Origin: Paramacrobiotus metropolitanus | Taxonomy: Eukaryota > Tardigrada > Eutardigrada > Parachela > Macrobiotidae | DNA: 64,000 nt | Direction of reading: 5' to 3' | Assembly: GCF_019649055.1 (NCBI RefSeq) | Contig: NW_026570281.1 | Location: forward strand, 62,001-126,000 | Part shown: piece after piece, positions 1 through 64,000 of the stretch | Layout: every line of letters begins with the position of its first letter | Position numbering within the stretch: the first letter of the stretch is position 1 | The notes under the pieces: generated by a model | What the model saw: only the letters and a program-made list of their open reading frames with translations | Told to the model about the DNA's origin: nothing | The model's database searches: none | Program-made: the position numbers and the translations under genes

Positions 1-486
1 GAAATCAACGTTTTTGGACAACTGTTGGGCTCGTACCCGGTGACACCTTACGGCGTCAACTACGGCGGCGGCTATCCACCAGGGGCCGGGTTTTCGCCCT
101 CCTACTTCCCCCCACAATCCGCCCCGCCGCGCTACCCTCCGCCGCCAGCAGCCTCTCCGTACAGTGCACCACCGTATGCCGGCTCCCGACCGGGCTCCGC
201 CCGTCCACCGGGATACAACCCAGGATTTGCCTATGCTCCACCCTACAAAGTGCAGTACGGAAATAGCTATGCAGCCTATTTAGGATACTATCCGTTGAGC
301 ACCAATTACAGTCTGACCTTTGGAACGCCCGTTCAAATTGGGACGCTTACGCAACAGATCGCCACGTCCAAGATAAATGCCAGTCAATCGTATTACCCAC
401 CGCCCTACGGGGGGAGGAGGATATCCGCCCTACGGAAAATGAAGAACCTAGCACTGATTTTAAGCATTGATGTAACTCTTAATTAG
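1..486 (+). CDS. 3' end of a Pro/Tyr/Gly-rich protein, 5' truncated
   Basis: The reading frame is open from base 1, so the start codon and upstream exons lie outside the window. The visible ~160 residues are low complexity: P, Y, G and A dominate, with repeated YPPP, PPY and PPGY pieces, then a less biased stretch (LGYYPLSTNYSLTFGTPVQ) and a final YPPPYGG. I do not recognise a family; such tails occur in extracellular matrix, cuticle and RNA-binding proteins alike. The nominal stop is at 484-486. The last ~23 residues are compositionally unlike the rest and begin just after a six-G run (409-414). With one G fewer the frame continues as GGGGYPPYGK and stops at 440-442, which matches the composition better. 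An AATAAA lies at 813-818, so bases 487-835 are probably 3' UTR. Confidence 0.55.
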   Translation, partial: EINVFGQLLGSYPVTPYGVNYGGGYPPGAGFSPSYFPPQSAPPRYPPPPAASPYSAPPYAGSRPGSARPPGYNPGFAYAPPYKVQYGNSYAAYLGYYPLSTNYSLTFGTPVQIGTLTQQIATSKINASQSYYPPPYGGRRISALRKMKNLALILSIDVTLN

Positions 487-812
487 AATACTGACCGCCA
501 TTCCATTTAATATGAGGGCAGACTTGGTTGCCGAAAGAGGCCACAAAGCTGAGCATCATCCGTTCATTGTGTTCAAGCGTGTTGACAGCCGCGCCATCTA
601 CCAGGAAATGACAGCCAGCAAACGCAACACGGAAATACCTTTCACTAACTCAAATTGTGACAGCCACACTGGATTATCTTGGCGGTTGAAAGGGCTGCGT
701 GCAGACAAGCGGACGTAGGAGTCGGACAAGACTCAATTTTGTGACCTCTTTCGAAACAACTGAACCTCTCATCTCTAATGTTTTAAGTTTTTGTTAAGTT
801 TGATAATTGCAT

Positions 813-818
813 AATAAA
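813..818 (+). terminator. Polyadenylation signal AATAAA
   Basis: This is a canonical hexamer about 330-370 nt after the stop of the Pro/Tyr-rich gene. It is the first good one downstream and is followed by T/G-rich sequence. Confidence 0.5.
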
Positions 819-2629
819 TTTGTGGTTTTGTACAGTTCGCACGTCAACCTTTGTATTATGCTATGGTTGCGCAAAATTTGTTGCAAAATCCCTGCGGTAA
901 TAATATTAAATTCTTAATAGCGCGGTGAAAAACACGTTTAACAAACAAATATGGCCTCTATTCGCAAAAAAAGAAATTTACGCAGTAGCGTAAACGTGAG
1001 TCCTGCCTGTTCCTTTCGGAAACGGTCGCATGCAGTTATAATCCAGGAAGCAACAAAATAGTGCCGAGACTCACTTATAACGCTCGTCAGGAACGTAAGT
1101 CCAACTCACGGATCGCCTAAGTTTAAAAATACGTTGAGTAGTACACTGCAGTGATGAGTTTTGCTTTCTTGATAGATTTCCAGAAAGTTCACCAGAGTCG
1201 GACAATAAATTTTTCCATCCAGTACTAGGTGGCTTTTCAGTCAATGTCGTTTGACCGTCATCAACTGCATGCGCAGAAACAACAAAAAGACTGGATCAAT
1301 ACCAAGAGACGAAGACGTGTGGCACTCTACTGACGATGACGAACCTGCAAATAAAGCTGCAATCATTAATATTTTGATGTTGTGTCTGCTTGTCCCTGTC
1401 TCTTTTGTGGTAGAAGAAAATATTCGTTCAGGTACATCCTACGGTTGTTCTGCCAATTTGCAAAAAAAATGAATTTTCTGAAATGGAGGCCTCTAACCAT
1501 TCTTTGCAATTGCTGAGGAAAAATACTGACGGTATAATGATCCGGATGCATGGGATTACGAGTGTTAACTGGTGAAACACAAGAAACAAGAAAGCAGCAA
1601 ACACAGAAGAAGAGTACGGATGTGACGTTGGCCGTAAAATTCAGCGAAACATAAAATCAGATTTCGTGGATGTACTTCAGCCTAAGCGTAGCACATACGA
1701 TAATGTAACTATGTATGTACATATTGCGAACTCCAAACGACGTCCTCGGAATTTTGGTTTAATAATAATTGTTATTGGTCAGAAAATGCGTACTAACACC
1801 GAAGTATAACACCAAAGGCTACCAGGTATGCCGGATCATTTCAATGATGCACGATGGATTCCTGCAAAAGACAAAAGTATCAGCATTTTAACCGGTTCCG
1901 ATCATGCTTGCAAATGAAAGGGAGGCCAGACTGACCAGGCAGCTACAGTTTAAAATGTAACAAATTGCACGGCGAATAGTGTCCACGGTTCGTCTACGGT
2001 GAAAAGGAGATCTGCCTAGCCACAATTTCTTCCTAATCGTCCAGTATATACTCTTCTGTATCCCTGGAAGTAAAGCAACCGGAAGACGCAGAACGTGATC
2101 CCAGGCACAGGATATCAGTCATTGATGTTGTATGTAATTTCACACTGCACAGCGCACATACCGCGGCGCTGCTGACGTTGACAGTTGCACAAGTTCCATA
2201 ATACTATAAACCTTTGTTCATGTTGTAAGATCAGCATATAATCGCGTGCGCAATGTTCCAACTGTCTAAAGATACCATAGTGAAAAGAGAACTTTTATGA
2301 ATGCTTAACCTAATCAATTTCCACAATTCAACACTATTTCTGGTTGCATCAGCGAATTCAATCCTCGACTTGCCTCCTGTGCCCTGCGGTGCCGACGGAC
2401 AATGTGCTTCCCGGTCCGATTAAAGAAAAACAGTCACCCCACTGTGGAAGCCTGCATTGATGGTGTCCTTTAGAGAAAGGAAGACTTTGATATGCATATG
2501 GATGACGACATCACTCGCCTAATTGATTTACCTGACTGGGATGCGTGTAAAATATAAGCGGAAAGAACCGCTTTCGCAGACATAAGCACGCTGCCTCACT
2601 TTATCGCTACTGCACAGAACTTTGGAACA
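819..2629. other. Intergenic, no gene seen
   Basis: Only short ORFs of 60-75 codons without family resemblance are present. The right part should contain the promoter of the first receptor cyclase, but I see no clear TATA box close to the start codon. Confidence 0.5.
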
Positions 2630-5600
2630 ATGCCAGCTGTAAAGATTTTCTGGCTGGTGCTAATTACAACTTGCGTTGGCCGGTTGAGCGGCCTCATAGT
2701 GGACGTGGTGACCATCGGGGAATATGCAGGTGGATGGTCTTATGGGGCGGCTGCAGTTAGTGGGGCCGGCCGTGGATTTGGCGGTGGAGGAGATTAACTC
2801 AAAGTATGCCGGAGTATTTTCCATACGACGGACATTCCTGTATGATGTCAATTCCGCCAGTTGTGGGGATTTGCTAGCGTCGGAGGTCGATCTGATTGCA
2901 AGCTCTTATTATCGTGCATTTGAGAGAAAGTCCAAGTTAACAGCGCTAATCTATCCAGGTGACGTCATGTGCATTTATCACATAATATCGTAACGGAAAA
3001 ACGAAATCCAAGTATTAGACATGTTTGTCTTAATAATATAGTGCTGAGTGGGTTATGCTTTGACTATAATGTGTAACAGCATATGAAAGCGCATTCGTTT
3101 ACTGGTTTAGAGCATTTAACAATAAACAAAGATGAAAACAGCTAGCAGTATCACTATCCTTTGCCGCTATGTATGCTACATGTATGTTATTTCAATTGTA
3201 ATTAATATAGGCTGCTTCGACCAATCGGCACAAATTCTTTGGCTTACGAAAGGTAACCAATGAATTATTGCTACCAGACTTTTGTACTTCAAGATTAGTC
3301 TTGAGTCTGCATTCGATTTTTGTGCGACTGGAGGAGAACTTCTAGGCCGTGTTAATTATTTATTGTAAATAGTAAACAGTGTTCATAGACATTATTAATA
3401 ACAAACATTGTAAATATTTATTGTTAGTACGAGGCAAGCGACAACTCTTTCCCATCGCTTTAGTAAATTTTATCACTTTCCCTGCTGCATCTTACCCGTG
3501 TGCAGGCGCTCACGTGATACTGATATCGAATCCACTGTAATCAGCGCTTACTGAGCCGGCGATAAAATCTCGCCTTTCGTGCTCTTCTCTATATTCTTTA
3601 TCAGTTTGCACAATCAACTATAGCTGCAAACCGACGTGAAACGGCTGAAATCAAGTATCACGTGAGCGCCCGCACACGGGTAAGATGCAGCAGGGAAAGT
3701 GATCAAATTTACTAAAGCGATGGGAAAGAGTTGTCGCTTGCCTCGTACTATTTATTGTTAATAACAATTGTCAATTATTTATTTCAGAATGGAATTTTCT
3801 AACCATTGTCGGGTACCGTCCGTGGTGTATAACTACTACTTATTCAAAACTGTTGCTGTATTGTATGGTGCTCTATGTCGTAGCGATCTTATGAATGATT
3901 AAATTAACTAGAGATTAAATTAACTTTTCTGAAGAACTTGGCAAGTGTTGCAGATCGGTGCAGGCACTGACCAAGAGCTTCCCTCAAGCTGTCGTGACTG
4001 CCTACGCCAACTCCACCCCGTACGGCCGTCTGATCGTTGCCCTGCTGATGAAGTACAAATGGACAGATGTGTACATTGTTTACGATAGCAGTCCGTCGCG
4101 CACGCAGTTCCGCATGCTTGCGCTGGGCGCTGTGGACGCCGTCAAGACCATCAAGGGCTTCAAATTCAACATCGCCGTGCGACCGGTGGACTGCGTACAC
4201 AATGCCACCTTTACGGAGGCTCTAAAGGATTTTCGCCGGCAGTCGCGAGGCAAATGCAATTCTGACATTTGATGACTACCAATGTTATTTTTTTCTTGGG
4301 ATTTTTCTAGTTTTAATTTTCTTCGGCAACAACGACTTTGTTCGAACCTTATTAGTAAGTGCTACCGCTGGATTGCGAGCTGGTTATACTTCATGCTATT
4401 TTGGTTTCCATGATTAGATCGAAGCATCCACGTTGAACATGACAGATGGAGAATACGTAAGCTATGTGCTACACATAGAGAACTCTCAGGTTACGGGCTG
4501 ATCGGGATTATTGTTTACTGCAGGTGTACATAACTATCAACAGCGGGCCTGACGCTGACCGCGGCATTTACGGCCGCTTAGAGTGGCAGAAACAGGATGA
4601 AAACGATGAGGTAACACTGTAAAAGCATCTAGCCAGGGAAATATAATAGTGTCTGCTACAGGTTGCCCGCAACGCGTTTCGCTCCCTATTGGTTGCATCT
4701 CCTTTACCGGATACGATTAATCCGGAAAATATCCGTAATTTTTCGGCACGGATACGACAGATCTCAATGCAGAACTACAATTACACTTACACTGCCGACG
4801 AAGAGGTAGCACGAGAAGCAGGCTTAATTAATAATACGCAGTGCTAACCTGGAGTGTGTATGGCTAGTCTTTTTGTTTCGTGTTGGAGCGGATGAGATCG
4901 CCGTAATGTGTTGCAGAAAACAAACCGTTAAACTACTTCTACAGAATAAGTGCCGCGATGCGCAACTAATCAAGGTTATATAAACTAGGTTAAACAACAA
5001 AGCTCTCTCTGGTTAGAGCCGACCCCTGATCGACTCTAACCAGACTTTGTTGCCTAACATCAGTGTTGTTTACATAACAAGAATTAGTGAGCAATTGTCC
5101 TTTGACTCACCCAAAAAAAGGCAGTTATTTCCACAGCTTGCGTGCAGTAAGATTTTCCTTTTTTCCAGCCAAATTACGTTGTAAAATCGATGTACATATC
5201 GTATTGGATGCTGGCCCAGGTGAGGTTGTATTTAGTCGCATTTTCATCTTTACGTCGCCTCAATTAATGCTGGCTTCCACGAACCATTCAGGTCATTAGC
5301 GATGTGTTGTCCACTGACGATCCCATTGACTTGAGCAACGGGGCTGCACTGAGTGAGCAGTTTCATGACCGCACATTTGACATGTCCATCGGGAAAGCTT
5401 ATATCGACGATAAAGGTCAGCGCACCGACGCCGTGGCGATCTTCCATTTTGACGCTTCAACGAATACGTTTACGGTAACAAACTCATGTTGCATCAATAT
5501 TGTCCGCTGATTGTGATCAAAGTGATGCGTGCACGGCAGCCAGTGATCAAACAAGACGATGTATTCTTCATCCTGTATTCCGTGCGCAACTTCACGTGGC

Positions 5601-8392
5601 CCAACGGAAAGTGGCCGCCGCTCAACACTCCGCTTTGTGGATACAGTCAGCTTGAAGGACCCTGTAGAATTCAAGGTTGGTTTTCCTATGCTCTCTATAA
5701 AATTGTTTTACATAGCCATTATTTTCAGCATCGTCGACTATGCTAAGCGGCGTCGTCTGTGGGTCAGTCGCTGTAGTTGTGCTCGTTGTTCTGGTAGTCA
5801 TAGGACTTCGAGTCATGCACCACAGAGCGCGCTTAAGTAACCGCTGGTGGGAGCTCGATCGATGTCAGTTTTCGGTTCTTAGCGGTCGCAGTGTGTCGGT
5901 CATAGCACCACAGGTATTCAGTTCCATAAAACTCTCCCATGTCAATATAATCGAAAACTTTGCTTTGTTTCCGCAGTTCTTTCGAAACGATCCAATTCCC
6001 TTGGAATTCTCGCCGAAATCCGGTGCAGCATTATACCGCTTCCACCCGGTCTTCTTGTCACGCTTGCCGGCTGTAGACTGCGCGGTGACCAATCGGCACG
6101 CTCACATGTTGTTTGATCAAGTAAACTGTAACTGCTGAACGGGGGTCGAGTAATTGATGCAGTCAGTGGCTTTTTGGCAGCTTTCCAGCATTCAGCATTC
6201 CAATATCAACAGCATGGTCGGGATCCTCTATACAGCGAGTGAGACGGCGTTCTCCACGTGGTACGTCGACCCTCTATGTCCGCGACTCGACCTGGAAACC
6301 GTGTTGGCGGATGCCAGTAGCAATATGCTGGATCTGGAGTTTCGGCACGGAATAACGAGAGATATTCTGTCGGTAAAATGTGCTATTTAGTACGTAACGC
6401 GTAATAAACTGATTTAATCTGGAAATGTTTCAATGGCAGTAACTTTTTTTATGCTAATATTCATTTCTTATCGTGGCAAAGTCGTCGGTACGGCAGAAAC
6501 CCGGTTATCTTAAAATCTTTGATTGGGTTTTACAGGGTCTGCAGTGCGTTTTCACATCATCCGTTAAGTATTGTGGGTACCTAAAACCCACAACTTGCCT
6601 GATTGACAGCCGCTTTTCGGTTAAGCTGTCCAAAATCGGATATGATCGCCTGCTACGAAGTCTTTCGACCAGCGAGAAAAAGTGGCCGTTTAATGATCTA
6701 AACACTGTCGCCCCTGAGCACCGCTCAACGCTTTCAGGCTCGCCAGCCGGTGACCTTTACTCGTTGGGAACGGTTTTAGAGATGGTATATAGCGATAGTG
6801 GTAAGCGTAATGCAAAGACTGGCGACAAGCTTTTTATCACCATTACAAAGAAACTCTGAACAGGCTTGAAGAACCCACTGAAGCGGAAGAAGTCCGTTAT
6901 CAGTCACATCGAGACATTCCTGCACACGATTTCAGCTTGCCGTGATGTGAGTCCGGACCAGCGTCCTCATCTGAGCACTCTCATTTCTCAACAAAGAAAG
7001 ACCGCGCACTTTGCTGATAACAGCTTTCTCGAGAGTGTAATGCGCCGCATGGAAGCATATGCCGAAACGTTGGAGTCTTCCGTCGCGCAGAGAACGAAAC
7101 AGCTTTTGCACGAACAGAGAAAGTGCGATGAGCTGTTAGCCGAAATGTTGCCATCGTAAGTGCATATTTGTGACTACGGGCGACATTAATTTTTGCATAT
7201 CACCTTGTACATTATACCGTACGAAATCATTCAGAACGCATTTTCCGGGTTTTGCGGACTTTCATGTTTCCTATATCTAATTTCGTGTGAGTTTCATCTG
7301 GTTATAGGCTGCCATGTTAGCTTTTAGGTAATTACCGTATCAACAGATTAACTGCTTTTTAAAATCCTAAAATTTTGTTTTTTCTCTCTCTGGCTTTACT
7401 GATGTGTACTGTGTACATCGGTTGCCTGTGCAATTGTAGGTCCATCGTTATTATACTCCGGCAAGGGCAGATCGTGGAAGCGGAGGTATTCGACGTCGTC
7501 AGCGTTTTATTTAGTGACATAGTCGGATTCTCCGAAATGGTAGCTCACTCCAAACCGGTGAATGTGGTCGAGTTCCTTAATAGCTCACACGGGCTCTTCG
7601 ATCGCGTGCTGACCCAGTTCGATGCGTACAAAGTGGAAACCATCAACGACTGCTATCTGGTAATATTCCTTTAGTGACACAAGGAAACAAGGTATAGGAA
7701 GAAAAATGCAAGAATAAAACATAGAAAACACAAACGAAGAAAGATATGAGACAAGAAAACTGTAGTTATGAGAAAGAAAGTTATATAAGAAAACTGTGCA
7801 TAATTGTCGTATCGGTAAAAAACGACATGCAAGTGCTAATTGTAACCATATTACTTTTGGCTGAATGCAGGTTGCCAGTGGAGTACTACCAATCAGAAAC
7901 GGTAGCCGTCATGCACTGAATGTCTGCAAGGTGGCCCTGAAGTTCGTTAACTCATTCGACGAATACTTCCCCGCAACGAGCATGTCTGTTAAAATTGGCG
8001 TACACACAGGTCAGTCTCTGATTGAATCACTGTTGACAACTGCCGCAGTTACATAGTTCATCTTTAAAGGTCCCTGTGTGGCTGCCGTTGCCGGGACGAA
8101 ACGCCCACGCTACTGTTTGTATGTCAAATTTATTTCTGCCGATTACACAGAGCAGCATTTTACTGCGCCGTGGTTGTGTAGATTTGGGGATACGATTAAC
8201 ACAGCCAGCCGGATGGAAAGCCACGGAAAAGCCGGGAAAATCCATGCCAGTCAGGCCACGGCCGATTATGTGGCCACCCTGGGTGATGCGGCCGTGACAG
8301 TGTGTCCGCGGGGGGCCATACAGATCAAGGGCAAAGGAATCATGCACACATACTGGATTGTTGCGACCGCAAATTACGGACTCACAGTGTGA
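2630..8392 (+). CDS. Receptor guanylate cyclase 1 (natriuretic-peptide-receptor type), one frame break
   Basis: It would make cGMP from GTP at the plasma membrane on ligand binding. Exons, fixed by alignment to the neighbouring paralog and by phase: 2630-2958, 3211-3252, 3788-3812, 3954-4249, 4311-4354, 4418-4456, 4524-4610, 4662-4805, 5169-5219, 5292-5474, 5540-5675, 5729-5913, 5977-6120, 6181-6372, 6536-6800, 6864-7155, 7440-7659, 7871-8009, 8070-8118, 8182-8392. Domains in order: signal peptide, ANF-receptor ectodomain (exons 1-11), one membrane span (~residues 463-487), kinase-homology domain without a catalytic HRD/DFG (CGYLKPTTCLIDS; APEH retained), HNOBA coiled coil ending LLAEMLPS, and catalytic cyclase. 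The cyclase keeps both metal aspartates (FSDIVGF, VETIND), the guanine-specifying Glu and Cys (VETI, RPRYCLFGD) and NTASRMES. Total length is ~1023 codons plus one base: the signal-peptide frame and the ectodomain frame differ at GGGG 2717-2720. Intron 4 uses a GC donor (4250). Confidence 0.9.
3426..3750. repeat. Foldback (long inverted repeat) element in intron 2 of cyclase 1
   Basis: Arms 3426-3521 and 3654-3750 are near-perfect reverse complements (about 96 nt, a handful of mismatches) around a ~132-nt unrelated spacer. The flanks are AT-rich (ATTTATTGTTA-like on both sides). There is no coding capacity. It resembles a non-autonomous foldback/MITE insertion and ends 37 nt before a 25-nt microexon. 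Confidence 0.85.
4995..5052. repeat. Intronic hairpin in cyclase 1
   Basis: CAACAAAG and CTGGTTAGAG at 4995-5018 pair with their complements at 5034-5052. A CTCTCT stretch bulges from the left arm. It sits in the 363-nt intron between exons 8 and 9. Confidence 0.55.
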
Positions 8393-8482
8393 TTCAGTTG
8401 CAGCTTTCTTTTTCTGCTTCGAACGGAATGCCCGTCGATTATGTGCTTCCCTGACTTACTGTTTAAAACGGTGGTACCTAAA

Positions 8483-8488
8483 AATAAA
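8483..8488 (+). terminator. Polyadenylation signal AATAAA, cyclase 1
   Basis: This is the first AATAAA after the cyclase 1 stop codon, 91 nt downstream. Confidence 0.5.
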
Positions 8489-10172
8489 ATTTATTATTTA
8501 CATTTGCTTTGTCCGAATTTAATTGGCTCTCCACCTCCCGCGTACAGCAAAAACAGATTCATTTATTGGCCGAAGCGAAGAAGAAGCATTTCTACAAACT
8601 TAGCAACCTTGAACCTTATCGTCATACAACACACTAAAACAGTTTGGATACAACTCATTGGTTGTTCGAAAGTTCACGAAATATTAAATTAATGTGCTAC
8701 AGTAAACTCTTGTCGACAAATCTAAGAAGAGAGTTTCCATGCAAAGGACGATCACCGGAAGATAATTGTAATGTAATTGCGGTCGTGAGCGGAAGTCCTG
8801 TCTTAAGTAAGTGGTAACAAGCGGGACACTTTTTGTCATTTGGCAGCAGCTGCAAACCGCGCGCCCCATCCTCGAAATACGAGTATCACATTAACCGCAT
8901 CACCCAAATGCCAATCGTTCCTTTGCACCGGAAAACCAGAGCAGAAGGATGAATTTTCTCTCTAGCATGCGTTGATATCAGCTGATCCACTACGGCAAGC
9001 TTGCTTCCCTGCAAAGCACGTAATTATGTCGCAAAGATAATTAAAATGAAATTATAGCGCATGTTTCAGTCGAATTCACCGCCGTGCTAATCATGGTGTA
9101 ATTACAATCCGCCAATCATGTCGTATGCGCGGGAAAGGTACAGTAAATGACTAGCCGGATGCTTATTATATCTATATTTATGTTTAACTGCAGTCTGCAG
9201 CTAGCGAGGTAAAAAGTATAAGATCATTTGGACCATTCTGCTGCTCTTAGTATGCATGGTGGGTGCAAGTTAATACATACTTGATACAAAGTAAGATAAA
9301 CCTGTAAGGTTGGTTGGACGTATCTTTCTTTACTTATATAAATACTGCTGTAATTTGATGTAACTTAACGGAAAAGCGAAAGACCAGTTGGCCGGATGCT
9401 GGTGTAACTGGTGCAACAAACGGTAAAGTGTAACATTCGAGCAGTGGCCACCCCTCCAACTGGGAATGCGCAAGGGTTATTTAAAAATTTAAAAACTGCC
9501 GGCGGCCCTGTATATCGATGAGCGCCAAATGGAATTTTCTTCCTAAATCTTGGATTTTGCCCAATAGATCCGCAGTCGGCAGAATCGGCTAATCCGCCAC
9601 ACATAAATTATTTCGATCGGATAAGCACGATGAGTTAATTTTGACATTCTGTGTGTTGTACCCGTATCCGCTCTATTGATTGTGGCAATTGAATGTTTTC
9701 GTGCTTGCATTCGTCGGATTTCGACTGGATTGTTTTGTATAATAAAGCATTGCACTAAGTCTTTATGTCAGCTTTCGTGATGTTTAGTGAACATTCAACG
9801 CTAGCCCCTGTTTATGGTTAATTGTCCAGACGAGCACGCCGATACATTATTCATTCCACAGCTGCATTTTGTGTACAGCGTCGGTGAGCGTGCCTGCCTA
9901 GACCAGCGTGAAACCTTACCAAGCGTTTTTGTTTACTTATGACACAATAATCTTCTCCCCACATACGTCTTTTACCGTACGATAGGGTTGCTGGTTTTTC
10001 ATCGTAACAACAGGGGAATACGCCATCCAGTATTGGGCAATCCAACGCACACAAACGCCGGCTGCGTCAGCGGGACATGCAAGATGCACTCTTAGTCTTG
10101 CCTTTTCCCAATCCTCCATTCACTTCGCCGCACGCGTAACATGGTTTCCCGTTAATCCGCTTCCCTGTGAAA
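8489..10172. other. Intergenic between the two cyclases
   Basis: No coding region or RNA gene is recognised. It should hold the promoter of cyclase 2; I see no convincing TATA box within 100 nt of its start codon. Confidence 0.45.
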
Positions 10173-13100
10173 ATGCCCTGTATTGTGGATTTTTATACCG
10201 GCTTATTATTGGCGTCAGTTAGCTTGGTGATAATCAGAAGCGAACTGTCCGTGGAAGTGCTGAGCGTAGTCAATGTTCGGCCAGATGGAACGATGGGACG
10301 GTTGGCGTTAGTGGGACCGGCCGTCGATGTGGCCATCGAGGAAATTAACAAACGTTACAGTGGGCAACTATCCATGCGACAAACGTATCTATACAACAAC
10401 GGATCGGCCAGTTGCAGCGATCTGAAGGCCGTGGAAACCCAGCTGCTGGCCGCGTATTTCTATAGTCCACAACGCCAGGTGGCGAATGTGACGGCGCTCA
10501 TTTACCCAGGTTAATCTTGTTACGCTTTGGTGTGCACGAGTGGACACTGTGTTGAATCGGTAACACGTTTTAGCCTTCTAGGGTGTTTTGATGAGAGGAC
10601 ACAAATGGCCTGGATGACAAACGGTACACTTAATTTTTCAGGCCTCTTTTATCTGCATTTAGTCACGTTTTGAGCACATTTCTAATCAGCACATTTACTA
10701 CTGTAGTACGCAAAACGGATTCAATATTATCTGAAGTAAAATAAAGTGAGATTCGCCAGTTCGACAGTGTTTGATTGTTGGCTAATGCCACGTTTAAGTA
10801 CTACCAGTACCGGTACAGTTTATTGCAAGATTCATACGTATTCATTATTGTTCACTATTCAATATTGCACGTCGATTCGTAATATTATTATTATGATTGT
10901 ATCGTATTTTCAACAAATGCAATAGAAGTAGTGATACGTCGATGATTACGTCATTAACGTAACTAACGTAGCATCTGACTCTCTTACACCTTTTTTTCAT
11001 CCAGTTGGTAGTAATCGGCTTTTATTTCATTTGCAGAACTGGACCTGCTCACTGTATACGGGTAAACTGACGCCACGCTAAGTGTTCAGTTGACAAGAAT
11101 CGCTCCATTGTCACCTCACAATATGAACACCGCGCAATCACAACTTGTTTGCTTTCAGCGGCGCACAAAACAGCACCCGGCTGCCGCAGGTCATCGCAGC
11201 CGCCTACACGAACTCAGGTCCGTACGGCCGCCTGACACTGGCGATGCTGAAGATGTACCGCTGGACGGACGTCTACGTCATCTACGACATTGCTTTGTCT
11301 CAGTTCGCCACCTACGCCAAGGCCAGTGCGGCTCTGTTGGCATTCTATGGAGTCAAGTCCACTCTAGTGCCAGTGATGTGCCATGTCAATGTCACATTCA
11401 CAGAAGTCCTACGCGACTTCCGCTCACGCTCACGCGGTAAGTCGAGAAACCTGTCAAAACGCGCCGGCTGCGGCATTGACGCCATTGTAATGTTTGAGTT
11501 TTGTAGTGCTGATCTTCTCCGCCAGTCTCGACCATCTCCGGAAATTACTGGTACGCTTAGGATGTAGCGTTGTGTGACTCAACCTGGTGACTGATGTTCC
11601 TTGTGTAGATCGATGCCTCTGCACTAAATATGACAAATGGCGAATACGTAAGAGAAACAGCCAACCCAGCTTCAGCCGGGGATAGCGCCGCGTTGTTACA
11701 TTGTTATTAGTTAACATTGTTATTGTTAACGGGGTTTTTGTGTTGTAAGGTCTACTACACGGTTAACACCGGCGCGGATATTGCCATTTACGGACAATTG
11801 CAATGGCAGAAAAATGATAGCAATGACGAGGTGAGGCTGTGCGGAGATGGAAATAGGGACAGCTTGACCTGGCGGTTAGGTTGTCGAGAAAGTCTGGATC
11901 GGTAAAACAGGGCAATAATAAGAAGCCGAATATGTCAAGCGCAGAATGTGTTTTAGGTAGCGCGAAGAGCATTTCAGTCACTGGTCATTGGAATGCCTTT
12001 GCAAACTGTCGCCAGCGAAGAGACATGGCGCAATTACTCTGGGGAATTTAAACGGCGATCTCGTGCAGTCTACAACTACACGTACGGTCCTTCCGAAGAA
12101 GTAAGTCACCGTTTGCGCTCTTTACCTGAAGTTACTGAACTATGCCAAATGTGAGGGTGTGCTTTTACAGCCGAACATTGTGGTAAAAGCAATGTACGCT
12201 TCCTATTGGATGCTGGCGACGGTAACCGCGATCTTTCAACAAACTCTGCTGTAATGTATCAACAGATTTTGTGATTGAGCGCATTCTAGGCGTTAACCGA
12301 CATCCACATCCTGAATAACACCACGTCAACTAATTTTATCAGCGGCTCAGCTATCTCCCGCCTGTTGCGGGGGCGAAGCTTCCATACCCCGATTGACAAA
12401 TCGTACATTGACCAGAATGGTGAACGCGCAATTGACCTCGCTCTATGCACATTCGATTACAAACAGGGCAACTTCCAGGTGAGTGTTAAGGTCTGTAGAT
12501 TGCGCAAACTGCGATGCGCAAATTGCTGTGAGTTCTCTGCGTGTGTTCAGCCGATCTGGAAGCAAGACAAGCAGACGTTTGCCATAACGCAACTGCGAGG
12601 CGTCTCTGACTGGCCGAATAACCTCTGGCCACCACCCAATGCACCGTTATGCGGATTTAGTGGACTAGAAGGTCCCTGTACACCCATAGCGTCCTCGACT
12701 GTTCTGGTGGCCAGCGTCTGCTCATGTGCAGCCATCCTTATACTGATTGCTACGGCCTTTGCCGGCATCAAGTAAGACGGGGTTTTGACAGCGTGATTTT
12801 TCAGCTGGATGTTTTCGACTCTGTACTACACTGAAATAGCTAAAATATTAGCAAAGCGTTTAGCAGATTATTTACATATTATCTAGTGCTTTGTTTTAGT
12901 TGCTTGTTGGCGCCCTCGTACAGCAGCAATTTGCATAGTTGGTCTTTCTTTTTGGTTTTCGTTTGATCAAATTCGAGATTTTCAGGGCACTACAGCGCGA
13001 ATCACGCATTCGAAACCGCTGGTGGCTGCTAAGCAAAGCCGATTTGTCTGCTTTCGTGTCAAACCGTAGCACAACATCAATTTTAGCCAGCGGATTGTTC

Positions 13101-15303
13101 AAGCAGCCGGTGGGTTCCCAGATAAAACCGACAATTTCCAAACATACTTGAGTAAGCGTATATTTGTTGGGGTCCTCAGAGAGCGCACCCAGACATTCAT
13201 TTTACGCCCAAGGAGGGAGTGGCCGTACTCCACCGGCAGAAGGTGTTTCTGACGCAGTTTCCCACACAGAACGCCGTTCAGAGCACCCGACAAGTCTTCC
13301 TCTTATTTGACAAGGTTATTTGCCGTTAAAATGTTGGCACGGCGGCATCACGTGATATAATTATCTTCGCCTTTTTAGCTAAGAGAAATTAGCCATGCTA
13401 ACATCAACTCTATCAGCGGCATTCTATCAACCACCACACCTAGTAAATGCCTCAATTTCTTCGTGGATGAATGCTGTGGACGCTACGATCTGGAGACCGT
13501 GCTCAGTGAGAGCAGTCGCACGCTGGTGGATCTGGAATTTCGGCACGGAATGACAGCCGACCTGTTAGCCGTAAGCTGAGTAAGGTCATCATAATATTCA
13601 CACCGAACTGCAGCGCTTTGTTGCAATCCAGGGGCTGCAGTATACGCACATGTCCTCTTTGCGGTATCACGGATACCTTCAGCCCACAAATTGCCTGGTG
13701 GACAGCCGGTTTACGGTGAAGGTGTCGAAGGTTGGCTATGATCGCATTCTGAAAGAGGTGTTCGGTGTCAGTGCGTGGCCATCGGGCGAAGCTAAATTTA
13801 TTGCTCCAGAGCATGAAAAAGCGGTGTCGGGTTCGCCTGCGGGCGATCTGCATGCGTTGGGGATTGTGCTGGATATGCTGTTTAATGATATCGGTACATA
13901 GGTCAATACATTATTTTTAGACATAAACTTAAACAAAGCGGAACAAAGAAATTCTTCTATGCAGTTACCGATACCAAAGCGTCGCCCAAGAAACTGCCCG
14001 GTAAAAGTCGCATTGAAGTGTTCCTGCACGCCATCCAGCAATGCCATGACGGCGATCCCGGCAACCGTCCCAAATTAAGCAACCTGATTGAGCGGCACCG
14101 CTCGGCTGCTCGCACATCGGGAAGCGCAATGCAGAAAATCATGCGCCGGATGGAACGCTATGCGGAGAACCTGGAGAACTGCGTGGCGGAAAGAACGTTC
14201 CAGTTGTTAAGTGAGCAGAGAAAGTGCGACGCCCTTCTTGCCGAGATGCTGCCAGCGTAAGTCATAAGGGCCAGCTTGAATCGGATGGAAGAAACTAAAA
14301 GGACGCCTTTTGCAGGTCAATTGTGGCGATTCTTCGGCAAGGTCGCACCGTCGAACCCGAAGTTTTTGACTCGGTCAGCATCCTCTTCAGTGATATCGTG
14401 GGATTCGGCGACTTAGTGGCCACCGCCGAGCCCATTGATGTGGTGGTCTTTCTCAATGAATCGCACAGCCTCTTTGATCGGGTTGTCAGCTCATATGATG
14501 CATATAAAGTGGAAACCATCAATGACTGCTATTTGGTATCTCCCCGCAAACACGCGCTGATCCCTATCTAGCTACAGTGCTTCGAAATGTGAATCTACTC
14601 TAGGTTTCCAGTGGAGTTCCGGTGAGAAATGGCATTACCCACGCTCTGAGCCTCAGCAAAATGGCTACCCAGTTCGTCGGCACTTTCGGAGGAAAGTATT
14701 CGGCAAACGGGCTCGCAGCGAAAATCGGCATCCATTCCGGTGGGATAATGGGTCTTTATTATGTTATTATTGACCAGTGACCTTTGATGTAACAGGATCT
14801 TGTGTGGCGGCGGTAGCTGGAACGAAGAGGCCGCGATACTGTTTGTAAGTTGTCATGTCGCATTATGGTTCAGTACCAATGTTGAATAAACGTACGCTCT
14901 ATATGCGCTACGCTATCATCCATGTAGGATTCTACCATGTCCCGTGTTAAGTCTAGAGGAGGCCTTAATTATACGCTTTCAATCAAATAGCACTGGGTTT
15001 CTCAAGATTATGAGTCAGCCGACAGCCTGTACGAGTATCCGTTACCGTGCTTTTGTCAGCATAACTTATAACAGTGCGCGGTGTGTTGTTTCCTTGGCTT
15101 GCAGGTTTGGTGATACGATTAACACCGCCAGCCGCATGGAGAGCCACGGTGAAGCCGGCAGAGTTCACATCAGTCAGCCGACAGCGGAACTAATCGGCAA
15201 CATGCAGGACAACTCAGTGTTGGTACTGACCCGAGGGCTGATGCCGATTAAAGGCAAAGGATTCATGCAGACCTACTGGGTGGAAGCCACTGGTCGGTCG
15301 TAG
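10173..15303 (+). CDS. Receptor guanylate cyclase 2 (natriuretic-peptide-receptor type)
   Basis: This is the intact tandem paralog: 20 exons join in frame to 3060 nt, 1019 residues. Exons: 10173-10509, 10582-10623, 11037-11061, 11159-11436, 11506-11549, 11609-11647, 11750-11830, 11957-12100, 12171-12221, 12290-12478, 12551-12771, 12986-13109, 13180-13314, 13379-13570, 13632-13893, 13965-14256, 14316-14535, 14604-14739, 14796-14844, 15105-15303. Signal peptide ~1-24; ectodomain with GCFDERTQMAW and LNMTNGEY segments; membrane span in exon 11 (VLVASVCSCAAILILIA); kinase-homology domain (HGYLQPTNCLVDSRF, APEH, GSPAGDLHALG) lacking HRD and DFG; coiled-coil linker; cyclase with FSDIVGF, VETINDCYL, RPRYCLFGD and NTASRMES, so probably active. 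The usual GDAYMV is NDCYLV in both paralogs. For exon 12 I chose the donor GTGGGT at 13110, because the next donor (13152) would include an in-frame TGA. The ATG at 10173 is the first Met of the signal peptide. The ligand is unknown. Confidence 0.93.
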
Positions 15304-16030
15304 GCCGCTTCAATGCAGTTGACATTATTCATACCGTAAATGGCCAAGGCGCTAATGGCGCGACGAGCATGTTGATATTAATCTACGTTACCTTCAGCTG
15401 CCTGTGTGAAACTTACAATTTAGCGGGGGTCCAAACAAAATCAGCACATGTGCAAGTTGCAATAATTCGTAAGCCGTAGCGAAGTTCGCGATGTCAAGTG
15501 CTCTAAAATTTTCTCGGGTTTTTCTGAACACCTAGTTGAAATGTTGTGTAGAGTAGTCATATTGGAGCACCAAAAAACATTAACCAGCCAACCACAATTA
15601 CAAGCCGGTAATACGTTTTCCTTTTATTTCTTAGAAGCCACAGCATCATTCCTTCCTAATTAGTAAAAGTAGGTATATGTAAACCATTGGCCATTAAGGA
15701 CAACGTGAAAACAGTAGCCCTCCATATAAGCCGTTCCGACTCATACGAAAAGGAACGCAACTAAAGTCGTAGTTACACTTCCATTATGCGAGCAAAACTA
15801 CACAGTACGAACTTTGTAGCTAACATTTAAAAACAAATAACTTTCGCGTGAGAGACAAGCGAGTACAATAAGAACATGGCAACGATGTACGTCATATGTA
15901 AATAATTTGGCTAACGCACAATGCACGAACCCCGCAAACACTTCAGTGTCATATAAAGTACAGATAGATTACTGAGGAGCGAGGATCACAATGAGTTTAA
16001 TCAAAGAACTTATCGACGCGCACGGTGTAG
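15304..16030. other. Convergent intergenic stretch
   Basis: It holds the 3' ends of cyclase 2 (+) and the cellulase-like gene (-). A TTTATT at 15623-15628 is a minus-strand AATAAA that could end the cellulase-like transcript. I see no clear plus-strand AATAAA for cyclase 2. Confidence 0.4.
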
Positions 16031-17264
16031 TTATCGACGCGCACAGTTGCTCTTCTGCGAAAGTTCCGCCGGGCACTGTACCGGCGCAAAATTAATGCTG
16101 GGATTGTCCGCTCCCTTGAACCAAACGAACCGCCAATAGCATCCCTCTCGAATGGCATCCGGAAGTCCATTGCACATGTCCCGCAACCAGACCCCTCCGT
16201 CACGGTTGCCCCAGTTACTAGCCGGAAGCCCCCACTGCCGTGTGCACCCATCGAAGATTCCGAATCCACTTCCGGGGATCTGTAGGTCAAAGTGGTTCTC
16301 CCCCAGATCAGCTCCAGTGTTGACCACCTGCACAATCATTGACTTCCCGCTGACTGGACCACTCGTGAACTCCAGTTTGTAACACCCGCAGCACCAACCC
16401 CGCTCGTCCGATCCCCGGATATTGGCCGCGGCGAATCCGTACGCTAGGTTGTCGTTGACCGCCCACGGGATGTTGTCATTACAGACAAAGGCGTCGCTCC
16501 CGTCGCAGCCGCTGCGGACGTTGAAGTCCCACAGCTGACTGAATCCGTCGTTGCGGCAAGTTTTAACCGGGTTACTGACGTCGGCTTTTCCCGACCACGC
16601 GCAGCTCGGTTTGCAGCAGTCCCAGTACCGCGTCGTCCCAGTACCGCGTCCCAGTACCGCGTCGTCTTCCCGCTTTGTGACGAGCCGGACGGCTGTCCAC
16701 CGCTAGTCTCCGGAATTTCGCGAATAACCCCACAGACTGTGGATGTGTCGCCGCTATTGATAGCGTTTGCCTTGCTGATGGATCCGCCCTTGAGCGTGCA
16801 GACGCCGCCGTTCCAGTTGGACCATGCAAAGTGCGTGCAGGCCGGGTTGCTGGCACAATGTCCGCCGCAGCGTTCGCCAGGCATCGCCGCCTGACCGAGA
16901 TCGTTGCCCGGGAAGTCGCAGCCCATCGCCCAGTTGCCTTGCCACTGGATGCCGCCGCTCGACTGACCACCTCCGCCGCTCTATCACGAATCACGCCGCA
17001 CACCGTGGAGGAGTCTCCGCTGTCCACGGCATCCTGTTTGCTAACCGAGCCGCCTTTCAGTGTGCACGTTCCGCCATTCCAGTTCGACCAGGCAAAATGC
17101 GTGCAGTTGGTATTGTCGGCGCAGTGATCACCGCACTGGTCGCCGGGCAACTGTGCTTGGCGCAGGTCATTTCCGGCAAAGTCACACCCCATCGCCCAGT
17201 TTCCATTCCAATCGATCGACAGCACCGGCTGTAGCAGCAAAATCATGCAAGTAGCCCTGACCAC
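16031..17264 (-). CDS. Secreted PAN-PAN-GH45 endoglucanase, frame broken twice
   Basis: Read on the minus strand: an end-of-signal-peptide segment (ILLLQPVLS; the first exon upstream of 17264 is not located, as no in-frame ATG gives a full signal peptide), two PAN/Apple domains of ~75 residues (WAMGCDF...[12 protein letters not shown]...TCTLKGG pattern), then a GH45 domain from 16633 to the stop at 16031-16033. GH45 enzymes hydrolyse internal beta-1,4-glucan bonds. The family signature [11 protein letters not shown] supplies one catalytic Asp, and [14 protein letters not shown] the other; the domain is ~200 residues with ~14 cysteines, typical of the fungal-type subfamily. PAN1, PAN2 and GH45 lie in three different frames. 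The PAN1/PAN2 slip is in a Gly/Ser linker (16957-16996). The PAN2/GH45 slip is explained by 29 extra bases of tandem repeat at 16621-16665, inside the signature. It may be a recent pseudogene or a misassembled functional gene. Confidence 0.85.
16621..16665. repeat. Triplicated 16/13/16-bp repeat at the GH45 active-site motif
   Basis: Three consecutive copies of CCCAGTACCGCGT(CGT) occupy 16621-16636, 16637-16649 and 16650-16665; the middle copy lacks CGT. One copy is enough to encode TTRYWD. The two extra copies add 29 nt, which changes frame by two bases, exactly the shift between PAN2 and GH45. Confidence 0.9.
16730..17210 (-). repeat. Inverted 481-bp identical block, left copy
   Basis: Reverse complement of 18347-18827. 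I compared the two segments piece by piece and found no difference over 481 positions. Sequence diverges at once on both sides (signal-peptide side at 17211, PAN2 tail at 16729). It covers both PAN domains. Confidence 0.93.
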
Positions 17265-17717
17265 CTACGGTGGCGCAGGAAAAGCGTTGCTTTACTGTTT
17301 TAGCACAATTTAGTAATTTCCTGTAATTCGATCCTCAAAACGAATGCAAATCGACCAACATCATTAAACGCAGTATAAAAAACATGTGAATATTATACTC
17401 TTTCAGTTGGCACGAAGCGTTACTACACAATGAGTGCATTGCGCGATGAACCATCAGAGTTCAGACTGTAACAGTGTATTAATACTGTGATACTGCATAA
17501 GATACTTCTACTGTAATACTGCAGTAATCCTGGTAATGGCAACTAAGTTGTTAACAGCTAAATACCGAACTTACTTTAATTGTAACGGTGGGCATTTCGT
17601 GACAGATTCGCGAAAGCTGGTGACAATACAAATATCGAAAGCGCGGTCGTTCACCAATCAGTGAATTACAATTGACCAGAATAAACTATGGTCCGCACAG
17701 TCTATCAGTAACGTTTA

Positions 17718-17791
17718 ACAAACCGGTGAGCAAACCGGTGAGCAAACCGGTATAGTTTTGCAAACCGGTGAGCAAACCGGTATAGTTTTGC
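17718..17791. repeat. Minisatellite with AAACCGGT core
   Basis: GAGCAAACCGGT and AAACCGGTATAGTTTTGC units alternate, five copies of the CAAACCGGT core in about 74 bp. Its position midway between two divergent starts makes a regulatory effect possible but unproven. Confidence 0.8.
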
Positions 17792-18028
17792 TTTTTCAGC
17801 TTATTGTTAATATACCAAAATTAATGCTAAACGCTAACTAACTGCGAAGTCACAACTGTTCAGGAAAATCACACTCTCGGCTTGTACGAATTAACTAGGT
17901 ACACGCAACAGAACACGAAATACTAGCGACTCAGACCGTTGTTTTCGCCGAACGCTGCAAGTTTTACGTATCTTCGTAACATTCCGCTAATTACTCGATT
18001 TTTAATGCCTGATTACTTTGTAAGCTGA

Positions 18029-18074
18029 GTCTTACTTGTTAGGCCGCTTGTTAGGTCTTACTTGTTAGGCCGCT
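18029..18074. repeat. Short direct repeat upstream of the plus PAN gene
   Basis: TCTTACTTGTTAGGCCGCT occurs twice, with a shortened GCTTGTTAGG piece between the copies. It lies 65-110 nt upstream of the proposed start codon. Confidence 0.6.
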
Positions 18075-18136
18075 CTTAACAATTGGCACTGTTGCAGTTA
18101 TCAATAATTTTCAAGAAAACTATAAACCTCTGTGCA

Positions 18137-19476
18137 ATGTACACCGCTAAATTCCAGGTAAGCGAAACTGTATGGCAAAAAATAGATATCGCTGAACGCT
18201 GCAATGATTAGTGCTTTATGTACAAAGGCCATTCCAAAGAGGCATAAGGACATCGATGCAATGCTGTGCTCTTATTGACGATTTTTCAGATTTCTTGCTT
18301 GGTTTTTGTAGTTTGTTTCCTGCTGCAACATGTACAGTCGATTGACTGGAATGGAAACTGGGCGATGGGGTGTGACTTTGCCGGAAATGACCTGCGCCAA
18401 GCACAGTTGCCCGGCGACCAGTGCGGTGATCACTGCGCCGACAATACCAACTGCACGCATTTTGCCTGGTCGAACTGGAATGGCGGAACGTGCACACTGA
18501 AAGGCGGCTCGGTTAGCAAACAGGATGCCGTGGACAGCGGAGACTCCTCCACGGTGTGCGGCGTGATTCGTGATAGAGCGGCGGAGGTGGTCAGTCGAGC
18601 GGCGGCATCCAGTGGCAAGGCAACTGGGCGATGGGCTGCGACTTCCCGGGCAACGATCTCGGTCAGGCGGCGATGCCTGGCGAACGCTGCGGCGGACATT
18701 GTGCCAGCAACCCGGCCTGCACGCACTTTGCATGGTCCAACTGGAACGGCGGCGTCTGCACGCTCAAGGGCGGATCCATCAGCAAGGCAAACGCTATCAA
18801 TAGCGGCGACACATCCACAGTCTGTGGAGTCATCCGCGAAAATCCGGAAAATAGTGGTGGACAGCCGTCCGGCTCAAACAGAGTGTTTGATGTGTTGGCA
18901 ACGCGCCATGCTGCGCACGAATCCGGGTCTTGTGAACTGCCATCCGCTTCTTATACTGTTCAGTGGCCAGTGAGGCTGGGCGATATTGGTTCTTTGCAGG
19001 ATCTAAAATATTCACCTGGAATGTGCGGACAAGTGCTGAACATTGACTGCAGGAGCGGAGCGCTGGATACCATCGTCAACAACGCCAATTTGGGCGGAGG
19101 CCTGGATCTATACGCTTCGACGTGGGATCGCGCAACCGACAGCAAGCCCCCTGGTGAAAGTAGATGCTCGGTCATTCTCTCCACTCGCAATGCTATGGAC
19201 GCGAATGGCCCACAGTGCTTCTATGCTCCCACATCAGAAAAGAACAACGCCTTTTTCAAACTGTTAGGCGTTTTCAACACTAACGGCCAGGTGGGGGTAA
19301 GCGCCAGTCTGGACGGACGACCCGGATCGTTCAACGGACTGCAGCCGTACTTCGCCTTCCATGGTGGTCCCATTGATTCTGGAGCGCAAGCGGTGTTTAG
19401 GTTTTCTGACGGCTCGACCTTCAGCACTTCTTTGCGAGACTGTATAGCACAAAGCGGAGTCCAAATGTGGAGTTGA
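18137..19476 (+). CDS. Secreted PAN-PAN protein with an unnamed C-terminal Cys domain, one frame slip
   Basis: Exon 1 is proposed at 18137-18157 (MYTAKFQ, donor GTAAGC at 18158). The intron ends TTTTTCAG at 18289, and phase 0 joining gives a convincing signal peptide ending HVQS before IDWNGNW. Two PAN/Apple domains follow (about 18346-18560 and 18606-18840), probably glycan- or protein-binding modules. PAN1 is in frame 2 and PAN2 in frame 1; the slip of one missing base lies in the Gly/Ser linker at 18561-18600 and is identical in the inverted neighbour. After a short linker, ~200 residues carry paired cysteines (PGMCGQVLNIDC, ESRCSVIL, GPQCFYAP, LRDC) and a GGGLDLYASTW segment. It faintly recalls double-psi beta-barrel proteins related to expansins, which I cannot confirm. 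The stop is TGA at 19474-19476. Confidence 0.75.
18347..18827 (+). repeat. Inverted 481-bp identical block, right copy
   Basis: Partner of 16730-17210. Both copies span the two PAN modules with the same linker frame slip. Flanking exons and C-terminal domains are unrelated between the two genes. Confidence 0.93.
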
Positions 19477-19740
19477 CCTTTTTGTAGCGGCTCTTGAAAT
19501 CTTGGTTGTACTGCATAAGTGACTAAAGCTGGACCATAAACTGGCGAAGAGCTAAAATCAGTTTGAAAACATTGTTCAAGTGAAGGAAAATGTGTGGAAA
19601 GCGCTTTAGTTTTCCCTGTTGCCCACATAACCTCCTTTGTTAGGATCTCAGGAGTCAGGAAGCTCCTGAAAGCTTGGTAGGTGTTCTTATTTGAATTGTC
19701 AGTTGCGGAGATGTGCATTTCAAGGCTAAAAAAGCAAGCG

Positions 19741-19780
19741 TTTTCTCGCGCTTCACAAGATCTCGTGAAGCGCGAGAAAA
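19741..19780. repeat. 40-bp near-perfect palindrome
   Basis: TTTTCTCGCGCTTCAC pairs with GTGAAGCGCGAGAAAA around a short AGATCT-centred core. 19 of 20 base pairs match. Confidence 0.85.
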
Positions 19781-19794
19781 TACGCGCAGGTGCA

Positions 19795-19812
19795 TTAGAT
19801 CCTAGGATCTAA
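19795..19812. repeat. 18-bp perfect palindrome
   Basis: TTAGATCCTAGGATCTAA equals its own reverse complement. It lies 14 bp after the larger palindrome. Confidence 0.85.
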
Positions 19813-20554
19813 CGCTACGACTTATTTAGGAGTACTGACCGCGCTCGGGTTTCTCGGTGTCACAGTACCAAATTAATATTTGTGCCAGTGAAACGATATT
19901 CTGTAAAAGAATGTGAAACTGCCAGTTACTCTTCGCTCCATCTGTATTGTGCGTGCATTTTTTATCTCCTTGTTTGCACTGGTACGGTTGTTGTTCGGAA
20001 AGAAAGGCGTGTCCCGACAGACTCCGTGTGACATTTTGCGTCCTTACTTCCACTGCCAACCTGACATTCCGACGGCTTAGAAAGGTTTTCTGTAGGTTTC
20101 CGCTTTGTTTTCTGCCTCAACACTATCGCAAAACACCGAAAACCATAAAAAATCAAGTGGTAAACCTTTTCTTTTCCTAATAAACTTTTGGAACTAGCAA
20201 TCACCACTTCCCGGCAAATTACCGCCATATGCATTGCCCGAAACAGATGTGGTAAGAGAATTTCCATGCAAGATTAATAACGTTTTCTGTTCAAAAGGAA
20301 TTCGCCACAGAAAAAGCGAGACAACGCAGTGGTCACATAGGTAAATAGAAACTGTGCTTTTTCAGCCTGTGTCTAGGTTAGATTACAGGGCGTGACACGA
20401 TAGCCTTAACTACTCCAGTTCATTTTATAGAGCATTCATTATGTTTTAGGGCATTCTTCGTAATTAATTCTGCTTCTTCACGCAGTCATTAGTTTGAAAA
20501 TTTTAAATCCCAACTTTCCGATTTCCCTGAAGACACCGATCCGTGCAAGCCTCT

Positions 20555-21768
20555 CTAAGAGCGCTTTGTTGGTGCCGGCCGTCCAGCCAGCTCTCTCCCG
20601 ACAAAACCAGCCATAAAATCTCGTGACTCCATAAGGTCTTCCAGCGCTCGCATGGCTCGTTTGGGCATCAATCTGCAACGTGTATTTTATTATACAGCAA
20701 CCACTGAGACGATGCAGTGATCAGCGGACGCTGAATACAACTGCATGGGACACCGGCAAGGCGGCAATCGGTCAGAGAAGGCGAAAACAACAGCACTTAC
20801 ACAGCCAATCGCATCATGATGTACATGGAGCGTGGAATCATCACTTCCGGTTTGTTGAGCAATATAGCCTCCACGACAGTGTCGGCAACGTAATCGGGAC
20901 TCAGTAGAGGCATCACGTTTTGCACCCTATCAAACCTCAAAGTGAACCCGAGATCCCAGTACAGAATTCCACCGCAGATTTATTTAGGTTACCAAGGATT
21001 AATGGACGTTTCCACACCGGTGAACATTCCAGTCGTAATAAAGAACGGCTGCACATTGGTCATCTTGACAGCCGTCTTTCCTAGCAACTCCAACTCCATC
21101 TGCAGGGATTCGTGGAAACCTGTTGCGGCAAACTTGCTGGCGCAGTAGTCGACCAACCGCGGTAGCGCGAATCGCCCCGCCATACTGGAAATTGTCACGA
21201 TGTGCCCGTGGTTGTTGCTGATCATACTCGGCAAGAATGCCTTGACAGTCTGCAAAAGCAACCTTCAACCACCCGCACAAAATCACAAAATTAATTCAAG
21301 TTAACGAACCCAGAAGTGTGCCACAGCGTTGACTTGCATGGTCTTCTCCAGACGTTCGTCAGCCGTCTCCAAGAACCATTTTCCATTAACAATCCCCGCG
21401 TTGTTGACCAGGATCGTCACGTTCCCGACCTCCCGGCGGACGCGCTCAGCCACATCATACACCATCTGACGATCTGACACGTCGCAGAGGTATGAGCGTA
21501 CCGGGCCACCGTCGTTCTCGATTATTCGTCGCGTCTCATCCAGCCCGGCCTCACTGACATCCCATAGGACCAGACTGGCGCCCAGGCGCGACAGTCGCAG
21601 TGCCATCAGACGACCGATCCCACTGCCGGCACCGGTGACCAGAGCGATTTCCCCTGCGATGCTTTTGTGCTTACGGAAGCGGGTAGGCAGAATGAGGAAA
21701 ATAAGGGCTTCCAGGTAGGCGTACACGACCTCCAGGAGCGCCAGGATGATGCGCAGTGCTATATGCAT
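20555..21768 (-). CDS. Short-chain dehydrogenase/reductase, SDR16C (17-beta-HSD11/13, RDH10-like)
   Basis: A four-exon gene joins in frame to 969 nt, 322 residues: 21768-21310, 21249-20993, 20935-20801, 20672-20555. It is an NAD(P)-dependent oxidoreductase probably acting on retinoids, sterols or other lipids at ER or lipid-droplet membranes. Residues 2-28 are a hydrophobic anchor typical of SDR16C. The Rossmann glycine motif TGAGSGIG is at ~45-52, NNAG at ~122-125, catalytic Ser ~174-175 in TISSMAGR, and YCASK at ~188-192 with both catalytic Tyr and Lys. The C-terminus LMPKRAMRALEDLM plus a basic tail fits the family. I chose the ATG at 21768 because A stands at -3 and the hydrophobic anchor begins there; the longer frame upstream has no ATG. 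Introns are 60, 57 and 128 nt. Substrate cannot be read from sequence. Confidence 0.92.
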
Positions 21769-24529
21769 GGTGGTTGCGTGGGTGAAACTCCCCTGTCTGA
21801 ACAAGATCAATCGAACTAACGTCGTACTGCATTAATCACAGCATTGTTCCTCACAAATCGATATACCGGGTTGCCATCGGTTTTTGTTACTTACATTTAC
21901 CCACCTATTTTTTCTGTATTTGCTGAATACGTTTTCTGATAACGCGGTTTTAAAAGAGACCAGCTGGTACCGCAAATTATAAGCAGATAGCCTGCAGTTG
22001 ACTGGAATGTAATACCCAAAATTGTCAGGGATTTTTCAAACCACTGATGTCGACTTGACAATCGAATGTACAACGTATACCGTATAATCGCTTAACATGC
22101 TTACCATTTTGCAATAGAAAGTGTGTACGAAGAACACAGTAGATTGTAACAGCCGGAAGACCTTGAACTTGTTGAACAACTATTGCCGGTACATACTGCA
22201 GGAGATCAGTCATAACTTATAAACCAGTTTTGATTTGCCATTGTGATCGTATCCATTTTCCATATGCACATAAAGTTATCAGCCAGCCGTGCAAATCCAG
22301 AGGTTGGTTGGCTGATAGTTGCAAATGCATTTATTTGTGCCTGGAGCAAGCGTAACTTATACTTATCAACGTCTACATACAGTACTTGCGGTAGACAGGT
22401 GAAGACTTGAATAATTGTACTGGAATACAGTAGTTCTATCATTATGTATGACTGCATGTCGCTGCCGGTATGTATATAATCTGCGACTCTGTGCCGTCTG
22501 GTGCGCAGTAAAACTTTAAAAAACACGAAGTTAAAGTACAATCTAGATGCAACATTACTAATTAACGATAAATTACAGATTATTACCGTATGTCGATTTA
22601 TCGACGAGATGGTTCCTGGCTCCTATTAAATTTTTATAGTGCATAAGAAATTAATGGAATCACATACCCGATAATGGCTACTGCAGTAAATGTGCATGTG
22701 TATATTGTATGACCCACCTTGCATGGCTATGTAACATACCTACAGTAAGTGGGCAGTGGGCACATTCATCTTATAATATACATTGTTAAATATTAAAACA
22801 ATACGAGTAGTTTCTTCGTCATTTGATATAAATCGAAGTTAAAACTATGCCAAGGAGGATCTGGATACTGTACCTATCTACATAGTGCATATCCGTATAA
22901 ATATGTACCACATTATTACGTTAACAGGAAAAGTGAAAATTCTTACCTTTCCTATGCTTATAGGCCTATGAAATGTTAGAATTTTCACTTTCACGAGTGT
23001 GGAACAATCAAAGCAATTTAATTAATTGTAAGTTGCTTTGATTGTTGCACACTCGTACAGAAAACTGTAATAAACGGGTCGCTCGAAATAAGCGCGGGAA
23101 AGTTTCTTTCAAAAGCCCTTTCTGAAATCTTATTAATGGCCAGTATTAATGTGCCTTAAAGATAGCGGTTGTGCAACTTATGCTAAAACTCGTGGCTCGT
23201 GACCTAAAAATTAAAAAATGGACGCACTGGCCAGGGGTCATTATAACTAGAGTATATAGTATCGGTCAAGTTTACTGCAACCAGAAGGCAGTGACAAACA
23301 TAAACGCCAGTCTTCCATGTACGGCAATAACGGCCGCGTGAACTGTCACATTACATAATACGCAAATCGTAATCTTATTAAAGTGTTTTTGAATACTGCA
23401 ACACAGCAGCGTATTTTTAATTCATCTGCACCACTACAACTGCGATAGAATCAGTGTCTTGAAAAATAACAACTGGATCAAATTACGCATTTAGCCGTCC
23501 GTACACCGGTACAATACACGGCCGTACTTTACCCTCCGCTCGCACAGCCTCGCAGAACGGCACAGCTGTGCTTCCTAAGCGCACCCACCGCCCGGCTTAT
23601 CTGACCGCGACGATCTACACCACAGTGCCAAAATAAGCCAAAAGATTTGCTAGCGAAACAGCTAAACGTGCACTGTACAGATACGTACTCCATAGCCCAC
23701 GATTGATGAAAATCATGAAAGTGTAATGGTTGCCGCGCTGTTCATTGATGACGCTCGACGGGAAGTTATTCGCACTGTCCTACTCTCTGTGAACCGGTCG
23801 AGCAGTTTTCTCAGCCGTATAAACAGGCCGGCTGCTGCTGCTGGTTGTGCCAGAGTGTGTATTGCATTACCCAAGGCGGATGCAGCTCCTCCATTCGCGT
23901 CTGCATTCAAAAATTCCACTTCTGCCAGTGAGTGTAGTGTGTGTGCCTAGTTTTAGCACGCAACCGCCTCAATCGATAGCAGCGGCTGCGGTGTCCGTAT
24001 CTGTCTGCAAATGTTGCTTACTGCTGATGCGCCATCATCCGGCCATATTCTAAATTTTGACCACCACACGACTATGCGCGGATAATCATACCCAGGCGAT
24101 TTATTATTACAGCCACACTGCCCCGCTTCCATTGTATTTGCCGATCCCTTTGATATGACAGACCTTACCCAAATGGACTGGGCGTAATTTACTGGCCGGC
24201 GGTTTTCCATTGGTTACATTGGAGCGACATCCTAATTTTGATTGGCGATTCGGTAATCCTGTCTGCAGCGCTGACTCCGCCTTTTGCTCTTTCTCTGTGT
24301 CTCTTGCGCAGTCTGTCTGACAGCGGCTGGGGCTACGCACGCACTGGCCTGGCGAATGTTTTTCAAGCTAATGCACTCTCTCTTTCCATTCAGGCAGACA
24401 CAGACCACCATTCCACACTCACGCCACACTCCACGGTGATAGCAGGCGCATTTTTCTCGGGGATTTGTTGTACCGGATTGTTAATTTGTGGATAATCGTT
24501 AATCGTGTATTTCCCTGCATGGTGCGAGG
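21769..24529. other. Divergent intergenic region, dehydrogenase (-) and spectrin (+)
   Basis: It must contain both promoters and the spectrin 5' UTR. No gene is recognised in the short ORFs. Two adjacent hairpins (22930-23055) are listed separately. Confidence 0.5.
22930..23055. repeat. Two adjacent foldbacks
   Basis: Hairpin A: AAAGTGAAAATTCT (22930-22943) with AGAATTTTCACTTT (22978-22991), a perfect 14-bp stem. Hairpin B: 22994-23016 with 23033-23055, a 23-bp stem with one mismatch (CGAGTGTG/CACACTCG ends). Only two bases separate them, suggesting one compound element or a nested pair of small foldback insertions. Confidence 0.85.
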
Positions 24530-24533
24530 ATGA
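24519..24533 (+). promoter_or_regulatory. Tiny upstream ORF whose stop overlaps the spectrin start
   Basis: ATG GTG CGA GGA TGA: a four-codon ORF ending in TGA at 24531-24533, overlapping the spectrin ATG at 24530-24532 as ATGA. The uORF has T at -3 (weak context), the main ATG has A at -3 (good). This assumes the transcript includes these bases unspliced. Confidence 0.5.
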
Positions 24534-27500
24534 CCACGGATCTCGTCAATCCCAGCCACTGGGCTGGTGATGGCGTCACCCAGATAACCACCACACACAC
24601 CGTTGTAACCAGTAGTGTCAGTGGTGGCGCGGACGGTGAGGATTATGACGGGGGACTTAGCTCGGCCAAAGTCTTCGAACGGATCCGTATCAAGGCTTTA
24701 TCAGGTGAGGGAGACGTTGAATTGTTGTTGTTTATCCTTTCCCTGTGGTGGATGGGCGTTTTGCGCTACCAGCCAGCGGTAGACTACAGGTTGCGCGGTA
24801 ATTTGCGATTCGGTCTGTTGGACCAGTTGGCGCTGTTGGGCGATCGGTCCGCAGTGAATCGAAGGGATTAATCTTGTTTTCTTGACAAGTTTTCCAGCAT
24901 GTTTCACGCTGCATTTGTGAAATGCGTATTTTTAGCCGGATCTGGCCGGTCGTGTCAGTGGTGTTGACTCTGTTATGGCCAGTTGCCGTTTTTGCCAATT
25001 TCTCCTAACGTAAACAGTCAAGTGTGACCGAGATTTTGTCCAAATTCTCCCTTTTCGCTGTTGCATTGCAAATCTGCAAAATAGTCTTTTCCGTAATTAT
25101 CGAATTCCACACCGCAAAAATGCTATACAGTTCATTTATATTTTTATAGCGAGTATCCTGCAGGATCTACACTGATATTTTACCGCTGCAAACCGATACC
25201 ACACATCCTTCTATATTTTTAATTTTTACAGTCTTAGTTAGCAGCTTGGGATGAGAAGAAAAATCTGAGATGTTTGTTACAGTTTATTAATGTGTAAAGT
25301 GTGTGTGTTTATAATATGTAAAGATATGCTGTTCTCTTACAAATTATGACAAAATTTTTATTGGATATACATGTTTATTTACTACTCCACATGTGTTCAC
25401 CACACAATTGGCGTTTTTTGGGCGCTTCTTTGAATTTCGATTGCAGTTAGCAAAATCTAACTCTTATTTTATAGTTGATTTTATGAATATATTATGTGAA
25501 CGATTTCCGGCGGGTTTAGCATCGTGTCTGGTCGTGTTACGTAAGATAAGTACTGTACTGTAAATTTTCCCTATTTTCTCGCCTGGTTCGTTCAGTGCGT
25601 TCATATTGTGGTTGCGTAACCACAAAGTCTCGTTTGGTTTCATTTTGTGTTGCATGTTGTGCAGCGAACGCTGTGATAACTGCCAAGCCCGTTTCATGCT
25701 GAATATGCAAAAGTGGATGAATTTTTACAGTCTTGTTGCGCTTTTCCGCTTGATCAGCAACGAATAAGTTGCATATTTGGCCAGATTTCACCACTTATTC
25801 TACATTCAGTGCTTTTCAGAGAAATAGGTCTTGCGATACGACTTTCATTGCTTAATATTGAAAAATATTTGGCTGCATAAGTCTGGCGAAATTTTCTAAA
25901 GAAAATGTCTGTAAATGGAAATACAGACCTGAAAAACGCATTCACAAGTTGACTTGAGGTTGTCGATCATACGGTTATTATACTGTACTCGTACCAGAAA
26001 CATAATTAATAACTGTGACTGGAATCGATATTTTTGAGTAACATTTTGCAGTACTTTCTTTTCACAATTTTGTTCTTTTGATGGATTCTTGTTACAGATT
26101 CTTGCAGTTACAAAATTGATCACGCAAATAATAGTGGGTTGCAAGTGGATAATAGTGCGAAACTGCGAATGTCTGTTTTGTCGGAGCACCTCCACTCTTG
26201 TCTCGAAGTTCGAACCTAGCAGAGTCAGACGTATGTGAAGTTGTAAAGTGTAAACGCCCAATAATCATGAGAAATGTCTTCAACGAAATCTGCTGAGATG
26301 TGGCGTCGCATTGTTTATTTTTTTGACTTCCGGTCCGATGTTGATTGACGTAGACGACATATGATTGTTTTCTTAGACAGAATATCTGTGTTGGCTTTAT
26401 GCATTAGATTATGCAGTAATTGCAGTTGATCATAACGATTATTTTTTATTCATTTTGTGCTAGTTATTTCAGAGCAAAAAATGTGTTTCTGGTCAGATAG
26501 GTGCTGGCTGATTTGGGTAGGTTTTGTATCGTATTAATTTTTCTTTTGAATTTTTCGTGAAATTATAATGCTGAAACTTAGACAGTATTTTAGTATGTTG
26601 TCTAAATTGCCTGCATGTCTGTATTTTCTTTCGTCGACAACCTAGTCAGCTTGCGCAATTGAGTAGTACTTACTTACTGCTGGAAAATGAGAACAAACAC
26701 AGCTCGAGAGAAAAATCCCGGCATAAAACGCATTAAATCGGATTGATACATGTACAGTATGTATTGCATACGATCGTAAAAAGCAACGAAATAACCGGTT
26801 AGCAAATATTTAAACCACTTTTCCCACGAGTTGCTGTCTTGTGCAGGGTCTGATAGTGTACGAGAAATACAGTACGTACTTATAATTTCAGTGAAATTAT
26901 TTCACGCGATTAGCGTATTTCCAGGATCACAGTATATATTTTTTGAATTTTTCGTCTCGTACGCTTGACGCAATAGGTTAAGCTACAGTACAAAGAGACA
27001 GTACTGATTTAATAGTTTTTGCAGCAATTTTTTTAAAATTTTGTTTTTGCATTATTGTAAGCGAAAGATTAGAAATAAAACGTCTTTGTGAATATTGCGG
27101 AATTTTCAAGCGAACTCCGAATTTCTTACGCGAAAGTTTTTCGTTTGATTATGCTAGGAGTAGGAGCTAAATTAAGTATTATTTTTTAAAAAGAGATATT
27201 GGTTGCGACTTGCGAGAATATTAATGGGTGTGGCATCAAGTTGTAGAATTGTGGAAAATTGAAAATGTCAGGAAGTGACTTCGGATTTTAATTAATGCGA
27301 AAAGCTCCATTCAGCCCGTTTTCAGGTTAATTTGATTGTTTTTCACGGGGAACAAATCAGTACAAGGCACAGCGATAAATTACCAATTTTGCCGTTGTCG
27401 CACAGTACCTGTTCCTTGTTGTGGTCGGGAGTGTACAGAGGAAGATTAAAGAAAATCATCGGCAGATGGCTTCCGATGTGGTGGTATTATCGTGAATTAT

Positions 27501-30500
27501 TCCTGTCCAGTGAACAGTAAATCCCGGTTCACTGTACACCGCAGAAGGGCGAGCTAAGGAGAGCGCAGTCTGGGCGCTGCTGTTGGGAAGTGTATATGAT
27601 GTATCCTTGACGTCACCGGAAGCTGCCCTGGCCCGTACACATCCCGGGGAGTGTGTGCGGCTGTATGTGTTTTGTGCAGGAAAACGACTGTCTGGCAGCG
27701 TCCACAACGCCAACGTGCTCGCAAGCGGGGCTGGGCCATTGATTTTTTCGATCTCCCACTGTCGGGATGTCCGCATGTGTGGATCTTGGAAATGAGCGCC
27801 CTTTAACTGCAATCCACGGTTGCTGGTGAAATAGAACCATTGATGTTGACATTCAGTGAAAACCGGGACAATTGCAATAGTGTGTAATATCATGATCAGT
27901 ACGATCGCCTGACTGCGGTTTAATAATAAGTATTTTTTTGCGATAAATATTTCGAAAAAATTTTTATGAAAAACAGATCTGGCTTAAAAGGTCTGGGTTT
28001 TCCTGGCTTAAAATGTTTATTAAACCTCGGGAAAGAAAATCGCTGAATGTCTTATAGGACTTGGTCAAATTTGTTACTGCATAGACCAATTTGATGTTTT
28101 CAAATTTTCAAAATTTTCTTTTTATGTACTTTAACAGTCATCGTTTGGCGAAAGTACTGTCTACTGCGCTCGGATAAAATCGGCGGTTAACCACCGGAAG
28201 TATGGTTTACTTTAGAAGCCGTTGAAACACGTCGTCGATGTCTGATGCGAAGGAGATCTAGACCTATGCACCGTGGAGTTTAAATTTGTGGTTTTTAATG
28301 TGGACTTTGTTTATGTTGCATTGATTGGTCATCAGATTGAATCGCAGTCTTTTGCTGTTGGCTTTCGTAAAAATACTGCTTTTCATTCATCTGAATGTTT
28401 ATTTCTGTGTTTCTGCCTTTACGCCCGAGTTACCGCTTAAGTTTCAGTTCAGTTTCATTTCAGTTTCATTTCATTTACCGCTTATATTTTTGGGGGGTGT
28501 TTATTCGAAGGTCATGATCCGATTTTTTATATTAAATTATTTTACGGGGAAAATTAAAATAGTCGCGAAATTTCAGAATAGTTCAACATTTTTGTTCTGA
28601 AAATTTTTAAATGCGGTAATTCATAATTTGGAACGGAATCTTTCTGAACCGTTATTAATGCTCATTTGTTTTAGTAACGACTAACGATAGAATATATAAA
28701 TTATTCAACCCAAAACTTTGACGGGTATTTTACTGGTTGTAAATTGTGTATCGGAGGGCGGCCATGTGTACGGTGAATGCGGAGATGATCGTTAAGGAAT
28801 GCAATCTGAACTTGAATTGGCAGCTGGTTGCATTTGTTTGGGCTGCTGTTATTTGGCCCGCACCCGACTCGTTGCTGGCTGTTGTGCACAAATCCTTGAC
28901 TCGCTCTCGTGTGGCATGTTGAAGAGCCTGAACTGGATCGGCACACATGCTGCAGTGGCTTTGTATGCACATTTTTGCGTTTTTTTTCTCGTCGTCGTTG
29001 TCGTGCGTGTTGAAACGCGGGGGCGGCTGCACACTCTACTGATAAATGTGGCCTACTTGATGGGCGCAAAAATAAAACTGCCGCATTTTCTCAGTAGATG
29101 AGATGGTTACAGTTGAGCGGCTGGTGTATGGGCTCAACACTACAAGGACTCAATTTGCGGCACAAGTTACTTACAACTAGGTTGGAGCACTGCATTTGTC
29201 AAAAGTCGCCTGATTAACTGCTGCTAATCGTCTACAAAAGCATTTCGTCACGTTTTTACCAAACTGATCGGGCTTTCTCTGAAAGTGAACGTGGGGAGGA
29301 AAATGTAGAAGAAAGCGATAAAGGAGTTGTCGACGCTGTGGAGTGTGGACATAGAATTGGGTCATTTTCTTGATTTCATCGCTTTTAATTATGTTTTGAA
29401 ATTTAGTGGATATCTCTCTGTTGTACGTTGTTTAAAGCTGAAATTATTGTAATTGCATCCTCTAAAATTTTCTAATTATTACTGGTATTGTTATTATTAT
29501 TATTATTTTTAGATTTCAGTAAACTGGCCAGTGGCCACAGGACAGTCATGACTCATGAGGTACCCAAATCAGGCAGTTGTTCTACTTCTCATCAGGCAAA
29601 TTAATTTCCCAAATTTTTATTCATCGCGACACTCTAAATTTTCAGTGAACATATCACCAAAAAAATCGTCAGTTGTTTTAATGCAGATTAATCCTTGCGC
29701 CGCTTTGCTTTTATTTTCCTTGCACCGCTTTTATCCTTGCACCGCTTGCGTAATCTGTCTGCCTTTGTTGGAAAAAAAACGTTGGTAGCGCTTTCATTAA
29801 GAGGCCGAGCAGTCAATCTGGATTTTTTTTGGCTGACCTTCCTCAATCGCTTGCTCGGGCTTCCTTACTTTCGTGCATGTCGAATATGCCGCGATGTCGG
29901 CGGAAAATAGGATTACGGCGACAGTAGTAATGCGTGGAATGGCAGCTTGAGAAATGGGGTGGGTTTAATGAGATATGAGATTGTTTCCCGAGTGGGGCCA
30001 CGGAGAGTAATGGAAAGCTAATTGTAAACATGCGTCCGATGGTAGATAATGGTTTGGCAACAAACGCCTGCAGACGTTCGTTATGGCAGTCTGCTGCAGT
30101 AGCCTATTTCAGATTGCACGGTTTGTGCTCCATTCGGCTCCGGTTCCATATGGAACCTTCAGTTGCGGGTTGTTTTACGTCCGTTCACGACGTTAGCAGC
30201 TGTAACCTAGCGTCGTGCGGTGACGCGTAAAAACTATCTGCCTTACGCGGATGCATGCAACGGCTCAGACACATAAGTGAATGGCAGGCCAGCGTATCCT
30301 ACCCGTGGATCTTTTTTGAGCACTCAGACCGCCGACCGTTAGCAGGGTGGTCACGTCCTCGCGCGCACTCGACTCGATTAATTTTTTCGTTGCTGTACGT
30401 GACCAAAGTGTAACCGCACAAAGATCTGAAGCAGTTTTCATCCTGCCAACGTACAGCTTATCTGACGCCGTGCGATTCTATGTACGGAGCCTCTACCGTA

Positions 30501-33500
30501 TGCAATCTGAAATAGGCTAGTGTTGTGCGTAGTGCGTACAACCTCGTATTTTACATGCAAAGGAAACTGATTCCTCTTGTCGGCGCTGATCAGCCGGTAA
30601 AACTTTATTGACCGGTTGCTAGATGGCGCTGCACGTCGTAAGGATACACTCACGCAACCGCCGGCTGCGGAAGAAGATTTCCGCAGATCTGTTGCTGGGT
30701 TCCTTTGTTCAACAAAGTTTGTTGGCATACATCCTGGTCGCCGTCACAGTACGTACTACCTAGTTACGTACCGTGATTTACGTTTACAAAAATGCCTTTT
30801 GACAATTTTTCATGGTTAAATTTTTATTAATAATTTTCATGGTTAAATTTTATTAGTCATGACTGGTGAGGGTATACGAAGTTTGTACTCGGAGTACAAG
30901 CAAGTATTTGGACAATTTGGAATGGAGCTTATACTGTTTCGACGGGAGTATAGCGTCAGTCGGCACTGTAGGAATGGTGTCAATCGTTCGCTGATAAATA
31001 GCTGTATGGGTGTGGTCCACCGGTTGTCTTATTTTTTTTTCAACGTCTATATATTTTCTTCTGCCAGCATCCTGGGTTGCTTGCCGATATGTACTGGTAC
31101 TGCGGACAGTAGTACTTTAACTGTAGTCTCTAGCCGCTACACTGCTGCAGTCTACCGCCAGTATTCCTTTACGTCAGTGACAGAATTAACGTTACGGTGA
31201 ATAGCAGAATTAACGGGAAGCAGAAAACAGGTTTAGAAAATTTCACAAAAATGATTTGTTTATTAACTTACACCCTTACCCGAATTTGAATTTAACGAGT
31301 TTGTTTGGTTATTAATTTTGAACTTAAGAAAAAGCAACAGTACGTATCTGACAATTTCCTGCATCAATGTAACTCATGTTAGTGATATTAAATACAGACA
31401 TGAACAATCTAATTTATGTAGGTGAAAATGGGCGCGTTTATGTTAATTAAAATTCAGCGTTTTAATAGGCATAGCTGTTAGCTTGCTGTTAGTAAGTGGC
31501 TCACCTTTGACGAAAAGGAGACTGGGATGACTGGAAGGCGCGTGTCCAGTTGGGTACACGGCAGGAGGCGCATGCGGGTAATTTTAGGCTACAACAATTG
31601 CGAAATAATACTCCATCGGAGTTTGGCTCGTTAATCATAACGCACACTGCGCCAGACGATATGAAAGCCGCATTAAAATTTAGGCAGTGCCAGCAAGCAA
31701 CTCACGCAAAATTGCTGGTTGCGCTATCAATGTTTTAACGTTTTCGCATCCATAGCGATTTCATATACGGCACACAAACACACACACACCAACAGCCAGT
31801 GCGGCGAGAGAGCGAGCGGCCCTATCAGTAATGATTAAAAAGACGGGGAAAGAGAAGAGAAACGCTTAATCAAACGCAATGGGACAAAAGTCCATCGATT
31901 ACTTTCTATACACTAACAACACACACACATCATACATACTTTCTCTTGATGTTGCGTGATCGTCTGATGTGTGTATATGTGTGCGGCAGTGTTTTCGGGA
32001 CGTCGTCAGGCGAATAGCTCAGTAAATTGTAGTATGCTGTTGTTCGGCATCCACAGGACAAGGAACAAGGCGGTCCCGTGTTGGTGCCTGCAGGGCGTCG
32101 AGTGGAGAATAGGAAAAAGGCTCTCCTGACAATGCCCCGCGCGGCCACTATATTTTGATTGATTTTTTTGGACTTTTTTTGTGGGGAATTTTTCTAATTT
32201 TTTATACCGAAATGGCCGATATACTACAGCAGGGCCATGATTATACGCGGATTCAGGAGGCAGTCATGGAGAGAATTGTTTCCAAACATCGAGGTTGGGC
32301 GTCGGTTTTGTGTGTAAATCGTGTGCTGGTGACCCTTACATTTTTCTAAATTCTTTGGGACTTCTAGATATTTCGTGTATGAATGCGAAAATTTTTTTGG
32401 GAATTGTCACTAAAATGTCGGCTATATTAAGTCTTGCCGGTGCAGTAGAATGGCATGCTGCACCTGAATGTGGATGATAGATATGCTGCCACTCTGCGGG
32501 CAGCATAGCTAATTTCGGTAGCGTGCGCTGTGTTAATTTAAATTATTCGAATCAATTTTTTATGTTTTTTTAATATTGTATTGATTAAGTAAACGATGAT
32601 GTTAGTCTGAGCTTGGAGACTGGATATGGTGGCAAGTTTTGAGTTTTGCCGTTTTTTGGCGTTGCTTCTGCCTTGTATTGTAGTGTTGCAAAGACGGTTG
32701 GCACAGAAAAATAGACCGGATTTTGTGTGTTGATTGTGCTCATACGGATATTTGTGTGATTGTTGAGGGGGAAGAAAACAAACAAAAAGCGATGGGATTA
32801 ACGGCGTTAGTTGGATTGTTATATGAACTGTATGGTGTATGTTGTTGACAGACGAACGGGAGAACGTGCAGAAGAAGACCTTCACCAAATGGGTCAACTC
32901 CCATCTGATCCGCGTGGGATGCCGCATCCACGACCTATACACGGATCTACGCGACGGGAAAATGATTCTCAAACTTCTGGAAGTGCTCTCTGGAGAGCGA
33001 TTGGTACGTGCTTCAGCCAGATGAATTTATGCGCGTTTTCGGGTTAATTTTTATACCCTGGAGCTATTAATGGGGCAGTATTATTGTGTTTATTTTTTGC
33101 CCGAGCACAAAATAAGGCATGTTAAAAATAAGCTACTACATATCAGGATTTTTAGGCTACGAAGCAAAATGAGTGCTCTAGTCTCTGAGTTTTGGACCCG
33201 AAAATTGCAAATTATTTTAAGTGAAATTTCCATATTAACTTTAAAATTTTTGTTCAGTGTTATTTTAATTGTTTATCATTAAGTGTTAAGGAAATATTTT
33301 TCTTAGTTTTTTTCCTGGTAATTTTTTAATGCTGCCAAAGTGATTGCCGATTGTCTTTGATGTTGATTTTGATGGAGGCTGTGCGTAACTGCAGAGTGCA
33401 GCGCGGGTGATTGATGGGCCGAGGGAGGCCCAGTGCGGCGGAGAAAACGATCGGTTCTGTTGAAACAGCTATGAATTTCTTATCAGCGCAAAGGGGAACT

Positions 33501-36500
33501 TTAACCCATTTGCACACAGGGCCACAAGCCTATCGGCGGGCCAGGAGATGAAGAATTATTGACCGTAAAATAGGATATGTCCGGTGATTAATGCACACGC
33601 AGGCCTTATCTAAGCATTTTATCACACTCAATTACCCTGCCATTTTTATACAGAATCAGGACAGGACACCTTTTTCCTGGAAAATTATTTAAAAGATAAT
33701 AAGTTGAAATTGATTTAATAGTAGTCGAAGCGTTGCAGCTAAGTTAAGTTAAAGCTCGTAAATTTTCTAAAAATCTGTATCAGAGATGAAAACATGAACT
33801 TGTGATATATTGTTTAGGTATGTATTTGTATTGAATAACTGTATTACGATTTTATTTCTTTTTAAGGTATGAGTTGTAACAGGAAAATAAAACAAAACGC
33901 ATGATGATGGTTTTCGTAAGAAGGAAATTGAAAAAGTATTCGGATTTATTTCTGTTTTTGCAATGTATCGTTTATTTTGAAAATTACTGAGTGTTTTCAA
34001 GAAAATAAATTTTAATCGCTTTTATTGATCGGAATTGTGTACGAATACGAGTTACAAAGGTGAGCAAATGCTTGTTCGTACTGCATGTATTTTCCCCCTG
34101 GAAAAATAGGGAATTCTCAAGTCACATCGTTTAGAAATTTGCATTCTTGAAATGATGATAAGAACGTGTTGGCAAGTGTTGAGTTTGTGGCAAGAACGTG
34201 CTGTTGGGTAAGTGGATTGTCTTGGAATGGTTTGGTAGCGGTTTGCGTTGCCTTCCTGTGTTGGCCTAATTTCCGCTCAAGTGCGCATCCCTCAGGCCTC
34301 TTCGGACTGCACCGATGGCTGGCTGGATGGTGGATACACTGTTTAAGTCAACAGGAACTGACGTAATTCGAGAAGTCGCACTGTCTACTCTACTCTCCAG
34401 ACAAACCGCAAACACCGCAGCTCCAGTATCATTTAAACATAGAAAAATCACAATTAAATTTTGATTTAATCAACAGTAACGTTAATATGTAATTCGATTA
34501 GTGGAACGCTGGAATTAAATCCAAATCTGGATTCATCGCTTATTGGTTTTGCACTGTCATTGTGCGCATCAGAATATCTGGATATTAGGAAGAACAAAAA
34601 GCGAATCATACTGGACGATCATAATCGAAAGTTTTTTTACAGCCGCGTCCGACACGTGGGAAAATGCGCATCCACTGTCTGGAGAACGTGGACAAGGCGC
34701 TGCAGTTCCTCCGCGAGAAGCACGTGCATTTAGAGAACCTCGGCTCACACGACATTGTCGACGGGAATCCCCGTCTAACGCTCGGACTCATCTGGACCAT
34801 CATCCTCCGCTTCCAGGTATGTGCACTGAATAAACTGAATCATTTCTGCCAAGAGAAGTGAACGCATAATGTACCGTAATACCTACCATGTAGTTCAATT
34901 TTTTTTTAAAGAGGGCTTTTGATTAAGCAATGTCAAAGTGATGGAAATATTTTACGTAGGGATGATTCTGGTTTTCTGTTATCGTTTTGTTTGTGTGAGT
35001 AGATCCAGGACATCATTATCGAAGAGGTGGAGAGCAAGGAGACTAAGTCGGCCAAGGATGCGCTGCTATTGTGGTGCCAGATGAAGACCGCCGGCTACGC
35101 CAACGTCAACGTGCGCAACTTCACGACCAGCTGGCGCGACGGTCTGGCCTTCAATGCCCTAATCCACCGCCACCGCGAGGACCTTATCCAATACGACAAA
35201 CTGAACAAGAACCAGGCTATCTACAACCTTAATAACGCCTTTAACGTCGCCGAGCAGAAACTCGGTCTGGCTAAGCTCATCGATGCCGAAGGTATGCCGG
35301 CTTTGACCATAACTCAATATTTCTGCCAGTTGTACTGTACATTGCTTAACAGGTAGTGATATTATTAAATTTCTTTATTTTTGGCAAGGCTGCTCGACGT
35401 TGTAATAATAAACTTCCATTGACCGTTTATATTAGTGTTCAACTACGCGTAGCATTAAGATCTTACTTTTCATGATGTTTAGCGGACAGCTTATATTTTC
35501 TTTCGTTATGATTTCGTTTCATAAAGTTTAGCACAAAATGAAAAGCATGATGACTACCGTAGGATAAGACAAAGGGGTAGCGAGAGTGAGAACGTTAAAA
35601 CATGTTTTCTTTGGCCAGGAGGTGAAATGATTAGGCTGGGATTAGATGTAGAGGAAATTAGTCACAGTTTTTTCGGTACATTCAAAACATGCGGCTTCTT
35701 TCTGCAACTCTTGCCGTATTTTTGAGTCATTTGCTTGGTCATATTACTTCATATTTTTACGCTCATCAGCGCTTGCGAAATCTTGTTACCATATTTTCGC
35801 TTTCTAGTTCCCGAGTGCCAATATGAGTGAGAGTAAGAGAATTATTTTGTTTTACTAAATTTTCATGTAATATTTCGTTTATTGGAACAGTAGCTTGCTT
35901 TTTGTAATAAAATATCCGTAAAATTTGAACTTCGTTTGAATTTTTAGATTGTTTTTGTTTCAGATGTGGGAAATATTAATTGCAGTGAACGAATAATAGT
36001 TAACGATTTAACACGATGGAAAAACTAGAAAGCCTCTGTCTAGTGTTTCTTTAGATGCTTAGTACGTGCTGCTACGATATGTTATGGCTGACAAATTAAT
36101 TTTGCGAATATTGGCATAAATCATTGCATTGTACTTGTCGGTTGCAGACGTGGCTGTGGAGTATCCGGACGAGAAGTCGATTATCACCTATGTTGTCACA
36201 TACTATCACTATTTCAGCAAAATGCGCGCCGATACGGTACATGGGCGCCGCATTGGCAAGGTGGGTGCTGGCCTTATCGGTCCCGGCAGTTTTTGTTTGT
36301 CCGTAAACAGTTGCCGGTATTTATTTTGTACCGTTGCATTTTACACCTGCCTACGAACAGCGTTAAGATACACTCTTTATGACCCATCGTCGTGGATTGC
36401 GCTGACGAGAGGATGTTCTGAGTAATAACGGAAATGTCGTTTATACTGTAGCGCCGTCGTAGTTTGCTGAGTGCTGGTAGCTGACTCAGTGAATGGTTTC

Positions 36501-39500
36501 ACAGCATAATTTGCAAAAAAGAAGCTTTGCACTGGAAACTAGCAAAACTTAATTAAATTATTCGTATAACGGGGAAAGATGTTTTTTACAAACGGTGGTC
36601 GAAGCAGTTTTCGTCCTTTTGCGAATTTTCTGCTTTTTATCTGGTATAATTGTTCTGACTTCATAAAATCAACGTCTTTTAAGCGCGTGCAGAGTGACAA
36701 GCGTGATATTAAAAAAAATCTTATTCCAGTAGTAACAAGGAAAAATAAAAGCTGTATCGGTTACCGATACTTGGACACAGTCCACGTAACGTTTTCTGCG
36801 TCCAGTATTGGTATTTCGGTTTTTTGTTTTTGCCATACATTTTGTGTTGGTTCTGTTGAGTGTTTACCATTTCGACCAAAGGAATTTTATTTAAGCAGTG
36901 CAAAATCCTGTTTAGAAGAACACACGATACAGTATAAAACTGAAAATTTCCTAGATTATTTATTATTAGACAACGCTTAACATGCAGTGTTAACCGATTT
37001 TTAAAAAAAACAATCGTTAATTAGATCGTGGATATGGTGCGCGATGCTGATCGGGAAGCCCAGTCGTACGAGAAGCTGACCAGCGAACTGCTGCAGTGGA
37101 TCCGCAAGACCATCGACTCGCTTAACGACCGGCGCTTCGCCAACTCGTTACCGGGTGTCCAGCAGCAACTGGCGCAGTTCAATACTTACCGCACCGTGGA
37201 GAAACCGCCCAAGTTCGTGGAAAAGGGCGATCTGGAGATGAAGCTGTTCGCCATTCAGAGTCGGTTGCGGGCTTTGGATTTGCGACTTTACGTGCCGCCG
37301 CAGGGCCGTCTCATCGCCGACATCAACAAGGCATGGGAAGCACTGGAGCGCGCTGAACACGAACGAGAGTTGGCGCTGCGCGAGGAACTAATTCGGTACG
37401 AAATTATGGGAAACTTATTTGGGCTGTGCCAAAATCTAATGGATTTTATTAAGTTTTTGTGTACGCTTTTACAAACAGATATTCCTAAACTTAAGTGTTG
37501 CAAAAACCTATGAAGTCAAAGTGGTAAAGAGCCGTGGTTTGGAATCAGTACATTTTCAGTTAAATTTTTTAATAACTGAATTTGTTAATAAATTTTGTTC
37601 ATAAATTTTGTTAATAAATTTTATTTTGTGAATTTTTCTCTGGAGCATTCAAGGGATTCTGGTCGAGGTTATTTTGAAAGTTTGGTTTTTAAACACAAAA
37701 AAAATGCCGCCGCAGCAATGGGCCTGGTGTTTTTGTGATCCCTCCAAATTTATAGCGTGTTTTATGAAAGCAGACGATACTATCAAAGCAGGAAATTTGC
37801 GATTTTTTCCCCACTTTATTCGGCACTTCCGATACCATTTTTATGGCAGATTATCACATCTTGTCGAGAATATTTATGAGAATCTCAAACAGCTAACAAT
37901 CCTCATTGAAGAGAGGGACACCCAGGGAAGAGACAGTGGCAAGACAGCGTGGTAGTTTTTAAAGTTGAGGATTGATTTCGGCTTTGGGTTGACTTGTGAG
38001 TTTGGCTGGAGTGCGTGATGAATGTCCGACACGCACTGATTGGCCCCGTGTGCTGCTGCTCGCTGCAGCTCGCTGCAAGTAGAAGGGAAGCTGAAATATG
38101 TCTGCTAGGGACAAATGTCGGGGTCGATAGCGGTTCCGTGTGTTGCAGCGATTAAGGACAGCTCGCGAGATGTTTCTAGGCTAAATGAGCCGGGGTTCGT
38201 TGTGATGGGTGGGGCCGAGAGAGCGGCAGACGAGGAACTGTTGTTTGTTGGCGCTGCTGTGCCGGAAATGGCTTGTGTTGTGTAACGGAGGGAGTTGGGT
38301 TAGCGTCGGTGGAAGAAAAATGATAAATGTAGCGCTGTCTGACTGTAATAAAGCAGCAGGGAGGTGGGAAACGATCGGTAATTCAGGGAGCCCTACTTTC
38401 CTGCAATATTTTTGGCTTACTGGTTAGTAATTTTACGAATGTTAGATAGAATGTATTGGTAAAAATTATGAATGATTATATATGAATGATTATTGATTAT
38501 AGATTTGAAGCCATTTTGGAACATCGTAAAATTTGACTATTATATCAAAATATTTAAAGCTGTAAAATTGCGTTATTATTTTACCATTACTTAATATTGA
38601 GTAATTATTCTTCTTACTTACTTGACCATTTTTTTAAAAAAAGATTGTACTGAAGTTGAAAGCACGCTGTACTGTATGTTGCACTGCGCAATGAGACCGA
38701 CTGTTGTCCAGTAGAATACGCAGTTCATTGGTCCGAATGTGTTGGTTAAAACGGTCTGTTCTTCTGCCCTTGTGAGCCTGGGGTGGGATGCAGTGTATGT
38801 ATCGGGTTACGGTGCTGTGAATGGTAATGAAGTTGGCTGGGATTAATCCGGTCGATGGCGGGTTCATGTGTCGTGACAGTGAATTCTCAGGGATTATCCA
38901 ACCATATTGACCGGCCTACATTCTGCCGGCTTCTCTAACAGTTACTGTAAAGCCGGGATGGGGTGGACTGGCTCAGCCTCAGCACAGATGTTCCCACACG
39001 CAATCCCTATCGATTAACTTGACAAGGCTCTCACTTCTGGGATGCAGACCAGCGCGGCGCTTGTTTTCCTCAAAGCAGAATGTTGCAATGTAGATGTCTG
39101 GGAAGTCACTCACTTTAGCCGTTAACGATAAAAACAGCTGCTGTAATGATTCGAAAACCTGAAATATGAAATCCGTCATAATCGGGCATTATGAAGCAGA
39201 CCATAAACTTTTAAGAAATCAAAACTTCTCAGCTATGTATTTATGTAAATATTACTGCTAAAACATTCGGCCTTGATTAATCTAATTAAATTATTGAAAG
39301 ATGCGATTATTATGTGAGTAATAATTTGGTACCCTCCGTTGCTTGATTTGCATCGGTGAAATGGCCACGCTTTTACAGTGCTCGTAATTGTACGCTCATT
39401 TTGAGTGCAGGAAGAAGCTTCGCATCAAACGGGTATCGAATTAAACATTTTTTTCCCGTTAGCGTAAAATGAGACCATATCCAGAATGATCTCGAAATAT

Positions 39501-42500
39501 TACCCTGGATCTCTGCTAGTAATTTGTACGCTTACTGATGCGCTATATACGCATTGCAATTTGTAAACGCCAATTTATGGGCATAAAATGTACTACCTTT
39601 GTTAACGCCGGCACGCTAAGTAACTTTTCCCTTGGAGATATGGTCTAGTGTTGGCTGATGATTACTTACAGACAAGAAAAGCTGGAGCAACTGGCGGCGC
39701 GTTTCGATCGCAAAGCCGGTATGCGCGAGACTTGGTTGAGCGAGAACCAACGTTTGGTGGCCCAGGACAACTTTGGGGATGATTTGGGATCGGTGGACGC
39801 GGCCAGCAAGAAGCACGAGGCCATCGAGACCGACATCTTCGCCTATGAAGAGCGTGTGCAGGCGGTAATCTCCGTGGCGGAGGAACTGGAACAAGAAAAC
39901 TATCACGACATTCAGCGCATCAACACTAGGTAGGCTGCTAGTCGCAAATTATTTCACTGTGCCAGTTCTTTTTTCTTGGAAGTATGAATAAACGACAGAA
40001 CCTTAATTTAGTAAATCCAAAACAGTTCCTGTTGGTAGCATTTTTCTCGTTAGTTGTTGCGTAAATCGCAATCGTCGATCGACATCTTATTCGAAAATTA
40101 ATCGAGAGTTTATTTATTGAATGGATCTCCTTACAGCACATCGCCTTGTGATAGAATTCTATGTATTGATTTGTTCAATCATTGATTCCAGGAAAGACAA
40201 TGTCTTACGCTTGTGGAACTATTTGTTGGAGCTGTTGCGCGCTCGTCGCTCCCGCCTGGACGTGTCCCTGCAACTCCACCAGACCTTCCTGGAAATGCTG
40301 CAGGTCTTGATCACCATGGAGGAGCTGAAATCGCGGCTGGTATCGGATGACTACGGCCGCCACCTCCTGGACGTGGAGGAGCTGATCCAGAAACACGCCC
40401 TGCTAGACAACGACATAGGCGTGGTCGGCGACCGTGTGCGTTCCGTCAACAACACGGCGCGCCGCTTCATCGATGATGAGGGCATCGGCTTCCATCCAGT
40501 GGAGCCGCAGATTGTCGTCGACCGCATGCAGCAGCTAGAGGATCTCTACACTGAGCTGTGTGAGCTGGCGTTGGAGCGCAAGGACCGACTAGAAGATTCA
40601 CGAAAGCTGTGGCAGTTCTTTGCGGATATCGCCGAGGAGGAGGCTTGGATTAAAGAAAAGGAGCAGATGCTGTCGTCCGCCGATATCGGACGCGATCTGA
40701 CCTCCATCAATCTGCTGCTGACCAAACAAAAGGTGAGTCCTGTTTCATCCCGTTAGTCGGTATTGTTCTGAAGGGTTGGTTTCCGTAGTTTCCGTCCCTT
40801 ATCAAGGTTAACTGCAAATTGCACATAGATACTGGACGAAATTTGCCTTGGCAATATGTATTTGCTTTTAATAATTTATCATTATATCTGCAGTTAATGG
40901 AAGACGACCTGAACGCCCGCAAAGCGCACCTGATCGACGTGATCAAAGTGGGTGAAGATCTTGTGGGTGACGGGCATTTCGGCTCCGAACAGATCCAGGC
41001 GCGCATCAACGACGTCAACGACCGTTGGGAGCACCTGATGGAACTGTCGGCTTACCGCAAAAAGCGCCTCCTCGAGGCGGTCGATTATCACCAGTTCTTT
41101 GCCGACGCCGATGACACGGACACGTGGATGCTAGATATGTTGCGCCTGGTGTCCAGCGACGACATCGGACGAGATGAGGGACATGTGCAGTCTTTGTTGA
41201 AGAAGCACCAGGATGTCATTGACCAGTTGCAACGGTATTATATAACATACAAATAAAGGAAGATTTTCTTTTGCTTCCGTTCCTGCTTCCCTGAAGAGTT
41301 TTTACGGGAACCTGGATTTTCACATGTATTTTGCATATAGCTGTTGCATTTAATACGCATTTTTCTTGATCGGTCTATGTGGTATGGGCCTTAATTCACT
41401 TTCTGGAACGTTAAAAAATTCAGCGAGCAAATTCTTGCAGACATTTAATATTTTAAACCAGCTAACGCTTAATTTATTGTATTGCTTGCATTATGTGATT
41501 TAATTTAGCTTGACTTTTGGGTGGAAAGGCTATCGCGTGTTGTTAAGCGTGTGAAAAGGTTAATATCGCATCACACTTGTGTTTATAATAGCAGCTGTTT
41601 CTGCAGATACGAGCCAAGCATCCGCACCATCCAGGAGCAGGCTGCCAATCTGGGCGAGCAGGATCGCAATTCACCGGAAGTGCGACAGCGCGTGGGCGAC
41701 ATCGCGCACCGCTACGACGAGCTGGTGCGGTTAGCGCGCATCCGCCAGCAGCGTCTGCTGGATGCCCTGGACTTTTACAAGCTTTTGACCGACGTTGACG
41801 CCACGGAACAGCTGATCAACGAGAAGGAGCGCATGTTGGCCACCATGGGTCCCACGCAGGACATGGAGGAGGTGGAGGTGATGAAGCACCGCTTCACCAG
41901 TCTGGAGAACGAGATGGCCATCATAAACGAGCGCGTCAAGCAGATCAACAACGTCAGCGAGCGCCTCCTCAACGTGCCGCATCCCGACGCGCGTGAGATC
42001 CACTCGCGACGCAACCGGCTGAATTCCTCATGGAACGCCCTAGTGGACAGCGTCAATAATAAACGCGATGAATTGGAGAAGGCGCACGGTTATCAGACCT
42101 TCCGGATCGAGTGCCAGGAGACGACACGCTGGATTGAAGAGAAAATCCGCATCATCGAGGTGACAGTTTCATTTCAGCGAAATATGATTGTTCTGTGTGG
42201 TTGTATGAACTGGTGCTGCTGTGGTAGGATGCGGAAGACATTCAAGGCGATTTGGGCGGCTTAATGCGCCTGCAACGACGATTGTCGTTCATTGAACGGG
42301 ACATGGGTCCGATTCGGGCCAAGATGGATTCCATGTTGGAGGAGGCCACCAAGATTGAGCGCGAGCGACCGGAGGAGGCTGCGGCCATCCGTGAGCGGGT
42401 AGCTATAATGAAGAGCCAGTGGGAGCGGCTGACGGAGCTGATGGGCGAGCAGGACGCCAAGCTGGGTGAGGCCGGCGAGCTGCAGCATTTCTTGAGGGAT

Positions 42501-45500
42501 TTGGACGCCTTCCAGTCCTGGCTGGGACGGACTCAGGTAAAGAAAGCATAGTTTTTAGTTTTGCTTTGTATTTCATCTAAAGCGCTCTGAAATACCGGTA
42601 CTTTCTATGTTTCTGATAAGTAGTTGTCGCTTCTGTGGTTTGTTGGTTGAAAATATTTTCTTTAGTTCGATTTATTACGACGTTGGAGCATTGAATATTC
42701 ATCTTTTATTTCAGAAAGCAAATTTATATTAGTTTGGAATTGGCTCGTTTGTAGCAGATGGTAAAATACTCGTATTTTGACCGCACGCTTTAAACATGAT
42801 CAGCGCGAATAATTAGATACTGTACATTTTACCGCTGTGAAAATAACCCTTTACGTGTTCTTTTCTGGCTTGCTGTATAAGATTGCTGTTTTGGCGTTTC
42901 TAACAGCGTGGTATTATTTCTTTATTTTTCAAGAGTTACTGTTGTTGTTCGATCATTTTTCTGAACGCACTTTGTCGGTTTGTTGTGGCCTAAAAACTTT
43001 GCAAACATTTGGATCTTTTTAAATAACCTGTTGTGTACATCGTTTTAATAGCGGTTTATGTTAGGTGACTATTGCTTCGCAAGACGTGCCGGAGGATCTG
43101 GCCGAGACGGAGAAGGCGTTGAATCTGCACAAGCAGATGAAGGAGGAGATTGAGAATTACGCGGCGGAGTTTAACAAACTGATGGACATGGGCCAGCACG
43201 TAACGCGCGACCAGCAGGACCCACAGTATGTGATGCTGCGGGCGCGCCTCAAGGGCCTGAAGGAGGGCTGGGAGGAGCTGCAGCAGATGTGGGAGAACCG
43301 TCAGCAGCTGCTGTCCCAAGGTCTCAACTACCAGGTCTTCCTGCGAGACGCCAAGCAGGCCGAACAGCTGCTCGGTCAGCAGGAAAACTTCCTCGCCCGC
43401 GACGAGTTACCCGTAAGTTAACGAAGGCTGCCCTTATTGTTCTTTTTATCGATTAGCTAATAGGTACTAATAATCAGTTTCGACCGATGTGGTGCTGTGA
43501 TGTAATGGGAAATAAACGATGCCACTGAAAATTTTTTTGGCCATGCTTAAAAGAGTTGGTGGTGAATGTTTCGTTGTTGAACTATTGTAATGAAACTGAA
43601 ATTGTATATTGCAGAGAAATCTGGAAGAAGCTGAAAATATGCTGAAAAGACACGATGATTTCATCACCTCGCTGGATGTCAACCAAGACAAGATCCAGCA
43701 GATCATTAACCAATCGGAAAGGCTGACCTCCGAAGGCAATTACGCCTCCGACCGTATCTTCCGCAAAGCGGAAAACATCTTGGAACGCTTTAATGCCAAC
43801 CGCGACCGCGCCAACAGCATCGGCCAGAAGCTGCGGGATGCTCGCCAGTTGCAGCAGTATCTGCGCGATGTGGAAGAGCATCTGGAGTTCATCAACAATA
43901 AGCGGATCCAGGTAGAGGACGAGAACTACCGTACGGCCAAGACGGCCCACCAAAAGTGGACGCGCCACCAGGCCTTCGAGGCTGAGGTTGCCGCTAACCG
44001 GGCCAAGAACGACGAGCTGCGTGCCGAGGGCGAGGCGCTGATGCGTGAGAAGCCGCAGTTCGCGCCGGAGATACAGCGCTCCCTCGACGAGATGAATGCG
44101 CGTTGGCAGGTCAGTTAGTTTTTAAAATAGTTTTTATCAGATTGCAGAATTTAAAAATTAAGCTCATGGTTAAGTTGACAAAGAGCCACTGAAAGAATTT
44201 TAAGAGTAGCTAGATTTGTGGATGCCATGCGGTTGATGCATTTGGTGAGTGACGGTAGACTTTGGCCCCTGACTGATCAACGCTTTTGTTAAGCCACTCA
44301 CGAGGAGTTGCGATTGTATGACTAGTTTTGCCGTTCCCTGTTATCTTAGAGTGCATAATTACTACCCTAAATAATTTTCTGATCATCGGCATCGGGATAA
44401 AAATTTTGAACGTTAGTCCCTTTCGCAGTTGGTGAACAGAGTGATTGTATTAGTAATAATTATTCTTATTCCTTATCATTCTAATCAGTTACCCCACAGT
44501 GCGGCGACGATTGTGTCGTATATTATTCGGCTTGACCATTAATGGAAGCATGATGTGATAGGAACTGGAGGATGTGACGCGGTCGAAGGGCGAACGGCTG
44601 TTCGACGCCAACCGACAGGCCATCTATGAACAGACCTGTGATGACGTGGACAACTGGGTAACGGAGCTGGAAACGCAGATCCTGACAACCGAGACCGGAC
44701 AGGATTTGACGACCGTCAACATCCTCATGCAAAAGCAGCAGATGCTGGAAAACCAGATGCAGATGCGCGCCCAGCAGGTGAGCGAGCTGGAGCGCCACGA
44801 GGATAAACTGCAGGAAATTGTCCCTGATAAAACGGAGGAGCTCAAGCAGCGCCGTGCCGAAGTCGAAGAAAGGTGAGCACAGTTTCTTCCATGATAAGAT
44901 ATAATACCTTGAAAACTATTTCCGTTGATTGTCTGAATGGTGGCATATAGGTTGTTTTCCTCAAAGATTTCCCTTCATTTTTTACGTCTCAGATTGTTGG
45001 TAATAAACTATATCTAGTAATATCTGTAGAACGAATTTTGTGCCATACAGTTAAAAAGTACATAGATTGGTTTACGGTATATTAACAACTTGACTTAAGA
45101 AAACAGTTGTGGTACTGGAATGGCAACTGCTTATATTTATGTGGTCTTACAAGGCAGATAATTAATGCGAATGTTGTATTTAGGTTCCGGCGTCTGCAGC
45201 CCTCGTTGCAGGAGCGCCGGCGTGAGCTGGAGAAGAAGAAAGAGGCCTTCCAGTTTCTGCGGGACATTGACGACGAGAAGTTCTATATCCACCAGAAGAT
45301 GCAACAAGCGACTAGCCCCAACGTCGGCAACAACCTTTTCGAGGTGTTGCGGCTGAAGAAGCAGAATCAGAATTTGCGCCAAGAAGTTCACAACCACGAG
45401 CCTCTTATTGACGCCATTGACCGGGTTGGACGCCGGCTCATCGATGACCAGCATCCTGAAAGCGCTCGATTTAGTGTACGCTCTGCCTGAATGAATCTTT

Positions 45501-48500
45501 TTGTCTCCATGATGTTTTCTTTCTTCAAAATAATAATAGTAATCATAATGATAATAATCATGTCATGAAATTAAGATATTTAACCGACATTGGACAATGT
45601 GTTACTAAATCGTATACGGAATAACTTTGATGGATAATTTAATTTATAAAGAAAAATTTCATCTGATTTTTCTTCTGGAAGGAATTTATTAGTTTATGTG
45701 GGTGTTATTATGTAGGAATTATTGCAAGACTTGAGAGCACGGTGGAACGACTTGAAGGACGCGATTGAGGACCGGGAACGGCGTCTGGATCTCAGTGAGG
45801 CCGCTCAGCAGTACTTCTCGGACGCGAACGAAGTGGAGCAGTGGATGAGCGAGCAGGAGCTGTATCTGTTGAGTGACGACCGCGCCAAAGACGAACCCAC
45901 GGCTCAAAGCAACCTCAAGCGGCAGGAGGCCATCGAAATGGCCGTCGCCGAGTACGAGGCCCGCATCCGCCACCTCAGCGAGGCAGCCGACCGCCTCACT
46001 AAGGACGGCAACCCCTTCGCCAACCAGGTAGGCTCACTCATTTCCAAGCCAGACTCAGAAATAATAAAGAAGTAACTGTTTCTAGTCATATTACATGAAT
46101 GTCTGAGACCTTAATGGTCGTATGAATCAGTAACTGAGAAACTTTTAAAAATATATATGCTTTGCTTCATGCAGTCCCATTGGTGATTATTATAGAAATA
46201 TTCCTTTGTAAATTGACAAGGCCAAGATTTGCAACTAGTGTGATTGTTTGTCCATTTTTTACAGCACTTTTTGTCTGAGAATCGGTACTGCATGTTGCAG
46301 TGTGAAACTTAATAGTGTATGTGCCGGTGCGTATCTGTAGGTGAACGCCCGGCAAGCGCAGATTGAACGGACGTACGCCGGCTTGAAAGATCTGTCACGG
46401 GACCGACGCAACCGCGTGGGTGAGACGATGCGGCTATTCCTGCTGCAGCGTGACATCGACGATCTCGAACGGTGGATTGCCGAGAAGGAGATCGTAGCCA
46501 ATAGCCACGAGCTGGGCCAGGACTTCGATCACGTAACTATCCTGCGCGAGCGCTTCGATCGTTTCTGCGAGGAAACGGAGGCCGTCGGCGTAGAGCGCGT
46601 CCGCCTGGCCAACGAGGAGGCCAACCAACTCATTCGCGCCGGCCACACCGACGCTCCCCTTATTGCCCAGTGGAAGGATCGCATCAATGAAGGATGGGAG
46701 AACCTGAGGGAATTGATGGAGACAAGGTACGGCGGCTGTAGTTACTGATGATGATAGTTTGGGATGGATTAAATTAGTTGATATACTAAACCGATGCCTT
46801 TAATTTTATTTAACGCAGGAAACAATTGCTGGCGGCATCTTACGAGCTGCACAAATTCTTCTGGGATTGCAAGGACCTCCTTAGCCGTATCCACGAGAAG
46901 ATGAACTCAATCGTGGACGACCTGGGTCGCGATGCCGGTAGTGTATCGGCACAGCAGCGCAAACATGCCAGCTTCCAGAACGACCTCGTGCCGCTGGGCC
47001 ACCAGGTGGAGGGCATCCAGGAGCGTTCCACCAAACTCCTTAACGCCTACGCCGGCGATCGTGCCCGCGAAATCCAGATGCGCGAGGCCGAGGTGGTCAA
47101 TGCCTGGCGCCATCTGCAGCAAATGGTCGAGCAGCGACGTCACAAGCTGGCCGATACCGGCGATCTATTCCGGTACGGATCTCTTTAGTTTCCATCACAG
47201 GATTGTTTTGTTTTCCATCTCTTCAATGAATTTTTTAAAATTAATAAGAAGCAGTAATAAAATAGTATTAAGCGGCTTCGAGTTAAATTTGATTTGCAAT
47301 TATAATAAGCGGTGTTCTGTAGGTTTTTCAACATGGTGCGTGACCTGATGCTGTGGATGGAGGACGTGACGCGCACGATGAACACTTCCGAGAAAGCTCG
47401 CGACGTGTCGGGTGTTGAGCTGCTGATGAACAGCCACCAATCACTGCGCGCCGAGATTGACGCCCGCGACAGCAGCTTCGGCGAGTGCATCGAGCTGGGG
47501 AAGGATCTGCTAGCGCGCAGCCACTACGCTTCCCCCGAGATCCGCGACAAGCTGGTGCTGTTGACCAACACGCGGCAGGGCATGGTCAACCGCTGGGAAG
47601 AGCGCTGGGATCATCTCAAACTGAGTATGCATTTTTAAATGGCGGAAGTATAGTAACGGCAAATGTATGACTCCGTCTTCTTTTGCAGTCCTCGAAGTGT
47701 ACCAGTTCGCCCGCGATGCCGCCGTGGCCGAGGCCTGGCTCATTGCTCAGGAGCCCTATCTCTACAGCCAGGAATTAGGAGTAAGTCAACTTTCTTATTT
47801 TCATTCTTGCGAAACCCATTCAGTAAATTTGTTATTGAGAAATAAATTTGTCAGTTGCCTTTCTTTCTTAGCCAACCTAATAATTTGATAATTTCTTGAA
47901 CATGCCTATGTTTTGTGAAGTTTCTGCCATCTTATGAGTTGTTGTATTCAACTTGACTTTCATCGTGAACTGAAGGGTCGTTATGCGGGCTGTAGTTTCG
48001 TTGATATACAGTATTTCGAGATTACTGACTTGTGAGTGTTTTCTGTATGACTGCCTGATTAACGCGATGGCATTCTTTTAATGCAGCATTCGGTACAAGA
48101 AGTGGAGAAGATGATCAAGCGGCACGAGTCGTTCGAACGATCAGCCGCCGCTCAGGATGAGCGCTTCCAGGCACTGACACGCCTCACCACGGTATGTCGC
48201 TTTTGAATTTCCTCGTTGTAAGATATGAACGAGGAGTGGTGTCATGTAAGGAATGCTGTTTTCTCTCACAGTTGGAGTTGCGCGAGATGGCTCGCCGCCG
48301 ACAGACGGACGGAGAGCGCCGACAGTCTGAGCAGCGCCGACTGGAACAAGCCCGTCAGGAACAGCAGCGACGCGAACGGGAACTCATCGGGTACATAGTA
48401 GTTTCAGTCAGTTGTCGACATTAGTGTTCCAGAGAAAACAAGGAGTATATTAGGTCAGGCCAGGGACATCTGTATAGGTTATCCAACCACTGCTGTGTTA

Positions 48501-50264
48501 GCCGATGCAAATAAGTACGAATTAAAGTGGGCTGATGTCAGACCATGGGACGATACGATCTCGTACGACCCAGACAAGCAGTCCCAGGAAGTGACTTGTG
48601 TAGCGATGACTCAGCTCGATGTTATCGTGTGAGGCAGACCTTTTGCTTGCATGATTCTCAGTCGTCTGACGCCATTCACAGCATACTGGTTTATCGGAAT
48701 GCTGTATGAGGAGCAAGTTATTGTAATAATTACGAAACCTCCTCTTGAAGAGCAGTTTAGATGCTAAACCATCTTGTAGGACGGTTGGTCTAACGAGTGT
48801 TGATATTTGTTTCTGCGACTGTTTATTTGTTTCTGTGAATTGATGGTGGAAGCAGCCGGTAGAGTTGCGTTGAAATTCTACAGTTGAATTGAGTGTGTGT
48901 CCTTTAACCACAGCACCCCCACCACAAGCACGGCCGGAGGTGCCGGTGGATACGGCTCCGGTGGAGCAGGCAGCTACGTGCCCACTACCCACACCCAAGT
49001 CACGGAGGTTGAAGGCCCCATTTCCCCCAGTAAGTGACGTCCAGCAAGTGGTCGGTCGAACTGGTTAAGCAGTATCATTGAAAGATATCATCTCGTACGT
49101 TGGATACTCATTGGTGCCTGTTGTAGCACGCGTCACGGTGACGCCCGGACAATCCTCCCCCGGCACCACCAGCCCGGCGGGTCGCACCATCACCCCGGGC
49201 TCTCCAGCCGGCGGCCACATGCCCGGGACGTCGGGTACCCTCCCCGCGGTGCAGGAAACGGATGCGCTGATTGTGGAGGGTCCACTGTCGCGCAAACACG
49301 AGACAACCAGCGGCGGCGGCAAGGCCTCTGATCGGTGCGGCTCACTCAGGGTTTTTCTGTGTGAATGAACCTTTCAAGCGTAATTATGTTGTAGGTCGTG
49401 GGTGAGCCTGTATGCCATTATCCGCGGACAGCGCCTGCTGGTTTATCGCGATGAAAAGCATTTCAAATCGGTAAGGCGAATCGGCTTTCGATGATGGGAG
49501 AAAATTTGCTTTTTTTGAATACGGTTTTTGTGTGCTGCTTGGTTGTGTGTATGTAAATGACGTCCTTTTGTTTCAGTATTAAATGGATGTCTTTTCAGGG
49601 TGGACAGACGTACCACAATGAGCCGGGACTGGATCTGCGCGGAGCGGAAGCGGCCCCCGTCGATCACCACGCCAAGAAGTTTGCATTCCGGGTTGTGCTG
49701 GCCGACGGCAGCACTTACCTCTTCGACACCCGCAACGATGTACGTAAATGCAATAGGCCTCTTCCTGCTTTGCTACGAAGAAAGTTTAATTAATTTACAG
49801 TCTACTACTCAGTTGAGTGGGTAATTAGTTGATTACTTTTTGTGAATTGCTTTGGTCCTTCGAACATCAGGAACGGTACTCTAGGGATTCTGGTTGTTTT
49901 TCACTTTCTTTGCTAATGTAACTGAGTACTATTCTACTGAGTAAGATGTCAAGCTTTGGTTGGTTTAGTCGGTAAAGCAAGAGTTCCGGACCACTGGTTA
50001 GGATTTTTTCCGATTATTAAGGAATTTCATGTTACTTTTTATTAAAGGTTTTAACTGGCTGATTACTTTTAATTTTGTTAATACATAGTTTAACCACTTC
50101 TTAATCAAATGGGTTTGACGCTGCAGGATGAGCGGGGCATCTGGGTGGAGACCATCCAGGCGCAGGGCGGAGAGGGCTCGCCGGAAGGCCGAGCCTCCAC
50201 CCTGCCGGCGGAGTTGTCGCGCAAAGAGGGCAAACGCAGCAGTCTGCCCTGGCGGAAGAAGTAG
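24530..50264 (+). CDS. beta-Spec: Beta-spectrin, conventional (non-heavy) chain
   Basis: Pairs with alpha-spectrin and cross-links actin under the plasma membrane. 27 exons join in frame to 7071 nt, 2356 residues (usual length ~2290-2360): 24530-24704, 32852-33003, 34643-34816, 35003-35291, 36148-36260, 37025-37395, 39672-39929, 40192-40732, 40894-41234, 41607-42159, 42228-42536, 43065-43412, 43615-44109, 44562-44872, 45184-45475, 45716-46027, 46341-46726, 46819-47172, 47323-47624, 47689-47780, 48087-48191, 48272-48390, 48914-49029, 49127-49334, 49395-49470, 49599-49739, 50127-50264. Two CH actin-binding domains (~60-300; [28 protein letters not shown]), a rod of ~17 spectrin repeats (~305-2095), the partial repeat for alpha-chain pairing ([12 protein letters not shown]), an Arg/Gln-rich segment, a Gly/Thr/Pro linker, and a PH domain (~2220-2325; [20 protein letters not shown]). 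There is no SH3 domain, so it is not beta-heavy. Confidence 0.97.
24705..32851 (+). other. First intron of beta-spectrin (8.1 kb)
   Basis: This is by far the longest intron in the window. No coding exon, RNA gene or mobile element is recognised; ORFs here are short and without family features. It has AT-rich tracts, a short CA-rich run near 31770-31790 and a doubled TCATGGTTAAATTTT at ~30808-30853. Long first introns commonly carry enhancers or alternative promoters, but nothing here proves it. Confidence 0.6.
37396..39671 (+). other. Beta-spectrin intron 6 (2.3 kb)
   Basis: No exon, repeat family or RNA gene recognised. Donor GTACGA at 37396 and acceptor TTACAG at 39671 join the rod exons in phase 2. 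The other introns above 800 nt (33004-34642, 35292-36147, 36261-37024 nearly) also hold nothing I can name. Confidence 0.6.
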
Positions 50265-52398
50265 ACAGACGGACGGATGGAATGAACCAAATTGATGTGG
50301 ACTGGCTGTCGTAACCATCGCGCCGGGCCACACACACTGCCCCTTGCATCCTTTTTAATCCCTTCATTTCCTGTAATCCAGCTCGGCGCCCAGCTACGCG
50401 GCGCAGCACCATCTTTCTCTTTCGGGTTTTATCAGCTGATTGGCGCGCAAGCCGCGCAACTGAATTTGCAGCGTTTTATCGGGTGGTTTTTTAGTCGTGT
50501 GCCGTGTCTAGTGAAAGTTGTTTTTTTGCCGCCTATTGGAGGATTTTTGTCATTCAATGATTATATTATTCTATATTTTCGGGGGAATTTTAATGGTCAT
50601 TTTATTTTTGTTATAATTGATTGTGTGGAAATGGTGTTTTTCCTCGGTCGCGGATGGGAATGGACGGGGGGTGGGTGGAACGCGGTGCGGATCCGATGGA
50701 TGGAGGATATGACGCGGTGTCTGTTCTCTTCTCTCTCTCCCTATTCTGCGTTTCTGTGGGTGCATTTATCAGTTACGTAGTTGGTTTCGTCGATTACGTA
50801 ATGCGTACCGTTGTGCTGTGGATGTGTTCCAGTCGTCACACATCGCATTTTGCCATACAGTTGCATATTTCTGGTTATATCCATACTTCTAATTATTCTG
50901 CGTTTGTCGAGCGATTTCTTGTTTGGATGATCCAGCATATTTACGGATGAACCGTGCAGCTTTTTTGTTATTTTATCATAGTTTTGATTCTGTGCCGCTT
51001 TATATGGTTTTATGCAGCAGTCGAATGTTTTAACGGTTATTTAATTGAAATATACCGCGATGCAGCCAATAAAATCTCCGCATTTTTATTATCTGCCTTA
51101 TGCATGGTGTTGGTCACGAATATAACTGCCTACAATGTAGTCATATCAAGAAACTCATATTGCAGTCAATTAATTCTAGCAGTAACATTTTGGATAACCT
51201 TTAGGTCGCACTTTGTAATTCAAAGAGCAGTTGAGCTAACGAAGCAGTTTTAAATCGTAATACAAACGCCTTCTCAAATTACGGTAAAGCAGCTGCTGCA
51301 GCTGCAGTAAAATAAAGGCCGGTAAAAAGTTGCGAAAATGAAGAAACGAGATAATAGATTAAAAGGACGGCTCGCTAGTCCGCGGGGGAAGAGGCCGCGT
51401 CGGCGCGTGTGAACCTAATCGTGAACAGTCCGGCGATAGGCTGTTGCTTGAGAACGTTATTCACGGCCTTCGCTACTTGATCTTTCTTGATGTAGGGAGG
51501 GGTGGGGGGGTGGGACGCTGGCGTCGTCCTTGGTGCAGTCCACTTCGTAGGTGACGAGCCGCTGGGTTTTTGATGCATTTTTCTCTGCCTTCACGAACTG
51601 GATGCCGGGCGATCATACTGTACTGCTCCGCTGTAACATGGATACATTCTATTGATTGTGAGTTGTATGGTACTGCATTGTTGCAACAGTACACGAGCTG
51701 GTGTGACTTAATATTCGAAAAAACAGTTACAGTACCGTGATATTTATCTAACTGCGGTTGAGCGCGCGCTCGAGCACTAAGCATACGAAAACTGTGGCTC
51801 GTCACCTCACGTATCCCCTTTGAAGTGATAAACCGATTCCTGGCGTGCCATCTACCGCTACCGAAATCGGCTAATTTCCGAAATGGTTGTCGCAGTTTGT
51901 TTCAAGTACTATAAAACTGGTGCGGCAGGACTTAGAGAAATATGGCCTGAAAAGATTAGTCATTAAGGAATCACCGTTTTCTAGAAGCGAAAGTTACGTC
52001 GGCAACACACTCAACATCGAACACTATAACACCGCATTTACTGGTTAGTGGTCATTGTTTCAGGAAGCTCGGTGCATACTGGTACTGGCACTGGGTTCGG
52101 TATTAACTTCATATGTTTATAATCTGTGGCGGGGAAAAATACTGCTAGACCAAGGGCATCAGTATACGAATAATGGGCGAAAACATATCTTACTATTATG
52201 AATTCTTGACCGCCAAACAAACGCTCTTTTTCGCAAAACATTCTCCGATTTCGTATTACAGTCAATGTCATCGTAAAGTGTAATAAGCAATTGAACAGCC
52301 AACTTACACCGTCATTTTAACAGTAATAACATCTACATAATCACATGGTCGAGAATTTAAAAGAGCGCATATATGTAAAACAAATCGTGACTCTTGGA
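50265..52398. other. Spectrin 3' UTR and intergenic
   Basis: AATAAA hexamers at 51068-51073 and 51311-51316 (+) are candidate spectrin poly(A) signals, implying a 3' UTR of ~0.8-1.1 kb. Beyond about 51340 I see no gene until the first small secreted-protein gene. Confidence 0.5.
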
Positions 52399-52795
52399 TT
52401 AACCAGCCACGTTGCCGGCGGCACAGATACCACAGACGGAGACGGGTGGGCAGACGTTTGCATTGATGGGCAGCTGCACACCAGCACCGTTGCCCAGATT
52501 GACCGGGATCAGGCTGATGAGGCCGCCGCCTCCACTGTTGCCACCGCTAAGCACCTGCGTGTTCTGGTTGTTGTTGTTCTGACACTGCGCCATACCTGCA
52601 AAACATGCAAAGGTCATACTGAGTTGACAAAGATTAGCAGCCGTTGCACTTACCGCACTGGGATTTCTGTTCCGCGGTGCAACCGGCACTGCCGCCTGTC
52701 AGCTGGGGTATCGGCAGCGCCGGCAGTTGGCGAGCGAAGCGAAGGGCGTTGGCGGCCGAGCACGCAACGAGGAGAATCAACACGGCTGTCTGCAT
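52399..52795 (-). CDS. Small secreted six-Cys Gly/Asn-rich protein, copy A
   Basis: Exons 52795-52654 and 52595-52399 (phase 1 intron of 58 nt) give 112 residues. Signal peptide MQTAVLILLVACSAANA, then LRFAR followed by QL (an R-x-x-R convertase-type site), an extra PALPIP insert unique to this copy, and the shared mature part: GGSAGCTAEQKSQCG, AQCQNNNNQNTQV, SGGNSGGGGLIS, NGAGVQLPINANVCPPVSVC, short C-tail ending NVAG. There are six cysteines outside the signal peptide. No named family is recognised. A Streptomyces-chaplin-like ring to VQxPxNxxVC is superficial. It is probably an extracellular structural or surface protein; function unknown. Confidence 0.85.
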
Positions 52796-55132
52796 TGTGA
52801 GGGAGTACTTTTGTTTTCGAGAAATGGAATAGAAAACAGAGTTGCAAATTAATAGTTGTGATTTCAACCATTTATTCCGTCCTTAAATACAGATGGCAGC
52901 CCAATTAAGTCGGTTGGCAGGGTGGCCAATTCCGTTCGGATTCTTCCGAGAACAGGATTTTTGCGTGACTTGCTGTGGTTGTCGTAATATGACCAGTTGT
53001 CGCGCGCTGTCTCGCTTGAAGGCCTGATGGCTGCTTTTGGCGTTCGTGTATCCCACAGACAGATGATGCCCGTCGCGTGCACCTAACGCGACTCGCACGC
53101 GGAATTCTATACCTTTTTCCGCTGGCGACAGAAAATACCTTCATAGCAATACTGGAGAGAAGTTTGTTTTTCGGAAAACGCTTTCGGTGCTGAAATAGTG
53201 TCGAGAGCTTTGCTGGCTTGCCTGAATAACATTATTCCAATTTTGTACACGGTCGGTGGAGAATTAAAATTAAATAGCGAAGTTCACATGGTGATCTAAT
53301 AACCACAGTAATAAAAGCACCGTTGACGTTCTCACGTCACGTATTGCAAGCGGCAACATTGGGCCAAGTAGCGTTTTGACAACAGTTGCCGGTCTTGACA
53401 GATCCAAGGCGCATCGGTGGATATAAGCGTAGATATTCTTGCTAATAAGAATTTTTGTTACAACGTTTTTAACACTAGCGTAATTTTTACTGCCTCTGAG
53501 ACAAATTTTTTGCGCCTCTGTATACAAATCATTTTGCTGCAGAATGTCGTAACCAAGAAAAGAAATGTTTGAGAGTACGCGAAAGTGAAACTTTTCGTGC
53601 ATGCACACGAATTTGGTACCTTGTACCGGGCCATGTACAGAGTACATCTCATCTACCCTAATTCGTATGAATGAATTGTTTCAGATTACCCTGTACTCCC
53701 GCGAAAACTACTGCTTTCTTCATACGATACTATAAAAGTTTGCGAAATCTCGGAGATAAACATTTTAAACGAACGAACTTTGGGAACGTCCGGTGCAATA
53801 TAGTTGGAAATGCCCGGTATTGTAGCGAACTTCGGGTTTTATTTTGAAAACTTTAGAAACTTTCATTTTTGAAATTTCGATTTCTCGTTCGAAAGATGAA
53901 TTCCTCTAGTAACCGTGAACTGGAGTCGATTGTGATGCAAATCGATTCTGCCAGCGCGACTCTTCGAAAATGCAACGAAATAAAATCTTGTATAAGTGAT
54001 TGTGCGAGTGTTTAAGATAGTGCAGTGCTAACTGCGTGGATAGTACGAGTATATTGAAACGAGTATATTGTATTGTATATTATAGTACTGTATATTATTG
54101 TATTGTATATTATATTATATTATATTATATTATATTATATTATATTATATTATATTATATTATATTATATTATATTATATTATATTATATTATATTATAT
54201 TATATTATATTATATTATATTATATTATATTATATTATATTATATTATATTATATTATATTATATTATATTATATTATATTATATTATATTATATTATAT
54301 TATATTATATTATATTATATTATATTATATTATATTATATTATATTATATTATATTATATTATATTATATTATATTATATTATATTATATTATATTATAT
54401 TATATTATATTATATTATATTATATTATATTATATTATATTATATTATATTATATTATATTATATATACAGTATATTGTATAGTACGAATATATTGTATT
54501 GTGAAACACGGTCTGCGTGAACTGCGTGATTTTGTATTTCCCTTTATTCACTTTACGGTAATTCGCAATTATGTATGTAATGTAATGAAGTTTATTGTCC
54601 TTGCAACGAAGCGACTGCCCCCTCTAAGCTTCAGACAGCGGAGAACAAACCAGAATGTTAAAATAACATCAAAATGCGATACCACGAAAACATGAAAGCC
54701 AGCGGAAACAAGTATAAACCAGAAAAAACATCAACATATGCAAAAACAAACATCAGCACATGAAAAGCACTTAAAACTGCATGTTGTCGGTACGGTTGCG
54801 ATAAGTCGCGTTTATTGTGGAAAAAGGGCGGGGAATTACCTCGTAATTTAGCTACCATATGGCCAATTATATGATATGGGTGCCAATTATTGATATCCGT
54901 CAGGTCATTCCGTATAAATTTCAGAGTTAATTTATTCTGACGCGAGAACAACGTTAACTTTACCGACAGGGTGGTGTACGAACATCTGTATATAAAATGG
55001 TAGTGGTACTATTCTGGTGCTGGAAAGCCGGGAATATCGATTTAATTTGTTGACAGCCTGATACAGTACTGTATAAGTTCACTGCTCCTAGAGCAAGCTG
55101 CATCGACAAAAACGAACGTGTTAAAATACATT
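52796..55132. other. Spacer between copies A and B
   Basis: It contains the pentanucleotide microsatellite at 54106-54465 and otherwise no recognised gene. A minus-strand TATTTAAG at 52883-52890 could be the copy A TATA element (weak). Confidence 0.45.
54106..54465. repeat. (TATAT)n pentanucleotide microsatellite
   Basis: About 360 bp of an uninterrupted 5-bp repeat, roughly 72 units, flanked by imperfect TATTG/TATAG variants on both sides. ORFs through it are artefacts of the repeat. Confidence 0.98.
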
Positions 55133-55138
55133 TTTATT
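55133..55138 (-). terminator. Polyadenylation signal AATAAA, copy B
   Basis: TTTATT on the plus strand, 138-143 nt downstream of the copy B stop codon on the minus strand. Confidence 0.5.
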
Positions 55139-55275
55139 GAGCAGCGTCTTGAAAACAAGACATTATAACCACCTTTTTACGGTCGGTCATAATTATTATG
55201 AAACATAACACGTAAAAAAACAATTTTGTTCCATCACAACAGTCAAACAGATTCCGGGTAATAAGCCGTGATCTT

Positions 55276-55770
55276 TTAACCGAGAACATTAGCAGCGGCG
55301 CAGATACCGCAGACGGACACCGGTGGACAGACGTTAGCGTTAACGGGAACCTGCACGCCGGCTCCGTTCAACAGATTGAGGGGGACACCGCTGATGAGAC
55401 CGCCGCCACCGGTGTTACCACCGCTGATCACCTGGGTGTTCTGGTTGTTGTTATTCTGACACTGAGCCATACCTGCAAAATAAAATTCACATTTGTGAAA
55501 TTCAGTTGCTCGAGAGTCAGTGCGTTAGTAACAATACAGACAGAACAATATCATGAAAGTTATAAATTTCGTAAATGATGCAGTATGTATGCATGCAGAC
55601 ATAACAATCTAATTGTCTGTTTGGTAAGAAACTTAAGGTCATCAGCGCTTACCACAAAGCGATTTCTGTTCCGCGGTACATCCGGCAGAGCCGCCGGTGA
55701 GCTGGCGAGCGAAGCGCAGGGCATTGGCGCTGGCGCAGGCCACAAGGAGGATCAATACGGCAGTCTTCAT
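55276..55770 (-). CDS. Small secreted six-Cys Gly/Asn-rich protein, copy B
   Basis: Exons 55770-55653 and 55472-55276 (phase 1, intron 180 nt) give 104 residues. Signal peptide MKTAVLILLVACASANA, R-F-A-R then QL, and the mature region with the family pattern; second exon of 197 nt as in all copies. It is closest to copy A (same CGICAA tail, NNNNQNTQV) and on the same strand, so A and B are a tandem pair. Six cysteines are conserved in position. The mature protein is nearly devoid of charged residues, which suggests low solubility or self-assembly (inference). Confidence 0.87.
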
Positions 55771-55859
55771 TGTTAAGGGAAGGTTTTGACGTTTCGAGAA
55801 AGAGCTAAGAAATTCAGAGAGTTGATGATTGCGTTGTGGTACGGTTTGAGAAAAGCGTT

Positions 55860-55869
55860 CTTTTATATT
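55860..55869 (-). promoter_or_regulatory. TATA box of copy B
   Basis: Minus-strand AATATAAAAG about 90 nt upstream of the start codon, at a spacing similar to the TATA boxes of copies C and D. Confidence 0.6.
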
Positions 55870-58800
55870 GTCAAGCGCAATCTAGTGAATATATTAATAA
55901 AAGGAATATTCCGCTCAAGAAACGCGCATGCAATTTACTACAAAGCAATAAAACGTGAGCGATGGTTTCTTGGCATTGTTGTTTAACTGTGCGCTTGGCT
56001 GCTGGTAGGTCTGCATTACAGTAACGTGCGCCCGGAAGCGACGACGGAAGGCACCAACGTTTTGTTGTCCATTAATTGGCGCCATTGCGAACCTGTACTC
56101 TATACAGAAGTGCAATTCATTGTCAGTAGTCGGCTTCGGTCGACAGTCTTCCTATAACGTATGCCATAAACTGTCGATTCACTAACAGTAAGGAATACCG
56201 GCAAATAAAATAAAAAAATGCTATCAATACGAGTACAGTACACGATTTAACATATGCAGTAAGTGCAACTGAGCGATTCTGAGATATTTTGTATTGTATT
56301 GTATTTTGTATTATGTTGTTTTTTAGACGCTGTCAACTATACTCAAAGTAAATAAATGAGTATATTTTGTATTTAGCTACACACTTCTCAAACTTAAAAT
56401 TTGCGAATATCTGGGATTTTGATTTAGCGTAATAATCGAAGGACGTAAGTAAGAGAAGTTAATAAGACTGCAGATAGCAAACAACAGAAGCTACAATCTC
56501 TGAAATCGAAAGCTTTGAAACGGACAAAAAGAAAACGTTTGCCGTAACCCTCACTATCTTTTACTGTAGGCGTAAAACGGGACTTAACATCAGGGAAACC
56601 CATGACACATTTTTAATTTTGACTTTTATCAGCTTTCTATATACATACTGTAGTTTGCTTTTTTAGCGTATACTGTTTAGAGTGCGCAGGTCAGTTCTAT
56701 TGTTCTCGTACAGTTTTCTGGAGAGGCCGAATTGAAAAAGAGCTGATTGTTGAATCGCCATAAATGCCGCTGCCTTCGGCGTTCAATTTACGCCAAAATA
56801 TCCACGCGACTTAAAACAAAACTATAGGTAAGAATGCGCTGGGTCACGCTTACTGTTAGCATGTACAACAATGTCGGCAACGTGACCTAAGGGTATTTTC
56901 CACTTGCAAAAACTGGCTCATTGTTCTGCTAAGAACTGCAGCGTGCATCGCACGTGTATGTGCACTGCGGCTTTTCAGCAACAGAGACATGTTTATTCTT
57001 TAGTCTGTATCTACAGGAATAGCCGATCTTAGCAGAATGTAATGGGGATGACCTTTTGTTTCCCGACTGTGTTGTCGCAGAACCAGCTGGGGAGCGTACA
57101 AACTTCTAATCTGCACAATACTCCAGTGCAGGAGTTACCTTGAGTAATTTAGGGGAAAATATAAAACAATATCAGAGGAAGCTGTTGCAACAGTTCACAA
57201 AAACCAAAGCGATAAAACAGTGCTTAGTTGTACTATTTTTTCATCTTTCTAATTGAGTTTTCATTTTTTCAGGTTTAATTTTATTCATAATCGTTTGTGC
57301 ATAACACAGACACAAGTATTTTGGTCAGACTTTTAATGGATCTTCAACCTTCGCTGTGCTACTGTATATCGTGTCGCTGGGAAGGCTCGTCGCATCTTGA
57401 AGCAGAGCAGCTCAGAAGGACTGAGACGGTTACTAAATGTCGCTATACATATGCAATTTTTACTGTTTCGTGAGAGTTGATTTTCTGAAACCATAATTGC
57501 TGGCCGTACTGTATGCACGTTAAACCTAAACACAAAATCGTGCTGCCTACTACTCATCTTGGTTGTAGTAACGGAAAATGTTGCGCTGCACTGCAGACAA
57601 CTGCTGGCGATCGCAAAAACGAAGACTCTTTACAAGTCCCAAAGTGCGGGCATAAGGAAATTAGGCAAGAATTCTTTTATTTGTTAGCGTTATTGTACAG
57701 TTGAAGCCAGTGACCTTCAATAGAAGCCTACTTTATAGTAACACGGAACATCCATTCAAGTCAACGAACCTCAAGGTCAAACAACTCGGTTAAATGCTGT
57801 ATTTGTTTACAGCGTCAGCACGTGTGTAGATTTGTAAACACCAAAGTGCGCTTGCAGGTTGCGGTCCGAAGCAAGTTTGGTTGCTCGTGAAAATGTCGGG
57901 AATGGCGATCTAATACATACGGCGTCATTGTGCATAATAACGACCCTTTGGTTTGTTGCACTCTTTCTGTACCGCAACCACACGGTGCTGACGGTCGCTT
58001 TGTAGTAGTAACAGCGCAGCAGAATGCTATCGTATGCGCTGCTGCAATGTCTTTTCCTCTTGCCGTTCTGATTCCTATTCCAGTGTTCGCCGCACTACTC
58101 TAGTAGTCGCAGTGAGGTCTGAATGGTGATACCGGAAGTGTTTGTCAGGCAAAAGAAAAAAGAAGCGAAAAACATAAAGGACCCGCGCCGTACGTGCGCA
58201 TAACCTCTTATAAGTTTTAAGTTCAAAAGCTCTATTTCGAAAACTTTTAACATTCGCAGTCTAGCTTTTGTTTGTAAAATATATCAACTTAATAAACTGA
58301 AATAAAATATATATTTTAAAAATTCTTTTCCGTTTAGCCTTTTCACGATTTTAGAGTTCAATGTATGGCGCAAATAAAGCTGATTGGCTGATCCAGTTCT
58401 TGATTACATCGACGCTTCGTTACAAGTGAAGATGTCCAACCACTCTTCTCACTGCACGTATTTGATACAGTAAGTTACAAGTAGCTTTTTGCTAAGCCGG
58501 TTCGGAATACTGCATAGTTTCATTTTATACAATTCATATCTGTGCGTGACTGCGTATATTGTGCGTTTTATACTGAGCGCCTTTCTTCATTTTACTTTTC
58601 TTCTGAACTCATGGTTTACAATGTACATAATTTGGTTGCCGAATACCCAACTGAAAAGCGTACGTTTAGGAAATAATATTTAACCTATAACCGCAACAAA
58701 CTTCGTTTTAAAAGCGGCTTTCGTAAAGTCTAACAAGGCAGAAGTCATAAGCATATGGAAAACACCAACAATCTGTAGCATAACTTTGCTGCATAATTAT

Positions 58801-59085
58801 TGCTCAGTGTTTTATGTCGAGCGGCACGCAGACGGTGTATCACGCTCCGCTTTCTCGTGGTTTACAATTAACATTCACCAAAGTTTGCCCGCAAGCCACA
58901 ACACTGGCATAACCAACAATAATTCCACTGAATGTGTGCGCCAAACGCAAAAACAACTTCCATAACGCACGCTTTATATGGCACGTTGTGTCGTTAGTGG
59001 TCGTAAACATCTTGTTTGGGTAGATTCCCGCTTGACATACTAACAAAATGGCAGACGACAAATTAAGCTGCGCCGGACGTATCTG
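55870..59085. other. Spacer between divergent copies B and C
   Basis: 3.2 kb without a recognisable gene or named repeat. Copies B and C point away from each other across it. Confidence 0.45.
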
Positions 59086-59095
59086 TATATAAAAA
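59086..59095 (+). promoter_or_regulatory. TATA box of copy C
   Basis: TATATAAAAA, 115 nt upstream of the ATG, in a stretch shared in layout with copy D. Confidence 0.65.
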
Positions 59096-59200
59096 GAACT
59101 GCCGACATGTACAGTAGCCCTTACCAAACAAGTCTCAAAGTTTCTAAGCTTAAGCCCTCTGCAAAACATTACGTTATCTCTCCTCCGTCTCGTCGCAACC

Positions 59201-59581
59201 ATGAAGTGCATCCTGGTGACCCTCCTCTTGGTGGCCTGCGTCAGCGCCAATGTCCTCCGTGAACGCCGCCAACTGACCGGTGGCAGCGCCAGCTGCACGG
59301 CCGCCCAGAAAGCTCAGTGCGGTAAGTGTCGTCGCGTCACATCGGCATTAGCTCCTTCTTAGCCTGCATTGTCTTTTACTGCAGGTATGGCGGAGTGCCA
59401 GAACAACGGCAACCAGAACACCCAGGTGATCACTGGCGGTAACCAAGGTGGCTCTCCCCTGATCAGCCTGATCCCCGTCAACGCCCTCAACGGTGCCGGC
59501 GTCCAAGTGCCCATCAACGCCAATCTGTGTCCACCGATTTCCGTCTGCAATGCCTGCTTGGCTGCCAACGTCCTCGGTTAA
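59201..59581 (+). CDS. Small secreted six-Cys Gly/Asn-rich protein, copy C
   Basis: Exons 59201-59321 and 59385-59581 (phase 1, intron 63 nt) give 105 residues. Signal peptide MKCILVTLLLVACVSA, then NVLRERR before QL: RERR is a full furin-type site and the new N-terminal Gln could cyclise. Mature part: TGGSASCTAAQKAQCG, AECQNNGNQNTQV, GGNQGGSPLIS, NGAGVQVPINANLCPPISVC, CLAANVLG. It pairs with copy D (same signal peptide, RERRQL, CNAC). An AATAAA lies at 59763-59768. Confidence 0.88.
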
Positions 59582-59762
59582 AGAAACACGCGGATTTATC
59601 CTTAATTTTGCTCAAATTTTGCAGTGCACGTGTACAAAGGTCATCAGTAGCTGCCTACAGATGTAGGTTTTCATAATATTTATGAACGCTACTGTGAACA
59701 TCGTCATGACTTGCGACTGTGTCGAAAGTTGTTGGTTTGTTGAATTTAAGATAACTGTCAGA

Positions 59763-59768
59763 AATAAA
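59763..59768 (+). terminator. Polyadenylation signal AATAAA, copy C
   Basis: 182 nt after the stop codon, followed by a T-rich tract. Confidence 0.55.
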
Positions 59769-59834
59769 GCATTTTTTGGTCTGTACACTTTTTTTCGATA
59801 ATTATAAGTCATACTGAGGCACATCAAATTATCG

Positions 59835-60232
59835 AAACAATATGCCGCACAACGTCCCGATGGCTGCACGACCTTTGCCTGGCAGAGGAGATGTGTCTAG
59901 CTTGGGATGTCACGTGTGTGGATACCGTTACGCCTTCCCACATTAAATCTACGGCGGCTAACGCAGGTGCAGCCGCGGTGGAAGCGGAAGAGAAGAAGTC
60001 GCGGCTTTATCTGTACTTAAGCGGCAGGTATATTTTTGCTCCGATAGCCTTCGGAACAAGCCCTTGGGAAGCGGCTGCTATCGCCATTATCAAAGAATTG
60101 GGTAAACGACTGGAACAGCAAACAGGCGAAAAGCGTTCCCATGAATTTTTACGTCAAAGATTGTCGCTGGAGATACAACGGGGGAATGCGGTCTCAATTT
60201 TTGGGTACAATGGAAGGAGCGGAAAAGTTTAA
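59835..60232 (+). pseudogene. Retrotransposon ORF fragment (reverse-transcriptase-associated C-terminal region)
   Basis: The translation contains WDVTCVDT, an Ala-rich AGAAAVEAEE segment, an F/Y-P-x-A-F/V-x-T-S-PWE-like box and RLSLEIQRGNAVSIFG. I know this combination from the ends of non-LTR-type retrotransposon proteins in many animals. Upstream, RPDGCTTF lies in a different frame from WDVTCV, with a TAG between, so the copy is frame-shifted as well as 5' truncated. No reverse-transcriptase catalytic domain, poly(A) tail or target-site duplication is seen. The exact clade cannot be assigned. Confidence 0.7.
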
Positions 60233-60461
60233 CGAAGTTTTTATGTTGTAAAAACTGTGATGTTTTTAATTAATGCATAATACGTTGTACCACAGGTGAA
60301 TAATGAGAATATGCCGCAACATGGACAGGAGAAAAATACACAGTAATGTGTCTCGGATATTAAGATATATTGTAACAGTTATACTTATATTATACTAGTT
60401 TAATACCATGTCGCGCCTTATAAGAAGCAATGGCAGAAATACAGGGATTAGAGCTGCCATT
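60233..60461. other. Short spacer, nothing recognised
   Basis: AT-rich; it presumably includes the 3' UTR of the rhodanese gene on the minus strand. Confidence 0.4.
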
Positions 60462-60926
60462 TTAACTCCCGTTTGGATTAATTTTGGCATTCCATTCCAG
60501 TATACCGCCCGCGTAATTGCGCACATTGGTGTAACCCAGTTCTCTCGCCATCGCTGCGGCCAGTGTGCTTCGCCGACCCGAGCGACAACTGACAATAATC
60601 TCGCTATCCTGACCCTGAACTGCGAGGCCGTGTAATGCCTGCAGTTCCGATGGCGACAGCCGCAGTGTATCTTTGAACTGCCCCAGAGGAATGTTGACAG
60701 CCGAGGGAATTGCTCCGTCCTTGGCGAGTTCCGCTGGCTCCCGCACATCGATGAGGTTCATCGCGCCCATGTCGGACAGACGCTTCATTTCTTCGAATGT
60801 GACATCGGTCCCGGTGTTGCTAAGAATGCCGTCTGTGGACATTGCAATTGACACAACCAGGAAAAACACTATCACGATCTGTGTGCTTGGAGAAGCACCA
60901 CACGACTGCGAGCCGTGCGTTAACAT
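60462..60926 (-). CDS. Single rhodanese-domain protein with N-terminal hydrophobic anchor
   Basis: Intronless ORF of 154 residues from ATG 60926 to TAA 60462-60464. Residues ~16-29 are hydrophobic (QIVIVFFLVVSIAM), so it may be membrane-anchored, mitochondrial or secreted. A rhodanese fold follows: DVTFEEMKRL, LIDVREPAEL, IPSAVNIPLGQF, and the active-site loop SCRSGRRS with Cys ~114, then AGGILEW. CRSGRR fits sulfurtransferases that move sulfane sulfur via a persulfide. It resembles single-domain thiosulfate sulfurtransferase-like proteins (TSTD1, Hsp67B2-like). Start at Met29 would remove the anchor and is possible. The gene sits alone between the retro-fragment and copy D, pointing left. 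Confidence 0.85.
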   Translation of the reverse strand: MLTHGSQSCGASPSTQIVIVFFLVVSIAMSTDGILSNTGTDVTFEEMKRLSDMGAMNLIDVREPAELAKDGAIPSAVNIPLGQFKDTLRLSPSELQALHGLAVQGQDSEIIVSCRSGRRSTLAAAMARELGYTNVRNYAGGILEWNAKINPNGS

Positions 60927-61458
60927 TTTTGCTGTTTGGTAAAAGCACCTGGTTCTTGCTATTTTGAACCGGTTTCGACGTACAGTACATGCACATTTAC
61001 GGTTAGTGCTCTATCATAAGTACAGCATGCAGTATGCACGGTAAGCCTGTTATTAATAATTATGTTGCAGGTTTTGTTTCCGGCACATGGGAGGCTAAAC
61101 TGGCTAACCCGTACAGTACTGCTTGCTTATACAATTCATCGTAATTACTGATTGACATCACGGCGATCACATGACTGTACGTAGTACTCTGCACATGTTT
61201 CCAAACCGAACGCTGCCGTCCACCTCCGCGCCGCACCTTTAATTAACGCTGCGGCGCTTATGCAACGTTAATTTACTGATAAGACTATACAGATACGTAA
61301 AGTCTTATAAGACGTTAGCGCCGTTAAACACCTTTGGGGACAGCATTACATATAAAGTAGCAGAAAATCTGTTAATTTTTATTCTCGTTTAAACACCGCT
61401 GTAGACACTAGACAGTACCAATAAATGTAATAATAATTATTATTATTGTATGAATTTT
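60927..61458. other. Upstream of the rhodanese gene
   Basis: No gene is recognised. A minus-strand AATAAA (TTTATT, about 61378-61383) could serve the uncertain ORF to the right. Confidence 0.35.
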
Positions 61459-61863
61459 CTATTCGACAACATTACAATCAACGCTGTCGAAGCACGGCAC
61501 GCCAGTAGGTGACACGGAGAGAAGTCCCGCAACAAGTGTCGTTCTCTCCTCATTCCTCAGCATTTGGTTTCCGCTCTCAGAAGCCACAATGCAATCAGCC
61601 ATCGTTCTAATCTCGCGACCACACCGACGGGTTAAACGAGAATACAGATATTGAATTAAATACTGTAACTTAGTAATAATATTGGAAACATTTCCAGTAT
61701 AACCTTGCAACACATGGAATATTTTTCTGGAGACGAAGCACGTGCTTGCGACACGTGGAATTTCCACGCATTGCCGCCTGCGGGCACAAAGGACGCTGAC
61801 ACGGGTTAACCGCAGATCCCCACGGCAAAAAAAGCTGTCGACACTGATCATCCGCGCATTCAT
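61459..61863 (-). CDS. Hypothetical 134-residue ORF, uncertain
   Basis: ATG at 61863 to TAG at 61459. Features for: a complete ORF, a minus-strand AATAAA about 80 nt past the stop, and regularly spaced cysteines (CVEIPRVASTC, RRCGREIRTMADC, VPCFDSVDC) of the kind found in small helical secreted proteins. Features against: no clear signal peptide in this frame, and the overlapping frames are also open. An upstream exon may replace the present N-terminus. No family recognised. Confidence 0.28.
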   Translation of the reverse strand: MNARMISVDSFFCRGDLRLTRVSVLCARRRQCVEIPRVASTCFVSRKIFHVLQGYTGNVSNIITKLQYLIQYLYSRLTRRCGREIRTMADCIVASESGNQMLRNEERTTLVAGLLSVSPTGVPCFDSVDCNVVE

Positions 61864-62799
61864 CGCAAGGACATCCCTTCAGCCACCGCAGGCTGCGCAG
61901 CTGCACTGACTGGTGAACTGCACGACCTGCGTCGATGTTTCGAACCTATATTGCTACTGATAACGATCCGCAAGCGGACTTGTATTAAAAAATCTTTTAA
62001 TACGAAAAACAATATATAGTTAATCCTGACGAACAAGGCCGAATGCACGACATTGTATAATTTGCATGTGTTGGTGTAGCCCTGGCCCCTTATAACGTTT
62101 GACTGCATGGAGCGAGTAAGTTTAATTCTATAATAAAGCTGTCACAATGCACAAACAACAGCCGCGTGATGCACAAACAACAGCCACCTCTCTACAAATA
62201 GTACGTAACACATTTGCCTGTATGATTAACGTTGCTCTACACAGGCTGGAATACTTGTACAATGCGTGCAGTACATGTAGCCTTTTCTCTACTCAGAAGA
62301 GTATGGAATTCGGCTGAATTTCTGGCTGTTTCATATTTGCTTGTCTCTGTGGCAGGCTTGCAGCCAGTACACTGTACAGGTAAAAGACTGCGTAAAAAAA
62401 GTGTGCATACCCGGAGAAATTTTTGTGATGAAAAACTTGCGAAAAATGTCCTCGAAGCGTTACTAAGCGAATACTTGCATAAAAGAAACCGCTACCACTG
62501 TGGAACAAACAAAATGAGTAATGGGTTGTTTTGAACCAGTGTCGCTGCGGTGTCGAGAGCTACCTCCCTCCGGCTGTGCATACCACGGACCCAAACCACA
62601 AGTGCATCGCAGTGAACAATGCTGAGAAAAACTTGTTACTCACGATCAACGTAAAATGTGTGATGCAGTACACAAGCCTTGACTGTTAATCATCGTACTC
62701 TGTAGAACAATTATGCGCCGGAAGTTGCCAATCGGCATGCGCGCTTTGTACTAATTAGCCGCGACCGCAGTGTGGCTTTTTTGCCAACACAGAACTTGC
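61864..62799. other. Spacer upstream of copy D
   Basis: A 90-codon ORF at 62262-62534 (+) has a hydrophobic N-terminal third and a possible donor (CAG/GTAAAAG) at ~62380, but I cannot build a supported gene from it. No other feature is seen. Confidence 0.3.
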
Positions 62800-62807
62800 T
62801 ATATAAA
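62800..62807 (+). promoter_or_regulatory. TATA box of copy D
   Basis: TATATAAA, 114 nt upstream of the ATG. The spacing is almost identical to copy C. Confidence 0.65.
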
Positions 62808-62913
62808 TAAACCACTTGCGGTTTTTCGAAGCAAACAATCCTGCAACTTTCGACAAACTACAAACTTTCCTGTTTGCTATCAAGTCATTAAGTATCACAT
62901 ATCAGCTGCAGCC

Positions 62914-63375
62914 ATGAAGTGCATCTTGGTGACCCTTCTCTTGGTGGCATGTGTCAGCGCCAACGTTATTCGTGAACGCAGACAACTTTTGGGCGGTAAC
63001 GCTAGCTGCACCGCGGCTCAACAAGCGCAGTGTGGTGAGTGACCTTTTTGGATTCACGTGTTCAAAGGCCGCTGTTCACAAAATTAAAAGACCCTTTTAA
63101 TGCAAGCTATAAATTTGTATTTGTAAAGAGTGATTGTTGCATTGAAAAAATTTAATTATCTCCGGTCTGTAATTGCAGGGTCGGCACAGTGTCAGAATAA
63201 CGGCAACACCAACACTCAGGTGCTGAGCGGCGGTAACAGCGGTGGTGGTGGCCTGATCAGCGGCGTGCCCGTCAACCTGCTGAACGGTGCTGGCGTCCAG
63301 CTGCCCATCAACGCCAACGTCTGCCCGCCCGTATCCGTATGCAATGCATGCTTGGGTGCCAACGTTCTCGGTTAA
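62914..63375 (+). CDS. Small secreted six-Cys Gly/Asn-rich protein, copy D
   Basis: Exons 62914-63034 and 63179-63375 (phase 1, intron 144 nt) give 105 residues. The signal peptide is identical to copy C at 16 of 16 residues, then NVIRERR and QLLGGNASC. The second exon begins GSAQCQNN, whereas the other three begin GMA(Q/E)CQNN. The rest follows the family: NTQVLSGGNSGGGGLIS, GAGVQLPINANVCPPVSVC, CLGANVLG. An AATAAA lies at 63502-63507. Confidence 0.88.
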
Positions 63376-63501
63376 TTGATTACAGCAACCGATAGTGTAT
63401 TATTCTTTTTATTCTGATGTTTCTTACGACACATTGGCTGTGGACGAATAGTGCACCTGACGAATCCGAAATCTTGTTGACTTGTTAGTATTTGCACATA
63501 C

Positions 63502-63507
63502 AATAAA
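63502..63507 (+). terminator. Polyadenylation signal AATAAA, copy D
   Basis: 127 nt after the stop codon. Confidence 0.55.
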
Positions 63508-63609
63508 TTAAATTACTCCGTTTCCTTCTGCCGGGATGAGTTCACAAATATTACCTCATGTGGTTGCAGCGCGATCCGTTGTGTCAAAATTACCTAACGC
63601 CATTTGTCG

Positions 63610-64000
63610 CAATCTCCAGGCCACATTAAAGCAGTAATTAAACACAGTTTATTAATTTTTCACGCATTGCGGTAGTGATAATTAAACTCTTAATTATGCT
63701 GGGAATTAAACATCATGATTAATTCAATTAAAATTATGGCAATTTTGAATTAAGCTTGAGCATAATTAAAATTGGTCAATTCTAATTATACTTAAGCTTA
63801 ATTATAAGTCAAATTAAAAATAATATTTTCTGATAGATCAAAAGAAAATTGAATTTTAATTATGATGAGCAAAATTAAAATTGGGCAATTTTAATTATGC
63901 TCCAGTTTAATTAAAATTGTTGAATTTTGATTATGCTGATCATAATTAAAACTCAGCGATTTTCAATTATGATTAGCTTAATCAAAATTATAAGCAAAAT
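63610..64000. repeat. AT-rich array of degenerate palindromic units, runs off the window
   Basis: AATTAAAATTG and its complement CAATTTTAATT recur in facing orientation every ~25-40 bp, joined by ATGCT/AGCAT-type spacers. The clearest unit is AATTAAAATTGGGCAATTTTAATT near 63872. Copies are diverged. It could be an old satellite or an AT-rich boundary; the array continues beyond base 64000. Confidence 0.75.

What the first reader, a model, noticed from the sequence alone, without database searches (positions are those of the whole stretch)
52399..63375. Four-gene cluster of an unnamed secreted six-cysteine protein family
Four genes (A and B minus, C and D plus) share a two-exon layout, a phase 1 intron after a Cys codon, and a second exon of exactly 197 nt. 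They also share six Cys positions and the motif GAGVQ(L/V)P(I/V)NAN(V/L)CPP(V/I)SVC. First exons differ more, and introns vary from 58 to 180 nt. Strong TATA boxes at ~90-115 nt suggest high, regulated expression. The mature proteins are rich in G, N, V and almost uncharged, as in self-assembling surface or coat proteins. I recognise no named family.
Basis: partly seen in the sequence, partly recalled or inferred. Interest (0 to 1): 0.88.

Follow-up and report, generated by a model that had tools for sequence, protein, structure and literature searches.

The report
Tardigrade secreted six-cysteine multigene family
The four genes are real and are the edge of a family of at least 27 genes for small, mostly uncharged, cysteine-rich secreted proteins in what appears to be a water bear, matching no catalogued family searched and most likely building an extracellular coat, while the same genome also carries genuine copies of a bacterial coat protein.

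Summary
All four genes have two exons, a phase-1 GT-AG intron after the second mature Cys, a 197-nt second exon and six mature cysteines. They are not a four-gene family: the host genome, which fits the tardigrade Paramacrobiotus metropolitanus, holds at least 27 copies, 18 within about 60 kb. Purifying selection is strong (median dN/dS 0.156). The Cys framework holds in 26 of 26 models. Pfam, NCBIfam, PHROGs and PDB give no credible match, and contig scans confirm no relative.

Best explanation: an extracellular, disulphide-tied, self-assembling coat. Assembly, tissue and expression are untested.

The motif resembles that of Streptomyces chaplins, but profile tests against decoys do not establish homology. 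That search revealed three genuine intron-split chaplin genes in the same animal genome (Pfam E 4e-15 to 4e-18), an apparent bacterial acquisition. Five paper searches with chaplin among their terms showed me no report. This by-product may matter more than the finding.

The parts
52654..52795 (-). gene A exon 1 (leader, RFAR site, Cys1-Cys2)
52399..52595 (-). gene A exon 2, 197 nt (Cys3-Cys6, stop)
55653..55770 (-). gene B exon 1 (leader, RFAR site, Cys1-Cys2)
55276..55472 (-). gene B exon 2, 197 nt
59201..59321 (+). gene C exon 1 (leader, RERR site, Cys1-Cys2)
59385..59581 (+). gene C exon 2, 197 nt
62914..63034 (+). gene D exon 1 (leader, RERR site, Cys1-Cys2)
63179..63375 (+). gene D exon 2, 197 nt

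Best explanation
This is a tardigrade gene family of at least 27 members encoding small secreted structural proteins. Shown by sequence: a hydrophobic N-terminal leader that reads as a signal peptide; an R-x-x-R site of furin type; in 23 of 24 models a Gln directly after it; a variable linker; then a six-Cys unit of two Cys on exon 1 and, on exon 2, Cys3, a long mostly uncharged stretch rich in Q/N/G in most members, a hydrophobic P-V motif and a tight C-x5-C-x2-C end. Inferred: the protein is secreted, cut at R-x-x-R (exposing Gln, probably pyroglutamate), tied by disulphides, and packs with its many paralogues through the uncharged N/Q/G/V segment into an insoluble extracellular layer such as the egg envelope, cuticle or a gland secretion. 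Many similar copies with TATA promoters would then serve high dosage in a burst of synthesis. This works like chorion, cuticle, hydrophobin or chaplin coats, without shown membership of any of them.
For: Copies and cluster: the same 25 exon-2 places found by three family queries, plus two divergent members. Purifying selection. Cys framework kept in 26 of 26 models, including two members found by other criteria than Cys spacing. R-x-x-R in 24 of 24 complete models and Gln next in 23; net charge 0 or -1; 0-3 charged residues; N+Q+G 37-43% of the mature chain in 21 of 24, and 21-24% in the three members with a long P-rich linker. TATA box in 20 of 24. No confident fold of exon 2 alone, which fits, but does not prove, a protein ordered only on assembly.
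Against: No transcript, tissue, proteomic or assembly evidence was available. No signal-peptide or cleavage predictor was run. Low pLDDT on a shallow paralogue alignment is uninformative. One divergent member (C61:165728) is net positive rather than uncharged. Nothing shows that the proteins are abundant or insoluble.
Confidence: 0.5

Rival explanations
1. Secreted signalling or hormone-like peptides: a leader, a furin-type site, N-terminal Gln able to become pyroglutamate, and a disulphide core acting on receptors.
For: Conserved R-x-x-R|Q at the pro-region end in 23 of 24 models and a conserved six-Cys frame.
Against: At least 27 copies; few charged or aromatic residues; a long low-complexity N/Q/G stretch; linkers that vary from a few residues to a long P-rich stretch.
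Confidence: 0.12
2. Secreted defence (antimicrobial) peptides expanded by gene duplication.
For: Small secreted Cys-rich proteins in a tandem cluster, with one pseudogene-like copy; one divergent member, C61:165728, carries one K and three R with no D or E.
Against: Net charge 0 or -1 in 24 of 24 complete models; median dN/dS 0.156 with no computable pair at or above 1, so no sign of diversifying selection over exon 2 as a whole.
Confidence: 0.08
3. Reproductive or accessory-gland secretions (seminal or sperm-coat proteins) of this species.
For: P. metropolitanus has separate sexes and clustered sex-biased loci (PMC11191345: abstract, first parts of Methods and Results, and passages seen); secreted multicopy cluster.
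Confidence: 0.15
4. Diverged derivatives of the horizontally acquired chaplins of the same genome.
For: Short motif resemblance (LNGAGVQVPVN..NVC against LSGNLVQVPVHVPVNVC); hhalign P-value 0.0094 and only 4 of 200 column shuffles reach the real score; mean chaplin-HMM score of members 0.37 bits against -0.89 for shuffles; one member (gene B) has a best-domain score of 5.3 bits with its leader included. In both families a phase-1 G|GTAAG-like intron in a Gly codon, a similar leader and an R-rich run.
Against: hhalign probability is 4.3%, over 11 columns; the reversed profile scores 15.9 against 16.5; the best of 26 mature members, 3.1 bits, is below the 99th percentile of shuffles (4.78; max 9.5) and below the best reversed member (4.3). 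Six Cys against two; introns fall at different places of the protein.
Confidence: 0.1

Closest known systems
Streptomyces chaplins (Pfam PF03777, ChpA-C)
   Same: Small secreted proteins, hydrophobic domain with a VQVPV..NVC-like motif, several paralogues per genome (eight in S. coelicolor, PMC3079736 Introduction).
   Different: Most chaplin domains have two Cys; this family has six in a fixed frame. Pfam's chaplin model matches none of 21 scanned members, and profile comparison does not clearly beat decoys.
Fungal hydrophobins (compared from recalled knowledge)
   Same: Secreted, small, disulphide-rich, coat surfaces.
   Different: Hydrophobins have eight Cys with two adjacent pairs (recalled); here six and no adjacent pair. 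No hydrophobin Pfam match in 21 members.
Insect chorion and cuticle gene clusters (recalled, not searched by name)
   Same: Clustered multicopy genes, leader-bearing first exon, G-rich secreted products.
   Different: No Pfam match of any such family in 21 members; Cys frame not compared.
Tardigrade heat-soluble proteins (CAHS, SAHS)
   Same: Tardigrade multigene proteins.
   Different: A CAHS query finds 19 places, none on contig C61; the present proteins are nearly uncharged and Cys-rich. SAHS was not tested.

Membership tests
Chaplin (PF03777) | Match to the ChpA-C profile | tested here: not met
   0 of 21 members scanned at E up to 10; the search of the genome with PF03777 returned no place of this family among its 6; chaplin HMM built here gives 26 mature members at most 3.1 bits, decoys up to 9.5
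Chaplin (PF03777) | Two conserved Cys in the chaplin domain (all S. coelicolor chaplins but ChpE, PMC3079736) | tested here: not met
   six Cys in a fixed frame, 26 of 26
Chaplin (PF03777) | Forms amyloid fibrils and coats a surface | not testable with these tools
   needs protein; chaplin property from PMC3079736 (abstract, Introduction and one Results section seen)
Hydrophobin | Eight Cys with two adjacent CC pairs (recalled) | tested here: not met
   six Cys, none adjacent, 26 of 26
Antimicrobial peptide | Cationic mature peptide (recalled as typical, not strictly defining) | tested here: not met
   net 0 or -1 in 24 of 24 complete models; the divergent member C61:165728 is an exception with one K, three R and no acid
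Secreted structural multigene family (chorion/cuticle kind) | Leader exon plus body exon, many clustered copies | tested here: met
   24 two-exon models; 18 of 27 copies within about 60 kb of one contig
Secreted structural multigene family (chorion/cuticle kind) | Product found in an extracellular layer | not tested
   no proteome or in situ data at hand

The most novel reading that the evidence does not exclude
A tardigrade has built a functional-amyloid extracellular coat from two sources: true chaplins acquired from actinobacteria (three intron-split genes on C167), and a large home-grown six-Cys family that is either a far-diverged chaplin derivative or has converged on the same surface-coating motif. 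It would use them to waterproof eggs or cuticle in an animal known for surviving drying.
Probability: 0.12. Interest if true: 0.88.

Novelty: new variant of a known kind. Interest (0 to 1): 0.56.

Why it matters
A large, strongly conserved secreted family with no credible match in Pfam, NCBIfam, PHROGs or PDB is a concrete candidate for a tardigrade extracellular material. It can be tested with existing RNA-seq and with egg and cuticle proteomics. The chaplin genes found on the way would, if confirmed, be a bacterial functional amyloid bearing the marks of an animal secreted gene (an intron, a leader, an R-rich site), which makes the question of what an animal does with a chaplin testable.

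Tried and rejected
Not established: membership in, or descent from, chaplins. Tested by Pfam, hhalign, and a chaplin HMM with residue-shuffled, reversed and column-shuffled decoys; details, including the weakly suggestive numbers, are under the fourth rival.

No bacterial or viral source of the six-Cys family found: scans of genome contigs and viral contigs gave 27 and 124 pattern matches, none confirmed by tblastn.

Rejected: contamination as the source of the chaplin genes. GC of the four 3-kb loci is 0.46-0.485 against 0.66-0.75 in ten of the 80 fetched actinobacterial loci; the three C167 genes have GT-AG introns. The neighbouring gene's family has 46 matches at E up to 0.001 in this genome, on many contigs including the largest.

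Led nowhere: structure of exon 2 (mean pLDDT 39.7), so no fold search was made; PDB sequence search; paper searches for an animal chaplin or a tardigrade coat or eggshell family. A short repeat shared by C167 and C41 has only a 17-nt match in the window, too weak to use.

Two weaker chaplin-like places, on C318 and C32 (below cut-off), were looked at and left unclassified. C41:792532 is over the cut-off on its own exon but I did not complete a gene model for it. One search read minus-strand loci in the wrong orientation and was superseded.
Full report
WHAT IS THERE. The mature part has six Cys; the four precursors carry one or two further Cys in the leader.

THE GENOME. The window is G000:C61:62001-126000 of a 169,799,020-base, 533-contig genome. 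A CAHS query (a tardigrade protein; query and that fact recalled) finds 19 places, best E 4.8e-65. Size, and a contig C1 of 4,484,719 bases, are near those printed for Paramacrobiotus sp. TYO (170,483,395 bases; longest scaffold 4,484,941; 684 scaffolds; GC 43.46%; PMC8277472, passages only), apparently the strain called P. metropolitanus TYO in PMC11191345.

THE FAMILY. Three queries (genes A and C exon 2, and the divergent C61:156244 member) each return the same 25 exon-2 places: 16 on C61:114-175 kb, two on C8, two on C360, and one each on C19, C68, C97, C128 and C427. Twenty-four gave complete two-exon models; one (C61:174428) has an in-frame TAG and was left as it is. A DNA pattern for CQNNxN (83 places, against 36 for the control pattern) pointed to a further divergent member at C61:165728-165955. 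An exon-1 query (23 places) pointed to another at C61:132894. This makes 27, of which 18 lie on C61:114-175 kb. The search tool calls its counts lower bounds, and the stretch between about 139 and 154 kb was searched but not read.

CONSERVATION. Exon-2 dN/dS was computed over 20 of the 27 (left out: three of different length, the divergent C61:156244, the copy with the stop, and the two most divergent members): 190 pairs, 4 saturated, median 0.156, none of the rest at or above 1. The frame C-x7-C-x4/5-C-x26-53-C-x5-C-x2-C fits 26 of 26 models; its ranges were set after seeing the two divergent members, which had been found by other criteria. R-x-x-R ends the pro-region in 24 of 24 complete models and Gln follows in 23; the exception (C61:134771) has Thr. 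By eye the two divergent members also have R-x-x-R|Q. The 24 complete models are nearly uncharged; the divergent C61:165728 is not, with one K, three R and no acid. A tree of 26 proteins has 5 of 23 inner branches well supported. It groups genes A and B with three other RFAR members (90/90, below the tool's mark), groups the C8/C128 members with long P-rich linkers (99/91), and leaves the other 17, including C and D, largely unresolved; the three longest branches are unsure.

WHAT IT IS NOT. Pfam gives no credible match (3 proteins; 21 members, best E 0.01 for an RxLR effector model); NCBIfam best E 0.099 (2 proteins); PHROGs best E 0.045 (1 protein); PDB best E 1.6 (1 query). No relatives were confirmed in bacterial/archaeal genome contigs or viral contigs.

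THE CHAPLIN QUESTION. The motif reminded me of Streptomyces chaplins (recalled), so I tested it. Searching this genome, the Pfam chaplin profile returns six places, none in the six-Cys family; four are over its cut-off, three on C167 and one on C41. In the tool's 14 control genomes it rings in one, E. coli, below cut-off. Spliced, the three C167 genes score E 4.4e-18, 4.4e-17 and 4e-15. They read as a leader, an R-rich run, then SPGVLSG|NLMQVPVHVPVNICGNT and the like, with a GT-AG intron of 115-123 nt inside the chaplin domain. GC is 0.46-0.485 against 0.66-0.75 in ten of those 80. The genes lie in an array with copies of a gene whose family has 46 matches across this genome. dN/dS of the three pairs is 0.43-0.59, weaker constraint than in the six-Cys family. 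I take these as true chaplins acquired from bacteria. Of nine paper searches, five had chaplin among their terms (in 35, 54 and 78 a paper could be listed without it) and showed me no report of a chaplin in an animal. I saw listings and starts of abstracts there, not the full texts of the papers listed.

ARE THE TWO RELATED? Not established. hhalign gives P 0.0094 but probability 4.3% over 11 columns; 4 of 200 column shuffles score as high; the reversed profile scores 15.9 against 16.5; the chaplin HMM gives the 26 mature members a mean of 0.37 and a maximum of 3.1 bits, 1022 scored shuffles a mean of -0.89, a 99th percentile of 4.78 and a maximum of 9.5, and reversed members a maximum of 4.3. 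With its leader included, gene B reaches 5.3 bits on its best domain. A short similarity of leaders (best E 0.001 in a tiny database) is the sort of thing expected of two signal peptides. The resemblance stays a lead.

HOW IT MOST LIKELY WORKS. Secretion, R-x-x-R cleavage and disulphide closure follow from the sequence by general knowledge; assembly into an extracellular layer is inferred from composition, copy number, TATA promoters (20 of 24) and the likeness to known coats. The structure prediction (exon 2 only, mean pLDDT 39.7) neither supports nor refutes this.

VERDICT. A real, uncatalogued, expanded family; function inferred; of moderate to good interest, raised by the chaplins in the same genome.

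Noticed in passing
L041, L042, L043 (G000:C167:107791-121500): Three intron-split genuine chaplin genes (PF03777, E 4e-15 to 4e-18) in the animal genome, in an array with another multicopy gene: an apparent acquisition from actinobacteria.
   Followed up: partly
L044 (G000:C41:792532-792606): A fourth chaplin-like exon over the Pfam cut-off (23.7 bits) with a similar leader-like reading frame upstream.
   Followed up: partly
L032 (G000:C61:174428-174625): A family copy resembling the long-linker type with an in-frame TAG, at the far end of the cluster; pseudogene-like.
   Followed up: no
L153 (G000:C61:165728-165955) and L022 (G000:C61:132894): Two strongly diverged members that keep the Cys frame and the R-x-x-R site while much else has changed, pointing to the features most likely essential.
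   Followed up: partly
window 16682-17241 and 18316-18875: Inverted duplication, 560-nt arms, 97% complementary, in a region coding for PAN-like proteins (Pfam E 0.0005, below the curated cut-off).
   Followed up: partly
window 54076-54481: A (TATAT)n microsatellite of 81 units between genes A and B.
   Followed up: no
window 60462-60926: A rhodanese-domain gene (Pfam E 4.6e-21) with a leader-like N-terminal stretch on the minus strand, sitting inside the cluster between C and D.
   Followed up: no
window 63726-63989: AT-rich imperfect repeats of period 36 and 71 just downstream of gene D.
   Followed up: no
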